Assembly (NCBI GenBank): GCA_026393675.1
Contig: JAPKZQ010000043.1
Coordinates: 62,001 to 126,000, forward strand
Origin: Acidobacteriota bacterium
GTDB taxonomy: Bacteria; Acidobacteriota; Vicinamibacteria; Vicinamibacterales; JAKQTR01
DNA length: 64,000 nt
Direction of reading: 5' to 3'
The notes below the pieces were generated by a model. The model was not told the origin of the DNA. It was given only the letters and a program-made list of their open reading frames with translations, and ran no database searches. The position numbers and the translations under genes were made by a program. Below are positions 1 to 64,000 of this stretch, one piece after another (position 1 is the stretch's first letter; each line of letters begins with the position of its first letter).

Positions 1-322
1 CCTTCAGCCGGAAATGGGCGTCAAGTTCGCCGACCAGTTTGGCTTCGAGTTTGGCTAAGGCAATCCGGGCGGGTGCCACCGAGAGATTGGGGACGGTTGA
101 GGCTTGGATGATCGACGCCAGCGGACACCCATTGTCGGCCATCACGTCGTACAGACTGAGCTCGGTGTGGCGCACGTCGAGATACGACATGCTGCTGTTG
201 GCCTGCGGGTCCATGTCCACCAGCAGCGTTCGCTTGCCGCGGAGCGCGAGCGCCGCCGCCAGATTGATGGCAGTCGTCGTTTTTCCGACTCCGCCTTTCT
301 GGTTGGCGATCGATACAATCAT
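1..322 (-). CDS. parA: ParA-family chromosome partitioning ATPase (5' part only)
   Basis: This is the N-terminal 107 residues of a ParA/Soj ATPase; the gene runs off the left edge. The translation begins MIVSIANQKGGVGKTTTAIN, which contains the deviant Walker A motif KGGVGKTT of the ParA/MinD group, followed by the A' motif LLVDMDPQAN. ParA binds DNA and ATP and works with ParB to segregate the origin. No parB is visible; it would lie downstream, outside the window. The ATG at 322 is the only good start, since no in-frame ATG precedes it, and a strong promoter ends about 20 bases upstream. No clear Shine-Dalgarno is present, so the mRNA has a short leader with weak ribosome binding. Confidence 0.93.
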   Translation of the reverse strand, partial: MIVSIANQKGGVGKTTTAINLAAALALRGKRTLLVDMDPQANSSMSYLDVRHTELSLYDVMADNGCPLASIIQASTVPNLSVAPARIALAKLEAKLVGELDAHFRLK

Positions 323-349
323 GTGGACTGGCCAGTCGAAAACGGCTTC

Positions 350-379
350 ATTCTAGGCGGGCCACGGAAAGGGTGTCAA
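350..379 (-). promoter_or_regulatory. sigma70-type promoter of parA
   Basis: On the minus strand a perfect -35 box TTGACA (374-379) is separated by 18 bases from a -10 box TAGAAT (350-355, five of six matches). Transcription would start near 343, about 20 bases before the parA ATG at 322. Confidence 0.7.
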
Positions 380-415
380 GCAATGTACGAATTGGGCCTG
401 CTTTCGGCGCGTACA

Positions 416-901
416 CTACATCTTGTACTTGCCGAGTTCCTCTGGATCCAGACTCTCGAGCCAGCGCTGGAGCCGGTTCGAGTCGGTCTTGTCTGGCGAA
501 AAGTCGATGGCCTTGGCGTGGTCGATGACGTACTCCTCGACATAGATCGGTGCCTGTGTCCGGAGGGCTAGCGCGATGGCATCGCTCGGCCTGGCATCGA
601 TGGCGACGACCTCCCCTCCGCACTGCACGTAGATCAACGCGTAGAAGGTATTGTCCTTGAGGTCGGAGACGACAATCCGCTGCACGGCGGCATTCAGGTC
701 CTTCAGCACGTTGCGCAGCAGGTCGTGGGTCATCGGCCTGGGCGTCGCGATGTTCTCGATTTGCAGAGCGATCGCATTGGCCTCGAACACGCCAACCCAG
801 ATGGGCAAAACCCGCTCTCCGTCCCGGTCTCGCAGGATGATGATAGGCATGCTGGTGATGGGGTCGACCATCAGTCCTTTGATCACCATTTCAATCTGCA
901 T
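416..901 (-). CDS. bifunctional nuclease family protein (DUF151)
   Basis: A 161-residue protein of the bifunctional nuclease (BFN, DUF151) family. It begins MQIEMVIKGLMVDPITSMP and continues with the family hallmarks LPIWVGVFEANAIAL and RPSDAIALALR. Proteins of this family are small cytosolic domains also found in plants; RNase and DNase activity has been reported for some members, but the bacterial role is poorly defined. The frame is open upstream to 940. I chose the ATG at 901 because GGAG lies just before it and because family members start at this point. A C-terminal tail of about 30 residues (SPDKTDSNRLQRWLESLDPE) follows the core. Downstream on the same strand is parA with its own promoter. 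Confidence 0.88.
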   Translation of the reverse strand: MQIEMVIKGLMVDPITSMPIIILRDRDGERVLPIWVGVFEANAIALQIENIATPRPMTHDLLRNVLKDLNAAVQRIVVSDLKDNTFYALIYVQCGGEVVAIDARPSDAIALALRTQAPIYVEEYVIDHAKAIDFSPDKTDSNRLQRWLESLDPEELGKYKM

Positions 902-973
902 GGAGTCTCCTGCGGCCACGCCGCTGACCACGTATCTCACGCTGACACAACGTAGGCTTCAGATTCTGCCCTG

Positions 974-2305
974 TCAAGATGTCTTTGACACCGCGCGGCC
1001 CCACAGGCTGTGCGGGCCAGCGCGCTCAATCAGCACCGACATCGTGGAACCCAACTGCTCCGGCGTCCCCGGGAGGTTCACCACGGTATTCCCCGTGGTT
1101 CGCCCGGATACCTCGGTGTCGCGCCGCCGGCTGACACTGTCGATGAGCACCTCGAAGATCCGGCCAACCTGGCTGTCGTGGATCGACTGCTGTATCCCCT
1201 TCTGCAGGCTTTGCAGTTCGCGAAGGCGCCGCGACTTGACGTCATCGGGCACATCGTCCTGCAGACGTTTCGCGGCCAACGTGCCCGGGCGTTCGGAGTA
1301 GCTGAAGGAGAACATGGAGTGGAATCGCACGCGTTCCACGAGCGAGAGCGTGTCGGCGTGGTCCGACTCAGTCTCGCCGGGAAACCCGACAATCATATCT
1401 GTCGAAAGCTGAATCCCTGGCGCCTTCGAACGGAGCTGGTCAACCAAGGTGAGGTAGTCGTCGCGGGTGTGCCGCCTGCGCATCGCCGTCAGCACGCGAG
1501 TGGAACCCGATTGCGCCGGCAGGTGCAGGTGCTTGCAGACCTTTGGAAGCGTCGCGATCGCATCGACGAGCCGGAGCGTCACGTGCCGCGGGTGCGGGCT
1601 GGCAAACCGGATTCGTTCCACGCCGGTCACGTCGCTGACGGCGGCCAACAGGCCCGCGAAGTCACAGGCCGGGTCGTCTGGTGCTTGATAGTGGTTCACG
1701 ATCTGGCCTAATAACTGGACCTCTTTTCGGCCACTCGCGGCGGCTTGCGCCACCTCGGCGAGGATGTCCGCTTTCGGCCTCATTCGCTCGTGTCCGCGGG
1801 TGTACGGCACCACACAGAACGCGCAAAAATCGTTGCACCCTTCAATGGCCGTCACATAGGCCTTCACCGCGTCTGACCGACGCGCGATCCCCAGCGGAAA
1901 CGACACGTCGTCGTACGGATTGATATCGATCTGCCGGTGCGAGGTCGCGATCGCCTGGTCCACCAGGATTGGAAGGCGCTTCTCGGCTTGCGTGCCGACG
2001 ACCACATCGACGTAGGGCGCCCGCTTGAAGAGCGCCGATCCCTCCTGCTGCGCCAGGCACCCGGCGACAGCCACTAGCGGTTCGCGGCCCAGATGTTCCG
2101 ATTCGGCGCGAATCTCGCCGATGCGGCTCACGACCTTGTCCGCGGCCTTTTCGCGGACGGTGCACGTGTTCAGGATCACGACATCCGCATCGGCCACGTC
2201 CGACGCGGGCTCGTAACCAGCCGATTCCAGGAGTCCGGCCATGCGCTCGGAATCGTGGAAGTTCATCTGGCAGCCGAAGGTTTCGATCAAGTACCGTCGC
2301 GACAT
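974..2305 (-). CDS. miaB: tRNA-2-methylthio-N6-dimethylallyladenosine synthase MiaB
   Basis: A 443-residue radical-SAM methylthiotransferase that adds a methylthio group to i6A37 of tRNAs reading UNN codons. The N-terminal MTTase domain carries three iron-sulfur cysteines, C12 (ETFGCQMN), C48 (NTCTVREKA) and C83 (VAGCLAQQ). The radical-SAM triad is C157-x3-C161-x2-C164 in EGCNDFCAFCVVPYTRGHER. The last 65 residues form a TRAM-type RNA-binding domain. FGCQMNxxDSE is typical of MiaB rather than MtaB or RimO. The ATG follows the recN stop codon directly, so the two are probably co-transcribed; the purine-rich 3' end of recN supplies the ribosome-binding region. The partner MiaA is not in the window. 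Confidence 0.96.
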   Translation of the reverse strand: MSRRYLIETFGCQMNFHDSERMAGLLESAGYEPASDVADADVVILNTCTVREKAADKVVSRIGEIRAESEHLGREPLVAVAGCLAQQEGSALFKRAPYVDVVVGTQAEKRLPILVDQAIATSHRQIDINPYDDVSFPLGIARRSDAVKAYVTAIEGCNDFCAFCVVPYTRGHERMRPKADILAEVAQAAASGRKEVQLLGQIVNHYQAPDDPACDFAGLLAAVSDVTGVERIRFASPHPRHVTLRLVDAIATLPKVCKHLHLPAQSGSTRVLTAMRRRHTRDDYLTLVDQLRSKAPGIQLSTDMIVGFPGETESDHADTLSLVERVRFHSMFSFSYSERPGTLAAKRLQDDVPDDVKSRRLRELQSLQKGIQQSIHDSQVGRIFEVLIDSVSRRRDTEVSGRTTGNTVVNLPGTPEQLGSTMSVLIERAGPHSLWGRAVSKTS

Positions 2306-2352
2306 CTATTTTCGCTTTCGCCTTTCGCCTTTCGCTCCACGTTCGCTTTCGC
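2306..2352 (-). repeat. imperfect GCGAAAG heptad repeats at the recN 3' end
   Basis: On the minus strand this stretch is made of GCGAAAG, GCGAACG, GAGCGAAAG, GCGAAAG and GCGAAAG units running into the recN stop codon and the miaB ATG. The repeats code for the basic tail of RecN and give a purine-rich segment just before miaB. Confidence 0.6.
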
Positions 2353-3976
2353 CCCCGCGAGCGGCAATCATCTCCCGCGCTGCCGAGCGCGCGCCGTCGG
2401 TGACGACCGCGCCGGCCATCATCCGGGCCAGCTCGTCGACACGGGCCTCCTCGCCGAGGTGCTCGATCGACGTGACGGTTCTCCCCTGCCGGACGAGCTT
2501 GGCCACACGGTAGTGACTGCCCCCGGCGGCGGCGATCTGCGGAAGGTGGGTGATACAGAGCACCTGGAACTCGCGGCCCAGCGACTGGAGCCGCTGCCCC
2601 ACAACGTCGGCCACTCTCCCCCCGATGCCGGCATCCACCTCATCAAAGATCAACGTCTTGCCCGGCGAATCGGTCGAGGCCAGTGTCTTCAACGCGAGCA
2701 TCATCCTCGACAGCTCACCTCCTGACGCGATTCGCGCAAGAGGCCGCAATTCCTCACCCGGGTTCGGCGAGACAAAAAACTGGGCCTGGTCGATGCCTCG
2801 CGCCGTCCACCCATCGTCGGTCGGGTCTGGAGGTTCGAAGCGAACCTCGAATCTGGCGCACTCCATCGCCAGTTCCGCCAATTCCTTTTCGAGGGCCGAT
2901 GCAAAGGCAGCCGCTCGGGCGCGGCGAGCGCGAGACAACGACTCCGCCAATGCGCGGTACGCGTTGGCCGCAGAATCAAGACGACCTTCCAGCCGTTGCA
3001 CCTGCTCGGCTGCCGACTCGAGCATGGTCAGTTCCTGTGCGCACTGGGTCTGTCGGGCGACAACCTCCCCTACCGTCGGTCCGTACTTACGCTTGAGACG
3101 CTCCAACGCCGCCAAGCGGTCCTCGACCTCGCCGAGTCTATCGGGCGAAGCATCAATGTGCGCGCCATATTCGCGAACGAACCCCGCCAATTCGTCGAGC
3201 TGCGCATCGATCGCATCGCGACTGTCGAGGAACGGCTGGAATCGCGGATCAAACTGCGCCAGCTCCCCTACTCGCTTCCACACGACGGCGATCGAGGTCA
3301 CCACCGACAAGTCGTCGTCGTACAACCGGAGGTAGGTCTCGTCGCACAAACGCTTCAGCTTCTCGGCATTCGCGAGAAGCCGCTTGGATGTCTCGAGTTC
3401 CTCGTCTTCTCCGATGACCGGCTTGACGCGGTCAATCTCGCTCAACTGGAAGCGCAGGAACTCGGCACGGGCCTCTTTGTCACGCTCGACCCGACGCAAC
3501 TGCTCGAGTTGAGTTCCCGCCGCGGTCCACTCATCAAACGCCTGCCGCACAGCCTCGCGCTCACTGGCGAGTCCGGCATAGCGATCGAGCAGATCAAGAT
3601 GGACGTCCGGATCGAGCAGCGCCTGGTGTTCGTGCTGACCGTGGAGGTCGACGAGCGTGGCTCCCAGTTCCTTGAGTGCCGAGGCCGTCACCAGGACCCC
3701 ATCGACGAAGCTCCGGCTGCGGCCCTGGGCGTTGACCTCTCGCCTGACAATGACCTCGCGACCCGAATGCTCGAATACCGCCTGGATGATCGCTATTTCT
3801 TCGCCAGTACGAATCACGTCCGCAGAAGCGCGGTCGCCGAGCAGGAGTCCAACCGCGCCAACCACAATCGACTTGCCGGCGCCGGTTTCGCCCGTCATGA
3901 CGTTCAGTCCCGGCTGAAGTGTGACCTCCAGCGACTCGATGACAGCGAGGTTCCGGATGTTCAGATATCGCAGCAT
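2306..3976 (-). CDS. recN: DNA repair protein RecN
   Basis: A 556-residue SMC-like ATPase of recombinational double-strand break repair. The N-terminus has Walker A (MTGETGAGKS, residues 27-36). A long central coiled coil covers roughly 150-380, and the C-terminal half has the ABC signature (ASGGELSRMMLALK) and Walker B (LIFDEVDAGIGG), ending with the H-loop ITHLPQIAA. The length matches the family. The extreme C-terminus, GESERGAKGERRKRK, is encoded by reiterated GCGAAAG units and looks like a low-complexity extension. It is the first gene of the recN-miaB pair and is divergent from tolQ across about 177 bases. Confidence 0.96.
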   Translation of the reverse strand: MLRYLNIRNLAVIESLEVTLQPGLNVMTGETGAGKSIVVGAVGLLLGDRASADVIRTGEEIAIIQAVFEHSGREVIVRREVNAQGRSRSFVDGVLVTASALKELGATLVDLHGQHEHQALLDPDVHLDLLDRYAGLASEREAVRQAFDEWTAAGTQLEQLRRVERDKEARAEFLRFQLSEIDRVKPVIGEDEELETSKRLLANAEKLKRLCDETYLRLYDDDLSVVTSIAVVWKRVGELAQFDPRFQPFLDSRDAIDAQLDELAGFVREYGAHIDASPDRLGEVEDRLAALERLKRKYGPTVGEVVARQTQCAQELTMLESAAEQVQRLEGRLDSAANAYRALAESLSRARRARAAAFASALEKELAELAMECARFEVRFEPPDPTDDGWTARGIDQAQFFVSPNPGEELRPLARIASGGELSRMMLALKTLASTDSPGKTLIFDEVDAGIGGRVADVVGQRLQSLGREFQVLCITHLPQIAAAGGSHYRVAKLVRQGRTVTSIEHLGEEARVDELARMMAGAVVTDGARSAAREMIAARGGESERGAKGERRKRK

Positions 3977-4153
3977 ATGGGCCGCCGACTGGAGGGAGCC
4001 CGTCGCGGAACTCCCATGATATCACGGGTTTGACAGGGTTCGACTGCCATGGTACGCTTCATCGAGTTTGCTGTCGGCGCCCGCTCGCGGGCCGGTCGCC
4101 TGCACATTTGCCACCCGTGGCCGCAACCGGACATCCGGGAGGGGTACGAAAGC

Positions 4154-4864
4154 GTGACTGCCAATTCCATTGCCGGCGACGGCGTCATCGAACTGGTGCT
4201 TCGGTCGGGAGCCGTCGCGAAATTCGTCCTGCTCATCCTGGCCGCGTTCTCGGTCGTCTCCTGGGGGATTATCCTCCACAAGCTATGGCATTTCTATCGG
4301 ATCCAGACACAGACCGCCCGATTCCTGGTTGTCTTCCGGCGCAGTTCGAAGTTCTCCGAGGTCCATGCCGTCTGCCAGAGTTTCGCGGCCAGCCCGTTGG
4401 TCGGGATTTTTCAGGCCGGCTACGCCGAGTTGAACACCCAGTTGAGGCAGTCCGCACAGCCTCCGGCCAGTCCTGGAGGGCCTCCCGCTCGTCCAATGCT
4501 GAAGAGCCTGTCTGCCGTTGATCGTGCGCTGCTGAGAGCGGCTGCCGTGGAAGTGACCAGGATCGAACGCAATCTGTCGGTGCTGGCGACGACGGCCAGC
4601 ATCTCACCGTTTATCGGGTTGTTTGGAACCGTGTGGGGCATCATGACGTCGTTCCAGCGGATTGCCAGCGTCGGCTCCACCAACCTCGGTGTGGTGGCGC
4701 CGGGGATCGCGGAGGCCCTCATTGCGACAGCCGCGGGGCTGTTCGCCGCCATCCCGGCTGTGTACTTCTACAACCACTTCGTGGCGGACGTGAAGCGATT
4801 GACGTCGAGCATGGATGATTTTTCGCTCGAGTTCCTGAACATCGCGGAACGCAACTTCACATAG
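4154..4864 (+). CDS. tolQ: Tol-Pal proton channel subunit TolQ (ExbB/TolQ family)
   Basis: A 236-residue inner-membrane protein of the ExbB/TolQ/MotA family that, with TolR, turns the proton gradient into movement of a TolA-like protein during outer-membrane constriction. Three membrane segments are visible, roughly residues 19-41, 145-168 and 190-212. The conserved core SISPFIGLFGTVWGIMTSF and GIAEALIATAAGLFAAIPA are family signatures. The frame is open from 4049, but I chose the GTG at 4154 because GGGAGGGG lies nine bases upstream and the family starts close to the first membrane helix. It heads a six-gene Tol-Pal operon. Confidence 0.94.
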   Translation: MTANSIAGDGVIELVLRSGAVAKFVLLILAAFSVVSWGIILHKLWHFYRIQTQTARFLVVFRRSSKFSEVHAVCQSFAASPLVGIFQAGYAELNTQLRQSAQPPASPGGPPARPMLKSLSAVDRALLRAAAVEVTRIERNLSVLATTASISPFIGLFGTVWGIMTSFQRIASVGSTNLGVVAPGIAEALIATAAGLFAAIPAVYFYNHFVADVKRLTSSMDDFSLEFLNIAERNFT

Positions 4865-4891
4865 GTCGGGTCGCCCGGGGGGCGGCGCGCC

Positions 4892-5353
4892 ATGGCAAAT
4901 GTCAGTCCAACTGAGAGTGTCTCGATCGGACGCGGCGGAAGAGTTCGCCGTGTATCCTCGTCGCTCGCCGAGATCAACGTCGTCCCGCTGGTCGACGTAA
5001 TGCTCGTCCTGCTCATCATCTTCATGGTCACCGCGCCGATGCTGCAGCGTGGTGTCGACGTCAATCTGCCTGTGTCGCGGCGGTCAGCGGCCATTACCGA
5101 CGAACGCATCTTCGTGACGGTGCCTCTCAGCTACCGCCAGAATCACACGGTCAGACTTGGCGACGAGCCCGTCCGCGTTGAGCTGCTCGCCGAACGCATC
5201 CGGCAGGCGACCGATGGGCGCGCCGATCGCGATGTGTTTCTGCGCGGCGACGGCGGCATCCTGCTGCAGGAACTGATCGAAGTGATGGACCGGCTCAAGG
5301 AAGCCGGCGTGGAGAAGATCGGCATCGTGCTGAGGCTGCCGGAGGAACGCTAG
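4892..5353 (+). CDS. tolR: Tol-Pal protein TolR (ExbD/TolR family)
   Basis: A 153-residue protein with a short cytosolic N-terminus, one membrane helix (about 33-50) and a periplasmic domain. The helix begins VVPLVDVMLVLLIIFMVTAP and carries the proton-path aspartate at D35, as in all functional ExbD/TolR proteins. It should dimerise inside the TolQ pentamer. The gene lies 27 bases after tolQ and two bases before the tolA/tonB-like gene, so all three are translated together. Confidence 0.94.
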   Translation: MANVSPTESVSIGRGGRVRRVSSSLAEINVVPLVDVMLVLLIIFMVTAPMLQRGVDVNLPVSRRSAAITDERIFVTVPLSYRQNHTVRLGDEPVRVELLAERIRQATDGRADRDVFLRGDGGILLQELIEVMDRLKEAGVEKIGIVLRLPEER

Positions 5354-5355
5354 CG

Positions 5356-6156
5356 ATGGAGCCCGTCACCAGCGTGCTCATCGAGCGCGCGCACGATGTG
5401 CAGGGGCTGCCGCGCATGGTCACGGTCTCCCTGGTGGCGCACGGTGCGTTGATCGCCGTGCTCCTCCTCTTCCCGGTGCTTGGTCCTCCCCGCTCCGCGC
5501 AGGATCTTCAGCCTGTCATGACGATCTCGCTCGGCGGCGTCCCAGGTCCACGGGCGGGCGGGATGACGATGATGAGCAGGCCATCGCAAGGCATCGCCAC
5601 ATTGCCTGAGCCGGTGAAGCCGGCGAACGTCATCATGCCTCCGACAGCCAAGCCACCGGCGATGGTGTTGCCTGAGCGGGCGACCAAGCCGGTGAAGCCG
5701 ACGCCGCGTCCACCCACGCGGCCGACCATTGAGGCGCCGCCTTCTGCGGCGATCACACCCCCGCGAGTGCCGTTCGGGGGAGATGCGGCGCAGACGAGTC
5801 CGAATCCGAACCGCGGCCTTGGGTTTGGTGGACTCTCGACAGGCGGAGGAGCCGGACAAGGTGGGTACCTCGACGTCGCCAACTTCTGCTGCCCTGACTA
5901 CCTGGTGACGATGGTGCAACTGGTGCAGGGCAATTGGAATGCGCGCCAGGAAGTGGCCGGTGAGACGCTCGTGAAGTTCCGCGTTCTGCGAGACGGACGC
6001 CTCACCGAGATTGAGCTTGAACGGTCCAGCGGGTACGCGGCGCTCGATCTGACCGCGCAGCGGGCGTTGTTCCTGACGCAGCGGTTGCCGCCGCTGCCCT
6101 CGGCGTTTCCTGAGGATCACCTGACGGTCCACCTTCGTTTTCCCTATCAGCGGTGA
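5356..6156 (+). CDS. TolA/TonB-like energy transducer with TonB C-terminal domain
   Basis: A 266-residue protein with the TolA/TonB plan: cytosolic N-terminus, one membrane helix (about 22-41), a proline-rich periplasmic linker (about 70-145) and a C-terminal TonB-type domain (about 185-266). That domain holds the VKFRVLRDGRLTEIELERSS pattern of TonB family C-termini. Position between tolR and tolB argues for a TolA role, but the short proline-rich linker is more like TonB than the long helical TolA arm of enterics. A vicinal cysteine pair (NFCCPDYL) starts the C-terminal domain. The stop overlaps the tolB start by one base. Confidence 0.85.
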   Translation: MEPVTSVLIERAHDVQGLPRMVTVSLVAHGALIAVLLLFPVLGPPRSAQDLQPVMTISLGGVPGPRAGGMTMMSRPSQGIATLPEPVKPANVIMPPTAKPPAMVLPERATKPVKPTPRPPTRPTIEAPPSAAITPPRVPFGGDAAQTSPNPNRGLGFGGLSTGGGAGQGGYLDVANFCCPDYLVTMVQLVQGNWNARQEVAGETLVKFRVLRDGRLTEIELERSSGYAALDLTAQRALFLTQRLPPLPSAFPEDHLTVHLRFPYQR

Positions 6157-7565
6157 TGATGCGCCATCGAACCTCTTCACTCGTTGCGTGCGCGGCTGGC
6201 GTGGCCCTGTTCATCCTGGCCGCGACCACGCCGTTCCCCGCGGCTTCGCGCCTGGAGTCGCTCCAGACACCGCCTCCGCAGGCGCAGCCGCCCCAGCAGC
6301 AGTCCGAGATCGTGCTGAGCCTGAGCGGCGAGCCTGGCGCACGGCCGCGTTATGCCGTTCCTGATTTCATTGCGCGCACGGCCGATGCGGAGACCGCCGA
6401 TGCCGCCAGACTGCTGGGCGCCGTGCTGTGGGACGATCTCGCCTTCGAGCGCGAGTTCTACATGGTCCCGCGTGACACGTACCGATCCATCCCGGCGGCA
6501 ACCTCGATGCAGACCGTGCCGTTTGATCGATGGCGTGAGCTGGGTGCTGACGCGCTGGTGATGGGCAGCGTCGAAAAGACCGGCCCCACCACCTTCCGTG
6601 TTGAGGTTCGGCTGCTTGAGGTGCGATCCGGCCGGTCGGCCATGGCTCGCGAGTACAGTGGGTCGACATCGAACCCGCGTGTGTACGCGCACACCGCGGC
6701 CGACGAGATTCACCAAGCGCAGCGGGCGCTGCGTGGCGTCGCGCGCACGAAGCTCGCGTTCTCGTCCGATCGTGATGGCGATCGGATGGCGGGCACCGTG
6801 CAACAGCGTGGGGTCAAAGAGATCTACATTTCCGACTACGATGGCGCGAATCAGCGGCGCGTCACCGTCTCGAAGACCCTGAATCTCTATCCGACCTGGT
6901 CTCCCGATGCCCGGACGATCGCATACACGTCGTATCGCACGGGATTCCCCGACATCTATCTGTCGCTGATCTATCAGGGAGTCCTCGAGACGCCCACCGG
7001 GGGGAAATATCAGAACTGGCTGTCGGCGTGGTCGCCGGATGGCACCAAGCTGTGCTTTACGTCGACGCGCGATGGGCACCCCGAGTTGTACGTGATGAAC
7101 CGGGACGGCTCAAGTCTCCGGCGCCTCACCAACAACCCGGCCAACAATACGACGCCCACGTGGTCTCCGAGCGGCACCCAGATCGCGTTCACGTCCGATC
7201 GCGGCGGGACGCCGCAGATCTACGTCATCGACGTCGACGGCCTGAATGTCCGCAAACTGACGAACGAATCCTATTGCGACCGTCCCACGTGGTCGCCCGC
7301 ACCGTTCAACGAAATCGCGTATGCATCGCGGACAGGCTCGGGGTACGATATCAAGGTCTACACGCTGGCGACCCAGGAGGTCAGACAGTTGACGTCCGGC
7401 GAAGGCAGTAACGAAAGCCCGAGTTACGCGCCCAATGGCCGGCACGTGGCGTTCTCGTCCACGCGCGGCGGGAAACGACAGATCTTCACAATTGGCCGGG
7501 ACGGCCAGGGACTGAAACAAGTGACCACGGTCGGCAATAATCAGACGCCCGATTGGTCCAGGTAG
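6156..7565 (+). CDS. tolB: Tol-Pal periplasmic beta-propeller TolB
   Basis: About 469 residues. A signal peptide (roughly 1-30, with the hydrophobic run LVACAAGVALFILAATT) is followed by the TolB N-terminal domain (about 50-190; GAVLWDDLAFEREF, ALVMGSVEK) and a six-bladed propeller of PD40/WD40-like units. The propeller shows repeated patterns such as YPTWSPDARTIAYTS, LSAWSPDGTKLCFTS, TPTWSPSGTQIAFTS and SPSYAPNGRHVAFSS. TolB shuttles between Pal and TolA in the periplasm. A GTG at 6153, ATG at 6156 and ATG at 6159 are all possible starts; I used 6156, which overlaps the previous stop as TGATG. Confidence 0.94.
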   Translation: MMRHRTSSLVACAAGVALFILAATTPFPAASRLESLQTPPPQAQPPQQQSEIVLSLSGEPGARPRYAVPDFIARTADAETADAARLLGAVLWDDLAFEREFYMVPRDTYRSIPAATSMQTVPFDRWRELGADALVMGSVEKTGPTTFRVEVRLLEVRSGRSAMAREYSGSTSNPRVYAHTAADEIHQAQRALRGVARTKLAFSSDRDGDRMAGTVQQRGVKEIYISDYDGANQRRVTVSKTLNLYPTWSPDARTIAYTSYRTGFPDIYLSLIYQGVLETPTGGKYQNWLSAWSPDGTKLCFTSTRDGHPELYVMNRDGSSLRRLTNNPANNTTPTWSPSGTQIAFTSDRGGTPQIYVIDVDGLNVRKLTNESYCDRPTWSPAPFNEIAYASRTGSGYDIKVYTLATQEVRQLTSGEGSNESPSYAPNGRHVAFSSTRGGKRQIFTIGRDGQGLKQVTTVGNNQTPDWSR

Positions 7566-7593
7566 CGGGACCGTAGGTACGGAGATGAAATCA

Positions 7594-8190
7594 ATGCATA
7601 GCCGATGGGTGTCGAACGGCGGGTGGCTTGTCGCGGTGACCGTGGCCCTAGTGCTGAGTGGAGCGTGCGGCGCCAAGAAGCCCCCGGTCGCACAGCCGGT
7701 TCAGCCTCCGACAACCACGACACCGATGACAGACGTCGTCCCGCTGACGCCGCCCGCGCCGACGCCGGTTTCTGTCACCGAGTCGCCCCTGGTGACGCCG
7801 AGGATGACTGACGATCCCATGGCGTCGCGATCGATTGACGACCTCAATCGCGAATCGCCTCTGCAACCCGCGTTCTTTGAGTACGACAGCGCTGAGGTGA
7901 GCGCGGCCGCACGCACGGCGCTCGATGCCAATGCCGCCGTGCTGCGCAAGTATCCGGCGTGGGCCGTCACGGTCGAAGGCCACTGCGACGAGCGTGGGAC
8001 GGCCGAATACAATAGCGCGCTCGGCGAACGGCGCGCCGCCGCGGCACGGACATACCTGGTATCGCTCGGCATCTCGGCCGAACGCCTGCACATTGTCAGT
8101 TACGGCAAGGAATTCCCGTTCGATCCCGCCCATGCCGAATCGGCGTGGGCGAAGAATCGTCGGGCCCATTTCGTGATTACGACGAAGTAA
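7594..8190 (+). CDS. pal: peptidoglycan-associated lipoprotein Pal
   Basis: A 198-residue outer-membrane lipoprotein. A signal peptide ends in a lipobox-like LSGAC with the lipidated cysteine at C25. A proline-rich linker follows, then an OmpA-like peptidoglycan-binding domain (about 95-198). That domain shows EGHCDERGTAEYNSALGERR and the terminal NRRAHFVI. It anchors the outer membrane to murein and binds TolB. Of two ATGs, 7585 abuts the GGAG sequence while 7594 lies nine bases from it, so I chose 7594. A fragment resembling the end of such a gene occurs at 48281-48376. Confidence 0.95.
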   Translation: MHSRWVSNGGWLVAVTVALVLSGACGAKKPPVAQPVQPPTTTTPMTDVVPLTPPAPTPVSVTESPLVTPRMTDDPMASRSIDDLNRESPLQPAFFEYDSAEVSAAARTALDANAAVLRKYPAWAVTVEGHCDERGTAEYNSALGERRAAAARTYLVSLGISAERLHIVSYGKEFPFDPAHAESAWAKNRRAHFVITTK

Positions 8191-8214
8191 CGGTTCGACA
8201 AGCGAGATGACATC

Positions 8215-9057
8215 ATGAAGCAACCAGTCCGCCTGCTGACTCTGGGAATCGTGCTGCTGACCGTCGCCACCTCGGTGCCGCTCGAGGCTGCCAACAAAGA
8301 GCATCTGCAGATGATGGCTGATCTCCGCATCCTCCAGCAGCAAACACAAATGCTCCAGGCAAACCTGACGGCCCTGACCGACGCGCTCAAGACGGTATCG
8401 GCGCGCCTGGACGAACAGGCCGGCACCGCCCGCAAGGCATTTGCGGATCAAAAGTTGATTGTGGAGGGGGTCGCAACTGACCTCCGCGTGGTTCGCGAAA
8501 GGGTCGACGAGAACAACGTCCGGCTCGGGTCGCTATCGCAGGAGGTCGACGCGGTTCGGGTGGCCCAGGCGGCCAACCCGCCCGCGTCCGTGCCAGCGGC
8601 GGTGCCCCCGGTCGTCGACCCGTCGGCCGCGGCGCAGAACCCGCCCACGACACCGCCCGCCAACCCCGGCGTATCGCCGCAGCGCCTGTTCGAATCGGCT
8701 CGGGCCGACTACTATGCGGGCCAGTGGAGTCTCGCCATTTATGGCTTCGAAACCTACATCAAGACGTTTCCGAAAAGCGATCTGGTCGACGACGCGCAGT
8801 ACTACATCGGCGAGACGTACTATAGCTCGGGCCGATTCCGCGAGGCGGTGGCCGCCTACGATCGGGTGATCTCGAACTACGTGTCGAGCAATACGCTGCC
8901 CGATACGTACTACAAGCGTGGGCTTGCGCTGAAGACGCTCGGCCAGATTCCGCAGGCCCGCGAGTCATTCGATTTTGTGGTGAAGAACTACCCGGACAGT
9001 GATGCGGGCCGGCTGGCCAAACAGGCCCTCGATCAACTGAGTCGATCAGGGAAGTAA
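8215..9057 (+). CDS. cpoB: Tol-Pal associated TPR protein CpoB (YbgF)
   Basis: A 280-residue periplasmic protein with a signal peptide (about 1-24). A trimerising coiled coil rich in Gln and Leu spans roughly 25-110, then come a Pro/Ala linker (about 120-155) and three TPR units (about 160-275; SPQRLFESARADYYAGQWSL, DDAQYYIGETYYSSGRFREA, PDTYYKRGLALKTLGQIPQA). This is the CpoB/YbgF architecture; in E. coli the protein links Tol-Pal to the PBP1B-LpoB synthase. It sits 24 bases after pal as the last tol operon gene. Confidence 0.93.
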   Translation: MKQPVRLLTLGIVLLTVATSVPLEAANKEHLQMMADLRILQQQTQMLQANLTALTDALKTVSARLDEQAGTARKAFADQKLIVEGVATDLRVVRERVDENNVRLGSLSQEVDAVRVAQAANPPASVPAAVPPVVDPSAAAQNPPTTPPANPGVSPQRLFESARADYYAGQWSLAIYGFETYIKTFPKSDLVDDAQYYIGETYYSSGRFREAVAAYDRVISNYVSSNTLPDTYYKRGLALKTLGQIPQARESFDFVVKNYPDSDAGRLAKQALDQLSRSGK

Positions 9058-9108
9058 CCGCTGATCAGATCCGCTTCCGCAATCGCGGGCGGGCCGGAAG
9101 GAACAGGC

Positions 9109-9534
9109 ATGGCGAACAGCTACAACAAGATCATTCTCGTCGGCAATCTGGGCAGGGACGCCGAATTGCGGGCAACCCCGCAGGGCAAACAGGTGGCGTC
9201 GGCCAGCCTGGCCGTCGAGGACTGGCAGAAGAAGGACGAACGCGGGAAGCCGGGAACCGAGTGGTACCGGATCAAGATCTGGGGTCGGCAGGCTGAGACC
9301 TTGTCGCCGCACCTCTTGAAGGGCAAGACGATCCTGGTCGAGGGGCGCCTGTCGATTCAGACGTGGACCGACCGCGAGGGAAAAACCCGGTACACGCCGG
9401 AGGTCTCAGCCGACCGGGTGGTCCTGCTCGGCAGCCCCGGCCAGGGATCGTCGATGCCGGCCCGCACGGAAAGTCCGGTGGATGACGAACTTGGCCAGTC
9501 GCCGGACGTCAACGCCGACGATATTCCGTTCTAG
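9109..9534 (+). CDS. ssb: single-stranded DNA-binding protein SSB
   Basis: A 141-residue SSB with an N-terminal OB fold (about 1-108; NKIILVGNLGRDAELR, EWYRIKIWGRQAE, ILVEGRLSIQTW) and a short Pro/Ser linker. It ends in the acidic tip DDIPF, which recruits repair and replication partners. A purine-rich Shine-Dalgarno (GGAAGGAA) precedes the ATG. It follows cpoB by 51 bases and is closed by a strong hairpin terminator at 9549, so it may be the last gene of the tol transcript or have its own promoter. Confidence 0.96.
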   Translation: MANSYNKIILVGNLGRDAELRATPQGKQVASASLAVEDWQKKDERGKPGTEWYRIKIWGRQAETLSPHLLKGKTILVEGRLSIQTWTDREGKTRYTPEVSADRVVLLGSPGQGSSMPARTESPVDDELGQSPDVNADDIPF

Positions 9535-9548
9535 GAGAAGCAGCCGGC

Positions 9549-9576
9549 GGGCGCAATTGATTGCGCCCTTATTTGT
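9549..9576 (+). terminator. Rho-independent terminator of ssb
   Basis: A perfect stem GGGCGCAAT / ATTGCGCCC (9549-9557 with 9560-9568) is followed by TTATTTGT on the plus strand. It lies 14 bases past the ssb stop and overlaps the last codon of the convergent cupin gene. Confidence 0.75.
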
Positions 9577-9937
9577 CCGCTCTGCCGTACCGGTCCTCGA
9601 GTCTCACGACGTCGTCCAGCTCTGGCGTGGAGACCTCGAAGATGTCGACGTCGTCGACGGCGGTCATGCGATGCACCGTTCCGGCAGGTACGTGGATCCG
9701 GTCACCCGGGTGCATCTGGCGGCCGACCAGCTTGTCTCCCTCCTGGATCTCGAATAGGAGCCTGCCTGAGTGGAGATAGATCGTCTCGGTCTTCTTGTTG
9801 TGGTACTGCAGGCTCAAGGCATGGCCTGCCGCCACGTGAATGACCTTTCCGACATACTGTTCTGTCTTCGCCCACAGCAGCTCGTAGCCCCACGGCTTCT
9901 CGACTCTTGTGACGCCCGGCCGAATCTCACCGCTCAC
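9569..9937 (-). CDS. cupin-domain protein, mannose-6-phosphate isomerase type
   Basis: A 122-residue single-domain cupin resembling the C-terminal cupin of type II phosphomannose isomerase/GDP-mannose pyrophosphorylase. It shows RVEKPWGYELLW, HALSLQYHNKKTETIY (metal-binding His and Glu), HPGDRIHVPAGTVHRMTA and the C-terminal VSTPELDDVVRLEDRYGR. The last segment is highly typical of the PMI family. Whether it isomerises a sugar phosphate is not known; stand-alone forms are usually annotated only as cupins. The GTG at 9937 has AAGGAG six bases upstream and overlaps the ptsI end by 11 bases. It is the last gene of the long minus-strand cluster. Confidence 0.85.
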   Translation of the reverse strand: MSGEIRPGVTRVEKPWGYELLWAKTEQYVGKVIHVAAGHALSLQYHNKKTETIYLHSGRLLFEIQEGDKLVGRQMHPGDRIHVPAGTVHRMTAVDDVDIFEVSTPELDDVVRLEDRYGRADK

Positions 9938-11735
9938 CGTTGTCTCCTTCCACGCCGGATTGGGTAGTCCGGCCATTGCTCCGCTTGATGATGCCCGGGT
10001 AGGCCGACAACAGATGTGCCGCAATCTGCTGGGCTGACGCGAGCCTGAGCGCTCGTGCAACGACGCGCCGTACGTCGCTGAGCGACACCTCTCGCACGAT
10101 CTGGCGCGCCGCGGGAATCAGCGCTGGACTCATGCTGAAGCTGGTCACGCCAAGTCCCAGCAACGCGATCAGGGCTGCGGGATCGGAGGCCATCTCTCCG
10201 CACACCGCAACGGGCCTTCCCCATCGCCCAGCTGCGCGCGTCACGGCGCGCACGAGTCGCAGGACCGCAGGATGCAGGGGCTCATAGAGCCGCGCCACCC
10301 GGCCATCGGTGCGATCCACGGCGAGCGTGTACTGGATGAGGTCATTGGTGCCGATGCTGAAGAAATCCGCTTCGGCCGCCAGCAGGTCCACCGTCATGGC
10401 GGCGGAGGGCACCTCGATCATGGCGCCGACCGCGATAGAAGGGGCCTGGTCGCCCCGGCCGGACGCCACAGCAAGGCCAGCGTCGAACAGCGCGACCCTG
10501 GCCTGCCGCAGTTCGTCGACCGACGCCACAAACGGAAACAGCACTCTGAGTGGCCCGTGGCGGGCGGCGCGCGCGAGCGCCCGCAGCTGCGTGCCGAACA
10601 CATCCGGCCTGCTGAGGCACAGGCGGATCGCCCTCAAGCCTAGCGGTCCTCGAGAAGGCTCCGCGCTGCCCTCAGGTGGACGATCCCCTGGACGGCCAGC
10701 CATCCGGCTCTCATCGACATCGAACGTGCGAATGGTGACGGGGTGGGGCGCCATCCGTTCGACCAGATTTCTGTATGCCTCGTATTGCTCCTGTTCGCCG
10801 ACCGAGTCGAGGGTCCGCCCGCCCAGCATGAACTCCGAGCGAAACAAACCGACACCTTCGGCGCCGTTGGCACGAGCGACGTCGATCTCATCCGGCAGTT
10901 CGATGTTGGCGTCGAAGCGAATGGCCACCCCGTCAGCGGTTGAGGCCGGCTGAACCAGGTGCCGGGCCACGGGCACCGACACCCACTTGCGCTCGGCCTT
11001 GGCCCGGGCGCGATCGATCATCGCGTGATCGGGATCGATCACGACGTCGCCGGAATATCCGTCCAGCAGAATGAGGACGCCCGGGCTCGCCAGTTGCGTC
11101 GCCACCCGGAGACTAGCCACGGTCGGCAATCGCAACGACCGGGCGAGGATCGCCGAGTGATCCGTCCGGCTTCCGGCATCCATCGCCAGGCCGATCACGC
11201 GGTTGCGGTCCAACTGGCCCGCGACCGACGGCGGCAGTTCGCCGGCCACCAGGATGGACGGCTCGTCCAGATTCAGACTCAACTCACCCGTCCGCCGTGG
11301 CATCGGCACGAGGTTCCGGCGCAGCCGGCCGATCACATCAGCGACGTCGCCCCGGCGCTCGCGAAGGTAGCCGTCCTCGACGTCCATGAAGATCGCGGAG
11401 AATTCCTCGAACGCGCGCTCCACCGCCCACTCGGCATTGAGGCGCTCGGCCGACACGATCGCCTGCGCCCGCGGCACCAGGAGCTGGTCATCGAGCATGA
11501 GGAGCTGCGCCTGAAACAGGTACGCGAGGTCCGGTCCGGCCGATGCCAGCACCCGGGCATGAATGCGTTCCAGTTGCCGGCGGGTCGCTTCCCGTGCGGC
11601 GTCCAGCCGGGCGATCTCCCGCGCGACGTGCGCCGGCGTGATGACATACCGCAGCGTCACGGAGTCCTGCACCAGCAGGGCCGCCGGCCCCCAGACGATT
11701 CCTGGCGAAACGGCGATGCCAGTCAGCGCGTTCAC
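9927..11735 (-). CDS. ptsI: PTS enzyme I (phosphoenolpyruvate-protein phosphotransferase)
   Basis: A 602-residue enzyme I that takes phosphate from PEP onto a histidine and passes it to HPr. The phosphohistidine is H193 in GSRTDHSAILARSLRLPTV. The C-terminal PEP-binding barrel shows GVGLFRSEFMLGGR, FDAGLAVA and FFSIGTNDLIQYTLAVDR with the CGEMASDPAALIALLGLG segment. No GAF domain is present, so this is standard EI rather than PtsP. The start overlaps the ptsH stop by four bases. With no sugar-specific EIIB/C nearby, the likely role is signalling. Confidence 0.95.
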   Translation of the reverse strand: MNALTGIAVSPGIVWGPAALLVQDSVTLRYVITPAHVAREIARLDAAREATRRQLERIHARVLASAGPDLAYLFQAQLLMLDDQLLVPRAQAIVSAERLNAEWAVERAFEEFSAIFMDVEDGYLRERRGDVADVIGRLRRNLVPMPRRTGELSLNLDEPSILVAGELPPSVAGQLDRNRVIGLAMDAGSRTDHSAILARSLRLPTVASLRVATQLASPGVLILLDGYSGDVVIDPDHAMIDRARAKAERKWVSVPVARHLVQPASTADGVAIRFDANIELPDEIDVARANGAEGVGLFRSEFMLGGRTLDSVGEQEQYEAYRNLVERMAPHPVTIRTFDVDESRMAGRPGDRPPEGSAEPSRGPLGLRAIRLCLSRPDVFGTQLRALARAARHGPLRVLFPFVASVDELRQARVALFDAGLAVASGRGDQAPSIAVGAMIEVPSAAMTVDLLAAEADFFSIGTNDLIQYTLAVDRTDGRVARLYEPLHPAVLRLVRAVTRAAGRWGRPVAVCGEMASDPAALIALLGLGVTSFSMSPALIPAARQIVREVSLSDVRRVVARALRLASAQQIAAHLLSAYPGIIKRSNGRTTQSGVEGDNGER

Positions 11736-12001
11736 GCGGACTCCCCGAACCCCGCCTCGACCAGCCCGCAGAGCGCGTCGAGCGCGGCGTGCTCGTCGGG
11801 ACCCTCCACGCTCAGAGCGATGGCGGTGCCCCGCGACGCCGCCAGCAGCAGGATGCCGAGAATGCTCTTGCCGTCCACCGCGCGCGCGCCGCGCGTGACG
11901 GTCACACGTGCCTGGAAGGTTCCAGCCAGGTGCACGAACCGGGCAGCCGCCCTGGCGTGCAGGCCCAGCAGGTTGTTGACCACAACGGTCCTGGCCACCA
12001 T
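11732..12001 (-). CDS. ptsH: phosphocarrier protein HPr
   Basis: An 89-residue HPr. It has both phosphorylation sites at the canonical positions: H15 in NNLLGLHARAAARFV (from enzyme I) and S46 in VDGKSILGILLLA (from HPr kinase). The presence of Ser46 with hprK 1.4 kb upstream in the same cluster means both inputs can meet on this protein. The gene starts one base after the EIIA stop and overlaps ptsI by four bases. Confidence 0.95.
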   Translation of the reverse strand: MVARTVVVNNLLGLHARAAARFVHLAGTFQARVTVTRGARAVDGKSILGILLLAASRGTAIALSVEGPDEHAALDALCGLVEAGFGESA

Positions 12002-12002
12002 G

Positions 12003-12413
12003 TCAGATCTTGGTCTCCCCTCGCATCAGATCGGAGGCGACATGGATGGCACTCCGGCCCGTTTCTCGGAGCTCGCGTGCGACGGCAAGCAGATCCTTCG
12101 ACTGACGCAGCCCGGCGAGTTTAATGAGCATGGGCAGGTTGACACCGGTCACGATCTCGACCTTGTCGGTTTCCAGAAACGTCAGACTCAGGTTCGTCGG
12201 CGTGCCGCCGAACATGTCTGTGAGGACGAGCACCCCGCCGTCACTCTGAAAACGGGCGATCGCCCGGCTGATCTCCTCGCGCGCGTCATCCGTGTTGTCG
12301 TGCCAGCCGATCGAGACGGCCGCGAACTGCGGCAGGTCTCCGATAATCGCCTCGGCGGCATTCAACAACTCTGTCGCGAGCTGCCCATGCGTGACCACCA
12401 CTACGCCAATCAC
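12003..12413 (-). CDS. PTS EIIA component, mannose/fructose family
   Basis: A 136-residue EIIA domain of the mannose class. It begins with beta-strand MIGVVVVTHGQLATELL, placing the phosphohistidine at H9. The loop DMFGGTPTNLSL and the segment VEIVTGVNLPMLIKL are signature parts of EIIA-Man. There is no EIIB, C or D gene in the window, so it is probably a phosphorylation-state sensor rather than a transporter part. I chose the GTG at 12413 because GGAG lies six bases upstream and the ATGs further upstream give a non-family extension. The same 16-base SD/start sequence occurs before the cupin gene. Confidence 0.9.
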   Translation of the reverse strand: MIGVVVVTHGQLATELLNAAEAIIGDLPQFAAVSIGWHDNTDDAREEISRAIARFQSDGGVLVLTDMFGGTPTNLSLTFLETDKVEIVTGVNLPMLIKLAGLRQSKDLLAVARELRETGRSAIHVASDLMRGETKI

Positions 12414-12453
12414 CGTTGTCTCCTTGTGACGCGCCTTTGCACCTGTGCGCGCC

Positions 12454-13368
12454 TCACCCGCCCAACCCCATGTCGCGATGCCGCACGTGGTACCGCGCGC
12501 CCTCAATCGGCCCAATCGTCTTCCGCAGGATCTCGGCCACGTAGACGGACCGATGGCGGCCGCCCGTGCACCCAATCGACACCGTCAGATAACTCTTGCC
12601 TTCGTGCGCATAGAGGGGAATGAGGAACTTCAGCAGCGTCGTGAACCGCACGATGGTATCAAGCGTCACGGGATGGCTGTTCATGAAGCTCACGACACCG
12701 TCATCACGGCCGCTCATCCGCCGGAACCGGGGTACGAAATGCGGATTCGGCAGGAACCGCACGTCGAAGACCAGGTCGCTCTCGGGGGGCACCCCGTGCT
12801 TGAACCCGAAGCTCAGGAACGTGACCTGCATCCGCGAGGCGCGGCCACTCTGGCGCGACATCGACAGGAACGCCTCGCGCAGTTCGTGCACGGTGAACGC
12901 GCTGGTGTCAATGATCTCGTCGGCCAGCCTGCGGATCGGCCGCAGCAACCGCCGCTCTTCGCGAATGCCCTGGAGGATCGGCCGGTCGTGCGCGAGCGGG
13001 TGCGGCCGGCGCGTCTCGCTGAAGCGACGAACCAGGGTGTCGTCGTTCGCGTCCAGGTAGATCAGCACCGGCTTCAGACCCCGAATCCGGCGCACCCGTC
13101 GAAACACGCTCGGGAACTCCGACAGCTGGACCCCTTCCCGGACGTCCACCACGATCGCCACCTTCTCGAGGTCTGACCCGGCCCGGCTCGCCAGCGACGC
13201 CATCGTGGCGACCAGCGTCATCGGCAGGTTGTCGACGCAGAAATAGCCGAGGTCCTCGAGCGCGCGAATCGCATGCGACTTCCCGGAGCCGGACAACCCT
13301 GTCAGAATGACAAAACGCGCCTCCGCCACACGCGCGCCCACGCCGTTCGCCCGCTTCCCCGCCTTCAT
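12454..13368 (-). CDS. rapZ: RNase adapter / P-loop protein RapZ (YvcJ)
   Basis: A 304-residue P-loop protein. Walker A is GLSGSGKS (about 24-31); further family marks are CVDNLP, DVREGVQL, LDANDDTLVRRFSETRRPHP and the C-terminal VSIGCTGGRHRSVYVAE. In E. coli RapZ delivers the small RNA GlmZ to RNase E and so controls glucosamine-6-phosphate synthase; in Bacillus the homologue YvcJ binds nucleotides. The gene overlaps hprK by four bases, an arrangement that ties it to PTS signalling in many phyla. Confidence 0.95.
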   Translation of the reverse strand: MKAGKRANGVGARVAEARFVILTGLSGSGKSHAIRALEDLGYFCVDNLPMTLVATMASLASRAGSDLEKVAIVVDVREGVQLSEFPSVFRRVRRIRGLKPVLIYLDANDDTLVRRFSETRRPHPLAHDRPILQGIREERRLLRPIRRLADEIIDTSAFTVHELREAFLSMSRQSGRASRMQVTFLSFGFKHGVPPESDLVFDVRFLPNPHFVPRFRRMSGRDDGVVSFMNSHPVTLDTIVRFTTLLKFLIPLYAHEGKSYLTVSIGCTGGRHRSVYVAEILRKTIGPIEGARYHVRHRDMGLGG

Positions 13369-14399
13369 GTGTCGATGTCTCCATCGCCCAGGCCGTCGAC
13401 ATCCTCGTCGGGGTCCGCCGTGCCTTCCTTCCCGTCCTTCAACTGCCGGTCAAGGCGATCGGCAAGGCGCTGCGCCGCGTTCAACCCGCGCGAGCGCAGC
13501 AGCTGGTTCCGCGCCGCGACCTCGACCAGGTTTCCCACGCTTCGCCCCGGCGCGACCGGCATACGGATCAGCGGCACTCTCAGGCCCAGGATGTCGAAGA
13601 ACTCGTCGTCGAGGCCGAGGCGGTCGTACTGGCGGCCCACCTCCCAGCGCTCCAGCTGCACCACCAGTTCCACACGCTTCGACGAACGGGTGGACGCCAC
13701 GCCAAACAGATCCTTGACGTTGACGACGCCGAGCCCCCGAATCTCCATGTGGAAGCGGGTCAGATCCGGGCACGTCCCAATCAGCACCGACTCGGCGCGA
13801 CGCCTCACCTCCACCGTATCGTCGGCGACGAGGCGGTGCCCCCGCAGAATCAGGTCCATGGCGCACTCGCTCTTGCCGATGCCGCTCTCGCCGACGATGA
13901 GCACGCCCAGACCAAGCAGGTCCATGAGCACGGCGTGAAGGATCGTGCGCTCCGCGAGAATGTCCTCGAGATAGCTGGTCAGTTTGGCGATGGCGATGGG
14001 TGTAGAGAGCCGGGTGCGCAGCACCGGCACCGCCGCCCGCTCGGCCTCGATCGGCAGCTCGTCTGGCACGGCGTTGCCGCCGGTGACCATCACGCACGGA
14101 ATGTCATGCCGCAGCGTCCGTGCAAGGCTCAGCACGCGGGCCTCGGGCGCGAGGCTGGCGAGATAGCCGATCTCGCTCGCGCCGAACACGAGCACACGGC
14201 CAGGCTGAAGATAGGCGTCGAAGCCGGCGAGCGCGAGGCCGGTCTTTAACACATACGGACTGAGGATGGGTCGTCCCAGCCCCTCGCGACCAGCCAGGAG
14301 TTCGAGGCCGAGGTTGAACCCGTCCGACCGGATGCGAAGCAACCCGCCGACTGTCACGCTGTGACCTGCCGAAGGCATCGGCGGAGGGTCCGCGGCCAT
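13365..14399 (-). CDS. hprK: HPr kinase/phosphorylase
   Basis: A 344-residue bifunctional enzyme that phosphorylates and dephosphorylates Ser46 of HPr. The N-terminal domain (about 15-140) precedes the kinase domain with Walker A GESGIGKS at 170-177 and the HprK signature FHMEIRGLGVVNVKDLFG. GHRLVADDTVEV supplies the catalytic acid. A charged acidic tail (TADPDEDVDGLGDGDIDT) closes the protein. It is five bases after hpf and overlaps rapZ. Its partner HPr in this window has the target serine. Confidence 0.95.
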   Translation of the reverse strand: MAADPPPMPSAGHSVTVGGLLRIRSDGFNLGLELLAGREGLGRPILSPYVLKTGLALAGFDAYLQPGRVLVFGASEIGYLASLAPEARVLSLARTLRHDIPCVMVTGGNAVPDELPIEAERAAVPVLRTRLSTPIAIAKLTSYLEDILAERTILHAVLMDLLGLGVLIVGESGIGKSECAMDLILRGHRLVADDTVEVRRRAESVLIGTCPDLTRFHMEIRGLGVVNVKDLFGVASTRSSKRVELVVQLERWEVGRQYDRLGLDDEFFDILGLRVPLIRMPVAPGRSVGNLVEVAARNQLLRSRGLNAAQRLADRLDRQLKDGKEGTADPDEDVDGLGDGDIDT

Positions 14400-14404
14400 G
14401 ATGG

Positions 14405-14935
14405 TCAGGCCTGCGGCTCGATCAGGCCGAGATCGCCATCCTTGCGTCGGTACAGCACGCTGATGGCATCAGTGCCCAGGTTTCTGAACACGACGAAGGC
14501 ATCGGCCGACGGCCCCACTTCCTGTGCCGCCTCTTCGAGCGTGAGCGCCCGCACCTCGTAGCGCCGCGCGCGCACGATGCGCCGCACCTGGGCGGCAGGC
14601 ATCGCCGTGTCGGCGAGCCGCCGAGCGGGCCGTGCATCCCGCTTGCGTTCCTGCCATTTTCCCTTCAGTTTCTGGACCTGTTGCACGATTTTGTCTGCCG
14701 CCTCGGCCAGCGAGATCTCCCAGGTGGTCGCCGCCGCGGTGGCCTGGAACAGGTGCCCGCCGCGAACGTGCACGTGCAGCTCGCTCACGCGTCGGAACTT
14801 CTCGAGCCGCAGTTCGACCTGGCCGGACACGCCCTTGTCGTTCACCACGCGCTCCAGCCGGGCGAGCTTTCGCTTCACCAACGTGCGCAATTCCGGCGTG
14901 ATGTCCACGCCTCTACCCGTCAGTGCGAGTCGCAT
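14405..14935 (-). CDS. hpf: ribosome hibernation promoting factor HPF, long form
   Basis: A 176-residue protein with the RaiA/HPF fold in residues 1-100 (MRLALTGRGVDITPELRTLV, then the ELHVHVRGGHLFQA strand). A basic linker follows, and then the C-terminal dimerisation domain typical of long HPF (about 120-176; VRARRYEVRALTLEEAAQEV, DAFVVFRNLGTDAISVLYRR). Long HPF dimerises 70S ribosomes into inactive 100S particles. As in many bacteria it follows rpoN directly (seven-base gap). Confidence 0.94.
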   Translation of the reverse strand: MRLALTGRGVDITPELRTLVKRKLARLERVVNDKGVSGQVELRLEKFRRVSELHVHVRGGHLFQATAAATTWEISLAEAADKIVQQVQKLKGKWQERKRDARPARRLADTAMPAAQVRRIVRARRYEVRALTLEEAAQEVGPSADAFVVFRNLGTDAISVLYRRKDGDLGLIEPQA

Positions 14936-14942
14936 GATGGCC

Positions 14943-16373
14943 TCAATAGAGCATCTTGCGCTGATTGGATGTGGGGATCTTCAATTCCTCGCGGTACTTC
15001 GCAATCGTCCGGCGGGCCAGGACCAGGCCCTCCTTCTGCAGGATGCTGACGATCTTCGAATCGCTCAACGGCTTCCGCAAGTCCTCGGCCTCGATGATCT
15101 TCCTGATCCGCTGTTTGATCGTCACCGACGATACGCTCTCGCCATAGGAACTGCTGATCCCGCTGTGGAAGAAGTATTTCATCTCGAACACGCCCTGAGG
15201 CGTGTGCATGTACTTGTTGGTGACCACCCGGCTCACCGTCGACTCGTGCATGCCGATGTCGTTGGCCACATCGCGCAGGACCAACGGCCGGAGGAACTCG
15301 ATCCCCTGGTCGAGAAAATCCCGCTGGAACGTGATGATGCTGGTCGCGACCTTGTGAATCGTCTTCTGCCGCTGCTCGACCGACTTGATGAGCCACAGCG
15401 CCGAACGGAACTTGTCTTTCACATACGCCCGTGTCTCGTCGGTGTTCTCGGCGCTCTTGTCGAGCAGCCGCCGATAGACCGGACTGATCCGCAGCTGCGG
15501 CAATCCCTCTTCGTTCAACACCGCCACATACTGATCCTCGACCTTGACGACGTACACGTCGGGAATCACGTAATGGGAATCCGGCCGGTTGAACCGGCTG
15601 CCGGGCTTGGGATCGAGGTGGCGAATCAGCTCGACGTGTACCTTGACCTCGTCGATTGTCAGGCCGAGCTTCTTGGCGATTTCCGGCACCTGGTGGTTCT
15701 GCAGCTGCCGCAGGTACTCGGTCACGATCTTCTCGGCCACCACCGTGCCGTGACCGATGTGCTGCAACTGGAGCCCGAGGCACTCCTGAAGATCACGCGC
15801 GGCGACACCCACCGGATCGAATCGCTGCACGATCCGCAGGGCCTTCTCGACCTCCTCGATGCTCCATCCCCCCATCGTCGAGATCTCATCGACCGACGCC
15901 ACCAGGTACCCATCGTCGTCGAGGTTGCCGATAATTGCGTCGCCAATCGCCCGCATCGTCTCGTCGGTCTCCTGCAGGGACAGCTGCCACTGGAGGTGGT
16001 CGGAGAGCGAGGTGCTCGTCGACAACGTATTCTCGATGGGCGGCAGCTCCTTGACTTCCTGCTGCGTCCGGGGACGGTAGCCATCGTCGAGGTAGTCGCC
16101 GAAGAAATAGGCGTAGTCGCTGTCGTCCCAGTTGTCGACTTTCGGCGTCGCCGCCTCAGCGTCGCCCTCCGTCTTCTCGGCGGACGCGTTGTCCGACGAC
16201 TGGGTGTCGTCGGACGACACTTCCTCCAGCATGGGATTCTCGACGACTTCCTGGTTGAGGAGATCCGCCAGTTCCAGCGTGGACATCGGCAACAGCTTGA
16301 TGGCCTGCTGCAACGACGGCGTCAGGATCAGCTTTTGAACGAGTTTGGTGTGCAGTTTCTGCTGGATCGCCAT
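14943..16373 (-). CDS. rpoN: RNA polymerase sigma-54 factor RpoN
   Basis: A 476-residue sigma-54. The N-terminal activator region is MAIQQKLHTKLVQKLILTPS with the glutamine/leucine-rich helices. An acidic spacer covers about 48-95. The core-binding and DNA-binding regions follow, including the HTH segment and the RpoN box ARRTIAKYREELKIP near the C-terminus. It needs an AAA+ activator; none lies in the window, although an NtrY-like sensor kinase does (29345). A hairpin lies in the 36-base gap after lptB. Confidence 0.96.
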   Translation of the reverse strand: MAIQQKLHTKLVQKLILTPSLQQAIKLLPMSTLELADLLNQEVVENPMLEEVSSDDTQSSDNASAEKTEGDAEAATPKVDNWDDSDYAYFFGDYLDDGYRPRTQQEVKELPPIENTLSTSTSLSDHLQWQLSLQETDETMRAIGDAIIGNLDDDGYLVASVDEISTMGGWSIEEVEKALRIVQRFDPVGVAARDLQECLGLQLQHIGHGTVVAEKIVTEYLRQLQNHQVPEIAKKLGLTIDEVKVHVELIRHLDPKPGSRFNRPDSHYVIPDVYVVKVEDQYVAVLNEEGLPQLRISPVYRRLLDKSAENTDETRAYVKDKFRSALWLIKSVEQRQKTIHKVATSIITFQRDFLDQGIEFLRPLVLRDVANDIGMHESTVSRVVTNKYMHTPQGVFEMKYFFHSGISSSYGESVSSVTIKQRIRKIIEAEDLRKPLSDSKIVSILQKEGLVLARRTIAKYREELKIPTSNQRKMLY

Positions 16374-16381
16374 GGCGGTTC

Positions 16382-16407
16382 GTACCGAAGTGTAGTGCTT
16401 CGGGTAC
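16382..16407 (-). other. hairpin between lptB and rpoN
   Basis: GTACCGAAG (16382-16390) pairs with CTTCGGGTAC (16398-16407) with one bulged base and a seven-base loop. It sits just upstream of the rpoN start and has no T-run, so it is more likely an mRNA processing or stability element than a terminator. Confidence 0.4.
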
Positions 16408-16409
16408 CG

Positions 16410-17135
16410 TCAGTCCAGCCGGAAATCCGCGCCCAGATAGATGCGCCGGACTTCTTCGTCCGCGGCGAGGCTCTCGGGGGTTCCACTTCTGAAAATCACA
16501 CCGTCGTTGACGATGTACGCACGGTCGGTGATGCGCAGCGTCTCCCGCACGTTATGGTCGGTGATGAGCACGCCGATGCCGCGTTCCTTGAGGTGGAAGA
16601 TGATTTTCTGAATGTCCGAGACGGCAATCGGATCGATGCCGGCAAACGGTTCGTCGAGCAGGATGAACTGCGGCGAGATGACCAGCGCCCGGGTGATCTC
16701 CACGCGCCGGCGCTCACCGCCCGACAACGTGTAGGCCGGCGCATCCGCCAGCGGCGTCAGGTTCAGCTCGGCCAGCAGCGCGCGGAGGCGAGCCCGCCGC
16801 TCGGCACCCTTGATATGGAGCGTCTCGAGAATCGCGTAGATATTCTGCTGAACCGTGAGGCCGCGAAACACCGACGGTTCCTGCGGCAGGTACCCGATGC
16901 CCTTGCGGGCCCGGATGTACATCGGGTCGTCAGTGACGTCCTTCCCGTTCAGCAGCACCCGGCCCGAATCAGGCGCCGTCAGGCCGACCGTCATGTAGAA
17001 CGTCGTCGTCTTGCCCGCGCCGTTGGGTCCAAGCAGGCCGACCACTTCGCCCGAGGCGACATCGACACTCACGCCCTTGACGACCGTGCGGCCGCCGTAG
17101 GATTTGGTGAGGGCGTCAGTGCGGAGCGTGGCCAT
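16410..17135 (-). CDS. lptB: lipopolysaccharide export ABC ATPase LptB
   Basis: A 241-residue ABC ATPase with Walker [10 protein letters not shown] (about 34-42), the Q-loop [17 protein letters not shown] signature [11 protein letters not shown], Walker [14 protein letters not shown] and H-loop [10 protein letters not shown]. The sequence pattern is that of LptB (YhbG), which powers LPS extraction by LptFG. It starts directly after the stop of the lptC/lptA fusion gene, and rpoN follows, the classical lptA-lptB-rpoN-hpf order. LptF and LptG are outside the window. Confidence 0.95.
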
Positions 17136-19259
17136 TCAGTCTTTTCGTGGCTCTCCGCACTTCGCGCCACTTTTCATCTGCGTGCGGTGTTCCTCGTTCC
17201 CGTCGACGGTGATCGTATTCGAATCCTTGGAGAAACTCAATTTCCAGCCGGTGGTTTCCCGGGAGTCCGCGCACACCTTGACGGGCGCGCCGAGCATCAG
17301 GTATTTGCCGTCGTCAGCAAAGTACGTCAACCGGTCGCCTGTGGCGAAGCGCATCCCATCCTGCGTGGTGACGTTCGCATACGCCTCCACCCGATCGAGC
17401 TCGCTGCCAGACACCTTGAGGTACATCTCGATCTTGTCGGCGTGAAGATCTCCCTGCGGTCCCGATGCGTGGGCGTTGGTCGTATACGTGGCGCGGCGCT
17501 GCGCGTCCTCGTAGTGCATCGTGTCGGCCACCGCGATGCTCGACATCCGATCCACGCGCTTGGTCTTGGGGTCGGTCTGCTCGAGCATCAGCGTCGATCG
17601 GGCGTTGCCCTTCGAACTCAGGTTGCCTCTGGCATCGTCGACGGTGACGGTATCCCCGGAGATGGCCGTATCGCCCTGCCAGAGCCGCGCATCCTTCGTA
17701 TACACCGCCAGATGTTTCAGACCGTCGTACGCCAGCTGATCAGCGGTGGCGTACACCGGCTGATCCTGCTTCAACATCGCGGCACGGTGCACGGTCGCGG
17801 CCGTTCCTTTGGTCGACGCCGGCACCATCACGCTTCGCACATCCTGCTTCGCCGTCACCTGGCGCGTGTCGACTGTCATCTCGATCGTCTTGGCGTCAAT
17901 GGTCACCTGACCGTCCGAGACCCGCGGCATCCGTCCCGTCGACTCGTCATTGCCATCCAACTCGACGACGCTCCGCTTCACCAGATACCGCGCCATGCCC
18001 GACGATGACCGCAACTGGTCCTCATCAAACCGCACCCCTCCGGCGAACTTCGCCTCGTCGATATCGCCCAGCCCCGGCTGCGTGGCAAGGTCCAGCACAC
18101 GCCCGGTGACCCGCCGGATGACCGGACCAGACGCGGCTAGCCGGGTCTCGCGGTACACCACATTGCCGACGAACTTCGCCGATGTCAGCCCCTTGCCCGG
18201 CTCCCCCTTCGACGTCAGCGAACCAGCCGTGATCACCCTCTCGGGCTCCTCCTTGCTGGCCGGCAGCGTGAGCGTCATGTTGTCGCGGGCGGTCAATCCA
18301 GCAGCCGTGTTGCCGTCTGGCGAGAGGCGGATATCAATCCAGTCCGCCGTGATGCGACGTCCGCCGGCCGAGGCGTCCACCATGTCGACCGCGGCGTTGC
18401 GCGACAGGGTCGCGCCCTGCAGTGTCCGCCCATCGTCGCCGAACTCGAGGTTCACATCGTCGGCCTGCATACCCTTGACCGCGCCCGCCCCTTCGCCCAT
18501 GCCGCTGATTCGGGAATTCCCGCGCATCTCCAGAGACGTGACCTTGGCGTCGTCATCGGTCAGGTACGCCGTCGCCGTATCGCTCTCCAGCACGCGCGTG
18601 CCATTGACCAGCTTGAATCCGCGCTCGAATCTCGCGTAGTGATCGCCGCGTGCCAGACTGGCCGCTCCCGCGTCGATCGTCGTCACAGCGCCGCCCGCCT
18701 TCTCCGGTGCCATCTTCAGCACCGCGCTCTCGAGGAACCAGATGACCTCACGATTCCGGTCGTACGTCATCCCGGTCGACGATCCGGACAGCCGGTTCCG
18801 CCTGAAGTAGAAGTGCTGGGGCGCCCTGAGCACACCCTCCTTCTGATTGAACGAGGCTTCGTCGGTCTGCGCCACCAGTCCATCGCTCGACGTCCATTCG
18901 ATGGCTCCGCGCATCACGAGTTGTTCCCGGTTCGGACCAGCCTCGGCTTCGTTCCCCTTGAGCCGGAAGTCGCGCCCGTCGCGCTGAGGCACAAACACGC
19001 GTGGGGCGACCAATTTCTGGCGGCCGTCCTCGTAGGTGAGACTATGGTCGAAATCGATCTGATAATTCTCCTGTTGGGCGCCCAGGCTCCGCACCGACCC
19101 CTTCGTGACTTCAGCGATGGCCGTGCGGTCGAGGCGGCCTACACTCTGCGTATTCACGACGGGCGGCTTCGACCCGCGAATCGCAAAGAAGAGGACCGCG
19201 GCAAAGCCCACGCCGAACACGGCGATGGCTGCACGAAGCCATTGTTGCCATCGACTCAT
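17136..19259 (-). CDS. fused LptC-LptA lipopolysaccharide transport protein
   Basis: A 707-residue protein far longer than LptC (about 190) or LptA (about 180). It starts with a membrane anchor (about 9-27, AIAVFGVGFAAVLFFAI) followed by an LptC-like beta-jellyroll (about 40-200). A chain of OstA/LptA-like beta strands then runs to the C-terminus (for example TADWIDIRLSPDGNTAAGLT, AKTIEMTVDTRQVTAKQDVR and GDLHADKIEMYLKVSG). The layout suggests one tethered polypeptide forming much of the periplasmic LPS bridge. Genes upstream (recJ, four-base overlap) and downstream (lptB, adjacent) fit. The domain limits are my reading of sequence patterns. Confidence 0.82.
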   Translation of the reverse strand: MSRWQQWLRAAIAVFGVGFAAVLFFAIRGSKPPVVNTQSVGRLDRTAIAEVTKGSVRSLGAQQENYQIDFDHSLTYEDGRQKLVAPRVFVPQRDGRDFRLKGNEAEAGPNREQLVMRGAIEWTSSDGLVAQTDEASFNQKEGVLRAPQHFYFRRNRLSGSSTGMTYDRNREVIWFLESAVLKMAPEKAGGAVTTIDAGAASLARGDHYARFERGFKLVNGTRVLESDTATAYLTDDDAKVTSLEMRGNSRISGMGEGAGAVKGMQADDVNLEFGDDGRTLQGATLSRNAAVDMVDASAGGRRITADWIDIRLSPDGNTAAGLTARDNMTLTLPASKEEPERVITAGSLTSKGEPGKGLTSAKFVGNVVYRETRLAASGPVIRRVTGRVLDLATQPGLGDIDEAKFAGGVRFDEDQLRSSSGMARYLVKRSVVELDGNDESTGRMPRVSDGQVTIDAKTIEMTVDTRQVTAKQDVRSVMVPASTKGTAATVHRAAMLKQDQPVYATADQLAYDGLKHLAVYTKDARLWQGDTAISGDTVTVDDARGNLSSKGNARSTLMLEQTDPKTKRVDRMSSIAVADTMHYEDAQRRATYTTNAHASGPQGDLHADKIEMYLKVSGSELDRVEAYANVTTQDGMRFATGDRLTYFADDGKYLMLGAPVKVCADSRETTGWKLSFSKDSNTITVDGNEEHRTQMKSGAKCGEPRKD

Positions 19260-20983
19260 CGGTCGCCTCGTTCGGCCGCCCGCACATCCGCCAACGACAC
19301 TTCGATCCGGGTGGTCCCGTTGAACGTATTCTGCTCGACCGAGAACGCCACGTCCAGTGCCGCACGGGCCTGTTCGATTTCAGATGCCCGCTCCGCGCTG
19401 CGCCAGAACACGCCGCGAAGTGCCACGCCATCCTGACGCAGACTCAGGCTCAGGTGTCGGTCCTTCAGCCGGCGGGGACCATCAGCCACCACGACGTCGC
19501 GCGCGCAGAAGAGCGGTTTCGCGTTGCCGGCCCCATACGGCGCCAAGGCCGACAGCGCCTCCACCAGGCCCGCGTTGATCTCCGGAAACCGCAACGCCGC
19601 GTCGAGTCTCAACCTGGGACGCACATCGTCAGGCCCGAGGCGCTCGTCGGCCCACCCGGTCACCGCCTGTCGAAACGCCTTGATCTTCCCCGACTCCATG
19701 GTCAGACCGGCCGCCGCGCGATGCCCTCCGAACTTCTCGAGAAATCCGGCGTGCGCCTCGAGCGCGCCGAGCATGTCGAATCCCGGAATACTCCGGCACG
19801 ACCCATGGGCAGCGTCCCCATCAATGGATATGACGATGGACGGCCGGTGAAAGACGTCGACCAGCTTCGACGCCACGATACCGATGACGCCGCGATGCCA
19901 CCCGTCCCCGGCGACCACGAGCACCGAACGCGCACCGATATCCGGATCGTTTTCCACCAGGCGCCGCGCCTCGGCGACGATGGCGCGCTCCTCCTGCTGA
20001 CGCCGTTCGTTCTCGTGGTTGAGTTGCGAAGCCAGCTCGCGCGCCTCGGCGGCCTCGCTCTCGGCAGACGCCAGCAGCAGGCGCATGGCGATGTCCGGCG
20101 TGCTCATGCGGCCGGCGGCGTTGATCCGCGGCGCAATCATGAACGCCACGTGATAGCTGTCGATGGTCTTGCCCGTCAGTCCCGACGCCTCGATCAGCGC
20201 CCGCAGGCCGACCTTGTTGGGGCCGCGCGACAACGCCTCGAGTCCGAGCTTGGCAATCACCCGGTTCTCACCAACCAGCGGGACCACATCAGCCAGGGTC
20301 CCGATCGCGGCAATCTTCACGCACGCGGGCAGCCACCGATCGTGCCCGGTTCGCGCGCACAGCGCCTGCACCAGTTTCAGCGCGACACCGACACCGGCCA
20401 GGTTCTTGTCGGGATACGTGCACGACGGTTGCCTGGGATTGATGATCGCCACGGCAGCCGGTAACTCATCGTCTGGCTCATGATGATCCGTGATGATCAG
20501 ATCGACGCCCAGTTCGCGCGCCCGGCGGCCCGCATCCATCCCGCGGATGCCGCAATCCACCGAGACGATGAGCCGAACGCCCTCGGCGTGGAGGCGCTCG
20601 ATCGCCGGCGTATTCAGACCGTACCCGTCTCGAAGACGTTCGGGCACGAAGTGCCCCACGTTGGCGCCAAGCATATCGAGCGTCCGGCGCAGGATGACGG
20701 TGGAGGTGATGCCGTCGACGTCGTAGTCGCCGTGAATGACGATCCGCTCCCCGTTGGCAATGGCTCCCAGCAGGCGGTCAACCGCCGCGTGCATGCCATC
20801 CAGGCGAAACGGATCGTGGAGATGATCGAGTGAAGGATGGAGAAAACGCTCAGCCGCGTCCGGAGTCGTCAGGCCACGCAGACACAGCAGCCGGGCGAGC
20901 ACTGGCGATATCCCGAGGGCCTCGGTCAACAGGCGAACCGGCGCATCCTCGCAAGAGAGTTCCTCCCAGACGTAGGACACCAT
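19256..20983 (-). CDS. recJ: single-stranded-DNA-specific exonuclease RecJ
   Basis: A 575-residue 5'-3' ssDNA exonuclease of the DHH family. The DHH-domain motifs are present: VIHGDYDVDGITSTVIL (motif I), SVDCGIRG and LIITDHHEPDDELP (the DHH triad reads DHH in ITDHHE). The DHHA1 part has GGHRAAAGLTM, and an OB-fold C-terminus follows. The frame is open to 21106, but the ATG at 20983 (MVSYVWEEL) fits the family and overlaps the accA stop as TGATG. Confidence 0.95.
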   Translation of the reverse strand: MVSYVWEELSCEDAPVRLLTEALGISPVLARLLCLRGLTTPDAAERFLHPSLDHLHDPFRLDGMHAAVDRLLGAIANGERIVIHGDYDVDGITSTVILRRTLDMLGANVGHFVPERLRDGYGLNTPAIERLHAEGVRLIVSVDCGIRGMDAGRRARELGVDLIITDHHEPDDELPAAVAIINPRQPSCTYPDKNLAGVGVALKLVQALCARTGHDRWLPACVKIAAIGTLADVVPLVGENRVIAKLGLEALSRGPNKVGLRALIEASGLTGKTIDSYHVAFMIAPRINAAGRMSTPDIAMRLLLASAESEAAEARELASQLNHENERRQQEERAIVAEARRLVENDPDIGARSVLVVAGDGWHRGVIGIVASKLVDVFHRPSIVISIDGDAAHGSCRSIPGFDMLGALEAHAGFLEKFGGHRAAAGLTMESGKIKAFRQAVTGWADERLGPDDVRPRLRLDAALRFPEINAGLVEALSALAPYGAGNAKPLFCARDVVVADGPRRLKDRHLSLSLRQDGVALRGVFWRSAERASEIEQARAALDVAFSVEQNTFNGTTRIEVSLADVRAAERGDR

Positions 20984-21987
20984 CAGCGGGATCGTGATTC
21001 CGGCTGAGCACCTGCAGCCACGGCGCCGTCGACGAAATCCACGCCGAGCCGTCCCATGCCGCGGAACTTGTCGTAGCGGCGGGCGAGCCGTTCCTCCGAT
21101 GACCATCCGCTGATCTCGGTCAACGTCCGCATGATCGCCCCATCAAGCAGTTCGGCGGCCTCCGCGGGATTCTGATGGGCCCCGCCGAGCGGTTCGGGCA
21201 CGATCTCGTCCACGATCCCGAGACCGATGAGGTCCGGCGCCGTGAGCTTGAGCGCCTGGGCCGCCTCGACCTTCCGTGCGGAGTCCCGCCACAGGATGGC
21301 CGAGCAGCCTTCCGGCGGAATGACGCTGTAGATGGCGAACTGCTGGATGATCACGCGGTCGCCGATCGCAATCCCCAGCGCGCCGCCGCTGCCGCCCTCG
21401 CCGCATATCGCGATCACGATGGGTACGTCGAGCACGGCCATCTCCCGGAGGTTGTACGCGATGGCCTCGGCCACGCCCCGCTCTTCGGATTCGATCCCGG
21501 GAAAGGCCGCCGGCGTGTCCACGAACACGATCACCGGCCGGGCGAACTTCTCGGCCATCCGCATCGTCCGGATGGCCTTGCGATAGCCTTCCGGCCGCGC
21601 ATACCCGAAGTTACGCACGATCTTTTCCTTCGTCGTGCCGCCTTTCTGGTGCCCGACCACGAGCACGTGCTGACCGTGATACCTGGCCGACCCACAGACA
21701 ATGGCCTTGTCGTCGGCGAAACGACGATCGCCGTGGATTTCGGTAAAATCCGTAAAGAGACTCTCGATGTAATCCAACGTGCCGGGCCGGCCGGCGTGCC
21801 GGGCCACCAGCACACATTGCCAGGGCGTCAGGTTCGCGAAGATCTCGGCCCGCAGGCTCTCGGCGCGCCCCTTGAGCCGATCAATATCCTCGCCGCGTCT
21901 CTCGGTGCGCGGCATCAGGCTCAGCGCTTCGATCTCCTTCAGGAGGATCCCGACGGGTTCTTCGAATTCCAGCAGCTCAACAGCCAT
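20983..21987 (-). CDS. accA: acetyl-CoA carboxylase carboxyltransferase subunit alpha
   Basis: A 334-residue AccA that with AccD moves the carboxyl group from biotin to acetyl-CoA, the first step of fatty-acid synthesis. It begins with the coiled segment LEFEEPVGILLKEIEAL and contains TPWQCVLVARHAGRP, FTEIHGDRRFADDKAIV, the oxyanion-hole glycines in ICGEGGSGGALGIAIGDRV and SVIPPEGCSAILWRD. accD is not in the window. It follows dnaE by 21 bases. Confidence 0.96.
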   Translation of the reverse strand: MAVELLEFEEPVGILLKEIEALSLMPRTERRGEDIDRLKGRAESLRAEIFANLTPWQCVLVARHAGRPGTLDYIESLFTDFTEIHGDRRFADDKAIVCGSARYHGQHVLVVGHQKGGTTKEKIVRNFGYARPEGYRKAIRTMRMAEKFARPVIVFVDTPAAFPGIESEERGVAEAIAYNLREMAVLDVPIVIAICGEGGSGGALGIAIGDRVIIQQFAIYSVIPPEGCSAILWRDSARKVEAAQALKLTAPDLIGLGIVDEIVPEPLGGAHQNPAEAAELLDGAIMRTLTEISGWSSEERLARRYDKFRGMGRLGVDFVDGAVAAGAQPESRSR

Positions 21988-22008
21988 GACACTCCCCCAG
22001 GTGAGATC

Positions 22009-25000
22009 CTACCGCAGCGTGACCGTGCCCGGACCGCAGATCCGCTCGAGGTCGGCCACCAGGGCGTCCGAGGGTCGGACGCGCATCTGCCCCGACAGTT
22101 CGGCGCGCACCCGAAGATCGCGCTCGCCAGAGAGCACGTCGATCTCCAGGGCGACCCGGCACTCGCCCTTGTGACGCGCCAGGACATCCGACACGCTGCC
22201 CAACACGCGCTTGTCGTTGGCCGACGCCGCCAGACGAATCACGACTTGCTGTGTGACCTGCGCCCGCACAACTTCGATCGGCTGAATCTCAGAGGCGAGA
22301 ATCCGCATCGTCTCGTCGTCTCGCTCGAACCGGCCCCGAACGAGCACGACGGCGTCATTTTGCAAGAGCGCCGCGGCCTTGCTGAACGCGTCCGGGAAGA
22401 CCACCACCTCGATGGTCCCGTGCGGATCGTCCAGCATGAACGCCGCCATCCGGTCGCCCTTCTTCGTCTTGAGGGGACGCAGGGCGGCCACGATCCCGCC
22501 AACCGCCACGTCTTCGGAGGTACGGTGTGTCGCACCCGGGCCATCCGGCCCGTGTTCGTCATCGTCCTGCGCCTCAGGTTTCTCCTGCGCCGCAGTCAGT
22601 TCGCCGATGGTCCGGGCCCCGAACGTCCTGAGATCGTCGGCAAAGCGATCGATCGGGTGCCCACTCAAGTACAAGCCGAGGGCCTCTTTCTCGTAGGCCA
22701 GTTGCTGAGCATCGCTCCAGGGCGACGCGGCCGGCAGCGGAACAACGGTGTCTCCGCCAGCCTGTCCGTCGCCGCCGCCAAACAACTGCGTCTGCCCCTT
22801 GTCCCGATCGCGCTGATGCCGACTGCCGTACTCGACGGCGGCATCGAGCGCCGCTATCAGGCGGGGCCTGAACACGTGCGGCCGCTCGGTCGGCGCCGCC
22901 CCACCAAGCCCGGCCAGCGAATCGAACGCCCCTGCCTTCGCCAGACTCTCGAACACCCGCTTGTTGACGAGGCGCAGGTCGACGTCTTCACACAGGCGGT
23001 GCAGTGACTGGATCCGCCCCTGCTGTGTGCGAACCTGCAGCAGAGAGGCGATCGCGCCTTCGCCGACGTTCTTGACCGCGCCCAAGCCGAAGCGGACACC
23101 GGCAGGCGTCACCGTGAACGCCAGGTTGCTCTCGTTGATATCTGGAGGCAGGATGGGCACGCCCAGCTCGCGGCACTCGTGCAGGTAGGTGGCGAGTTTT
23201 GCCGTGTTCTGCGACTCGATGGTCAGCAGCGCCGCCATGAAGTGTTGAGGATAGGTCGCCTTCAAGTAGGCCGTGTGGTACGCCAACAGCGCGTACGTCG
23301 TGGAATGCGACTTGTTGAAGCCGTAGCCGGCAAACTGCTGGATGAGGTCGAAGACGCGAGTCGCTTTCTTTTCGGCGATGCCGCGCTCGATCGCCCGCGT
23401 CGTGAAGGCCTCCCGCTGGGCCTCCATCAGCGCGAGGTCCTTCTTCCCCATGGCCTTGCGCAGCAGGTCGGCCTGGCCCAGACTGAACCCGGCCAACTCG
23501 CTGGCGACCAGCATGACCTGCTCCTGATAGGCCATGACCCCGTACGTTTCCTTCAGGATGGGCTCGAGCTGGGGCAGCTCGTATTTGATCTCGACACGCC
23601 CGTGCTTGCGGGCGATGAAATCGTCGATCATGCCGCCTTTGATCGGACCGGGGCGGTAGAGGGCGTTCAGCGCGATCAGGTCCTCGAATCGGCGCGGCTT
23701 CGCCTTCCTCAGGATATCGCGCATACCCGAGCTTTCGAACTGGAAGACGCCAAGCGTCTGACCTTCGCAGAACAGATCGAACGTGCGCGTATCCTCCAAC
23801 GGCAGCGTCTCGAGATCCAACCGCTCACCCGTCGTCGATTCGATCTGGTCCAGGGCGTCGCGGATCAAGGTGAGCGTGCTCAGGCCCAGAAAGTCGATTT
23901 TCAGCAGGCCGATCCGCTCGATCTCCTTCATCCCCCACTGCGTGGTGATTTCGTCGCGGGCGCCCTTGTAGAGCGGAGCAAACTCGGTCACCGGTCGCGG
24001 TGTGATCACGACCCCCGCTGCGTGCACCGAGGCGTGCCGCGCTATGCCTTCGAGCCGCTTCGCGACGCCGAGCAGTTCCGACACCCGCGTGTCATTGCGC
24101 TCGAGGTCGCGCAGCGCCGGGTTCTCCTCGAGCGCCTTGTCCAGGGTCATCTCGAGCACCGCCGGGATCTGCTTGGCGACCCGGTCCACCTCGGCGTACG
24201 ACATGTCCAGCACACGGCCGACGTCGCGCACCACGGCCTTGGCCCTCATCGTGCCGAAGGTGATGATTTGCGCCACGTTCTCCCGGCCGTACTTGCGGGT
24301 CACGTACTCGATCACCTCGCCGCGCCGCCGTTCGCAGAAGTCGATGTCGATATCCGGAAGCGAGACGCGCTCCGGATTGAGGAAGCGCTCGAACAGCAGG
24401 TCGTACTGCAGCGGATCGATGTCGGTGATCTTCAGGCAATACGCCACCAGACTGCCGGCGGCCGATCCCCGGCCGGGTCCCACCGGGATGCCCTGCTCGC
24501 GGGCGTAGCGGATGAAGTCCCACACGATCAGGAAGTACCCGGGATACTTCATCCGCTTGATGACATCGACTTCGTATTGCAGTCGGGCGCGGTACTCCTC
24601 GATCGAGTGCCTCAGCCGCCCCTGCGCCGCCAGGGCCTGTAGACGCGGGAGGCGCACCTCGAAGCCTTCCCGCAATATGTGATCGAAGTAGCCTTCCACC
24701 GAATACGTGTCGGGCACCTGAAAGTTCGGCAGGTGCGGCCCGGCGTCGCTGAGGTCGACGTTGCACCGCTCGGCGATCTCGACGGTCCGACGCATCGCAT
24801 CCGGATAGTCCCCGAACACCGCCGCCATCTCCTCCGGGGTCTTCAGGAAGAACTGGTCGCCGAAGTACTTCAGGCGCCCCGCGTCGTTGACCGACTTGCC
24901 GGTGCCGATACAGAGCAGGATGTCGTGAGGCTTGAAATCTTCCTGCCGCAGGTAGTGCACATCATTGGTGCAGACCAGCGGCACGCCGATATCGCGCGAA

Positions 25001-25578
25001 ATCTCGACGAGGCCCCGATTGACGCCTACCTGATCGGGCAGCCCTTGGTTCTGCATTTCGAGGAAGAAATTGCCCGGCCCGAGCAGGTCCCGATAGGTCG
25101 CCGCCGCGTCGGTCGCCCGCTGCATCTGATCGGCCCGCAGGTGACTTGGCACCTCCCCCTTGAGACAACTGCTGAGGCCGATGATGCCCTTCGCGTGCCG
25201 GGCCAGCAGGTCCTTGTCGATTCTCGGCCGGTAGTAGAACCCTTCCGTGTAGCCGGACGAGACCAGTGTGATGAGATTGCGAAAGCCCTCGTTGGTCTCG
25301 GCGAGCAGTACCAGATGGTTGGCCGTCTCACCGATCGCGCCGCTCTTGGTCAGGCGACTGCCAGGCGCGACATACACCTCGCATCCCAGAATCGGCTTGA
25401 TGCCGTGCGCGCGAGCCTTGTCGTGGAACGAAATCGCCGAGAACAGGTTCCCGTGCTCGGTGACGGCCAGCGCCGGCATCTTGAACCGTTCGGCCAGGCC
25501 GAGCAGTTCCTCGATGCGGCACGCCCCGTCGAGCAGCGAGTACTCCGTGTGCAGGTGCAGATGAACGAACTCGGCCAT
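22009..25578 (-). CDS. dnaE: DNA polymerase III subunit alpha
   Basis: A 1189-residue replicative polymerase. An N-terminal PHP domain (FVHLHLHTEYSLLDGACR, about 3-20 on) is followed by palm, thumb and fingers with the catalytic acids in SLPDIDIDFCERRRGEVIEY. A helix-hairpin-helix and an OB-fold domain (about 1000-1110; VGGIVAALRPLKTKKGDRM) come before the C-terminal tau-binding region. Length matches DnaE1. I chose the ATG at 25578 because GGGAG is eight bases upstream; an ATG at 25593 has no such site. It is the first gene of the 16-kb minus-strand cluster. Confidence 0.96.
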   Translation of the reverse strand: MAEFVHLHLHTEYSLLDGACRIEELLGLAERFKMPALAVTEHGNLFSAISFHDKARAHGIKPILGCEVYVAPGSRLTKSGAIGETANHLVLLAETNEGFRNLITLVSSGYTEGFYYRPRIDKDLLARHAKGIIGLSSCLKGEVPSHLRADQMQRATDAAATYRDLLGPGNFFLEMQNQGLPDQVGVNRGLVEISRDIGVPLVCTNDVHYLRQEDFKPHDILLCIGTGKSVNDAGRLKYFGDQFFLKTPEEMAAVFGDYPDAMRRTVEIAERCNVDLSDAGPHLPNFQVPDTYSVEGYFDHILREGFEVRLPRLQALAAQGRLRHSIEEYRARLQYEVDVIKRMKYPGYFLIVWDFIRYAREQGIPVGPGRGSAAGSLVAYCLKITDIDPLQYDLLFERFLNPERVSLPDIDIDFCERRRGEVIEYVTRKYGRENVAQIITFGTMRAKAVVRDVGRVLDMSYAEVDRVAKQIPAVLEMTLDKALEENPALRDLERNDTRVSELLGVAKRLEGIARHASVHAAGVVITPRPVTEFAPLYKGARDEITTQWGMKEIERIGLLKIDFLGLSTLTLIRDALDQIESTTGERLDLETLPLEDTRTFDLFCEGQTLGVFQFESSGMRDILRKAKPRRFEDLIALNALYRPGPIKGGMIDDFIARKHGRVEIKYELPQLEPILKETYGVMAYQEQVMLVASELAGFSLGQADLLRKAMGKKDLALMEAQREAFTTRAIERGIAEKKATRVFDLIQQFAGYGFNKSHSTTYALLAYHTAYLKATYPQHFMAALLTIESQNTAKLATYLHECRELGVPILPPDINESNLAFTVTPAGVRFGLGAVKNVGEGAIASLLQVRTQQGRIQSLHRLCEDVDLRLVNKRVFESLAKAGAFDSLAGLGGAAPTERPHVFRPRLIAALDAAVEYGSRHQRDRDKGQTQLFGGGDGQAGGDTVVPLPAASPWSDAQQLAYEKEALGLYLSGHPIDRFADDLRTFGARTIGELTAAQEKPEAQDDDEHGPDGPGATHRTSEDVAVGGIVAALRPLKTKKGDRMAAFMLDDPHGTIEVVVFPDAFSKAAALLQNDAVVLVRGRFERDDETMRILASEIQPIEVVRAQVTQQVVIRLAASANDKRVLGSVSDVLARHKGECRVALEIDVLSGERDLRVRAELSGQMRVRPSDALVADLERICGPGTVTLR

Positions 25579-25652
25579 GTCACTCCCAGCCACAACGCGA
25601 CGACACTGCGCCCCGGTGGGTCGACAGCCGTCGGGCTCTGGGGCTTTGACGT

Positions 25653-25658
25653 ATTATA
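25653..25658 (-). promoter_or_regulatory. consensus -10 box upstream of dnaE
   Basis: TATAAT on the minus strand, about 75 bases before the dnaE ATG. No good -35 box stands at the usual distance, so either an activator or a weak -35 (GTCATT, 16-base spacer) would be needed. It lies in the space shared with the divergent gene at 25676. Confidence 0.45.
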
Positions 25659-25675
25659 CCGGTGTGGTGCGACCA

Positions 25676-26977
25676 ATGACGGTGGGCCCGGCAACCCTCG
25701 CGGCACGTGTGTCTCTGCGTGGAGCCGCACGCGTGGTCCTGACGACCCTCGTCGTCTCGGCGCTGGTGCTGGCTCCCGGGGCACACCTCGCCTTCGGCGC
25801 GCCCAAGCGGCCTCCCGTGCCCGCGTTCTGGTCGCCGATCTATCCAATCTGGAACTTCGCGTTTGATGGGATCCCGGTGGGTCAGCCCGCCTTCGACCGC
25901 ACCAACGCCTACGTGGGTCTTCGCGACGGTCGACTGGCCGCGGTATCCCTCATGACGGGCGAGGTGCTCTGGTCAACCAACCACGGCGTCACGGCACCTC
26001 CCGCCGCGATCGAAGGCCTGGTGCTGGCCGTCAAGGGTGCCACGATCATCGGTCTCGATAGCACCAAAGGCGAAATGCGCTGGCAGCAGGCGCTGGGCGC
26101 CCCGAGCGTGCTGGCTCCGACCGTCGGTCCGAACTGGATCGCCGTGATCACGACGAAGCCGGAACTGCTCCTGCTCCGCCCAGACGACGGCAGTCTCCTG
26201 TGGCGGCAGACACTCGCCGCCCCGGCGCGCGCCCTGCCGACCGGTGACACCGACCGCATCTTCATCGGTCTGACCAATGGCCAGGTGATCGCACTCTCCG
26301 CAAAAGACGGCGCGGCTCAGTGGACCCGCAAAGTCGGCGGCGAACCGCTGGTGCTGACGCTCAACAGGGACAGGGTCTTTGTCGGAACGTCAGACAACTT
26401 CCTGTGCGCGCTCATTGCCGACAATGGAAGGCAGAAGTGGCGGTGGCGGACCGGAGGCGACGTTGGTGGCGCCGTCGCGGCCGACGACAAGCGCGTGTAC
26501 TTCGCATCGCTCGACAATTCACTGGTCGCGCTCGGCAGAGGCGGCGGCGACTTGAAGTGGGAGCAGCGCCTGCCATCGAGGCCTGTCGGAGGCCCCATCC
26601 TGGTCGGCGATACGCTCATCCTGGTGACCGTCGCCAGTGAGTTGAAGACATTTGCCGTCGACCGCGGCACGCTGATGGATTCTGTGGCGCTCGCCGGAAG
26701 GCCGCTGCACCAGCCACATCTGGTCCCCTGGGCCGGCCCGGTCCCGCCACGTGCAATTGTGTTGACGGCTGGAGGCCAGCTCTTCGCGATGGGCCCCACC
26801 GTCGAGCCGCCGCTCGAGCCGCTCGATCCGATGCCGGGCAATCTCGTGCTGCCGCCGGAGACGCTCGACCCGATCGAGCCGCCGCTCGTGCCGATGATCT
26901 ACCCTCCCGGCAAGCTGCTGCTGCCGGAAACGCTGCCATCTGCAGTCATCAAGACGATCCCGCCAAGGCAGCCTTGA
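25676..26977 (+). CDS. exported PQQ-like (BamB-type) beta-propeller protein
   Basis: About 433 residues. A signal peptide (about 1-43, hydrophobic VVLTTLVVSALVLAPGAHLA) precedes a propeller built of PQQ/quinoprotein-like repeats such as GEVLWSTNHG, GEMRWQQALG, GSLLWRQTLA, GAAQWTRKVG, GRQKWRWRTG and GDLKWEQRLP. This is the tryptophan-docking pattern also seen in BamB. The last 60 residues form a Pro/Leu-rich tail (EPLDPMPGNLVLPPETLDP). A BamB-like scaffold role is possible but unproven; no PQQ-dehydrogenase active site is visible. The start is uncertain: a GTG at 25664 would add four residues. Its 3' end overlaps the convergent aminotransferase gene by 29 bases. Confidence 0.75.
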   Translation: MTVGPATLAARVSLRGAARVVLTTLVVSALVLAPGAHLAFGAPKRPPVPAFWSPIYPIWNFAFDGIPVGQPAFDRTNAYVGLRDGRLAAVSLMTGEVLWSTNHGVTAPPAAIEGLVLAVKGATIIGLDSTKGEMRWQQALGAPSVLAPTVGPNWIAVITTKPELLLLRPDDGSLLWRQTLAAPARALPTGDTDRIFIGLTNGQVIALSAKDGAAQWTRKVGGEPLVLTLNRDRVFVGTSDNFLCALIADNGRQKWRWRTGGDVGGAVAADDKRVYFASLDNSLVALGRGGGDLKWEQRLPSRPVGGPILVGDTLILVTVASELKTFAVDRGTLMDSVALAGRPLHQPHLVPWAGPVPPRAIVLTAGGQLFAMGPTVEPPLEPLDPMPGNLVLPPETLDPIEPPLVPMIYPPGKLLLPETLPSAVIKTIPPRQP

Positions 26978-28175
26978 CCACGCGCGCCAGGCGTCCCACA
27001 CCTTCCGTGATGCGATCGATCGGCGGCAGCGAGAACGACAAGCGGATGAAATGCTGCCCGGTGCCATCGACGAAGAACGCGGCACCAGCCACATAGATGA
27101 CCTTCTCTTGAGTAGCCCGCGCCAGCAGTGCCTCTCCACTCAGGTGCGTCGGCAGCGCCACCCACAGAAAGAAACCGCCCCGAGGCTCCTGCCAGGCCGC
27201 CACATCCCCCAGATGCTGGCGCATCGCCGATTCCATCGCCGTCTTCTTCTCGCGGTAGTGTGTCCGCAAGCCCGGCATCCGGGCGGCCAACACGCCACGC
27301 TTCCACGCCTCGAACACGATACGTTGATCGAGCGACCCGGTGCAGAGGTCCGCCGCCTGTTTGGCCAAATCGAGCCTGGCGACAAGCGATTCGGGCGCCA
27401 CCACCCACGCGACACGGAAACCCGGCGCCAGGGTCTTCGAGAAACTGCTCAGATACACGACGCGGCCTTCCGTATCGTCTGCCTTGATCGGCCGGGTCAG
27501 GTGCGCCTCGTTCTCACCGAAGTAGAGGTCACCGTACGGATCGTCCTCGATGATGAGCAGGTTGTGTCGTTCCGCCAGCGCCAGCAGGCCCCGCCGCTTC
27601 TCCAACGAAATCAACTGCCCCGTGGGATTCTGAAAATTCGGCACGACATAGATCACGTTGACCCGCTTGCCGGCGGCGCGTTCCCGCACGAGCACCAGCT
27701 CGAGATCGTGCAGATCGATGCCATCCGCCTCCTGCCGCACGCCGACCAGATCGGCCTGCACATTGCGAAACGCCGCAATCGCCCCGGTATAGGCCGGCAA
27801 CTCGACCAGCACGACATCGCCCGGATCGCAGAGCACTCGCGCGAGCAGGTCCAGCCCCTGCTGCGACCCGGTGGTCATCAGCACCTGGTCGGTGGTCGCC
27901 GCGATACCCCGGCCGGTCACGATCTCGGGAAGCGCGTCAACCAACGGCCGAAATCCCCTCGTGGGGCCGTACTGCAGGGCGTTTGGATCACTCCCGCTCA
28001 ACAGCGACGACGCGATTTCGCGGAACTCAGCCCACGCGAATGCCTTCGGATCCGGATACCCGGGCGCGAACGAAATGATGTCGGGAATGCCCGCCGCCAC
28101 CACCCCCATTTTGCGGATGGCCGAGCCTTGCATCTTCTCGCCGGCGCTGGACAGATAGGTGTCGTAGTTGATCAT
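26949..28175 (-). CDS. PLP-dependent aminotransferase, class I/II (2-aminoadipate transaminase-like)
   Basis: A 408-residue fold-type I aminotransferase. It starts with GSAIRKMGVVAAGIPDIISF and has the substrate/cofactor elements SFAPGYPDP, YGPTRGFRPL, TTGSQQGLDLLARVL, VPNFQNPTG, IEDDPYGDLYF and the PLP-lysine motif YLSSFSKTLAPGFRVAWV. This is the pattern of the LysN/alpha-aminoadipate and MocR-like aminotransferase group, without the GntR DNA-binding domain. Substrate cannot be read from sequence; 2-aminoadipate, aromatic or branched-chain amino acids are all possible. It follows the membrane-protein gene at 28183 by seven bases. Confidence 0.88.
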   Translation of the reverse strand: MINYDTYLSSAGEKMQGSAIRKMGVVAAGIPDIISFAPGYPDPKAFAWAEFREIASSLLSGSDPNALQYGPTRGFRPLVDALPEIVTGRGIAATTDQVLMTTGSQQGLDLLARVLCDPGDVVLVELPAYTGAIAAFRNVQADLVGVRQEADGIDLHDLELVLVRERAAGKRVNVIYVVPNFQNPTGQLISLEKRRGLLALAERHNLLIIEDDPYGDLYFGENEAHLTRPIKADDTEGRVVYLSSFSKTLAPGFRVAWVVAPESLVARLDLAKQAADLCTGSLDQRIVFEAWKRGVLAARMPGLRTHYREKKTAMESAMRQHLGDVAAWQEPRGGFFLWVALPTHLSGEALLARATQEKVIYVAGAAFFVDGTGQHFIRLSFSLPPIDRITEGVGRLARVVKAALAGSS

Positions 28176-28182
28176 AATGGCG

Positions 28183-29193
28183 TCACCGTTCGAGGGGCTC
28201 GAGTCGGGTCGGGTTCACATCCACGGTCTCGGGCGCCGGGGATGTATGGCGTCGGTATAAGGACAGATAGGCTCCGAGCGCACTGAGCCCAAGATACTGG
28301 AACACGATGCCCCGGAACATCCAAGCCAGCAGCTGCAACGGAATCACCGCAAGACCGGCGAGCGGCACAAACGCGATCAGTCCGAGGCTGGTTGTGGCAA
28401 TCAGCGACACGAACGTCGCGCCAATCACCAACCCCAGCACCACGCCCAGCACGCTGAAGGCCAGGCGGGGTTCGGCGCGCAGGAAGCCGAAGACCCGGCG
28501 CGCGCCGTTCCTGACGCTGCAATTCTCGACCACGATCACCGCCTGGATCAGCAGGTAGATAAAATTGATCAACGTGATCCAGACCACCATCGCCGCCGAC
28601 AGCGCCACCGCGGCAAGCGTCCAGTCGAGACCGCTCTCGAGGTTGCCGCCGTACCGCCCAAACAGGATGCCCAGATACGCGCCTGCCGAGAGGACGTAGA
28701 TCACGCCGAGCAGCAGCGCCAACCGAAGATAGCGCCGAAACACGGTCACACACCCGGTCTGGTAGCGCTCAATCGAGAACTTGGCCGCCGTCCAGAACGG
28801 GCGCAGCAGAAGCGGCGGCTCCTCAACCGCCACGGCCTCCCGTTCGCCCTGGGCGAGGATCACGACGCTCCCGCCTTTGACCAGCACCATGAAAGTCGCC
28901 CCGGTCGTGGCCACCAGCGCCACCGCGACCAGGAATGCCGCCAGCGCGTAGGGTTCGGCCAGCAGCGCCGACGCCACAAAGGCCATGCTCGTCCTCAGGT
29001 CTCCGCCCACCAGTTCGGGCAGATCCCGCCCGAGCACCAGGGCGACCAGCAACACGCCCCCGACAACGGGCACGCTGACCAGCATCTTGAACGTGGAATC
29101 CGCCACAAAATGAATGGCCGTCAACTGCCAGTTGGCCGCGGCGATGAGCGCGCCACGCTTGATGACGGTCTTGACCGTGACGTGTTGGATCAT
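28183..29193 (-). CDS. polytopic membrane protein of unknown function
   Basis: I do not recognise a family. From the ATG at 29193 the protein has 336 residues with about six hydrophobic segments, near 38-55, 80-108, 165-188, 205-232, 258-282 and 285-305. A GREREAVAVEEPPLLLRPF loop separates the N- and C-terminal halves. The frame is open to 29541, but the upstream part is low-quality arginine-rich sequence, and the ATG at 29193 fits the first hydrophobic stretch. Seven bases separate it from the aminotransferase, so the two form an operon. It is divergent from the NtrY-like kinase. Confidence 0.7.
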   Translation of the reverse strand: MIQHVTVKTVIKRGALIAAANWQLTAIHFVADSTFKMLVSVPVVGGVLLVALVLGRDLPELVGGDLRTSMAFVASALLAEPYALAAFLVAVALVATTGATFMVLVKGGSVVILAQGEREAVAVEEPPLLLRPFWTAAKFSIERYQTGCVTVFRRYLRLALLLGVIYVLSAGAYLGILFGRYGGNLESGLDWTLAAVALSAAMVVWITLINFIYLLIQAVIVVENCSVRNGARRVFGFLRAEPRLAFSVLGVVLGLVIGATFVSLIATTSLGLIAFVPLAGLAVIPLQLLAWMFRGIVFQYLGLSALGAYLSLYRRHTSPAPETVDVNPTRLEPLER

Positions 29194-29344
29194 CGCGCGA
29201 GCCCGGATTATCCGCGAAAGGAGGGCCAGTGTCAGCCGCCTCCTCTTATAGCACGCTTTGCCGCGAGCCGTGCGCGCACGCCCGATCGGGCGGCCGCCTT
29301 GTCCCCGACCTCCGCCACGGTTATGCTGCTGGTGATCAGAACCG

Positions 29345-32300
29345 ATGCGAATCCCGCCACCATACCGACGCGTGCTCACCTGGTTTGCCGCGCTGCAGCT
29401 GACCGTTGGTGTGGGCGGCCTCGGATGGGAAGTGCACCAGCTCGGGTGGAGCGATCGCGAGGCGATCGCCCGTGTCGGCGCGGGTGTCAAGACGTCGTTC
29501 GCGGCGATTGTCGCGGCGCTCGATGCCACCACATCGGACATCGCGGCCCGGCGCGATCTGATCAGCCGCGCGGCGACCGATCTGACCGCGAGCCGTGAGC
29601 TGTTCGCCGCCCTGGCCTCTCGCGTCGACGCCGACGCGGCGGTGACGGTCTACTCCGCCCAGGACACGCCACTGGCGTGGGCCGGTCGGCCGTCCGACCT
29701 CGGATGGCTGCGCGCCCGGGTGATCGGCCCTGCGGCCGTGTTTGTCGCGCCGGGTCCGTCAGGGACGCGCATCGTCAAGGTCCAACCGATCACTGAGCAG
29801 ACAGCCGGGGCGACGACCCGCAGAATCGGGACCATCGTTTCCGAGCGGGATTTACCCTCCGCAGCGGCCGCCGGCCCGACAACCGACGCACTCCTGTGGC
29901 CGTCGGCGTTGGTTCCCGTGCACCTGCGTACCCGATACGAGGGCGCAGGCGAATCGCGGCACCCGAACGCGTTTCTGCTCGCCGCGACGTCGGGTGAACC
30001 TCTGCTGGAAGGGACCGTACTCGCCACCGATGTCGCATCGGCGAGGACCCGCCTGCGCCGAACGACCGGGGCAGCCGCCATCGGCCTTTGCGCCCTGCTC
30101 TGTGGGTGGCTGGCGCTGCCGTTGATGGCCCGATCGGCGCGGCGCCGATCGGGGATGGTTGCCGCGACTTGCGTCATCGGCGCCGTGTGCGCGATCGTCG
30201 GGGCCCGCGTGCTGGCCCGAGTGGCGGCCTCTTTGGCGGCCATCACGCCGACGCTGGATGTGACAGGGATCGTGGCTGGTGCGATCACACCGTACCTCGC
30301 CACGCCGGTCGATCTGCTCGCGACGGCCCTGGCCGTCCTGGCCATGGCCGCGATTGCGGGAGAGGCGGTGACTCGTCTTCGGATTGCGTCGAGACGCCAT
30401 CGTCGAGTCGTCCAGCCAGGCACCGCATCGTTCGCGCTCTTTGTCGCGTCCCAGTGTGCGGCCGCCACCGCCGTCACCACCCTCCTGGCAAAGTACGACG
30501 CCGCGCTCCACGCGCTGGCGGAGGTTCCGGGCCTCGATCTCCTCAGCTTCTCCGTGCATCCCTGGGAACCGCGACGACTGGCCTTATCGGTCGCAATCCT
30601 TGGCCTTCACGCGGCGGTCGTGTGGGGAGCCGTCACGCTGCTGCGCTTCGGACTACTGTGGTTCAACCCCGGCAAAACGCTCCCCGTCCGCGCCGCCTGG
30701 ACGCTCTGCTGGCTTGGACCGCTCGCCATCTGGGTCGTGGCCACCAGACTGACTCCGACCGACACACCAGGGTGGACCATCGTGCCGCCGGCCCTGCTTG
30801 CCATCGTCCTGGCCTGGGGATCGGTTCGCTTCGCGCATTGGCGGCGCCGGGCCTCGCAAAGCGCATCGATGTCTGCCCTGTTTCTCGCGCTGGCGTTGCC
30901 GTCGTACGCCTTCTACCCCGCAGCATTCGTCCACGCCACCAGCGCCAACCACTCGGTGGTCGAAACCCAGCTGGCCCCGCAGGTCATGCGACAGCGAGCC
31001 GAATTGCAGGTGCGGGTGCGCAGTGCCTGGAACCAGATTGATCGAGTGCCCGGCCTCGCCGAGTTGGCCGCCACGCAAGCTCCGCCGCGGACGGCGTCGC
31101 CGCCGACCGAATCGGCATTTCTGGTCTGGTCCCAAACCGATCTTGGCATCTATCGTCTGACCTCGGCTGTCGAGCTGTACTCCGCCGACGGTACGCTGGT
31201 CAGCCGCTTTGCCCTCAATCTGCCCGAGTACACGTCCACCCAGGAGAAATGGCAGGAGGCGTCGTGCGGCTGGGACATGGTCGAGGAGGTCTCTCCCTTC
31301 GGCTCTGAAGAGCGCCGGCTCCTGCACGCCGGGCGCGCCCTGTGCGCTGATGGGCCCACTGGCCGGCACATGGTCGGGGCGATCGTCATCCACGCGATGC
31401 TCGACTACGCCGCATTGCCGTTTCTCAGTTCGCAGAATCCGTACGTGGAGCTGTTCCGGACCGGCAGGAGCGCGGGGCCCGACAAGACGCACGCGCGGGA
31501 GACCGAGTTCGCCGTCTATGGCTGGAGTCGCCGGCCCCTGTTCGAGTCCGCCTCGGGGGCGTCCAGTCTCGACGACGAGACGTTCCGCCGCGTCTACGCA
31601 TCCCGGACGCCGTTCTGGACGAAGCAGGTTTCGGCCGGACGCTCCTACGACGTCTATCTCTCCAACGACCGGGGGGGCATCTACGCGCTCCGCCTGCCGA
31701 GCCTCGATGCATTGGGGCATCTCGTGGTGTTGGCCGAACTCGCAACGCTCGCCGGAGTCGTGTATGTGCTCTGGCTGCTGCTCGGTGCGTTCGCCAGCGC
31801 GCTGGGTCTCTCGGCAGCCGACCGCGGCCGCGATCTGTTCAACGAGATCAGGGCGAGCTTCTACCGCAAGCTCGCCCTCGCGGTGGTCGCCGCAGCCGTT
31901 GTGCCGGTGTTGTTTCTCGCGGCCCTCGCCCAGAATTACATGTCGGGGCAGCTGCGCGCCGGCATTGAAGAGGCCGCCATCCGGACCGCGACCGTGGCGC
32001 AACGCGTGGTCGAGGACTACGACCGGCTCCAGGAACGCACTGACAGCCCTGGCCAGCCGCTAACCGACGACATCATGGTCTGGATCGCGCGGGTGATCGA
32101 TCAGGATGTCAACGTCTACGACGGCGCCCTGCTGGCCGCCACCAGCGAGCGGGATTTATTCGCGTCCGGACTCCTGCCCACGCGCACATCAGCGAACGTC
32201 TTCCGGGCCATTGCACTCGACCGGCGCGCGACATTTGTCGGTGAGGAACGCGCGGGATCGTTCTCATATCTGGTAGCGGCCGCACCAGCCCGTCTTTCCG

Positions 32301-33331
32301 GCCACGACGCCATCCTGACGGTTCCTCTGACGCTGCGGCAGCAGGCGATTGAGCGCGAGATCGATGACTTGAACCGGCGGATCCTGCTGGCCGTGGTCTT
32401 CTTCGTCCTGCTTGGCTCAGGACTCGGATGGTGGATGGCGGAGCGCATCGCCGATCCGGTGCGCGCCCTCCAGCGGGCCACCAGGAAGCTGTCACAGGGC
32501 GATCTCGATGTCCGGCTCGTGATGACCTCGTCGAACGAGCTGAGCCGCCTGGTTGACGCGTTCAATGCGATGGCGGTCGACCTCAAGCGCCACCAGGCAT
32601 CGGCCGAACGCACCCACAAGCTCGAGGCGTGGGCGGACATGGCCCGCCAGGTTGCTCACGAAATCAAGAACCCTCTGACGCCCATCCAGCTCTCGGCCGA
32701 GCATCTGCGGCGGGTGCACCAGGATCGTGGATCGCCGCTGGGCCCGGTGCTGGAGAACTGCATCGATTCGATCCTGACGCAGGTGCGGATGCTTCGGCAG
32801 ATAGCCGGGGACTTCTCGAGTTTCGCGTCGTCTCCGACGCCCCGGCCGGTACAGATTACGCCGGCCGACCTGGTGGCCGAAGTGATCGCCCCCTACCGCA
32901 CGGGGCTTCCGTCAGGCATCCACCTGTCGGTTGATGTGCCGCCGACGCTTCCGGCCATCTCGGTGGATCGGTCGCTGGTCGGCCGGGCCCTCGCCAACGT
33001 CGTCGAGAACGCCCTGCACGCGATGCCGGGCGGAGGCTCCCTGACGATCAGCGCCCGCCTGTCGACCGACCTCCACCGCCTCGAATTCAGTGTCCGCGAC
33101 ACGGGCGTCGGTATGGAACGCTCCGCACTCGGCCGCATCTTCGAGCCCTACTTCTCAACCAAGGCGATTGGCACCGGGCTGGGGCTCACCATCGTCAAAC
33201 GCAATGTCGAACTCCACGGCGGTACCGTCGTCGTCGACAGCGAGCCCGGCGTCGGCACGCTGGTGACGCTGTCCCTGCCGGTTGTCGACAGACCATCCCC
33301 TGAGGAGTCGGTAGACGGTAGGAATCCATAG
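29345..33331 (+). CDS. giant NtrY-like sensor histidine kinase
   Basis: A 1328-residue membrane kinase. The first third has a TM helix (about 11-28), a periplasmic domain (about 30-235) and a block of seven to eight helices (about 245-530). A second extracytoplasmic region (about 535-760), two helices (about 765-850), a third sensor-like region (about 855-1015) and a final helix precede a HAMP domain (about 1040-1092). The kinase core has the phospho-acceptor H1105 in ARQVAHEIKNPLTPIQLS, the NtrY-type H-box, then N-box VENALHAMPGGG, G1 DTGVGM and G2 GTGLGLTIVKR. No response regulator is adjacent. Known NtrY is about 750 residues. Confidence 0.88.
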   Translation: MRIPPPYRRVLTWFAALQLTVGVGGLGWEVHQLGWSDREAIARVGAGVKTSFAAIVAALDATTSDIAARRDLISRAATDLTASRELFAALASRVDADAAVTVYSAQDTPLAWAGRPSDLGWLRARVIGPAAVFVAPGPSGTRIVKVQPITEQTAGATTRRIGTIVSERDLPSAAAAGPTTDALLWPSALVPVHLRTRYEGAGESRHPNAFLLAATSGEPLLEGTVLATDVASARTRLRRTTGAAAIGLCALLCGWLALPLMARSARRRSGMVAATCVIGAVCAIVGARVLARVAASLAAITPTLDVTGIVAGAITPYLATPVDLLATALAVLAMAAIAGEAVTRLRIASRRHRRVVQPGTASFALFVASQCAAATAVTTLLAKYDAALHALAEVPGLDLLSFSVHPWEPRRLALSVAILGLHAAVVWGAVTLLRFGLLWFNPGKTLPVRAAWTLCWLGPLAIWVVATRLTPTDTPGWTIVPPALLAIVLAWGSVRFAHWRRRASQSASMSALFLALALPSYAFYPAAFVHATSANHSVVETQLAPQVMRQRAELQVRVRSAWNQIDRVPGLAELAATQAPPRTASPPTESAFLVWSQTDLGIYRLTSAVELYSADGTLVSRFALNLPEYTSTQEKWQEASCGWDMVEEVSPFGSEERRLLHAGRALCADGPTGRHMVGAIVIHAMLDYAALPFLSSQNPYVELFRTGRSAGPDKTHARETEFAVYGWSRRPLFESASGASSLDDETFRRVYASRTPFWTKQVSAGRSYDVYLSNDRGGIYALRLPSLDALGHLVVLAELATLAGVVYVLWLLLGAFASALGLSAADRGRDLFNEIRASFYRKLALAVVAAAVVPVLFLAALAQNYMSGQLRAGIEEAAIRTATVAQRVVEDYDRLQERTDSPGQPLTDDIMVWIARVIDQDVNVYDGALLAATSERDLFASGLLPTRTSANVFRAIALDRRATFVGEERAGSFSYLVAAAPARLSGHDAILTVPLTLRQQAIEREIDDLNRRILLAVVFFVLLGSGLGWWMAERIADPVRALQRATRKLSQGDLDVRLVMTSSNELSRLVDAFNAMAVDLKRHQASAERTHKLEAWADMARQVAHEIKNPLTPIQLSAEHLRRVHQDRGSPLGPVLENCIDSILTQVRMLRQIAGDFSSFASSPTPRPVQITPADLVAEVIAPYRTGLPSGIHLSVDVPPTLPAISVDRSLVGRALANVVENALHAMPGGGSLTISARLSTDLHRLEFSVRDTGVGMERSALGRIFEPYFSTKAIGTGLGLTIVKRNVELHGGTVVVDSEPGVGTLVTLSLPVVDRPSPEESVDGRNP

Positions 33332-33344
33332 GGGCGGGCCCCTA
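33329..33344. terminator. bidirectional hairpin formed by two convergent stop codons
   Basis: TAGGGGC and GCCCCTA form a seven-pair stem with a GG centre. The left arm begins with the TAG of the kinase gene and the right arm ends with the TAG of pssA read on the other strand. There is no T-run on either side, so termination strength is uncertain. Confidence 0.5.
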
Positions 33345-34205
33345 CGGGACTGTCGGTCGGGGCGTGTCGGCCTTGGGAGTTAGCGTTCGCCGGCGGCGGA
33401 GTCGTCCCCACAACAGGCCAACGAATCCAGAAAGCAGGTACGTGTAGGCGATCACGATAAACAACACCTGCGGGCGAATCGTGAGTGCGGCGTACGCGAT
33501 CGCCACAAGCCCCAGCACCTTGTACGAGCGGCGTGCGTGCAAATCGAACGTCTTGAAGCTCCAGAAGCGAATGGTGCTGACCATCAGGAACGCCGGGACC
33601 AAGACAACGGCGAGCGCGATCAGCGCGCTATGGGGCTGCTTGAACCCTTCAGAGTAGAAGAACACGGTCGTGGCGGGAATCGCCGCCGCCGCGGGGCTGG
33701 GCAATCCGACGAAATAGCGCTTGTCGACATTGCTACCGGTCTGGATGTTGAATCGCGCGAGCCGGATCGCGGTCGCCGCCACGTAGATAAACCCGACGGC
33801 CCAGCCCAGGCGCTGCAGCGGTTCCAAGCCCCACATGAAGGCGAGCACGGCCGGCGCAATCCCAAACGAGATCACATCAGCGAGCGAGTCGAACTCGACC
33901 CCGAACGCGCTTTCGGTCTTCGTCATCCGCGCGATGCGCCCATCCAGCATGTCGAGCACAACCGCCAATCCGATAAACGGAGCGGCCACCTCGAACTCGC
34001 CGCGAATCGCATAGAGGATGCACAGATACCCGCAGAACATGTTGCCGAGGGTGAACAGGCTCGGCAACAGGTAGACTCCGCGCCGGAGCCGCTGACGCCG
34101 CTGGGCGGGATCACGCCTGAATCGCGAGCGCGCTCGGAACCGGTAGGCTTCCTGTTCGTCGAACGAACTGTCGCCGTTTGGTTGGTCGTCTACCGGGTTC
34201 ACCAT
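33342..34205 (-). CDS. pssA: CDP-diacylglycerol-serine O-phosphatidyltransferase
   Basis: A 287-residue integral membrane enzyme making phosphatidylserine from CDP-diacylglycerol and serine. The CDP-alcohol phosphotransferase motif is complete: D88-G89-x2-A92-R93 then G102, D106 and D110 in LDGRIARMTKTESAFGVEFD. About eight hydrophobic segments follow a 40-residue charged N-terminus. A basic C-terminal tail is present. The start overlaps the psd stop (ATGGTGA), and psd makes the next enzyme of the pathway, so they are translationally coupled. Confidence 0.94.
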   Translation of the reverse strand: MVNPVDDQPNGDSSFDEQEAYRFRARSRFRRDPAQRRQRLRRGVYLLPSLFTLGNMFCGYLCILYAIRGEFEVAAPFIGLAVVLDMLDGRIARMTKTESAFGVEFDSLADVISFGIAPAVLAFMWGLEPLQRLGWAVGFIYVAATAIRLARFNIQTGSNVDKRYFVGLPSPAAAAIPATTVFFYSEGFKQPHSALIALAVVLVPAFLMVSTIRFWSFKTFDLHARRSYKVLGLVAIAYAALTIRPQVLFIVIAYTYLLSGFVGLLWGRLRRRRTLTPKADTPRPTVP

Positions 34206-34822
34206 GAGGCCACCACGGTTTCTCCACCCCGGATGCGGTCGCCCTTGCCAACACGCAGCCGAACATGGCGGGGCAGGAACAAGTCAATGCGCGAACCGAA
34301 CTTCATCAGACCGTACCGATCCCCAGTCCGAACCTCGTCGCCGACACGGGTCCGACAGACCAGACGTCGCGCCAGCACGCCGACCACCTGCCGGCACACC
34401 ACCATCTCTCCAGCGTGGTCAATCCAGATGTCGTTGCGCTCATTGGCCGACGCCGCCTCCCATCGGTAGGCAGCCAGAAACCGGCCAGGCTTGTACTCGA
34501 TCTTCGCCACCCGCCCGCCGACAGGAATCCGGTTGATGTGCACGTCAATCGGCGAAAGGAACACGCTGACCTGGGTCCAGACGCCCGGTGGAGCGACGGT
34601 GGGATCGGCGTCGCCGGCTATCAGCACCCGCCCGTCAGCCGGCGCGATGACCAGGCCTTGCTCACCGGGCACCAGCCGATCGGGGTCCCGGAAGAAAAAC
34701 ACCATGAACGACGCCAGCGCGACCAGCACCACCGCCGGAACCCAGAATCCCGTGGCAGCCGAGACACTCCCAATCAATACGGGCGTCAGAATAAACGGCC
34801 AGCCCGCCCGGTCAATGCTCAT
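34199..34822 (-). CDS. psd: phosphatidylserine decarboxylase, short archaeal-type form
   Basis: A 207-residue proenzyme of the PSD-A type that converts phosphatidylserine to phosphatidylethanolamine. Two helices (about 8-45) anchor the N-terminus. PADGRVL, FLSPIDVHINRIPVGG and ASANERNDIW are family motifs. Self-cleavage should occur between G176 and S177 in LMKFGSRIDLF, making the pyruvoyl group on S177. I chose the ATG at 34822 (MSIDRAGWPF); the frame is open to 34960 but the extra 46 residues do not look like family sequence. It forms a two-step phosphatidylethanolamine operon with pssA. Confidence 0.93.
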   Translation of the reverse strand: MSIDRAGWPFILTPVLIGSVSAATGFWVPAVVLVALASFMVFFFRDPDRLVPGEQGLVIAPADGRVLIAGDADPTVAPPGVWTQVSVFLSPIDVHINRIPVGGRVAKIEYKPGRFLAAYRWEAASANERNDIWIDHAGEMVVCRQVVGVLARRLVCRTRVGDEVRTGDRYGLMKFGSRIDLFLPRHVRLRVGKGDRIRGGETVVASW

Positions 34823-34881
34823 GTCGTGTTCATTGTACTTCGCGGCGGCCCCGTCAACGCTCAACCACCCCCAAAACGACC

Positions 34882-34912
34882 GCAGCCAGCGTCCGCTTTG
34901 AACGCTGGCTGC
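34882..34912 (-). terminator. strong hairpin downstream of the DUF465 gene
   Basis: A perfect 11-pair stem GCAGCCAGCGT / ACGCTGGCTGC with a nine-base loop. On the minus strand it is followed by GGTCGTTTTGG, a weak T-run. It separates the DUF465 gene (stop at 34970) from psd (start 34822). Confidence 0.55.
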
Positions 34913-34969
34913 GTGGATCGAATCTGCTCGTTCCGGGCTTCGAGACCGCCCGGAGGTCATGTCGCGAAT

Positions 34970-35218
34970 CTAGGCCGTCAACGCCTGTGCGTCGCTCTGC
35001 CCGCGAAGCCGCCGGGTGATATCTTCCATCCGGTCCTTCAGCTGGAGCTTCCGCTTCTTGATGGTGGCCTGCTCGACTTGTTCGGGTTCCGAAAGGTAGG
35101 TCTTGTGCGCGAGTTCAGAAAGGCGATGTTCCAGTTCCTTGTGTTTCGTGGTGAGTTGACGGAACTCATCGTCATTCTGGAGCAAGGTGGACGTCAAGTC
35201 CGGTGCGTCTGCCGTCAT
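34970..35218 (-). CDS. small DUF465 (YdcH-like) coiled-coil protein
   Basis: An 82-residue, almost wholly helical protein of the DUF465/YdcH family. The core is DEFRQLTTKHKELEHRLSEL followed by KKRKLQLKDRMEDITRRL, the conserved ending of the family. Function is unknown. An ideal AAGGAGG Shine-Dalgarno stands eight bases before the ATG, predicting high translation. It is bounded by hairpins at 34882 and 35300. Confidence 0.85.
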   Translation of the reverse strand: MTADAPDLTSTLLQNDDEFRQLTTKHKELEHRLSELAHKTYLSEPEQVEQATIKKRKLQLKDRMEDITRRLRGQSDAQALTA

Positions 35219-35299
35219 GCGGTTCGCCTCCTTCCATAGGGGCCGGTCAGAAGCGCGTGGGTGAGTCGGTGGAGCAACATAGGCTGGACCCCGCAGGGC

Positions 35300-35321
35300 C
35301 CCGATCGCGGTTGCGATCGGG
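35300..35321 (-). terminator. hairpin downstream of rimI
   Basis: A perfect nine-pair stem CCCGATCGC / GCGATCGGG with a GGTT loop, in the 150-base gap between the rimI stop (35368) and the DUF465 start. No T-run follows, so it may stabilise the rimI mRNA end rather than terminate on its own. Confidence 0.45.
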
Positions 35322-35367
35322 TGTCGTCAGGGGTGTACGGGCAAGTTACCACAAGGCCATAGCGCGT

Positions 35368-35844
35368 TCAAGTATTCGGATTTGATTCAATATTCTGGAG
35401 TTCTCTCGCAAGAACCAGGGCATCCTCCACTGGCTCCCTGTAGTAAGCCTGGCGCACGCCGATGGTCGTAAACCCCAGGTTTTCGTAGAGTTGCCTGGCC
35501 GCCGCGTTACCGCGCCGCACCTCGAGCAACGCCCGGATGGCGCCCCGGTTTCGACCCTCCCGGAGCACGTATTCGACGAGGCACCGTCCAAAACCCCGGC
35601 CGCGGTACTCCGGCCTGACGGCGACGTTGTTGATGTGCACTTCGTCGACCACCAGCCAATGCGAACAGTACCCGGCGACCCGGCACTCCGGAGTCCGCAA
35701 GACGACGATGAAGGAGATTCCGCTATTTTGGAGTTCTGCCTCGTACATCTCCCGCGACCACGGAGTGGCGAAGCTTGACCGATCGACCTCCATCACGCCA
35801 GTCAGGTCGTCTTGACCGCCCAAGGCTTCAACAAGCGGCACCAT
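35368..35844 (-). CDS. rimI: ribosomal protein S18 alanine N-acetyltransferase-like GNAT protein
   Basis: A 158-residue GNAT acetyltransferase of the RimI type. It shows the typical start VMEVDRSSFATPWSREMY, the acetyl-CoA pyrophosphate loop VRPEYRGRGFGRCLVEYVL, LLEVRRGNAAARQLYENLGF and the C-terminal RQAYYREPVEDALVL. RimI acetylates the N-terminus of S18. It overlaps tsaB by one base (TGATG), an arrangement common to the tsaB-rimI pair. The GTG one codon upstream (35847) is also possible. Confidence 0.93.
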   Translation of the reverse strand: MVPLVEALGGQDDLTGVMEVDRSSFATPWSREMYEAELQNSGISFIVVLRTPECRVAGYCSHWLVVDEVHINNVAVRPEYRGRGFGRCLVEYVLREGRNRGAIRALLEVRRGNAAARQLYENLGFTTIGVRQAYYREPVEDALVLARELQNIESNPNT

Positions 35845-36590
35845 CACGCGCCGCCAGCCCGCTGTCGATCACGCGCCAGTTCGGCATCTGACCGGCGAAC
35901 GTAGATCGGTTTGACCGCGTGCGGCGGCAGCGCCTTTCCGGCTCCCGCCCGCTGCTCGGCCAGCCGTCCGATTGCGGGTGCCAGCAAAGGGGTCGGGGCA
36001 ATGACGCGCAGCCCCGTGCCCAGGCGTTCCGACAGGATGTCCCGATAGGTCAGCGCCCCATCGCCTGCGAAGGTCACATGTCCCCACCAGGCCTCTCCTA
36101 TCCACCGTTCCAGAACGACAGATGGCGTCGCCACCGACGGATCGTCCACGTACTCGAATTCCGGTCCCGTTCCCGCAGCGCGCGTTCCGATCATTCGCAG
36201 CACCGCGGCAAACACCTCGTGACGCTGTGCATCGAGCCAGATGGCCAACGAGGCGTCGGCGAGAGCCGGCTGGTCGGCCCAGACGGCCGCCGCCACCGCC
36301 TCGAACGCGGATACGCCGACGACCGGCTTGCCGCTGGCGAAGGCGAGTCCCTGGACCGCAGCCAGCCCAATCCTGAGACCCGTGAACGAGCCGGGGCCGG
36401 CGGCCACCCCGAACACGTCCACATCAGACACGGCCAGGCCCTGGTCGCCAAGCAGATCGAGCAGGTCGCCGGGAAGCCGTGTCGCATGCGGACGGGTGCC
36501 ATCACCAACACGTGTGGCCAGGACGCGCTGGTCGCGCACGATGGCGAGGCTCCCCAGGCGGGTCGTCGTGTCAAGAGCGGCCACGAGCAT
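35844..36590 (-). CDS. tsaB: tRNA threonylcarbamoyladenosine biosynthesis protein TsaB
   Basis: A 248-residue member of the ASKHA fold that supports TsaD in making t6A37 on tRNA. The N-terminus MLVAALDTTTRLGSLAIV and the segment FGVAAGPGSFTGLRIGLAAV are diagnostic. The last 30 residues (PPHAVKPIYVRRSDAE) match the usual TsaB end. The ATG at 36590 is the family start; an ATG at 36611 would add MLGHNQT. It is divergent from mutS by 48 bases, so their promoters must overlap. Confidence 0.93.
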   Translation of the reverse strand: MLVAALDTTTRLGSLAIVRDQRVLATRVGDGTRPHATRLPGDLLDLLGDQGLAVSDVDVFGVAAGPGSFTGLRIGLAAVQGLAFASGKPVVGVSAFEAVAAAVWADQPALADASLAIWLDAQRHEVFAAVLRMIGTRAAGTGPEFEYVDDPSVATPSVVLERWIGEAWWGHVTFAGDGALTYRDILSERLGTGLRVIAPTPLLAPAIGRLAEQRAGAGKALPPHAVKPIYVRRSDAELARDRQRAGGA

Positions 36591-36638
36591 GGTCTGATTG
36601 TGCCCCAGCATGGCGGGGAGATGCTATATTCCAGAGGC

Positions 36639-39359
36639 GTGTCACCTTCCGATTCATCTCCCTCACCCAAGGGTCTGGCCACCGCCAGCCCGGCGATGCG
36701 GCAGTACCTGGACGCCAAGCGCCAGTACCGTGACGCTATCGTTTTCTTTCGCATGGGTGACTTCTACGAGATGTTCTACGAGGACGCGCTGACGGCCTCC
36801 CGGGCGCTCGACCTGACGCTGACCTCGCGTTCGAAGGACGCCGAAGGCGGCAACATCCCGATGTGCGGCTTGCCCTATCACGCGGCCGAATCGTACTTGG
36901 CGCGCCTGGTGAAGAAGGGCTTTCGCGTGGCGATCTGCGAACAGGTTGAGGACCCGCGCAAGGCGAAGGGCCTCGTGCGGCGCGAGGTGGTTCGCGTGGT
37001 GTCGCCTGGAACCTTTGCGGAAGCCGGCTACCTCGACGCGCGCGAATCGGCCTTCCTTCTCGCGGTGGCCCCCGCTGCGTCGTCCTCGCCCGAGGCCCCG
37101 CCGACCGTCACCCAGGCCCGAGGCGCGGCCGACCCGTCATCCGCCAGCGTTCCGGTCACCGGCGCAGCGCTGCTGGACCTGTCGACCGGAGAGTTCATGG
37201 CGGCCGAGTATGCAGGTCGGGACGGCCTTCGGCAACTCGCCGACGAGATTGCGGTGCTGCGTCCTCGGGAGATCCTGCTCGGGACGAGCGTCGATGCCAC
37301 CGCCATCCTGCCCCCGTCCGTGTTGTCGGGTGCCGTCATCACCAGGGTCGATGACTGGCTGTTCGATCACGACACCGCCCGGCGAACATTGCTGACGCAG
37401 CTTCGCACACAGGCGCTCGACGGCTTCGGTCTCGAACCCCACCCGGCCGCCGTGCGCGCGGCCGGCGCGCTCGTGCATCACCTTCAGGACACGCAGAAAG
37501 CGGAACTCACGCATATCCGCGGCATTACGTTCAAGGAGCAGGCGGACCGGCTCGTCCTCGATCCGTTGACCCTCAAGCACCTCGAAGTCATCGACTCGCT
37601 CGACGGCGGGCGTGCCGGTTCACTGCTGCACGAGATCGACCGGACCATCTCCGCCATGGGGGCGCGTCTGCTGCGCGCCTGGCTCCTGCGCCCACTGGTC
37701 TCGCTGGAGCGCATTCGCGACCGGCTCGACGCCGTGGAGGATTTCGCGTTCCGCACAACCGAGCGCGGAAAGTTCCGTGATGCCCTTCACGCGGTCCATG
37801 ACCTCGAACGGCTCGTGTCGCGGGCGGCCCTCGGCACGGCAGGGCCCCGCGACCTGGTCGCGCTCAAGACCTCGCTTGGCGCCATCCCCCGCCTGCGTAC
37901 CTTGCTGGACTCGTTTCAGGCTCCGGTCGTTTCCAGTCTGGTTGCGCAGTTGGACGATGTGCCGGAGGTCAGGGACGCGATTGAACGAACCATCGTCGAC
38001 GAACCGTCCGTGCTGGCGCGTGATGGCGGTTGTGTGCGCGACGGGGTCGACGAGGAACTCGACCAGTTGCGCCTCATCTCGCGGTCGGGCAAGCAGGTGA
38101 TCGCCGAGATGGAAGAACAGGAGCGCACGCGGACCGGCATCGCGTCGCTCAAGGTGCGCTACAACCGCGTGTTCGGGTACTACATCGAAGTCTCGAAGTC
38201 GAACCTGCACGCGGTGCCCGCCGACTATCAACGCAAGCAGACGATCGCGGGCGGCGAGCGATTCGTGACGCCGGCGCTCAAGGACTACGAAGAAAAGGTC
38301 CTGGGGGCCGACGAGCGGATTCTGGAGCGGGAAATCGAGATGTTCGAGGTGTTGCGCGCCCAGGTCGCCGCCGAGGCGCCGCGCATCCAGGATACGGCGC
38401 GCGCCGTCGCCACGCTCGACGTGCTGGCCGCGCTCGCCGACGCGGCCGCGCTCCATAATTTCGTCAAGCCTCACGTCCATGACGGTGACGACATCACGAT
38501 TATCGACGGCCGGCACCCGGTGGTCGAGCGCTATTCGCCCGATCCGTTTGTCCCGAATGACACCGTCCTCGACGGGTTGACCCGCCAGTTGGTGATCCTC
38601 ACGGGGCCGAACATGGGCGGAAAGTCCACCTACCTCCGGCAGATTGCGCTCATCTGCCTGATGGCCCAGGCCGGATCGTTTGTCCCTGCCCGCGAAGCCA
38701 AACTCGGCCTGGTGGACCGGATCTTTGCGCGCGTCGGCGCCTCGGACAACATCGCACGCGGCCAATCGACCTTCATGGTCGAGATGCAGGAGACCGCCAA
38801 CATCCTGCACTCGGCCACGTCCCGGAGCCTCGTCATCCTCGATGAGATTGGGCGGGGCACCTCGACATTCGACGGTCTCAGTATCGCGTGGGCGGTGGCG
38901 GAGTATCTGGCGACCACCAGCCGTGCGCGTCCCAAGACCGTGTTTGCCACGCACTATCACGAACTGACCGACCTGGCCGATACCGTGCCCGGGGTCGTCA
39001 ATGCGCATGTCGCAGCCCGCGAATGGAAGGACGACATCGTCTTTCTGCGCAAGGTCGTGCCAGGCCGGTCGGACCGCAGCTACGGCATCCAGGTGGCGAG
39101 ACTGGCCGGATTGCCACCCGAGATCATCGCGAGGGCGCGCAGCATTCTCGGGGCGCTCGAGCAGGATGCACTCGCGCGCGGCGGACGGCCGTCGGCGACG
39201 GGCGCAGGGGCGGATCCCCGCCTGCAACTGGGGCTGTTCGAAGCGCACACGCCGGTGGATGCCCTGGCGAAGAGAGTGCGGGAGATCGACGTCGACCGCT
39301 TGACGCCGCTCGAGGCGCTGACCCTGATCGCCGACCTCAAGCGGGAACTCGAAGAATGA
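36639..39359 (+). CDS. mutS: DNA mismatch repair protein MutS
   Basis: A 906-residue MutS. The mismatch-binding domain has the Phe-x-Glu motif in RMGDFYEMFYEDA. Connector, lever and clamp domains follow (KVRYNRVFGYYIEVSKSN). The ATPase has Walker A GPNMGGKSTYLRQIALI, Walker B SLVILDEIGRGTSTFDG and the ATHYHELTDLA switch. MutL is not seen. The start is uncertain: the GTG at 36639 has AGAGG close by, while the ATG at 36621 would add six residues. The stop overlaps the next gene as ATGA. Confidence 0.95.
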   Translation: MSPSDSSPSPKGLATASPAMRQYLDAKRQYRDAIVFFRMGDFYEMFYEDALTASRALDLTLTSRSKDAEGGNIPMCGLPYHAAESYLARLVKKGFRVAICEQVEDPRKAKGLVRREVVRVVSPGTFAEAGYLDARESAFLLAVAPAASSSPEAPPTVTQARGAADPSSASVPVTGAALLDLSTGEFMAAEYAGRDGLRQLADEIAVLRPREILLGTSVDATAILPPSVLSGAVITRVDDWLFDHDTARRTLLTQLRTQALDGFGLEPHPAAVRAAGALVHHLQDTQKAELTHIRGITFKEQADRLVLDPLTLKHLEVIDSLDGGRAGSLLHEIDRTISAMGARLLRAWLLRPLVSLERIRDRLDAVEDFAFRTTERGKFRDALHAVHDLERLVSRAALGTAGPRDLVALKTSLGAIPRLRTLLDSFQAPVVSSLVAQLDDVPEVRDAIERTIVDEPSVLARDGGCVRDGVDEELDQLRLISRSGKQVIAEMEEQERTRTGIASLKVRYNRVFGYYIEVSKSNLHAVPADYQRKQTIAGGERFVTPALKDYEEKVLGADERILEREIEMFEVLRAQVAAEAPRIQDTARAVATLDVLAALADAAALHNFVKPHVHDGDDITIIDGRHPVVERYSPDPFVPNDTVLDGLTRQLVILTGPNMGGKSTYLRQIALICLMAQAGSFVPAREAKLGLVDRIFARVGASDNIARGQSTFMVEMQETANILHSATSRSLVILDEIGRGTSTFDGLSIAWAVAEYLATTSRARPKTVFATHYHELTDLADTVPGVVNAHVAAREWKDDIVFLRKVVPGRSDRSYGIQVARLAGLPPEIIARARSILGALEQDALARGGRPSATGAGADPRLQLGLFEAHTPVDALAKRVREIDVDRLTPLEALTLIADLKRELEE

Positions 39360-40918
39360 GGCGATGGGCTGCGGCAGCCGCCGGTGTCCTGGTTCTGGTC
39401 TGGTGCGCCGGCTGCAGTCGCCCGACTCCCCCGCCCCCCGAGATCATCCGCGTCGCCATTGTCAGTTCGCCAAACAACCTGGATCCGCGCATCGGCACCG
39501 ATGAGGTCTCGCAGCGCCTGCACCAGTTGATCTACGACCAGCTGTTTCGCATCGACGACCAGCTCCGTGTGTCGCCGGGGCTGGCCACCGACTGGACCCA
39601 ACCCGATTCGACGACCTACGTCGTGCACCTCAGACGTGGCGTGCGCTTCCACGATGGCCACGAACTGACATCGGCGGATGTCGCATACACGTTCAACAGC
39701 TTCCTGGACCCGGCGTTCGCGTCACCGCGCAAGGGCGCGTATCGCCTGCTGAAGCGTGTCAGCGCCGTGGATCGCTATACCGTCGAATTCGTGTTGCAGG
39801 AGCCGTTTGGATCGTTTCCGGTCAACCTTGTCATGCCGGTCGTACCGGCCGGCGCTGGCACCGCGTTGAAGCAGCAGCCCATCGGCACGGGCCCGTATCG
39901 GTTCGTCCGCCACGTCGCCGACGATTATGTCGAGCTGACGGCCTTCGATGCCTACTTTGAAGGCGCGCCCCGCAACAAGGGACTCCTGCTTCGCGTCGTC
40001 CCCGACGACATGATGCGCGGCCTCGAGTTGCAGCAGGGATCGGTCGATCTGGTCGTGAACGATCTCGCCCCAGACCTGGTTCATCAACTTCGGACGAGTA
40101 GCACGCTCCGCGTTATCACGTCGCCAGGCACCGACTACGCCTACGTGGGCATCAACCTGCGCGATCCGGCGCTCCGCGACCGGCGAGTCCGTCAGGCTCT
40201 CTGCTACGCCATCGATCGGCAGGCCATCGTTGATCACCTGCGCCGGGGCCTCGCTCTTCCCGCATCGGGAGTGCTGCCGCCCATGTCGTGGGCGTTCGAG
40301 TCGGCCGTGCGTCAGTACCCGTTCGACCCCGCTCGCGCCATGGCGCTGCTCGACGAGGCGGGCTACCGCGACCCCGATGGCGAGGCCCCAGCCCCCCGGC
40401 TGTCGTTGACGTTGAAGGTCTCGTCGACCGAATTCAACCGCCTGCAGTCATCCGTCATCCAGGAGAGCCTCCGGCGAGTGGGCATCGCGCTCGACGTCAG
40501 GACGTACGAGTTCGCGACGCTCTACAACGACGTCCTGCGTGGGAATTTCCAGTTGTTCACGCTGCAATGGGTCGGCGTGTCCGATCCGGACATGCTGCGG
40601 CGCGTCTTCCATTCGAAACAGATGCCGCCAAGCGGATTTAATCGCGGCTTTTTCTCGAATCCTGCCGTCGATGATCTGATTGACCGGGCGACCCGGTCGA
40701 CCGACGACACCGAGCGCCGCACGCTGTACGGCGATGTTCAGAGGCTGGTAGCCGAAGAGGTGCCGTACGTCAGCCTCTGGTACAAGACCAACGCCGTGGT
40801 CGCCCAGCGCAACCTGCAGGGCATTGACCTCGGTCCAGCGGCCGACTTCCGATTTCTTCGCCACGTGTGGCGCGGTGTGAACGGAACGCCCGCGACATTG
40901 CCAGCGAGCGGTCAGTGA
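39356..40918 (+). CDS. peptide/nickel-type ABC substrate-binding lipoprotein
   Basis: A 520-residue family 5 extracellular solute-binding protein. The signal peptide ends in a lipobox around VWCAGC, so it is lipid-anchored. Core motifs are SSPNNLDPRIGTDEVSQRL, VHLRRGVRFHDGHELTSADV, PIGTGPYRFV and RDRRVRQALCYAIDRQAIV. Such proteins bind peptides, nickel or other small solutes. No ABC permease or ATPase genes are adjacent, so this is an orphan receptor or works with a distant transporter. It overlaps both mutS (ATGA) and the next gene (TGATG). Confidence 0.9.
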   Translation: MRRWAAAAAGVLVLVWCAGCSRPTPPPPEIIRVAIVSSPNNLDPRIGTDEVSQRLHQLIYDQLFRIDDQLRVSPGLATDWTQPDSTTYVVHLRRGVRFHDGHELTSADVAYTFNSFLDPAFASPRKGAYRLLKRVSAVDRYTVEFVLQEPFGSFPVNLVMPVVPAGAGTALKQQPIGTGPYRFVRHVADDYVELTAFDAYFEGAPRNKGLLLRVVPDDMMRGLELQQGSVDLVVNDLAPDLVHQLRTSSTLRVITSPGTDYAYVGINLRDPALRDRRVRQALCYAIDRQAIVDHLRRGLALPASGVLPPMSWAFESAVRQYPFDPARAMALLDEAGYRDPDGEAPAPRLSLTLKVSSTEFNRLQSSVIQESLRRVGIALDVRTYEFATLYNDVLRGNFQLFTLQWVGVSDPDMLRRVFHSKQMPPSGFNRGFFSNPAVDDLIDRATRSTDDTERRTLYGDVQRLVAEEVPYVSLWYKTNAVVAQRNLQGIDLGPAADFRFLRHVWRGVNGTPATLPASGQ

Positions 40919-43863
40919 TGATCCGGTTGGGTCGATGGGTAGCGTGGGGATTCGCGATCGGGCTCTGTCTCTGGGCGGCCGAGGCACAGGGACAGACCAG
41001 GTACGACTCCCGCCTTCACTTCCGCGTCATCCACACCGATCATTTCGTCATCTACTTTCATCAGGGTGAGGAACGGATCGCCAGCCGTCTGGCGGGCATG
41101 GTTGAGGCGGTTCGCCGGGATGTCGCCGCCCAACTGGTCCTTGATGCACCTGACCAGATCCACGTGGTGCTCGTCGATCAGACCGACGTCTCCAATGGAT
41201 GGTCCACGCCCCTCCCGTACAACACCATCGAGATCGCTGCGACCCCGCCGCCGTTGACGTCGCTGCTCGGCAACTATGACGACTGGCTCAGGCTGGTGCT
41301 CGTGCACGAGTACACGCACATCGTCCATCTGGATCGCGTGGGCGGTTGGATGCGGATCTTCCGGCGGACACTCGGCCGGCATCCGATGTCGTTCCCGAAC
41401 CTGTTCCTGCCGACCTGGCAGGTGGAAGGGGTGGCCACCTACGTCGAAAGCGCGCTCACGGGCCGCGGACGCGTTGGTGCTGCCGAGACCCGAGCCATCC
41501 AGGACGAGATCGCCGCATCCAGGGGACTGATGCCGATAGACCGTGCCGGAGGCGGACTGGTGGCCTGGCCCGGCGGAAACACTCCGTACTTCTACGGCGG
41601 AGCGTTCAGCGACTACCTGGCGAGCCGCGACGGACCGGATCGTCTCGGCCAACTGGCACGCGCCACGTCGTCTCGCCTGCCGTTTCTCGGTGAGGGCGCC
41701 TTCACGTCCGTCTTCGGGGCCTCTTCGCAGACACTGTGGCATCAATTCCAGGCCCAGCGGGCCTCGGCCTCGCACGACATGCCGCCACCCACAGACGCTC
41801 GGCGGTTGACCCAGGATGGGTTCATGACGTCGGGGCCAAGATACTCGCCTGGGTGTGGGAATGGTGCTCCGCGAGTCCTCTATTCGACACTCACGCCCGA
41901 GCGATTTCCGAACATCAAGGAGATCGCGGCCGATCGACGCGTGGCCAGAACGGTCACCACGAGATACCTGGGAGAATCACTCTCGACCGACGGTCGCTGG
42001 GTGTTCTTCGATCAAATTGAATTCGACGGACCGGTGTCCCGGTTCCGCGATGTCTACGCGGCGGATTTGAACACGACCAGACTCGTGCGCCTCTCGCACG
42101 GTGCACGCATGTCCGATCCAGAGGTGTCTACGGATGGGACGCGCCTCGCGGTCGTCGTTCAACGCGCGGGCGACAGCGTGCTGGCCGTCTACCGACTCTC
42201 ACGGCCCAGCATGGACACGCCGCCCGTCATGGACCGCCCCGCCGTGCTGACCGTCGCTGAAGACGGATGTCATTTCGCGACGCCGCGATGGTCGCCCGAT
42301 CTGACACGCCTTGCGGCCACACGACAGTGCGAGGGGCGTCCTCCGGAGATCGTCGTCATCGACGGCACCAATGGAGGCGTGACACCGGTCGTCTCCGATC
42401 GTCGGTCTCGCAGCATCACGCCGGCGTGGTCGCCTGATGGTCAGGCGCTCTACTTTGCGTCAGACAGAGACGGCTCCCGATTCCAGATCTTTACAATTGG
42501 GACGGGAGGCACGTCGCCAGGGGCTCCACGACAGGTCGTCTCCGCAACTGGCGGCGCCACCGCTCCGGACGTGTCGCCGGACGGACGTTCGCTCCTCTTC
42601 GTGGGCGTGACAGCGGCCGGATACGACATCTTCGAAGCGTCGCTGACTTCAACGCCTGCCGCGAGTGCATCCCGTGGAGACACGCCATCGGTGCCAGTCG
42701 AGCAAGACAGGCCGTCCCCACAACCGTCGCGCGACGTCCCGGAGCCGATCAAGGGCGATCGGTCGTACTCCCCGTGGTCCACGTTATGGCCCCGGGCATG
42801 GTCCCCGGCCTTCACGACATCGAACCAACGGACCGACGTTGGGGCGACCGTCGAGGGAAGCGACGTGCTGGGACGCCATGCCTATCTGGCGACGGTGACG
42901 TGGACGGTCGCCAGACCGACAACGGACATGCCGATGGCGTCGTCCGCACGCCCGAATATTGACGTCAGCTACGTGTACGGCCGCTGGCGCCAGACCCTCC
43001 TGCTGTCGGCGTCGGACACGCTCGAGTCGGTCGCCTTCATCGATCGGGCATCGGGCCGTGTCGTTCGTGCCGACGCGTGGGATCGACAACTGTTCGCCGG
43101 CGTACTCGTCGCTTGGCGCCGGGTACGTCTGTCACAGTCGTGGCTCTCAGGCGTGGTGCTTGATCACGAACGCTTCGCCAGCGCGACCGTCATTCCCGCC
43201 CGGAACCGCAATGCGCTCCGCTCCGCCTGGACCCTGAACTCCTCACGGTTGTACGGCTACTCCATCAGTTCTGAAGAGGGGATTCGATCGACCGCCACGA
43301 TTGAGCGGGTCACGCCGGCCCTCGGCGCCGATGGCTCGGCGACGGCAGCGACAGTGGACCTTCGCGCATACCTGCCCGGTGGTCCACTCCATTCCGTTGT
43401 CGCGGTGAGATTCGCCTCGGGCGTCAGCACCGGCGATCCGGGCGAGCGCCGAGTCTTCAGCCTAGGCGCGTCCACCATCCCGTCGTCACCTTTCGATTTC
43501 GGTCAGCGAGCCGTCGGCATGATGCGCGGTATTCCCATCGACTCCCGGGTTGGAACCGCGGTCGCGGTGACCAACCTGGACTATCGATTTCCCCTCGCGA
43601 GGATTGAACGCGGATTCCGGACGTGGCCGATCTTCCTGAACGGGTTGCACGGTGCCATCTTTGCCGACGTGGGCGCGGCCGGCGCCACGCTCGGTTCCAT
43701 GGGTTCGCCGCTCGTTTCAACAGGCGTCGAGATCGCGTCCGACGTCACGCTCGGGTATTTCCTGCCACTCACCGTCGCGCTTGGCGCCGCGTGGACGCAC
43801 GATGCCCGTGAGGCGCCTGCGAACCGGCTGGCCGTGTTCCTGCGCCTCGGGCGCGCGTTCTAG
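40918..43863 (+). CDS. metalloprotease-propeller-outer membrane barrel fusion protein
   Basis: A 981-residue exported protein in three parts. After a signal peptide (about 1-25) comes a peptidase-MA-like gluzincin domain with zinc motif H130-E131-x2-H134 (VLVHEYTHIVHLD) and a downstream glutamate E170 in LPTWQVEGVATYVES. A TolB/PD40-type propeller follows (about 290-600; STDGRWVFFDQ, TPAWSPDGQALYFASDRDG, APDVSPDGRSLLFVG). The last 340 residues have alternating hydrophobic strands and end FLRLGRAF with a terminal phenylalanine, as in BamA-recognised barrels. It overlaps the upstream binding lipoprotein by one base. Function is not known. Confidence 0.8.
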   Translation: MIRLGRWVAWGFAIGLCLWAAEAQGQTRYDSRLHFRVIHTDHFVIYFHQGEERIASRLAGMVEAVRRDVAAQLVLDAPDQIHVVLVDQTDVSNGWSTPLPYNTIEIAATPPPLTSLLGNYDDWLRLVLVHEYTHIVHLDRVGGWMRIFRRTLGRHPMSFPNLFLPTWQVEGVATYVESALTGRGRVGAAETRAIQDEIAASRGLMPIDRAGGGLVAWPGGNTPYFYGGAFSDYLASRDGPDRLGQLARATSSRLPFLGEGAFTSVFGASSQTLWHQFQAQRASASHDMPPPTDARRLTQDGFMTSGPRYSPGCGNGAPRVLYSTLTPERFPNIKEIAADRRVARTVTTRYLGESLSTDGRWVFFDQIEFDGPVSRFRDVYAADLNTTRLVRLSHGARMSDPEVSTDGTRLAVVVQRAGDSVLAVYRLSRPSMDTPPVMDRPAVLTVAEDGCHFATPRWSPDLTRLAATRQCEGRPPEIVVIDGTNGGVTPVVSDRRSRSITPAWSPDGQALYFASDRDGSRFQIFTIGTGGTSPGAPRQVVSATGGATAPDVSPDGRSLLFVGVTAAGYDIFEASLTSTPAASASRGDTPSVPVEQDRPSPQPSRDVPEPIKGDRSYSPWSTLWPRAWSPAFTTSNQRTDVGATVEGSDVLGRHAYLATVTWTVARPTTDMPMASSARPNIDVSYVYGRWRQTLLLSASDTLESVAFIDRASGRVVRADAWDRQLFAGVLVAWRRVRLSQSWLSGVVLDHERFASATVIPARNRNALRSAWTLNSSRLYGYSISSEEGIRSTATIERVTPALGADGSATAATVDLRAYLPGGPLHSVVAVRFASGVSTGDPGERRVFSLGASTIPSSPFDFGQRAVGMMRGIPIDSRVGTAVAVTNLDYRFPLARIERGFRTWPIFLNGLHGAIFADVGAAGATLGSMGSPLVSTGVEIASDVTLGYFLPLTVALGAAWTHDAREAPANRLAVFLRLGRAF

Positions 43864-43899
43864 TCCCGGCCATCGATCGCAAGACAGGCGAGATCAGGG

Positions 43900-43905
43900 T
43901 ATAAG
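43900..43905 (+). promoter_or_regulatory. -10-like box flanked by two ATCGATCG palindromes
   Basis: A TATAAG hexamer sits 10 bases before the agmatinase-type ATG. Copies of the 8-base palindrome ATCGATCG lie at 43872-43879 and 43906-43913, on both sides of it. The -35 box is weak. The palindromes may be operator half-sites or chance. Confidence 0.3.
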
Positions 43906-43914
43906 ATCGATCGT

Positions 43915-44805
43915 ATGATGCCGAAACTCCCCTACCATCCAGGTCTGCCCTTTACATTCGGCGGCCTCGAGCAGGGACCCGACTCGTTCGACCGCGCGAA
44001 GGCTGTGGTCCTTCCCATCCCGTTTGAGCGCACCACGTCGTTCGTGTCGGGCACCAAGAATGGACCGCGCGAGATCATCGCCGCGTCGAGCCAGGTTGAG
44101 TTGTACGACGAGGAGCTTGGGAAAGAGATCTCCGACGTCGGCATCTACACGCTACCAGCCATGGAGCTGCCGTTTGCCCGCACCGAGCAGGCGTTTGCCG
44201 AGATCCAGCGCACCGCCTCATGGCTGGCGGCATCGGACAAGTTCTTCGTGGCGCTCGGAGGCGAGCACGCGCTGACCGCCCCACTGGTGGCGGGCGTCGC
44301 CGAGCAGCATGCCGGCCTCAGCGTCCTGCACATTGACGCCCATGCCGACCTGCGCGACAGCTACCTGGGCGATCCGCACAGCCACGCGAGCGCCATGCGC
44401 CGGGTGCTTGAACACGCGCCGGCCGTCCAGGTGGCCATCCGGAATCTGTCGGCGCCGGAAGCGCAGGCTCTCCCGTCACTCAACACGACGGTCTTCTTCG
44501 ACTGGAATATGCGGGACGACCCTCAGTGGATGGAGCGCGCGGTCGAGAAGCTCAGCCCGAAGGTTTACGTCACCATCGACTGTGACGGTCTTGATCCGGC
44601 CATCATGCCGGCGGTTGGCACGCCCGAACCCGGCGGATTGAGCTGGCGCGAACTGCTCACGCTGCTCAAGCTCGTGATGGCTCGGCGCACCGTCGTTGCC
44701 TGTGATGTCGTCGAACTCTGCCCGCTCCCAGGCGTCGTGGCGCCCAACTTCCTCGCGGCGCGCCTGGTCTACAAGCTGGTGGGATATCGATTCCTGGCCC
44801 GCTAA
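43915..44805 (+). CDS. speB: agmatinase/arginase (ureohydrolase) family enzyme
   Basis: A 296-residue ureohydrolase. All manganese ligands are present: GGEHALTAPL (His), HIDAHADLRDSYLG (Asp, His, Asp) and TIDCDGLDPAIMPAVGTPEP (two Asp). The pattern is that of the agmatinase/SpeB group, which makes putrescine and urea from agmatine, but other guanidino substrates are possible. No arginine decarboxylase lies in the window. Two ATGs (43915, 43918) stand in tandem. The stop codon is embedded in an inverted repeat with 44846-44854. Confidence 0.88.
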   Translation: MMPKLPYHPGLPFTFGGLEQGPDSFDRAKAVVLPIPFERTTSFVSGTKNGPREIIAASSQVELYDEELGKEISDVGIYTLPAMELPFARTEQAFAEIQRTASWLAASDKFFVALGGEHALTAPLVAGVAEQHAGLSVLHIDAHADLRDSYLGDPHSHASAMRRVLEHAPAVQVAIRNLSAPEAQALPSLNTTVFFDWNMRDDPQWMERAVEKLSPKVYVTIDCDGLDPAIMPAVGTPEPGGLSWRELLTLLKLVMARRTVVACDVVELCPLPGVVAPNFLAARLVYKLVGYRFLAR

Positions 44806-44854
44806 GTCCTTCGATTCACAGCTTCGGCGGCGAACCGACTCACTCAGGACTTAG
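44802..44854 (+). repeat. nine-base inverted repeat around the speB stop
   Basis: CTAAGTCCT (44802-44810) and AGGACTTAG (44846-44854) are perfect reverse complements with a 35-base interval, which itself contains a small TTCG/CGAA stem. It could be a terminator for speB and the convergent TPR gene; no T-run is seen. The rest of 44806-44937 shows no other feature. Confidence 0.35.
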
Positions 44855-44937
44855 TGCTGAGCGAGCGTCTTCCGCTGGATCTCCTCGCACCGATACCCAT
44901 CCGCAATTGCGAGTCGAAGCACTGACCGAACAGGCTC

Positions 44938-45687
44938 TTACCGGGTCGCCGCCGGGGCGATGTCCAGTGCGTCCATCTCCCGCCGCGCGATCTGCGCATA
45001 CGGGGACTGCGGAAACTCGTCGGCCACACGACGAAACGTCTTGCGCGCTTCGTCATTCTTTCCCGCCAGCCGGTACCCGCGCGCCAACTGCATCAGCACG
45101 CCATCAACCGGGACTTCGTCGGTGGTCTGCTGCGCGATCTCCTTGAGCGACGCCAGCGCCGGTTCGTACTGCCCAATCGTGAGCTGCGCATCGGCAATGC
45201 CCAGTTTCGCCATCACCTGGTAGACGCCTTTTGCCTTCGCCACGACTTCGCGGTAGCGTTCGATCCCATCGGCTGTGCGGCCGACTGCCACCAGCGCCGC
45301 TGCTGCCCGGTAGCGCGCCATCACGCCTGGCTCCAGGTTCGGATACGAGTCAGCCACGGCCAACAGACTCGGCAGCGCCGCTTCGAGCCGCGCCTTGTCG
45401 CTCGCATACGTCCCGGTCGCCTGCATCGGCGGCTTACCCGCCTCGCCGGCCGTGGGCGGCATCACGGGAGCCTCGGCAATCACCATCGCCTCAGCCAGCA
45501 TCCGGGTGGCCGTCGACGCGGTGTTCTGGCGGACGATGACCGTCGCCACCACGCCTATCGCCACGATGATGATGGCCAGGCCGCCGTAGATCACGAGGTT
45601 CCGGTTCGCCCCGTACCATTCCCTCGCGCCGAGCAGCCACTCGGCGAATTCGTTTTCCTTCAGGTGATGCCGTTCAGTTCGCTTCAT
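44938..45687 (-). CDS. membrane-anchored TPR protein (YfgM-like)
   Basis: A 249-residue protein: short cytosolic N-terminus, one membrane helix (about 30-52), then a periplasmic part with TPR-like helical repeats (about 95-245; YRAAAALVAVGRTADGIERY, KLGIADAQLTIGQYEPAL, LARGYRLAGKNDEARKTF). The plan RHHLKENEFAEWLLGAREWY-helix-TPR resembles YfgM of E. coli, a partner of the PpiD chaperone and the Sec translocon. The match is architectural, so the exact function is not certain. It has its own promoter and a leader with a hairpin. Confidence 0.78.
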   Translation of the reverse strand: MKRTERHHLKENEFAEWLLGAREWYGANRNLVIYGGLAIIIVAIGVVATVIVRQNTASTATRMLAEAMVIAEAPVMPPTAGEAGKPPMQATGTYASDKARLEAALPSLLAVADSYPNLEPGVMARYRAAAALVAVGRTADGIERYREVVAKAKGVYQVMAKLGIADAQLTIGQYEPALASLKEIAQQTTDEVPVDGVLMQLARGYRLAGKNDEARKTFRRVADEFPQSPYAQIARREMDALDIAPAATR

Positions 45688-45725
45688 GATGCCTCAGGCA
45701 AGTTCCCGACGCTGTCGACACGAGT

Positions 45726-45746
45726 GGGAGCCGTCGGTCGGCTCCC
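45726..45746 (-). terminator. hairpin in the pruA - TPR gene interval
   Basis: GGGAGCCG (45726-45733) pairs perfectly with CGGCTCCC (45739-45746) across a five-base loop. It can end the pruA transcript, but it also lies in the leader of the TPR gene downstream of its predicted promoter. No T-run follows. Confidence 0.45.
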
Positions 45747-45767
45747 GCCCAATCAATCCAGTCGTCC

Positions 45768-45795
45768 ATTATAGCGGCGAAATGCACCGTGACGA
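45768..45795 (-). promoter_or_regulatory. promoter of the YfgM-like gene
   Basis: On the minus strand a perfect TATAAT (45768-45773) stands 16 bases after TCGTCA (45790-45795). The start point would be near 45761, giving a leader of about 75 bases that contains the hairpin at 45726. Confidence 0.5.
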
Positions 45796-45803
45796 CGCGC
45801 GAA

Positions 45804-47435
45804 TCAGGCTTCGCGCATAAACGGATAGTCGAACTCCGTCGCCGGCGCAAACGTCTCCTTGATCGTGCGCGGACTCGTCCAGCGCAGCAGGTTGAGTGGA
45901 CCGCCTGCCTTGTCATTGGTGCCCGACCCTCTCGCGCCGCCAAACGGCTGCCGGCCCACCATCGCTCCGGTTGGCTTGTCGTTGAGGTAGAAATTGCCGG
46001 CGGCGTACCGAAGCACGCGGCACGCCTCAATGTACGCGTAGCGATCGTTCGAGAAGATTGCGCCCGTGAGGGCGTACGGCGACGTGGTGTCGCACAGTCT
46101 CAGCGTCTCTGCATACTTCTCGTCCTCGTAGACGTAGATCGTGAGGACCGGCCCGAAGATCTCCTCCGCCATGGTGACGAACCGGGGATTCAAGGCCTGA
46201 ATGACCGTGGGTTCGATGAAGAAGCCCTTCGACTTGTCGCCCCGGCCGCCCAGGATGACCTCCGCCTCGCTCGAGGCCCTGGCTCGATCGATGTAACTCA
46301 TGATGTTGCTGAACGAGGCTTCGTCTATCACCGCGTTCACGAAATTCGTGAAGTCCCGGACATCGCCGGTCTTCACGCGCGCGAGCATCTCGCTCATGCG
46401 ATGCTGCACCTCCGGCCACATCGACGCCGGGATGTACGCCCGCGAGGCCGCTGAGCACTTCTGACCCTGATACTCGAACGCGCCGCGCACCAGGGCGGTG
46501 GCCACTTCCTGCGCGTCCGCCGAGTTGTGCACGAACACGAAGCCCTTGCCTCCCGTCTCGCCGACAATCCGAGGATAGCTCCTGTAGGTGTCGAGCTTGC
46601 TTGCAACCGTTCGCCACAGGGAGTTGAACGTGGAGTTCGAACCCGTGAAGTGCAGTCCGGCGAACATCGGATGCGCCAGCACCAGTTCGCTCACGAGCGA
46701 GCCCTGCCCGGGAACGAAGTTGATCACGCCCGGCGGGAAGCCGGCCTCCATGAACACCTGCATCAAGACGTAACTGGAGAGCAACGACGTGCTCGCCGGT
46801 TTCCACACCGTCGTGTTGCCCATCAGGGCAACCGACGTATTCAGATTCGAGGCAATGGCCGTGAAGTTGAACGGGGTGACGGTGAAGACGAAGCCCTCGA
46901 GCGGCCGGTACTCCATCCGGTTCAGCTCATCGGGCGCGGAGTGCGGCTGGTCGGAGTAAATCTGCGACGCAAAGTAGACGTTGTGCCGGAGGTAGTCGAT
47001 CACCTCACACACCCCGTCGACCTCGGCCTGATAGGCGCTCTTCGCCTGGCCGAGCATCGTCGCGGCGCCAATCTTGTACCGGTAACGGCCGGCCAGTAGC
47101 TCCGCGGCGCGCAAGATGACCGAAGCACGTTCAATCCACGACAGGGTCGCCCACGCCTCGTGCGCGCTCAGCGCGGCGTCGATTGCCAATCGCACTTCGG
47201 CTTCGCCGGCCTGGTGACAGCGCGCGAGCACGTGACCGTGATCGCAGGGCATCACCACGTCGCGGGTCCGGCCCGTGCGGATTTCACGGCCACCAATGAC
47301 GAGCGGGATATCGACGACCGTGCTGGCCATCAGGTCCAGTTCCCGTTTCAACGAGACGCGGCTGACCGAGCCGGGGGCGAAGTCGCTGACGGGTTCGTGG
47401 CGGGGCTCAGGAAAACTGAATACGCTGTTGTTCAT
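45804..47435 (-). CDS. pruA: L-glutamate gamma-semialdehyde dehydrogenase (delta-1-pyrroline-5-carboxylate dehydrogenase)
   Basis: A 543-residue aldehyde dehydrogenase of the P5C dehydrogenase type. It oxidises glutamate semialdehyde to glutamate in proline and arginine breakdown. Motifs are FTVTPFNFTAIASNLNTSVA, GNTTVWKPASTSLLSSYVLM, LHFTGSNSTFNSLW, the catalytic glutamate in RIVGETGGKGFVFV and the catalytic cysteine in YQGQKCSAASRAY. The C-terminal FGGARGSGTNDKAGGP is the P5CDH signature. There is no fused proline dehydrogenase domain and no putA nearby, so this is the monofunctional form. The tRNA-Arg gene lies 117 bases upstream; 47436-47552 shows no other feature. Confidence 0.94.
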   Translation of the reverse strand: MNNSVFSFPEPRHEPVSDFAPGSVSRVSLKRELDLMASTVVDIPLVIGGREIRTGRTRDVVMPCDHGHVLARCHQAGEAEVRLAIDAALSAHEAWATLSWIERASVILRAAELLAGRYRYKIGAATMLGQAKSAYQAEVDGVCEVIDYLRHNVYFASQIYSDQPHSAPDELNRMEYRPLEGFVFTVTPFNFTAIASNLNTSVALMGNTTVWKPASTSLLSSYVLMQVFMEAGFPPGVINFVPGQGSLVSELVLAHPMFAGLHFTGSNSTFNSLWRTVASKLDTYRSYPRIVGETGGKGFVFVHNSADAQEVATALVRGAFEYQGQKCSAASRAYIPASMWPEVQHRMSEMLARVKTGDVRDFTNFVNAVIDEASFSNIMSYIDRARASSEAEVILGGRGDKSKGFFIEPTVIQALNPRFVTMAEEIFGPVLTIYVYEDEKYAETLRLCDTTSPYALTGAIFSNDRYAYIEACRVLRYAAGNFYLNDKPTGAMVGRQPFGGARGSGTNDKAGGPLNLLRWTSPRTIKETFAPATEFDYPFMREA

Positions 47436-47552
47436 GGAAGTCTCCTCGACCCGAGAACCGGTTTCAAAACCCGTTCTGGCGGCTCGCCAGCGGACCGCCT
47501 ACGCAGGTTTTCAAACCGTCACCAATGAAGATAGCGCGATTGGCGGCGGAAG

Positions 47553-47629
<77 letters not shown>

Positions 47630-47638
47630 ATCAGCCTC

Positions 47639-47667
47639 ATTATCCTACACGCTCGCGTATCGCAAAG
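47639..47667 (-). promoter_or_regulatory. probable tRNA-Arg promoter
   Basis: On the minus strand GATAAT (47639-47644, five of six) lies 17 bases after CTTTGC (47662-47667, weak). Transcription would start within a few bases of the mature tRNA end. Confidence 0.35.
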
Positions 47668-47732
47668 GCGAGACCGCGCTCGACCTGGGCTTGGGCAATT
47701 CTGAGCGGCCAGTTAGTCAGACCGATATCGAG

Positions 47733-47990
47733 TTACCGGTATGCTTCGCTACGGTGAGCGACCCTTACGACCGTGACGGACGTCTCGACGTCGTCGATGA
47801 GGTACAGGATCCGGTAGTCCCCCTGCCGGATTCGGTACTTTTCCTGGCCGGACAGTTTCTCGGCGCCGACAGGCCTGGGTTCGGCGGCGAGACGTTGGAT
47901 CATTGATACCGTGCGTCGGCGATCCCGCAGCGGAAGACCTTCGAGTTCCTTCGCCGCGGAGGGCTTGATCTGCAGGCTATAGCTTGCCAC
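47733..47990 (-). CDS. RelE/ParE-family toxin
   Basis: An 85-residue toxin of the RelE/ParE superfamily. Features are the start YSLQIKPSAAKELEGLP, the middle KLSGQEKYRIRQGDYRILYL and the basic C-terminal strand VVRVAHRSEAYR. RelE members cleave mRNA on the ribosome, whereas ParE members poison gyrase. The RIRQGDYRILY and HRSEAYR pattern fits RelE better. It overlaps the antitoxin gene by 14 bases and ends the two-gene operon. Confidence 0.88.
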   Translation of the reverse strand: MASYSLQIKPSAAKELEGLPLRDRRRTVSMIQRLAAEPRPVGAEKLSGQEKYRIRQGDYRILYLIDDVETSVTVVRVAHRSEAYR

Positions 47991-48207
47991 GTCGCTTCAG
48001 GTCCTTGAGCACATCCTCGAAGGCGAGGTTCGGTTCCTTGGATCGCGCATCGAACGCGGCCAGATCATCGGCGTCCTCGGCCAGGCTCCGGCGAACGGCC
48101 CGGTTGACCAGGTCAGATATGCTGTGGTCCGTTTCAGCCGCCTTGACCCGCAGGGCCTTGTGGATGCCCGGATCGAAGTACACGGTGGCACGTGTGAGGT
48201 CAGCCAT
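47977..48207 (-). CDS. ribbon-helix-helix antitoxin
   Basis: A 76-residue antitoxin. The N-terminal ribbon-helix-helix is TRATVYFDPGIHKALRVKAA followed by DHSISDLVNRAVRRSL, the CopG/MetJ-type DNA-binding fold. The acidic C-terminal half (EDADDLAAFDARSKEPN) is the expected toxin-neutralising tail. It should repress its own promoter together with the toxin; the repeated sequences at 48221-48255 are candidate operators. It is first in the operon. Confidence 0.87.
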   Translation of the reverse strand: MADLTRATVYFDPGIHKALRVKAAETDHSISDLVNRAVRRSLAEDADDLAAFDARSKEPNLAFEDVLKDLKRRGKL

Positions 48208-48220
48208 GTTGGTATGGTGA

Positions 48221-48258
48221 CACTATGGCACTATAACGTCAAGACGTTGTAACGTTAA
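48221..48258 (-). promoter_or_regulatory. toxin-antitoxin promoter with 8-base-period operator repeats
   Basis: On the minus strand -35 TTAACG (48253-48258), a 17-base spacer and -10 TATAGT (48230-48235). Inside and around it ACGT recurs at 48236, 48244 and 48252, and CACTAT (plus strand) at 48221 and 48229, all spaced by exactly eight bases. AACGTC/GACGTT form a six-base inverted pair in the spacer. Regular spacing like this fits side-by-side binding of ribbon-helix-helix dimers. Confidence 0.6.
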
Positions 48259-48280
48259 CCGGTAGCGGTTTGACCACATA

Positions 48281-48376
48281 TCATTTCGTCAGCAGCACGA
48301 AATGCGCCCGTCGGTTCCTCTGCCAGCATTCCTCGGTCTGCTCGGTGCAGACCAGAGACGGAGTTCGGCCGAATCT
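48281..48376 (-). pseudogene. remnant of a Pal/OmpA-family gene (3' end only)
   Basis: Read on the minus strand, this frame codes 31 residues ending CTEQTEECWQRNRRAHFVLL-TK and a stop. That is the characteristic end of peptidoglycan-associated lipoproteins; the intact Pal in this window ends WAKNRRAHFVITTK, and other Pal proteins carry a C-T-E-x-T-E-x-C-W stretch here. The frame has no start codon and is not the apt frame. Nothing further upstream aligns, so only about 96 bases are left. An eight-base inverted pair CATTTCGT/ACGAAATG (48282-48289, 48297-48304) covers its last codons. Confidence 0.6.
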
Positions 48377-48395
48377 GCGCGCTTCCCGGATATGC

Positions 48396-48935
48396 TCAGT
48401 ATTGCAGGACGCTCTCGACGCGCTGCCCCGCCAGTTGGTCTCGTCCCTTGAGGAACACCAGCTCTATCAGGAACGCCAGCGCGTGGAGATTGCCGCCAAG
48501 CTGTCGAACCAGCGACGCCGCCGCGCGCGCCGTACCGCCGGTGGCGAGGACGTCATCAACCACCAGCACCCGCTGGCCCGGCGTCACGGCGTCATGGTGC
48601 AGCTCGAGCGAATCCGATCCGTATTCCAGCTGGAAGGACTCGCGGATGCTCCTTGCCGGCAGCTTGCCGGGCTTCCGAATCGGGACGAAACCCGCGCCGA
48701 GCCGATCGGCCACCGCCCCGCCCAGGATGAACCCCCGGCTCTCGATGCCAACCACCAGGTCAATCCCGGCCCCGGCAAACGGCGCCACCAGGTGGTCGAT
48801 GACGGCCTTGAATCCCTGCGGATCGCTCAACAGCGTGGTGATGTCGTAGAACAGGATGCCCGGCTTGGGAAAGTCCGGCACGTGACGGATTTTCGCCTTC
48901 AAGAACTCCGGGCCGAACGCGCTGTTGGCTGCCAT
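48396..48935 (-). CDS. apt: adenine phosphoribosyltransferase
   Basis: A 179-residue type I phosphoribosyltransferase that salvages adenine to AMP using PRPP. Motifs: [39 protein letters not shown] and the PRPP loop [18 protein letters not shown]. The C-terminal [19 protein letters not shown] matches the normal family end, so the gene is complete even though a pal-like remnant follows at once. It is seven bases after the acylphosphatase gene. Confidence 0.95.
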
Positions 48936-48942
48936 GGTCGTG

Positions 48943-49224
48943 TTATCCCCTTATTGAGAAGTCCGCATAATGGCCGCTGGCGGGGCCAATCTCCCGGTCG
49001 ACTGCATCGACGCGTGCGCCGGCCGGACCGCGCCGAATCGCGGCCTCGAACCGTTCGAGAGCCATCCGATCGCCTTCCACCATCACTTCCACGCTGCCGT
49101 CCGGCTCGTTCCCGACGACGCCGACCAATCCCTCGCGCCTGGCCGCGTCGTAGGTAAACCAGCGAAAACCGACGCCCTGGACACGGCCGACGACGCGATA
49201 GGTGCGTGATTCGAGCATGGTCAT
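48943..49224 (-). CDS. acyP: acylphosphatase
   Basis: A 93-residue acylphosphatase, which hydrolyses carboxyl-phosphate bonds. The phosphate-binding loop and catalytic arginine are in [18 protein letters not shown] and the catalytic asparagine in [17 protein letters not shown]. The frame is open to 49395, but the ATG at 49224 gives the usual family length; an ATG two codons further in is also possible. It is divergent from the oxidoreductase gene at 49327 and leads the acyP-apt operon. Confidence 0.93.
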
Positions 49225-49326
49225 GTCGCCCAGGGGAATCGACGGGCGATTATATATGGGTTCGCGCGTTATCCACTCCCGGAGTGATTGACGCTCCGTC
49301 AAGTTCCGCACTACGTTGGTAGGAAT

Positions 49327-52300
49327 ATGACGCAACCGCCCCACCCGCCCGTGCTGGACATCGGTGTGCCCGGCTTCAGCTACGCCGATCTCCACGAGCC
49401 GTCCCGCCTGCGCGATCTCTACGAGGTGTTCGCGCGCGAGGTCGAACGGGACGACCCCGAGTTGTGGCGTCAGTGGGACGGGTATCGGGCGAACCCGGCC
49501 GCAGCGAGGCCCGCCACCGAGGTGTCTCTGCTGCTCGTGAGAATGGCGCCGTTTGTCAGCCGGTTTGTCGGGCGGTTGTTCCGCGTCGAAAAGGAACTCG
49601 AAGCGTTGGCGGCCGCGACCAATGCCCAGCAGGCGATCTTCCGGTTCAAGGCCGATTTCGTGCGCCGCCGGGTGCTCCCTCTGCTCAAGAGTTCAGCCAC
49701 ACCCGCGGTCAGCGCGGACGACGAACGGGTGGTTCGGGGCTTGCTCGCAGGCCAGTTTCCGAACGACGGCGAGATGGCGCTCGCCCACGCCGGCTGCCTG
49801 CTTCTCGATCGCGAAGCCGCGGCCGCACAGTCCAACGATCCGGTAGAGAAGGCCTCGGTCGCTGAATCGATTGACGCCCTGAAGCGCTGGTGCGCGGTGC
49901 ACCTCCACGATCCGGCGCACAAGTCGTGGGTGATCTTCCGACTCCCCCGGGGGGTGGATTTCTTCAAACTTGTCCACGTCGAACACCACGATCCGGCGCT
50001 TCCCGCGGCGCTCACGGGCCCGGCATCGCAGTTGCGGCGTCGCGACGGCTTCACCCTGACCGATCCACGCATGACGGGCCGCGAGGCGCTTGGCGAGATC
50101 CACTACTGCATCCTCTGCCACGAACGCGACAAGGATTCGTGTGCGAAGGGACTCTTCGGCAAGGACGGCAAGATCACGTCCAACCCGTTGGGTATTCCTC
50201 TCGACGGATGTCCGCTCGACGAGAAGATCTCAGAAATGCACGTGCTCCGCAAACGCGGCGACGCGCTGGGCGCGCTCGCCCTGGTGACGCTCGACAACCC
50301 GATGTGTCCGGGCACGGGCCACCGCATCTGCAACGACTGCATGAAGGCCTGCATCTATCAGAAACAGGATCCGGTCAACATCCCGCAGGTGGAATCCGGC
50401 GTGCTCACCGACGTGCTCCGCATTCCGTGGGGCGTCGAGATCTACGGCCTGCTCACCCGCTGGAATCCGCTCAACGTCGGTCGCCCCTATCCGCTCCCGT
50501 ACAACGGCCGAAAGGTGCTCATCGTCGGCCTCGGCCCTGCCGGGTACACGCTCGCCCACTACCTCGTCAACGAGGGCTTCGGCGTCGTCGGCCTCGACGG
50601 TCTGAAGATCGAGCCACTGCCGGAGGCGATCACGGGAACCGACGATGACCCGCCGCAGCCGGTGCGTGACTGGAGCGCCATCTACAGCCCGCTCGACCAG
50701 CGGCCGCTCGAAGGGTTTGGAGGCGTCTCCGAATACGGCATCACGGTCCGCTGGGACAAGAACTTTCTGACGCTGCTCCACCTGACGCTGGCGCGCCGCC
50801 GCATGTTGAAGACGTACGGCGGGGTCCGATTCGGCGGAACCCTGCCGATTGGCGAGGCGTGGGATCTGGGCTTCGATCACATCGCCATCGCGGCCGGCGC
50901 TGGCCGTCCAACGATTCTGGACATGAAGAACAACCTGCTGCGTGGCATCCGCCAGGCCAGCGATCTGCTCATGGCCCTGCAGCTCACCGGCGCCTTCAAG
51001 CGGCAGGCGCTTGCCAATCTCCAGGTGCACATGCCGGCCGTCGTCATCGGTGGTGGACTGACGGCGATCGACACCGCCACCGAAGTGATGGCGTTCTACC
51101 CGCAGCAGGTTGAGAAGACGCTCGACCGGTACGAGGCGCTGTGCGCGACGATCGGTGAAACCGGCGTGCGCAAGGTCTACGACCCCGAAGAACTGCAACT
51201 GCTCGACGAGTTCCTCGCGCACGGCCGCGAGGTGCGCCACGAGCGTCAGCATGCCTCGGCCGCTGGTGTTCGGCCGAACTTCGTGCCGCTGATGCAGCAA
51301 TGGGGCGGCGTGTCGCTCGTCTACCGCAAGGGGATGGTGGATTCTCCCGCCTACAGGCTGAACCATGAGGAAATCACCAAGTCGCTCGAGGAGGGCATCC
51401 GCTTCGTCGAACGGATGAACCCGGAAGAGGCACTGCCTGATGAATTCGGCCATGTGGCCGCCGTGCGATTCCGCGAGCAGATCAACGAGAACGGCAAGTG
51501 GCGAAACGGTGATGCGACCGTCACACTCCCAGCGCGTTCCGTGTTCGTCGCCGCCGGTACGACGCCAAATGTGACCTACGAACGAGAGCACCCGGGCACA
51601 TTTGCGCTCGACGAACGGAAGAGGTTCTTCAAGGCCCACGATATCGAGCGGGGCGAGGATGGACGATTCCGGCTCGTGCCGGCCCGGGAAGGCTTCTTCA
51701 CCTCGCACGAGCGCGACGGCCGTTTCGTCACCTACTACGGCGACAACCACCCGAAGTACGCCGGTAACGTGGTCAAGGCGATGGCGTCGGCGCGGGATGG
51801 CTTTCACCAGATCGTCAGGCTCTTTGCTGACGACTCCCCCACTGTTGATGCCGCCACAAAGCACAACCGCGATGCCGCCTGGCGGAGGTTCACGGCGGAC
51901 CTGGATGAGCAGTTCCTCGCCCGCGTCGTGTCGATCACGCGCCTGACGCCGAACATCGTGGACGTGCTCGTGAAGGCGCCGGCCGCCGCACGCCGTTTCG
52001 AGCCCGGCCAGTTCTTCCGGCTTCAGAATTTCGAAACCCTTTCACCAATGCTGGGCGTGGGGCCAGACGCCGCGCGGATGCTGATGGAGGGTCTTGCCCT
52101 GACAGGCGCCGCCGTCGACAAGGAGAAGGGACTCCTGTCGATGATCGCGCTCGAAATGGGCGTTTCGAGCCGGCTGTGTGCGTATCTGAAGCCGGGCGAT
52201 CCGGTGCTCGTGATGGGACCGACGGGCGCGCCCACCGAGATTCCGAGGGGCGAACACGTGCTGCTGGCCGGCGGCGGCCTGGGCAACGCCGTGCTGTTCT

Positions 52301-52899
52301 CAATTGGCAAGGCCATGCGCGACAAGGGCTGCCGTGTCCTCTATTTCGCGGGCTACAAGCGGGGCGAGGATCTGTTCAAGCGCGATGATGTCGAGGCCTC
52401 AGCCGACCAGTTGATCTGGACCACCGATGCCGGATATCCAATTGAACCCAGCCGACCGCAAGACTCCCACTTCCGCGGCAACATCGTCCAGGCCATGGTG
52501 GCGTACGCGAAGGGCGAGCTTGGCGCTGCACTGGTCCCGATGCCGTCGGTCGATCGGATTATCGCCATCGGATCGGATCGGATGATGGCGGCCGTCAAGG
52601 CGGCCCGCCTGACGGTGCTCGATCCGTACCTCAAGGACGACCACATCGCCATCGCGAGCATCAACTCGCCGATGCAATGCATGATGAAGGAAGTCTGCGC
52701 CCAGTGCCTGCAGCGCCAAGTCGACCCCAAGACGGGTCAGGAGACCATCGTCTTCACGTGCTTCAACCAGGATCAACTCATGGATCGCGTGGACTTCCCG
52801 AACCTGCAGGGCCGTCTCAGACAGAATACCGTGCAGGAGAAGCTCGCCAGCCTGTGGCTCGACAAGCTGCTGGCCGAGCATCCCCTGCCGCACGTGTAG
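49327..52899 (+). CDS. fused flavin/iron-sulfur oxidoreductase (NfnB/GltD-like plus NfnA/PyrK-like)
   Basis: A 1190-residue protein. An N-terminal region (about 1-250) without a recognised fold precedes cysteine clusters HYCILCHERDKDSC and CPGTGHRICNDCMKAC (about 258-345), likely Fe-S sites. A GltD/NfnB-like flavin domain follows with VLIVGLGPAGYTLAHYL (about 397-413) and the NAD(P) motif AVVIGGGLTAIDTATEV. The C-terminal third (about 855-1150) is a PyrK/ferredoxin-reductase module (FEPGQFFRLQNFE, LLAGGGLGNAVLFSIGKA) with cysteines in CMMKEVCAQCLQ. Nfn complexes bifurcate electrons between NADPH, NADH and ferredoxin, but here the role is inferred. TAGGA precedes the ATG. Its last 91 bases are repeated at 54578. 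Confidence 0.83.
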   Translation: MTQPPHPPVLDIGVPGFSYADLHEPSRLRDLYEVFAREVERDDPELWRQWDGYRANPAAARPATEVSLLLVRMAPFVSRFVGRLFRVEKELEALAAATNAQQAIFRFKADFVRRRVLPLLKSSATPAVSADDERVVRGLLAGQFPNDGEMALAHAGCLLLDREAAAAQSNDPVEKASVAESIDALKRWCAVHLHDPAHKSWVIFRLPRGVDFFKLVHVEHHDPALPAALTGPASQLRRRDGFTLTDPRMTGREALGEIHYCILCHERDKDSCAKGLFGKDGKITSNPLGIPLDGCPLDEKISEMHVLRKRGDALGALALVTLDNPMCPGTGHRICNDCMKACIYQKQDPVNIPQVESGVLTDVLRIPWGVEIYGLLTRWNPLNVGRPYPLPYNGRKVLIVGLGPAGYTLAHYLVNEGFGVVGLDGLKIEPLPEAITGTDDDPPQPVRDWSAIYSPLDQRPLEGFGGVSEYGITVRWDKNFLTLLHLTLARRRMLKTYGGVRFGGTLPIGEAWDLGFDHIAIAAGAGRPTILDMKNNLLRGIRQASDLLMALQLTGAFKRQALANLQVHMPAVVIGGGLTAIDTATEVMAFYPQQVEKTLDRYEALCATIGETGVRKVYDPEELQLLDEFLAHGREVRHERQHASAAGVRPNFVPLMQQWGGVSLVYRKGMVDSPAYRLNHEEITKSLEEGIRFVERMNPEEALPDEFGHVAAVRFREQINENGKWRNGDATVTLPARSVFVAAGTTPNVTYEREHPGTFALDERKRFFKAHDIERGEDGRFRLVPAREGFFTSHERDGRFVTYYGDNHPKYAGNVVKAMASARDGFHQIVRLFADDSPTVDAATKHNRDAAWRRFTADLDEQFLARVVSITRLTPNIVDVLVKAPAAARRFEPGQFFRLQNFETLSPMLGVGPDAARMLMEGLALTGAAVDKEKGLLSMIALEMGVSSRLCAYLKPGDPVLVMGPTGAPTEIPRGEHVLLAGGGLGNAVLFSIGKAMRDKGCRVLYFAGYKRGEDLFKRDDVEASADQLIWTTDAGYPIEPSRPQDSHFRGNIVQAMVAYAKGELGAALVPMPSVDRIIAIGSDRMMAAVKAARLTVLDPYLKDDHIAIASINSPMQCMMKEVCAQCLQRQVDPKTGQETIVFTCFNQDQLMDRVDFPNLQGRLRQNTVQEKLASLWLDKLLAEHPLPHV
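52809..52899 (+). repeat. 91-bp direct repeat, copy A (oxidoreductase 3' end)
   Basis: This segment codes the end of the oxidoreductase including its stop. It matches 54578-54668 in 89 of 91 positions, with a perfect 78-base core (52822-52899 against 54591-54668). The two differences are at 52814 and 52821. Similarity stops exactly after the TAG. Confidence 0.95.
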
Positions 52900-52947
52900 A
52901 GGGTGGGCACGGGGGCCCGCCACGAAGGGCCACCCTGGTGTGGGGCC

Positions 52948-53610
52948 TCACTCCGATTTCCCCGAACGCTCGGTGACGCGCACGAGCCGTTTCGGCTGCT
53001 CCACCAGCTCCCAACGGCACGGAGCCACGCGGCATATGGCGTCGAAAGCCTGCCGTAACGTCGCGCCCTTGACGCTCAGCGCAACCTTCCGGTCGCTCAA
53101 CGCTGGTGCCACCTCGACCTGGGCATCGTACATCCGGGCCAGCATGACGAAGGCCACCTGGACGTCCACCGGAGACCAGGCGACGTCGAACGGGAGGGGA
53201 TCGTTCACGCTGCGCACACCGGCGTTGAACAGGTTGCCGCCGCCGCGCAGGAACTGCTCGCCGGTCGGCGTGGCCTGCAACGTCGAGAACGTCTCCGTGC
53301 GGGTCTCGACGACGAGACGGGCGCCGTCGCGGCGCCAGCGGCAGCCGACGCTCTCGCAGATTGCAGTCAGCGCCGTTTCGGCGGTGATGTTCTCGACCTG
53401 TAACGTCAGCAGGGCGCGGAGACGACCGTCGAACGCCAGTTCGTAGCCGAGCGACTTGGCCAGGGCGGGCAGGACGTCGGTCAGCGGCGTACCAGCGAAT
53501 CGCAGGGTGACTCGCTCGCGAGCGAGGTCCTTCTGCGCGGGCCCATCCGTCGCCGCCACATTCGTTCCGGCGGCGCACAGCAGAACACACAGCAACACAT
53601 GACGAATCAT
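52948..53610 (-). CDS. periplasmic STN-domain protein
   Basis: A 220-residue exported protein with a signal peptide (about 1-20, MIRHVLLCVLLCAAGTNVAA). Two copies of the secretin/TonB short N-terminal (STN) fold follow. The first is about 30-100 (TLRFAGTPLTDVLPALAKSL, AETALTAICESVGCRWR). The second is about 140-212 (VAWSPVDVQVAFVMLARMY, ATLRQAFDAICRVAPCRWEL). STN domains usually sit on TonB-dependent receptors or secretins and sense ligand occupancy; here they stand alone with an ECF sigma factor. It overlaps the preceding membrane protein gene as ATGA. Confidence 0.8.
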   Translation of the reverse strand: MIRHVLLCVLLCAAGTNVAATDGPAQKDLARERVTLRFAGTPLTDVLPALAKSLGYELAFDGRLRALLTLQVENITAETALTAICESVGCRWRRDGARLVVETRTETFSTLQATPTGEQFLRGGGNLFNAGVRSVNDPLPFDVAWSPVDVQVAFVMLARMYDAQVEVAPALSDRKVALSVKGATLRQAFDAICRVAPCRWELVEQPKRLVRVTERSGKSE

Positions 53611-53987
53611 CGCGCTTCTCCCATCAGTTCGATCGAGACCGTGCCAGCCGGCAGGGCCAACGCATCCGCGTTGGGGCCGATGAGCGTCGTCGGCGAGCCG
53701 GGCATGCTGAAGATGATGATGGCGCCCTCGTTGGAGAGCTCGCCGCGTGGGACGGCAGAGGGCGCAGGGTCCGGTGTCCACAGCGGTCGGCCCACCACGA
53801 GCGCCACGAGACCGATGGCGGCGGCCGTCGCCAGAACGAGGCGCACCCGGGTGCCAGCCGGCGGCCTCTGTCCCCGCGCGAGCGCCGTCGCGACGAGTCG
53901 CTCGGTGACGCCCGGTGGGCACGTGAGCGCCTCGTGCACGAGGCCGTCGATCTTCACGTCCGACCAACGATCAGTGTTGGGTTCCAT
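53607..53987 (-). CDS. small single-pass membrane protein, probable anti-sigma factor
   Basis: A 126-residue protein with a cytosolic N-terminus (about 1-50), one membrane helix (about 55-72, LVLATAAAIGLVALVVG) and a short periplasmic tail (about 75-126). Its place between an ECF sigma factor and an STN protein, with 17 bases overlapping the sigma gene, argues for an anti-sigma role. No zinc-binding ZAS motif is visible, so this remains inference. GGGAGG precedes the ATG at 53987. Confidence 0.6.
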   Translation of the reverse strand: MEPNTDRWSDVKIDGLVHEALTCPPGVTERLVATALARGQRPPAGTRVRLVLATAAAIGLVALVVGRPLWTPDPAPSAVPRGELSNEGAIIIFSMPGSPTTLIGPNADALALPAGTVSIELMGEAR

Positions 53988-54504
53988 CCTGACCTCCCAG
54001 AAGCGCCGCCAGGCGCCGCCGCGCCCGGGAAATCCGCATCCTGAACGCTGCGTCAGAGACTCCGAGCAGGCGGGCCGCCTCGGCCCCTGACCACTCTCCC
54101 GCAGCCACCAGCAGCAGGGCCTCGCGGTCGAGCTTAGGCAGACTGGTGATGGCCCTCCGCACCACCAGGCCATCGACGCGCGCGATGGCCCGGGCCTCGG
54201 GATCCAGACCGCGATCGGCGTGGAAAGCGAGGGCCGTCAGCGGGACGAGCAGCCTCTGCTTGAACGACGCTCGCCAGGCACGGCGCTTGGCGATGGCGAA
54301 GGCAAACGCCTCCGGCGATTCGGGGGGGCCGTGACGATGCCATCGCTGGACGAGTGCGGTGAGCGCGTCCTGAGCGATTTCCTCGCCCAGGCCGATGTCC
54401 TGGACGCGTCCGCACGCATAGCGAACCAGCCGGGGAGCCAACGTGCGAAGGACGTCTTCAAGGTCCACAGTGATGAAGTACCTGTCGCACGGGATTTGTA
54501 ACAC
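53971..54504 (-). CDS. ECF-type RNA polymerase sigma factor
   Basis: A 177-residue sigma-70 family factor. Region 2 covers about 18-85 (LVRYACGRVQDIGLGEEIAQ, DALTALVQRWHRHG), and region 4 about 115-168 (ITSLPKLDREALLLVAAGEW, GAEAARLLGVSDAAFRMRIS, RARRRLA). There is no region 3, as expected of ECF factors. It is the first gene of a three-gene operon with overlapping junctions. A GTG at 54468 is an alternative start. Confidence 0.88.
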   Translation of the reverse strand: MLQIPCDRYFITVDLEDVLRTLAPRLVRYACGRVQDIGLGEEIAQDALTALVQRWHRHGPPESPEAFAFAIAKRRAWRASFKQRLLVPLTALAFHADRGLDPEARAIARVDGLVVRRAITSLPKLDREALLLVAAGEWSGAEAARLLGVSDAAFRMRISRARRRLAALLGGQDGTQH

Positions 54505-54577
54505 GGGGCCGGCCCCGCCGTCGGCCGGGTGTCAGCGGGCATGGCGCAGCGCCTCGATCCGGCGTACGCGGCTGCGT

Positions 54578-54668
54578 GGGCCTTCTCAGGCAGAATACCG
54601 TGCAGGAGAAGCTCGCCAGCCTGTGGCTCGACAAGCTGCTGGCCGAGCATCCCCTGCCGCACGTGTAG
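54578..54668 (+). repeat. 91-bp direct repeat, copy B
   Basis: A second copy of the last 91 bases of the oxidoreductase gene, including frame and stop codon, here not joined to any gene. It lies 73 bases upstream of the ECF sigma start and six bases from the convergent BNR-protein stop. The two copies define a 1769-base unit holding the ECF/STN operon. Confidence 0.95.
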
Positions 54669-54673
54669 CGCCG

Positions 54674-57600
54674 CTACTTCACGGCCTCCAGCTTCTTATT
54701 CTGTATCTCCTTGTTGAACGCGGCGACGTCCGTCTTGACGAGCGCTGCCAGCTTTGCGAGCTGTTCGTCCAACCGGGCTGACAGATCCTTGAACACCGTG
54801 TATGACTGTTCGGTCGGCTTGCCGTCGCCGCTGTCCACGACGCCCTGCAGCGCCGCCAGCTTGTTGTTCAGTTTGATCGGGTAATTGAGCGGATCCTGGC
54901 TGCTCTGGTTCCGATACTGGTAGATCTCCCCTTCGACCACGGTGAACTTCAACGTGAGGGCTTCGCCGCCGATCAAGGCGTCCGACGACTGCTTGCCCTT
55001 CTCTTTACTCCGAACAGCCGCGATGCGGTCGGCGATCTGCTTCTTGAGATCCCTGATGCGAATCACGGCTTCGTTGGCCTGTGTCACCTTGTCGCGAATC
55101 TGGAGCGCCAGCTTGAACTGCTCCTGGAGGTCGCTCTCGCTCACGGTCGGGAGGTTCGGATTCTTACGGATCGTAAACCCAGCCGTCTTCGTTTCCCCAC
55201 CCGCGGTCAGGCGCACCTGGTAAGTACCCGGAACCGCCAAAGGGCCGCGCGTACTTCCGGCCCACATGATCATCCCCGGAAAGTCCTTCGCATTCGCATA
55301 CCGCATGTCCCACACGAACCTGTTCATGCCAGCCTTCGTGGCGACACGCGGCGCCTGCCGACGGAATCCCTCCTCGTCTTCGACCCGCGCGGCCTCCGGT
55401 TTGGCGGCGTCCTTCTCGGCCGCACCGCTGTAGATGTTGACCACCTGGCCCTGCGCGTCCAGGATCTCGATCGTTACCTTGTCGGCGGCGCTCTTCAACA
55501 GATAGTCAATCGACACGCCTCTGCTAATCCCACGAATCGCCGCGGGCGGCTCGAACACGTGCACGGTCGCGCCAGCCACGTCAGGCGTGAACTGCCGCAG
55601 AATCGCAGCGTTGTCCAGGATGTAGAAGGACCGCCCATGCGTGGCAATCACCAGGTCGTTCTCGGTGACGACGATGCCATGAACGGGCGTGACCGGCAGA
55701 TCCAGCCGGAGCGACTGCCAATTCCCGCCGTTGTCGAACGACACGTAGATGCCGTGCTCCGTGCCGAGATACAGCAGGCCGGCCCTCTTGATGTCCTCGC
55801 GAATGCTGCGGGCGAAATCGTCGCCTGGGATGCCCGTCACGATCTTCGCCCACGTCTTGCCGAAATCGTCGGTCCGATAGACGTACGGCGCGCGATCATC
55901 CCGCTGATAGCGATTCGCGGCGACAAACGCCGTCCCCGGCTTGTGCGGCGACGCCTCGATCAGACTGATGCGGGCGAAGGCCGGCAGCCCAGCCGGCGTC
56001 ACATTGCTCCACGTCTTGCCGCCATCCTGCGTCACCTGGACATACCCATCGTCTGAGCCAGCCCAGATGAGGTTGACGTCGTGACGGGACGGCGCGATGG
56101 TGAACACCGTCGCGTAGGTCTCCACGCCCGTCTGATCGAGGGTGATCGGACCGCCGGAGGGCCCCATGGTCGATGGGTCGTGCCGCGTCAGATCGGGGCT
56201 GATCCGTTCCCAGCTCTGCCCTTCATTCGTCGTTCTCCACACGTGTTGCGAGCCGACGTAGAGCACGTTCGGATCGACCGGCGAGAACACGATGGGGTAC
56301 GTCCACTGGAACCGCTCCTTGATGTCGATCGCCGAGTACCCCATCGGGTTGTCGGGCCACACATTGATGGCCCGCGTCTGGCCCGACTTCCGATCGTATC
56401 GCGTCAACTCCCCGCCGTAACTGCCGGCGTAGAACACATCTGGGTTGCGCGGATCCGGTGCGATGTAGCCGCTCTCCCCACCGCCGACGTCATAGAGTTC
56501 GCTGCCGTTTCCCGTGCTCTCGACACAGGCCGTGCTGTTGTCCTGCTGCGCGCCGCACACGTGGTACGGCACGTGCGCGGTCACGAACGCGTGGTAGAAC
56601 TGCGCCGTCGGAAATGTCTGTGGCGTCCAACTCTCGCCGCCGTTGACCGACACGTTGGCACCGCCGTCGTTCGAGTTGATCATCCGCGTCGGATCGTTCG
56701 GCGCAATCCACAGGTCGTGGTTGTCTCCGTGCGGTACCCGGATGGACTTGTAGGTCTTGCCGGCGTCGGTCGATCGATAGAACCCGGTGTTGAGCACGTA
56801 CATCGTGTCGCGCTCCTTCGGATCCGCGTAGATGCGCGAATAGTAGAACGCCCGCTGCCGGAGACGCCGCTCGCTGTTGACCTGCTTCCACGTCGCACCC
56901 GCATCATCGGAGAGGTAGACGCCGCCGTTTTCGTTCTCAATGATGGCGTAGACCCGCTTGCCGTCGGCCGGCGACACGGCCACGCCGACTTTGCCCCAGA
57001 TGCCCGCTGGCAACCCCGGGTTCTTTGTCAGCTCCGTCCACGTCGTCCCGCCGTCAGTCGACTTGAACAAACCGCCCCCGGGTCCGCCGCTCGACAGGGA
57101 GTGGGGCGTGCGGAACACCTCCCACAACCCGGCATACAGGACGTCGGGATTGTTCGGATCCATCGACAAGTCGACGGCTCCGGACTTCGAGTCGTGGAAC
57201 AGGATCCGCTCCCACGTCTTGCCGCCGTCCTTCGACCGGAAGACGCCGCGATCGGCCCCCGGCGCGTAGGGCTTGCCGAGCGCCGCCACATAGACGAGGT
57301 CTGGATTCTTCGGGTGGATGCGAATCCGCGAGATGGCCTGCGTGTCCTTCAGCCCGACCTGGGTCCACGTCTTGCCGCCGTCAGTCGACTTGTAGACGCC
57401 GTCTCCCTGAATGATGTTGCCGCGCAACTCGGTCTCACCCATCCCGACGTATACGATGTCGGGATTGGACTCGGAAACGGCCACCGCGCCGACCGATGAC
57501 GTTTTCAGGAACTTGTCGGTGACAGGCCGCCATGTCGTGCCGGAATCAGAGGTCTTCCACACGCCTCCGCCGGTCGCGCCGAAGTAGTACTCGAACGGCC

Positions 57601-57802
57601 GCGACGAACTGCCGGCCACCGCGATGGACCGGCCGCCACGGTTCGGTCCAATGCCTCGCCACTTGAGTGACGACAACAGCGAATCCGGGTATCCAGGGGC
57701 GGGTGGCGGAGCCTGAGCGAAGGGCTGGACGCCCAGTCCAATCAGCGCGAACCCCACGAGACATGCAGCGGCCAACGTGCGACGCAGCCAACTTCGGCTC
57801 AT
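54674..57802 (-). CDS. exported BNR/VPS10-repeat protein
   Basis: A 1042-residue secreted protein with a signal peptide (about 1-30). About 700 residues of beta-propeller follow, made of sortilin-type BNR/Asp-box repeats, seen as SDSGTTWRPV, STDGGKTWTQV, SKDGGKTWERI, STDGGTTWTEL, TQDGGKTWSNV and DDFGKTWAKI. The C-terminal 300 residues contain an Ig-like strand region (VPGTYQVRLTAGGETKTAGF) and a helical end. Such proteins are often named glycosyl hydrolase, but no sialidase active site is evident. It follows the M14 gene by 30 bases. Confidence 0.85.
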   Translation of the reverse strand: MSRSWLRRTLAAACLVGFALIGLGVQPFAQAPPPAPGYPDSLLSSLKWRGIGPNRGGRSIAVAGSSSRPFEYYFGATGGGVWKTSDSGTTWRPVTDKFLKTSSVGAVAVSESNPDIVYVGMGETELRGNIIQGDGVYKSTDGGKTWTQVGLKDTQAISRIRIHPKNPDLVYVAALGKPYAPGADRGVFRSKDGGKTWERILFHDSKSGAVDLSMDPNNPDVLYAGLWEVFRTPHSLSSGGPGGGLFKSTDGGTTWTELTKNPGLPAGIWGKVGVAVSPADGKRVYAIIENENGGVYLSDDAGATWKQVNSERRLRQRAFYYSRIYADPKERDTMYVLNTGFYRSTDAGKTYKSIRVPHGDNHDLWIAPNDPTRMINSNDGGANVSVNGGESWTPQTFPTAQFYHAFVTAHVPYHVCGAQQDNSTACVESTGNGSELYDVGGGESGYIAPDPRNPDVFYAGSYGGELTRYDRKSGQTRAINVWPDNPMGYSAIDIKERFQWTYPIVFSPVDPNVLYVGSQHVWRTTNEGQSWERISPDLTRHDPSTMGPSGGPITLDQTGVETYATVFTIAPSRHDVNLIWAGSDDGYVQVTQDGGKTWSNVTPAGLPAFARISLIEASPHKPGTAFVAANRYQRDDRAPYVYRTDDFGKTWAKIVTGIPGDDFARSIREDIKRAGLLYLGTEHGIYVSFDNGGNWQSLRLDLPVTPVHGIVVTENDLVIATHGRSFYILDNAAILRQFTPDVAGATVHVFEPPAAIRGISRGVSIDYLLKSAADKVTIEILDAQGQVVNIYSGAAEKDAAKPEAARVEDEEGFRRQAPRVATKAGMNRFVWDMRYANAKDFPGMIMWAGSTRGPLAVPGTYQVRLTAGGETKTAGFTIRKNPNLPTVSESDLQEQFKLALQIRDKVTQANEAVIRIRDLKKQIADRIAAVRSKEKGKQSSDALIGGEALTLKFTVVEGEIYQYRNQSSQDPLNYPIKLNNKLAALQGVVDSGDGKPTEQSYTVFKDLSARLDEQLAKLAALVKTDVAAFNKEIQNKKLEAVK

Positions 57803-57832
57803 ACGCGAGACTCCTTCGCTAGAACCCGTGAG

Positions 57833-60800
57833 TTATTTCTCGTCGAGCTTGCGGCCGGCGTCGAGCCGGTCGAAGTTCAGGATCGCGTTGAACACGAACC
57901 CGTAACTTCCCTGCGTCTCGCCACGCCACATGGGATTGTTGGCGAACACCACGACATGCCCCTTGTCGAGTGGCACGTCGACCAATGCCGGCCGCTGCGC
58001 GATCTCGTTGCCGTTCTCGAGGAGCCCCGAGACCAGCAGGTCGCGCACGTCACCGTATCGCAGGACCACGCGCGGCCTCAGTTGCGGCGGAATGATGTTG
58101 AGCGGATTGCGCAGTTGCTCCGGAGTGACCGGCGTGGCCTGCCACGCCTCGACCTTCGGTTCCTCCGGCGGCGGGATCACCACCGGGAATCCCTGGGGTT
58201 GATCTTGATCGTCCGCCGTGCCTCGACCGGTTGGGCGCTCCGGACCACCGGCGGCCGCGCCGCGGCCGCCACGCCCGCCCAGCATGTTGCTGACGCCGAA
58301 GACGAGACCCGGTGCTGAGTAGATCGACAGTCCCTCACCGTACCCGTACGCGATCGGGCTCGCGGCATCCACCACCTTGGCACGCATCACCGTGCCTGGG
58401 GCCTTCAGTCGAGTCGGCTCCTGCACCGAGAGCCCGGGCGTCATGCCAAACATGTTTGCCAGGATGGTGGTGTCGTCGGCCACGATCAGCAATCCGCCCT
58501 TGCGAATGAAGTTCTCGATATTCGCGACGCCGGAGAGCCCGAGGCCTGGCCGCATGTCGTCAGTCGAGTCGATCTTGCCGATGTTGGGCGTCAGTTCCGT
58601 CGTCTTCCACGGCAGCGGGTTCCGCCACATCGGCATCCCGCTGACGATCTGCTGCGCGCTGCGTCCAACGGGCGGAAACACGAGCACGTCCCACCGGCCG
58701 TTGAGATTGGCTTCCTTCGCGACGACCTGGGTGCTGATGTAGTCGTACGGGATCTTCAGCTGATCGAATTCCATCCGCCACCAGCCCTCGTCCTGCGTGC
58801 CGATCCAGGTGTGGATGTAGCCGATCCGCGGCGTCTTGACGGCATGCGTCTTGACGGTGGGCGCGGCGGCGAGCGCATAGGCCTGCAGGCCCAGTTCGGT
58901 CGCGAACTTCTGCACGTCGGCCTGGGCCGCGTTCTTGATGAGGAACGAGCCCCGGTTGAACTTCCTGCCGCCCGATTCGAACGGCTCTTCGGCGACGTCG
59001 ACGGCCGCGTCCTTGATGCGATATCGGAGCGCGATCAACGACGGGTCCGCATCATTGTTGACGGCGAACAGCGTCCCCGTGCCGACGACGCCGCTCGGGG
59101 CCTTCACGTCAACGGCCTTCTCCATGGCCGCGTCGAGCACCTTCGCGTCGGTCACCCGGACGACCTGCACATTGAACAGTTCGCCAAACGTCCAGCCCGT
59201 ATCGTCGTACGGCCGCTTCTGCGGGTCGGTCGGACTCCAGTACTGGTAGTCGAGCAGCGCATCGGCGATGCGGCTGTACGGCTGGTCCATGCGGATGATG
59301 TAACTGCCCGCCGGGAACTGGCGCGTCTCGGTCGCGGGCTTCTCGTCCTTCTTCGCCTCCGCCTTCGGCGCTTCTTCAGCCGGCTTCTCGGCGGCTCCCT
59401 CATCGGCGCCACGTCGCGCCGGCTTCTTCTTGACGGCCATGGTCACGCTGAAGGGCGCCGTGGCGCGCGAGATTTCAACCGCCTGCCGCTGCAGCACACG
59501 CAGCATTTCCGCCTGCGCGCCCGGGCGTGCCTCGTCTCCGGGGAGCACGTACGCCGCCGGTCCTTCGACGGTCGGCTTCGTCACGGAGCGTTTGCTCTTG
59601 AGGTAGAAGTTCTTCAGGAAGAGCTTGGTATTGCCAGAGAAGTAGGACAGCGCCGTCAGCAATCCCGTCTGCTGGTAGTTATTATTGTTGCGCTGCGACC
59701 ACATCACCTTCGGCAGCGGCGGGTTCTGTTTGTACCACGTGCGTGCGTAATCACCCGGCTGCAGCTTCCGTTCGACCGTGTCGGCGCCGCCGTTGCCAAA
59801 TGTCTCGTAGAGACGGCTGATCCCGTTGTGCATGGCCCCAATGAACATCAGATAGCCCGGCGACCACGTATCGAAGGTGCCGTGCGTGAACGCGCCCGGC
59901 ATGCCGAACTTGGTCAGCTCGGCCATGTTGTTCCAGCCCAGCAATTGCCACTCGTCGGTGAGGATGGGATCCACCCACGCGTTGTAAGGGCCGTCACCCA
60001 CCGTGTTGTCGTACAGATACGGCACTGACTCGTGCAGGTCGTGCAGCACCTGGACCTTCTGCCCCACGACGGTGTTGATCACGTTCCGCGTCAACGCGAG
60101 CGTCGCCCCCATGGCGTCGCGGTTGTTGTCGTGCGCGACGTACTTGCCCCAGTAGGCCAGTGGCGGCCAGGTCTCGTTTGGATTCGCCAGGTGCCACTTG
60201 TAGATGTCGACCTGCCGGTCGCGACCGTCGGTTTCGATGACGGGTGTGATGAGCGTGATCACGTTATTGCGGATGGCCTTGATGTACGGACTGTCATCGA
60301 CGACCAGCCGGTACGCCAGTTCCATCAGCGCCGTTGGCGCCCCCGTCTCGGGAGCATGAATGGTGCCAGTGATGTAGTACACCGGCACGGACGCCTCGAC
60401 CAGGCGGTCCGCCTCGGCGTCGTCGAGCTTGATGGTCCGGGGGTCCGCCAACTTGGCGAGCCGCGCACGATTCTCGTCCATCTTCGCCATCACCGTCTCG
60501 GCGGCAATCGCGACGGCGATCATCTCGCGCCCTTCCTCCGATTTGCCAATGGAGAAGACCTTCACGCGCCCGGGACTGGCCTTTTCCAGAAGTCGCATGT
60601 AGGCGTGGACCTCGGCCGTGTACGGCAGCTTGCCCGGCGCCCCGGCCACATCGCCGAGCACAACCTTCGGGGTCGGCACCGTTTTCGAGAATGGCAGGTA
60701 ATCCACCAGCGGCGACAGGAAGAACTTTTCGGTCGTGTACTCGTTGATCTTCCTGGTGTACTCCTCGTCGATCAACTGCTTCGGGTCGCGGGCGTACTTG

Positions 60801-60883
60801 TTCGGCTGGGCGGTCACACCGGCACTCGCCAGCACGACAATGGCAAAGAGCGCCGCCAGACGGAAGCTTGTGAGACGTTTCAT
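57833..60883 (-). CDS. large exported M14-like zinc carboxypeptidase
   Basis: A 1016-residue protein with a signal peptide (about 1-26). The M14 carboxypeptidase domain (about 85-400) has the zinc pair H176-x2-E179 in TGTIHAPETGAP and a later His in VLHDLHESVPY. A charged Lys/Glu/Ala-rich linker lies near 540-580, then a C-terminal region with a glutamine amidotransferase-like look (VLVFPPVGRSAQQI, GGLLIVADDTTILANMFG). The frame is open to 61060, but the ATG at 60883 (MKRLTSFRLAALF) starts the signal peptide. It forms a two-gene operon with the BNR-repeat gene. Confidence 0.85.
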   Translation of the reverse strand: MKRLTSFRLAALFAIVVLASAGVTAQPNKYARDPKQLIDEEYTRKINEYTTEKFFLSPLVDYLPFSKTVPTPKVVLGDVAGAPGKLPYTAEVHAYMRLLEKASPGRVKVFSIGKSEEGREMIAVAIAAETVMAKMDENRARLAKLADPRTIKLDDAEADRLVEASVPVYYITGTIHAPETGAPTALMELAYRLVVDDSPYIKAIRNNVITLITPVIETDGRDRQVDIYKWHLANPNETWPPLAYWGKYVAHDNNRDAMGATLALTRNVINTVVGQKVQVLHDLHESVPYLYDNTVGDGPYNAWVDPILTDEWQLLGWNNMAELTKFGMPGAFTHGTFDTWSPGYLMFIGAMHNGISRLYETFGNGGADTVERKLQPGDYARTWYKQNPPLPKVMWSQRNNNNYQQTGLLTALSYFSGNTKLFLKNFYLKSKRSVTKPTVEGPAAYVLPGDEARPGAQAEMLRVLQRQAVEISRATAPFSVTMAVKKKPARRGADEGAAEKPAEEAPKAEAKKDEKPATETRQFPAGSYIIRMDQPYSRIADALLDYQYWSPTDPQKRPYDDTGWTFGELFNVQVVRVTDAKVLDAAMEKAVDVKAPSGVVGTGTLFAVNNDADPSLIALRYRIKDAAVDVAEEPFESGGRKFNRGSFLIKNAAQADVQKFATELGLQAYALAAAPTVKTHAVKTPRIGYIHTWIGTQDEGWWRMEFDQLKIPYDYISTQVVAKEANLNGRWDVLVFPPVGRSAQQIVSGMPMWRNPLPWKTTELTPNIGKIDSTDDMRPGLGLSGVANIENFIRKGGLLIVADDTTILANMFGMTPGLSVQEPTRLKAPGTVMRAKVVDAASPIAYGYGEGLSIYSAPGLVFGVSNMLGGRGGRGAAAGGPERPTGRGTADDQDQPQGFPVVIPPPEEPKVEAWQATPVTPEQLRNPLNIIPPQLRPRVVLRYGDVRDLLVSGLLENGNEIAQRPALVDVPLDKGHVVVFANNPMWRGETQGSYGFVFNAILNFDRLDAGRKLDEK

Positions 60884-61224
60884 TGATGCCCTCAACTTGC
60901 GGGCCGGCGCCCGCCCCGGATGATGGTTCGCCCGCCGGGAACCATGCCTCTGGCCCCGGGCGGCGCACCACGCAGGTGCGCGGCGGAATCTTATCAAGAT
61001 TTGCCCGGGCGGTGCGATCAATGAAGACCTGCACCCCAGCGCGATCCGTTGAGGCGCCACCCGACCTCCGGCTCAACTCCGCTCAACTCGGTGGTGGCGG
61101 CCCGGCCCCCAATGTGGCAATCTTGTCCTTTCGCGATCCGTCCGGCTGCCCATGAGCTGGCTGCTCGTCCCGTGTCGCGATGACCACACCACCGTCAGTC
61201 GTCTGACCACACGAGGTATTGTCG
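60884..61224. other. 341-base divergent intergenic region
   Basis: This is the only gap over 300 bases. It holds the promoters of the M14 gene (minus) and the fused transporter/synthase gene (plus). A seven-pair inverted repeat ATGGTTC/GAACCAT (60923-60929, 60939-60945) and a tandem CTCAACTCCG-CTCAACTCGG near 61070-61090 are visible. A weak -10-like TAAGAT for the M14 gene is at 60988. I see no convincing small gene or RNA. Confidence 0.5.
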
Positions 61225-63630
61225 ATGCACTCGCGCCGGATTCTCCCCGTCCTCCTGTTGCTCTTCGTCGCCAGCGGCTGCGCCGCCCTGGTCTACGAAG
61301 TGGTGTGGTTCCAACTGCTGCAGTTGGTCATCGGCTCCTCGTCGGTCTCGCTGGCCGTACTGCTCGGCACCTTCATGGGCGGCCTGTGCCTTGGGAGCTT
61401 TACCTTCTCCCGGTTCGTGTCCGCCAAACATCACCCGATGCAGGTGTACGCGGTGCTCGAACTCGGCATCGGCGCCATCGGGCTGCTCGTGCTGTTCGGC
61501 ATGCCGCTCGTGAGCGGCGTCTACACGTCGTGGGCCGGGTCTGGTGTTTGGGGCCTCATCCTGCGCGGCCTCGCGGCCGGCATCTGCCTCCTGCCGCCCA
61601 CCGTACTGATGGGCGCGACGCTGCCGGCACTCTCTCGCTCGGTCGAGACGACGCCGGTCGGCGTGTCCTGGCTGGGGTTCTTCTACGCCGGCAACATCCT
61701 CGGCGCCGTGCTCGGCAGCCTCCTCGCGGGGTTCTATCTGCTGCGGGTCTACGACATTCCGACGGCCACCTATGCCGCCGTCGCCATCAACGCTGCCGTG
61801 GCACTGGTCGCCTGGGGGCTCTCTTACACGATCAAGGTCGACGAGCCGGCGACGCCAACGACGGCCCCGGAATCCGTCGCGGGGTCGACAGCCCTCCATA
61901 TCGCGATCGGGCTGTCGGGCATGACGGCCCTGGCCGCGGAAGTGATCTGGACGCGATATCTTTCGCTGCTCTTCGGCGCAACCACCTACACCTTCTCACT
62001 GATCCTGGCGGCGTTTCTGGTCGGCCTCGGCATCGGCAGCAGCATCGGATCGGCGCTCGGCCGCACGGTGTCGCGGCCGCGCATCGTGTTCGGATGGTGC
62101 CAGGCGCTGCTCGGCGTTGCGATCGCCTGGGCCGCCTACATGCTGACCGACTCGATGCCGTATTGGCCGATTGATCCGTCGATTGCAAAGAATCCATGGT
62201 TCAACTTCCAGATCGACTTTGTCCGGTGCCTGTGGGTCGTCCTTCCGGGTGCAATCCTGTGGGGCGCAAGCTTCCCACTCGCGCTCGCGTCGGTTGCCAA
62301 GCCTGGACATGATCCGGCCCAGTTGGTCGGACGTCTCTATGGCGCCAATACGGTTGGCGCGATCCTCGGATCGCTTGTCGGCGGCCTCCTCCTGGTTGTC
62401 TGGCTCGGTAGCCAGCACGCACAGCAGGTGTTGATCCTGTTCACTGCCCTGTCTGCCCTGCTCGTCCTGATGCCGACCGGGAAGGACCAACCCCAGGGCG
62501 CAGGATTGCGGTTCGCTGCTGACGCGATACTGATCGGGGTCGGCTCAACACTGCTCGCGGTGTTGGCCGTGCACGAATTGCCCGGCCTGCTGGTGGCGTA
62601 CGGCCGGTACTCGGCCACGCGCGTCGGTCAGGCGGATGTGTTCTACGTCGGCGAAGGGATCAATGCGTCGGTCGCGGTCTCACGGCTTTCCGACGGCACG
62701 CTCAACTACCACAATGCCGGCAAGGTCCAGGCATCGAGCGAGGCCCAGGACATGCGGCTCCAGCGCTTGCTCGGGCACATGACCACTCTCGTCCCTGCCA
62801 ACCCGCGTTCCGTCCTCGTGATTGGCTGCGGCGCAGGCGTCACCGCCGGTGCGGTGTCGGTCGATCCGCGAGTGGAGCGCCTCACGATCGCGGAAATCGA
62901 ACCGCTCGTGCCGCGGACCGTCTCCACCTACTTCAGCCGGTACAACTATGACGTCGTCAGGAATCCCAAGACGACGGTTCGGATAGACGATGCGCGGCAC
63001 TTCATTTTGACGAGCAATGAGAAGTTCGACGCCGTCACGTCGGACCCGCTCGATCCGTGGGTCAAAGGCGCGGCGATGCTTTACACCAAGGAGTTCTTCG
63101 AGCTGGTCAAACAGCACTTGAATCCCGGCGGCGTGGTGACGCTGTTCGTGCAGCTGTATTGGAGCAATGAAGAAGCGGTCAAGAGCGAACTCGCCACCTT
63201 CTTCGAGGCCTTCCCGAACGGCGTGGTCTGGGGCAACACCTACCAGGGCGGCGGCTACGATCTCGTGTTGATGGGACAGGTCGAGCCGACCGTGATCAAT
63301 CTCGACGAGGTCGAATCGCGGCTGCACCGTCCGGAATACGCCACCGTGGCAACCTCATTGCGAGAGATCGGCGTCAACTCGATTATCGATTTGTTTGCGA
63401 CCTACGCCGGACAGGCGCGCGACCTTGGCCCCTGGCTCAAGGACGCGGCGATCACGCACGATTCGAATCTGCGGCTGCAGTATCTGGCCGGCATGGGCGT
63501 CAACCTCAACATCGGGCCGTCCATCTACAACGGCCTGCTGGCGTACCGCCGCCAGCCGAATGCCCTCTTTACGGGCTCCGATCAGATGAAGTCGGCGCTG
63601 TGGGCGGCGATGCAGAATGCAGGACGCTAG
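61225..63630 (+). CDS. fused MFS-like membrane / spermidine synthase-like protein
   Basis: An 801-residue protein. About twelve membrane helices fill residues 8-470 (for example LPVLLLLFVASGCAALVYEV, LAAFLVGLGIGSSIGSALG). A cytosolic spermidine-synthase-like methyltransferase fold follows (about 500-720) with the nucleotide-binding loop VLVIGCGAGVTAGAV, acidic strand TIAEIEPLV and the DDARHFI segment. The C-terminal 80 residues are helical. Such fusions are widespread but uncharacterised; the catalytic acids for putrescine are not clearly conserved (SDPLDPW replaces the usual D-x-x-DP). GAGG stands eight bases before the ATG at 61225. Confidence 0.87.
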   Translation: MHSRRILPVLLLLFVASGCAALVYEVVWFQLLQLVIGSSSVSLAVLLGTFMGGLCLGSFTFSRFVSAKHHPMQVYAVLELGIGAIGLLVLFGMPLVSGVYTSWAGSGVWGLILRGLAAGICLLPPTVLMGATLPALSRSVETTPVGVSWLGFFYAGNILGAVLGSLLAGFYLLRVYDIPTATYAAVAINAAVALVAWGLSYTIKVDEPATPTTAPESVAGSTALHIAIGLSGMTALAAEVIWTRYLSLLFGATTYTFSLILAAFLVGLGIGSSIGSALGRTVSRPRIVFGWCQALLGVAIAWAAYMLTDSMPYWPIDPSIAKNPWFNFQIDFVRCLWVVLPGAILWGASFPLALASVAKPGHDPAQLVGRLYGANTVGAILGSLVGGLLLVVWLGSQHAQQVLILFTALSALLVLMPTGKDQPQGAGLRFAADAILIGVGSTLLAVLAVHELPGLLVAYGRYSATRVGQADVFYVGEGINASVAVSRLSDGTLNYHNAGKVQASSEAQDMRLQRLLGHMTTLVPANPRSVLVIGCGAGVTAGAVSVDPRVERLTIAEIEPLVPRTVSTYFSRYNYDVVRNPKTTVRIDDARHFILTSNEKFDAVTSDPLDPWVKGAAMLYTKEFFELVKQHLNPGGVVTLFVQLYWSNEEAVKSELATFFEAFPNGVVWGNTYQGGGYDLVLMGQVEPTVINLDEVESRLHRPEYATVATSLREIGVNSIIDLFATYAGQARDLGPWLKDAAITHDSNLRLQYLAGMGVNLNIGPSIYNGLLAYRRQPNALFTGSDQMKSALWAAMQNAGR

Positions 63631-63663
63631 ACGCGAGAGACCACGCCGCGTTGGCCACAAACC

Positions 63664-63695
63664 TGCCGCCGGGCGGCACGCCCGCACCGCGTGCC
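63664..63695. terminator. overlapping hairpins between convergent genes
   Basis: TGCCGC/GCGGCA (63664-63669, 63673-63678) and GGCACGC/GCGTGCC (63675-63681, 63689-63695) are two perfect stems that share bases and so exclude each other. They lie in the 131-base gap between the convergent genes ending at 63630 and 63762. No T-run is present. Confidence 0.45.
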
Positions 63696-63761
63696 CGGCG
63701 CCCCGCGGGGAACGATCCGCTATCTCACACGCGGACACACGCGCGGGTTACCTCGTCTGGC

Positions 63762-64000
63762 CTAGATTGAGGCGTCCGCGGAACTCATCGCGAGGTTCAG
63801 TTCCAGCAGCTTCGCCAGCAACTCATCATCGGTGAGCGACGGCGGCCAGCCGTAGGCGACGAACACCGCGTCGTCCAACGTCCGGTGTGCGTTAGCGAGC
63901 CACGTCGGGCGCTCGTTGTAGAGGTTCGTCAGTGTGCGCTTCTTCAGGGCCAGTCCGGCCTTCTCGTCTATTGGCACCAGACGGACGTGGCGCGCCGTGC
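63762..64000 (-). CDS. DNA methyltransferase-like protein (C-terminal end only)
   Basis: The last 78 residues of a protein that enters from the right edge in an open frame. The sequence KKRTLTNLYNERPTWLANAH, then LDDAVFVAYGWPPSLTDDEL and LLELNLAMS, closely resembles the C-terminal tail of class I SAM-dependent DNA methyltransferases of the MmeI/type IIG-like group. This is recognition from memory of the family; the catalytic motifs would lie outside the window. It could belong to a restriction-modification or defence locus to the right. Confidence 0.65.
   Translation of the reverse strand, partial: TARHVRLVPIDEKAGLALKKRTLTNLYNERPTWLANAHRTLDDAVFVAYGWPPSLTDDELLAKLLELNLAMSSADASI

Follow-up and report, generated by a model that had tools for sequence, protein, structure and literature searches.

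A single gene in the window (the whole 64,000-nucleotide stretch of DNA analyzed here, from an Acidobacteriota bacterium of the order Vicinamibacterales) encodes one chain in which a gluzincin-type zinc peptidase is followed by a TolB-like beta-propeller and an outer-membrane barrel, an architecture confirmed at the level of the predicted structure. Assigned by the published description of its architecture, the protein falls in the WD40-Omp85 subfamily, one of the ten Omp85/TpsB subfamilies defined by Heinz and Lithgow (2014, PMC4104836). This appears to be a known, widespread subfamily in which the catalytic domain has apparently been overlooked.

Domain architecture and predicted structure

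The open reading frame spans positions 40918-43863 of the forward strand, with an ATG at 40918 and a stop codon at 43861-43863, and translates into 981 amino acids, the last of which is phenylalanine. The first-pass annotation had proposed that one chain of 981 residues combines a gluzincin, a PD40/TolB-like propeller and a barrel, with an HEYTH...E zinc site and a terminal phenylalanine; translation, AlphaFold2 modelling and fold matches bear out this architecture, and the zinc site is seen at residues 130-134 and E170. The full-length AlphaFold2 model, built on an alignment of 73 sequences (A2), has a pLDDT of 90.9 and a pTM of 0.92. Along the chain, a putative signal peptide with a short linker (residues 1-25, 40918-40992; a hydrophobic N-terminus and a low-confidence helix at 2-22) is followed by the peptidase domain (residues 26-292, 40993-41793), a propeller of 24 strands (residues 293-580, 41794-42657), a linker with low pLDDT at 585-610 (residues 581-624, 42658-42789) and an Omp85-type barrel (residues 625-981, 42790-43860), all on the forward strand. 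The linker carries the conserved Y617 and the first part of the motif YxPxxTLxPRxWxP; Y617 and P625 are invariant in A2.

The whole-chain prediction, suggested earlier as a check on the presence of a barrel, yields one of sixteen strands within residues 627-977, which superposes on the Deinococcus radiodurans BamA (8xnb) with a VIA-align Z of 22.9 (3.5 A over 316 residues); the propeller superposes on Escherichia coli TolB (1crz) with a Z of 26.9 (2.3 A over 240 residues). Because the full-length fold search listed mostly propellers and barrels, the peptidase domain was also folded alone (pLDDT 91.1). Its top match is lugdulysin, of family M30 (7bb8; Z 16.6, rmsd 4.0 over 231 residues), followed by M1 aminopeptidases and M9 collagenases, with gluzincins overall at Z 14-17. 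Family M48 is absent among the 50 peptidase fold matches listed, which is no evidence against kinship.

Profile searches see less of this architecture. In the window protein, the only Pfam match is to PD40 repeats (E 9.7e-15), and the Omp85 family PF01103 stays below Pfam detection; in an alignment of the window protein and 19 relatives from the same order (A1), PD40 is found in 20/20 sequences, PF01103 in 16/20 and the BSP peptidase family in 5/20. POTRA domains gave no Pfam match in these 20 proteins, and residues 26-580 are taken up by the peptidase and the propeller, with the linker at 581-624. Two simpler identities were rejected: BamA or TamA, given that the chain lacks POTRA domains, and the TolB equivalog, for which the protein scores 76.8 bits against a cut-off of 343.15. 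The Omp85 loop-6 motif is nonetheless well preserved in A2, with R870 and G871 (43525-43530) each conserved in 71/73 sequences and acidic residues at 888 and at 917 each in 70/73; R870 and the two acidic residues presumably correspond to the R-E-D contact of BamA. The host genome also has separate POTRA-bearing Omp85 genes and eight M48-family matches elsewhere, so that the gluzincin-barrel protein adds to the standard machinery.

Zinc site and peptidase class

The HEYTH zinc motif (H130, E131 and H134; 41305-41319), the third zinc ligand E170 in the EGxAT motif (41425-41427), the candidate catalytic tyrosine Y224 in the PYxxG motif (41587-41589) and G227 are invariant across A2 (73/73), a wide but biased set, gathered by patterns over the HExxH and EGxAT motifs. 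Two unbiased checks agree. All 20 full-length sequences from the same order, collected with a whole-protein query and no motif selection, keep the zinc residues, and a profile of the barrel only (A5), searched against 247 genomes of the phylum, turned up 19 proteins whose N-terminus is complete, 18 of which have HExxH followed by EGxA at a spacing of 30-54 residues. The conservation of H130, E131, H134 and E170, on which the earlier proposal had been made to depend, thus extends to unselected and motif-selected relatives alike. The exception (L173, from genome G168) reads HGLNR within ORF residues of about 120-175, having lost the zinc site while keeping the rest of the architecture, and is a possible pseudopeptidase.

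With HExxH, a downstream glutamate and a zincin fold, the domain has the features of the gluzincins, clan MA(E). Profile alignment places the PYxxG motif of Tyr224 on PYVKG of the M1 enzyme 3cia, the site that the catalytic tyrosine occupies in M1 enzymes. Membership in M1 itself was rejected: the exopeptidase motif GxMEN is absent from residues 26-131 of the window protein, and the gap between H134 and E170 is 35 residues, as against HExxH-x18-E. Peptidase_MA_2 matches 25 of the 73 relatives (E <= 0.1) but not the window protein; the M48 profile gave no match to the window protein and weak ones to 3/73 relatives, a distant kinship within the clan being possible. Taken together, the conserved motifs suggest that the zinc protease is probably active.

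The main challenge to this conclusion is that the peptidase fold might act mainly as a binding module in an assembly or translocation factor, with proteolysis a minor activity. The BamA-type barrel with its loop-6 RG motif, the BamB- and TolB-like propeller and the retention of the fold without zinc residues in the L173 protein would all suit such a factor, but the full catalytic set, Tyr224 included, is invariant in 73/73 sequences and no other domain of the chain is as well conserved as the peptidase; we consider this explanation unlikely.

Conservation and distribution of the family

Mean identity in A2 is 0.52 for the peptidase, a figure raised somewhat by the selection of the sample on two peptidase motifs, against 0.46 for the propeller and 0.43 for the barrel; the peptidase domain has 25 near-invariant columns. 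The three domains also agree in their pairwise distances (correlations of 0.87-0.91), which is what joint inheritance would produce. A comparison of one close pair of genomes (G051 and G034; dN 0.019, dS 0.072, dN/dS about 0.27) supports purifying selection on the gene.

An alignment-based scan found relatives encoded at 547 loci or more (at least 547), in many phyla. Going by record titles, the best 80 of these at least 547 loci come from Acidobacteriota, Aminicenantes, Nitrospirota, Gallionellales, Desulfobacterota-type bacteria, Myxococcota, Gemmatimonadota and some Gammaproteobacteria; the relatives include proteins of Anaeromyxobacter terrae SG22 and Desulfurivibrio sp. AMeS2. Within the host's own order, Vicinamibacterales, 22 of the 60 sampled genomes give a strong full-family match. 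One record titled Bifidobacterium breve (L069, CALQBJ020000200.1) has Vicinamibacterales genes in the usual order and is probably a mislabelled or contaminated MAG. No relative was found in the plasmid collection, and a scan of genome and viral contigs with single-sequence peptide patterns returned none, where the alignment query did match.

The host itself carries a paralogue of the same gluzincin-PD40-barrel architecture (1049 aa; contig C44, L194 1163-4312, reverse strand). It reads HELTHIFE...EGLS and belongs to a divergent subfamily with a 30-residue HExxH-EGxA spacing, which marks the more distant subfamily.

Genomic neighborhood and the upstream lipoprotein

In Vicinamibacterales, the typical gene order is mutS, an SBP gene (not always present), the barrel gene, an agmatinase and a TPR protein. 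In the window, these genes lie on the forward strand: mutS at 36702-39359 (start approximate), the gene for an SBP family 5 lipoprotein at 39356-40918 (PF00496, E 4.3e-82) and the agmatinase-like gene, a syntenic downstream neighbor, at 43915-44805 (TIGR01230, 219 bits against a cut-off of 174). Polyamine enzymes, namely a deoxyhypusine-synthase-like protein, AguB and AguA, are also encoded downstream of the barrel gene (L060 12038-13117, L063 10444-13491), in a block conserved in several relatives.

The first-pass annotation read the lipoprotein and barrel genes as a translationally coupled pair whose products might act together on peptides. The TGATG overlap between them is real, but the lipoprotein gene also overlaps mutS by four bases (ATGA), so that three genes are chained together and these two do not form a pair of their own. 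There is no support for the joint action, because the two genes are separable both ways. A genome of the same genus (G001; L197 7342-9836 on contig C22) keeps the SBP gene (89% identical), and the barrel gene is cleanly absent from the gap between SBP and agmatinase, while mutS, SBP, agmatinase, the TPR protein and an aldehyde dehydrogenase are 80-91% identical. Since other families of the order share this synteny, the gap is most simply explained by loss, and the barrel gene, cleanly missing from a complete genome of the same genus, is not essential there. Conversely, two genomes of the sister genus (G002 and G003) have the barrel gene and no SBP ortholog, only homologues at 28-31% identity elsewhere.

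The wider survey of gene neighbors, proposed earlier as a check on this partnership, turned out against it. The SBP gene lies immediately upstream of the barrel gene in 10 of the 21 assessable Vicinamibacterales loci; elsewhere in this set, the position is vacant or is taken by an AmpG-family permease or an SBP remnant, such as the fragment in L090. Among the loci sampled outside the order, none has an SBP gene beside the barrel gene, 57 other loci have none of the window's four neighbor genes, and Pfam tallies of the flanks of about 50 distant loci revealed no recurrent partner gene. The AmpG-family muropeptide permease occupies the SBP slot in L065 (7587-8954) and, by eye, in L093 (about 6890-8360), a hint at cell-wall peptide recycling.

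These observations bear on the possibility that the two proteins form a peptide-scavenging pair, in which peptides of environmental or cell-wall origin, released by the peptidase, would pass to the lipoprotein and on to an inner-membrane importer. The TGATG overlap, the adjacency in nearly half of the assessable loci, the AmpG-family permeases in the SBP slot and the permease genes elsewhere in the host, including two on contig C39 that have no adjoining SBP, would fit such a pair. The SBP is, however, an orphan by position, with no permease match on the window's contig, and the same-genus genome with the SBP but no barrel gene, the sister-genus genomes with the barrel and only distant SBP homologues (at the 30% level), the SBP fragment and the 57 loci devoid of any window neighbor all speak against it. 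We therefore regard scavenging as improbable and judge the upstream lipoprotein to be a lineage-specific operon neighbor, outside the device.

Proposed role

Both ends of an Omp85 barrel lie in the periplasm, and the peptidase and the propeller should therefore be periplasmic. Since its peptidase lacks GxMEN and is joined to a BamA-type barrel and a propeller suited to docking, the protein is best read as an envelope endopeptidase that would act on proteins in transit or stalled at the outer membrane. We tentatively favor a zinc endopeptidase that faces the periplasm on an Omp85 barrel and would trim or clear outer-membrane, lipoprotein or surface-protein clients, a proposal that we hold as possible rather than established. 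The chain would be exported and its barrel inserted in the outer membrane, with the propeller and the peptidase on the periplasmic side; the propeller may serve as a docking platform, the barrel might exert some gating, and the peptidase would cut clients in transit or misfolded, serving quality control or maturation much as BepA does, but tethered to its own barrel. BepA, YcaL and LoiP are zinc proteases linked to BAM clients (PMC13067283; PMC8423444). Several observations weigh against this proposal: with eight M48-family matches in the host, this would not be its only clearance protease; the gene is dispensable in G001, which lacks it; the L173 protein has no zinc motif; no recurrent partner outside the order hints at clients; and PF01103 escapes detection in the window protein. 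A stronger form of the proposal, a self-contained machine in which the barrel engages client strands, the propeller docks them and the built-in zinc protease cuts, seems to us unlikely.

The first-pass annotation had suggested processing or screening of proteins in the periplasm or at the surface. A role in periplasmic protein processing can reasonably be proposed; action at the surface is less likely, given that the N-terminal domains are expected on the periplasmic side and that in PlpD the N-domain has been shown to stay periplasmic (PMC11116518). Surface display would have the barrel export its own peptidase and propeller, the type Vd route once proposed for PlpD. An enzyme placed N-terminal to an Omp85 barrel invites this reading, and the same option is raised for the 'Metallo' class in the section of Heinz and Lithgow on that class (PMC4104836). 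Yet in PlpD, the archetype, the N-domain remains periplasmic (PMC11116518); here some 555 folded residues, a propeller among them, would need to pass through the barrel, and the chain has no POTRA domain. Surface display is therefore quite improbable and, like the SBP partnership, is ranked below the BepA-like clearance reading.

Construction of the outer membrane is the work of Omp85 proteins, and the way in which clients that are stalled or immature are recognized and cleaved there is still to be explained. A widespread Omp85 subfamily with an intact zinc protease offers a testable handle, in one gene with a defined catalytic glutamate. If the protease domain is general, it would correct the picture of WD40-Omp85 as a mere BamA-BamB-like fusion; if the self-contained machine proves true, diderm bacteria of many phyla would possess a built-in, unrecognized processing or clearance station.

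Comparison with known systems

The closest described relative is the WD40-Omp85 class, likened to a BamA-BamB fusion, which shares the N-terminal TolB-like propeller, the Omp85 barrel and the lack of POTRA domains and is of uncharacterized function; the description, in its passages on this class, covers the WD40 domain only and leaves a peptidase unmentioned (PMC4104836). In the open-access literature, we found the combined architecture only in Heinz and Lithgow and in passing citations of the class, and no later description of a gluzincin domain in it. The 'Metallo' class is separate and is defined, in the same source's account of it, by PF00149 (PMC4104836). PlpD and the patatin-Omp85 proteins likewise place an enzyme, periplasmic as it would be in the window protein, N-terminal to an Omp85 barrel (PMC11116518). 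There, however, the enzyme is a lipolytic patatin joined to one POTRA domain, whereas the window protein has a zinc peptidase and a propeller and no POTRA. PF00149, for its part, is presumably the calcineurin-like phosphoesterase family, although the 'Metallo' class is called metalloproteases.

BepA shares the HExxH...E gluzincin logic and the placement of a zinc peptidase at the site of outer-membrane assembly (PMC8423444, PMC13067283), but it is a separate periplasmic M48 protein on BAM, whereas the window peptidase is fused to its barrel and has its top fold matches in M30, M1 and M9. Lugdulysin, the best fold match of the peptidase, is a stand-alone staphylococcal enzyme with 12% identity. 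TolB shares the propeller fold and the PD40 repeats; the window propeller, far below the equivalog cut-off (76.8 against 343 bits), differs in being fused to other domains.
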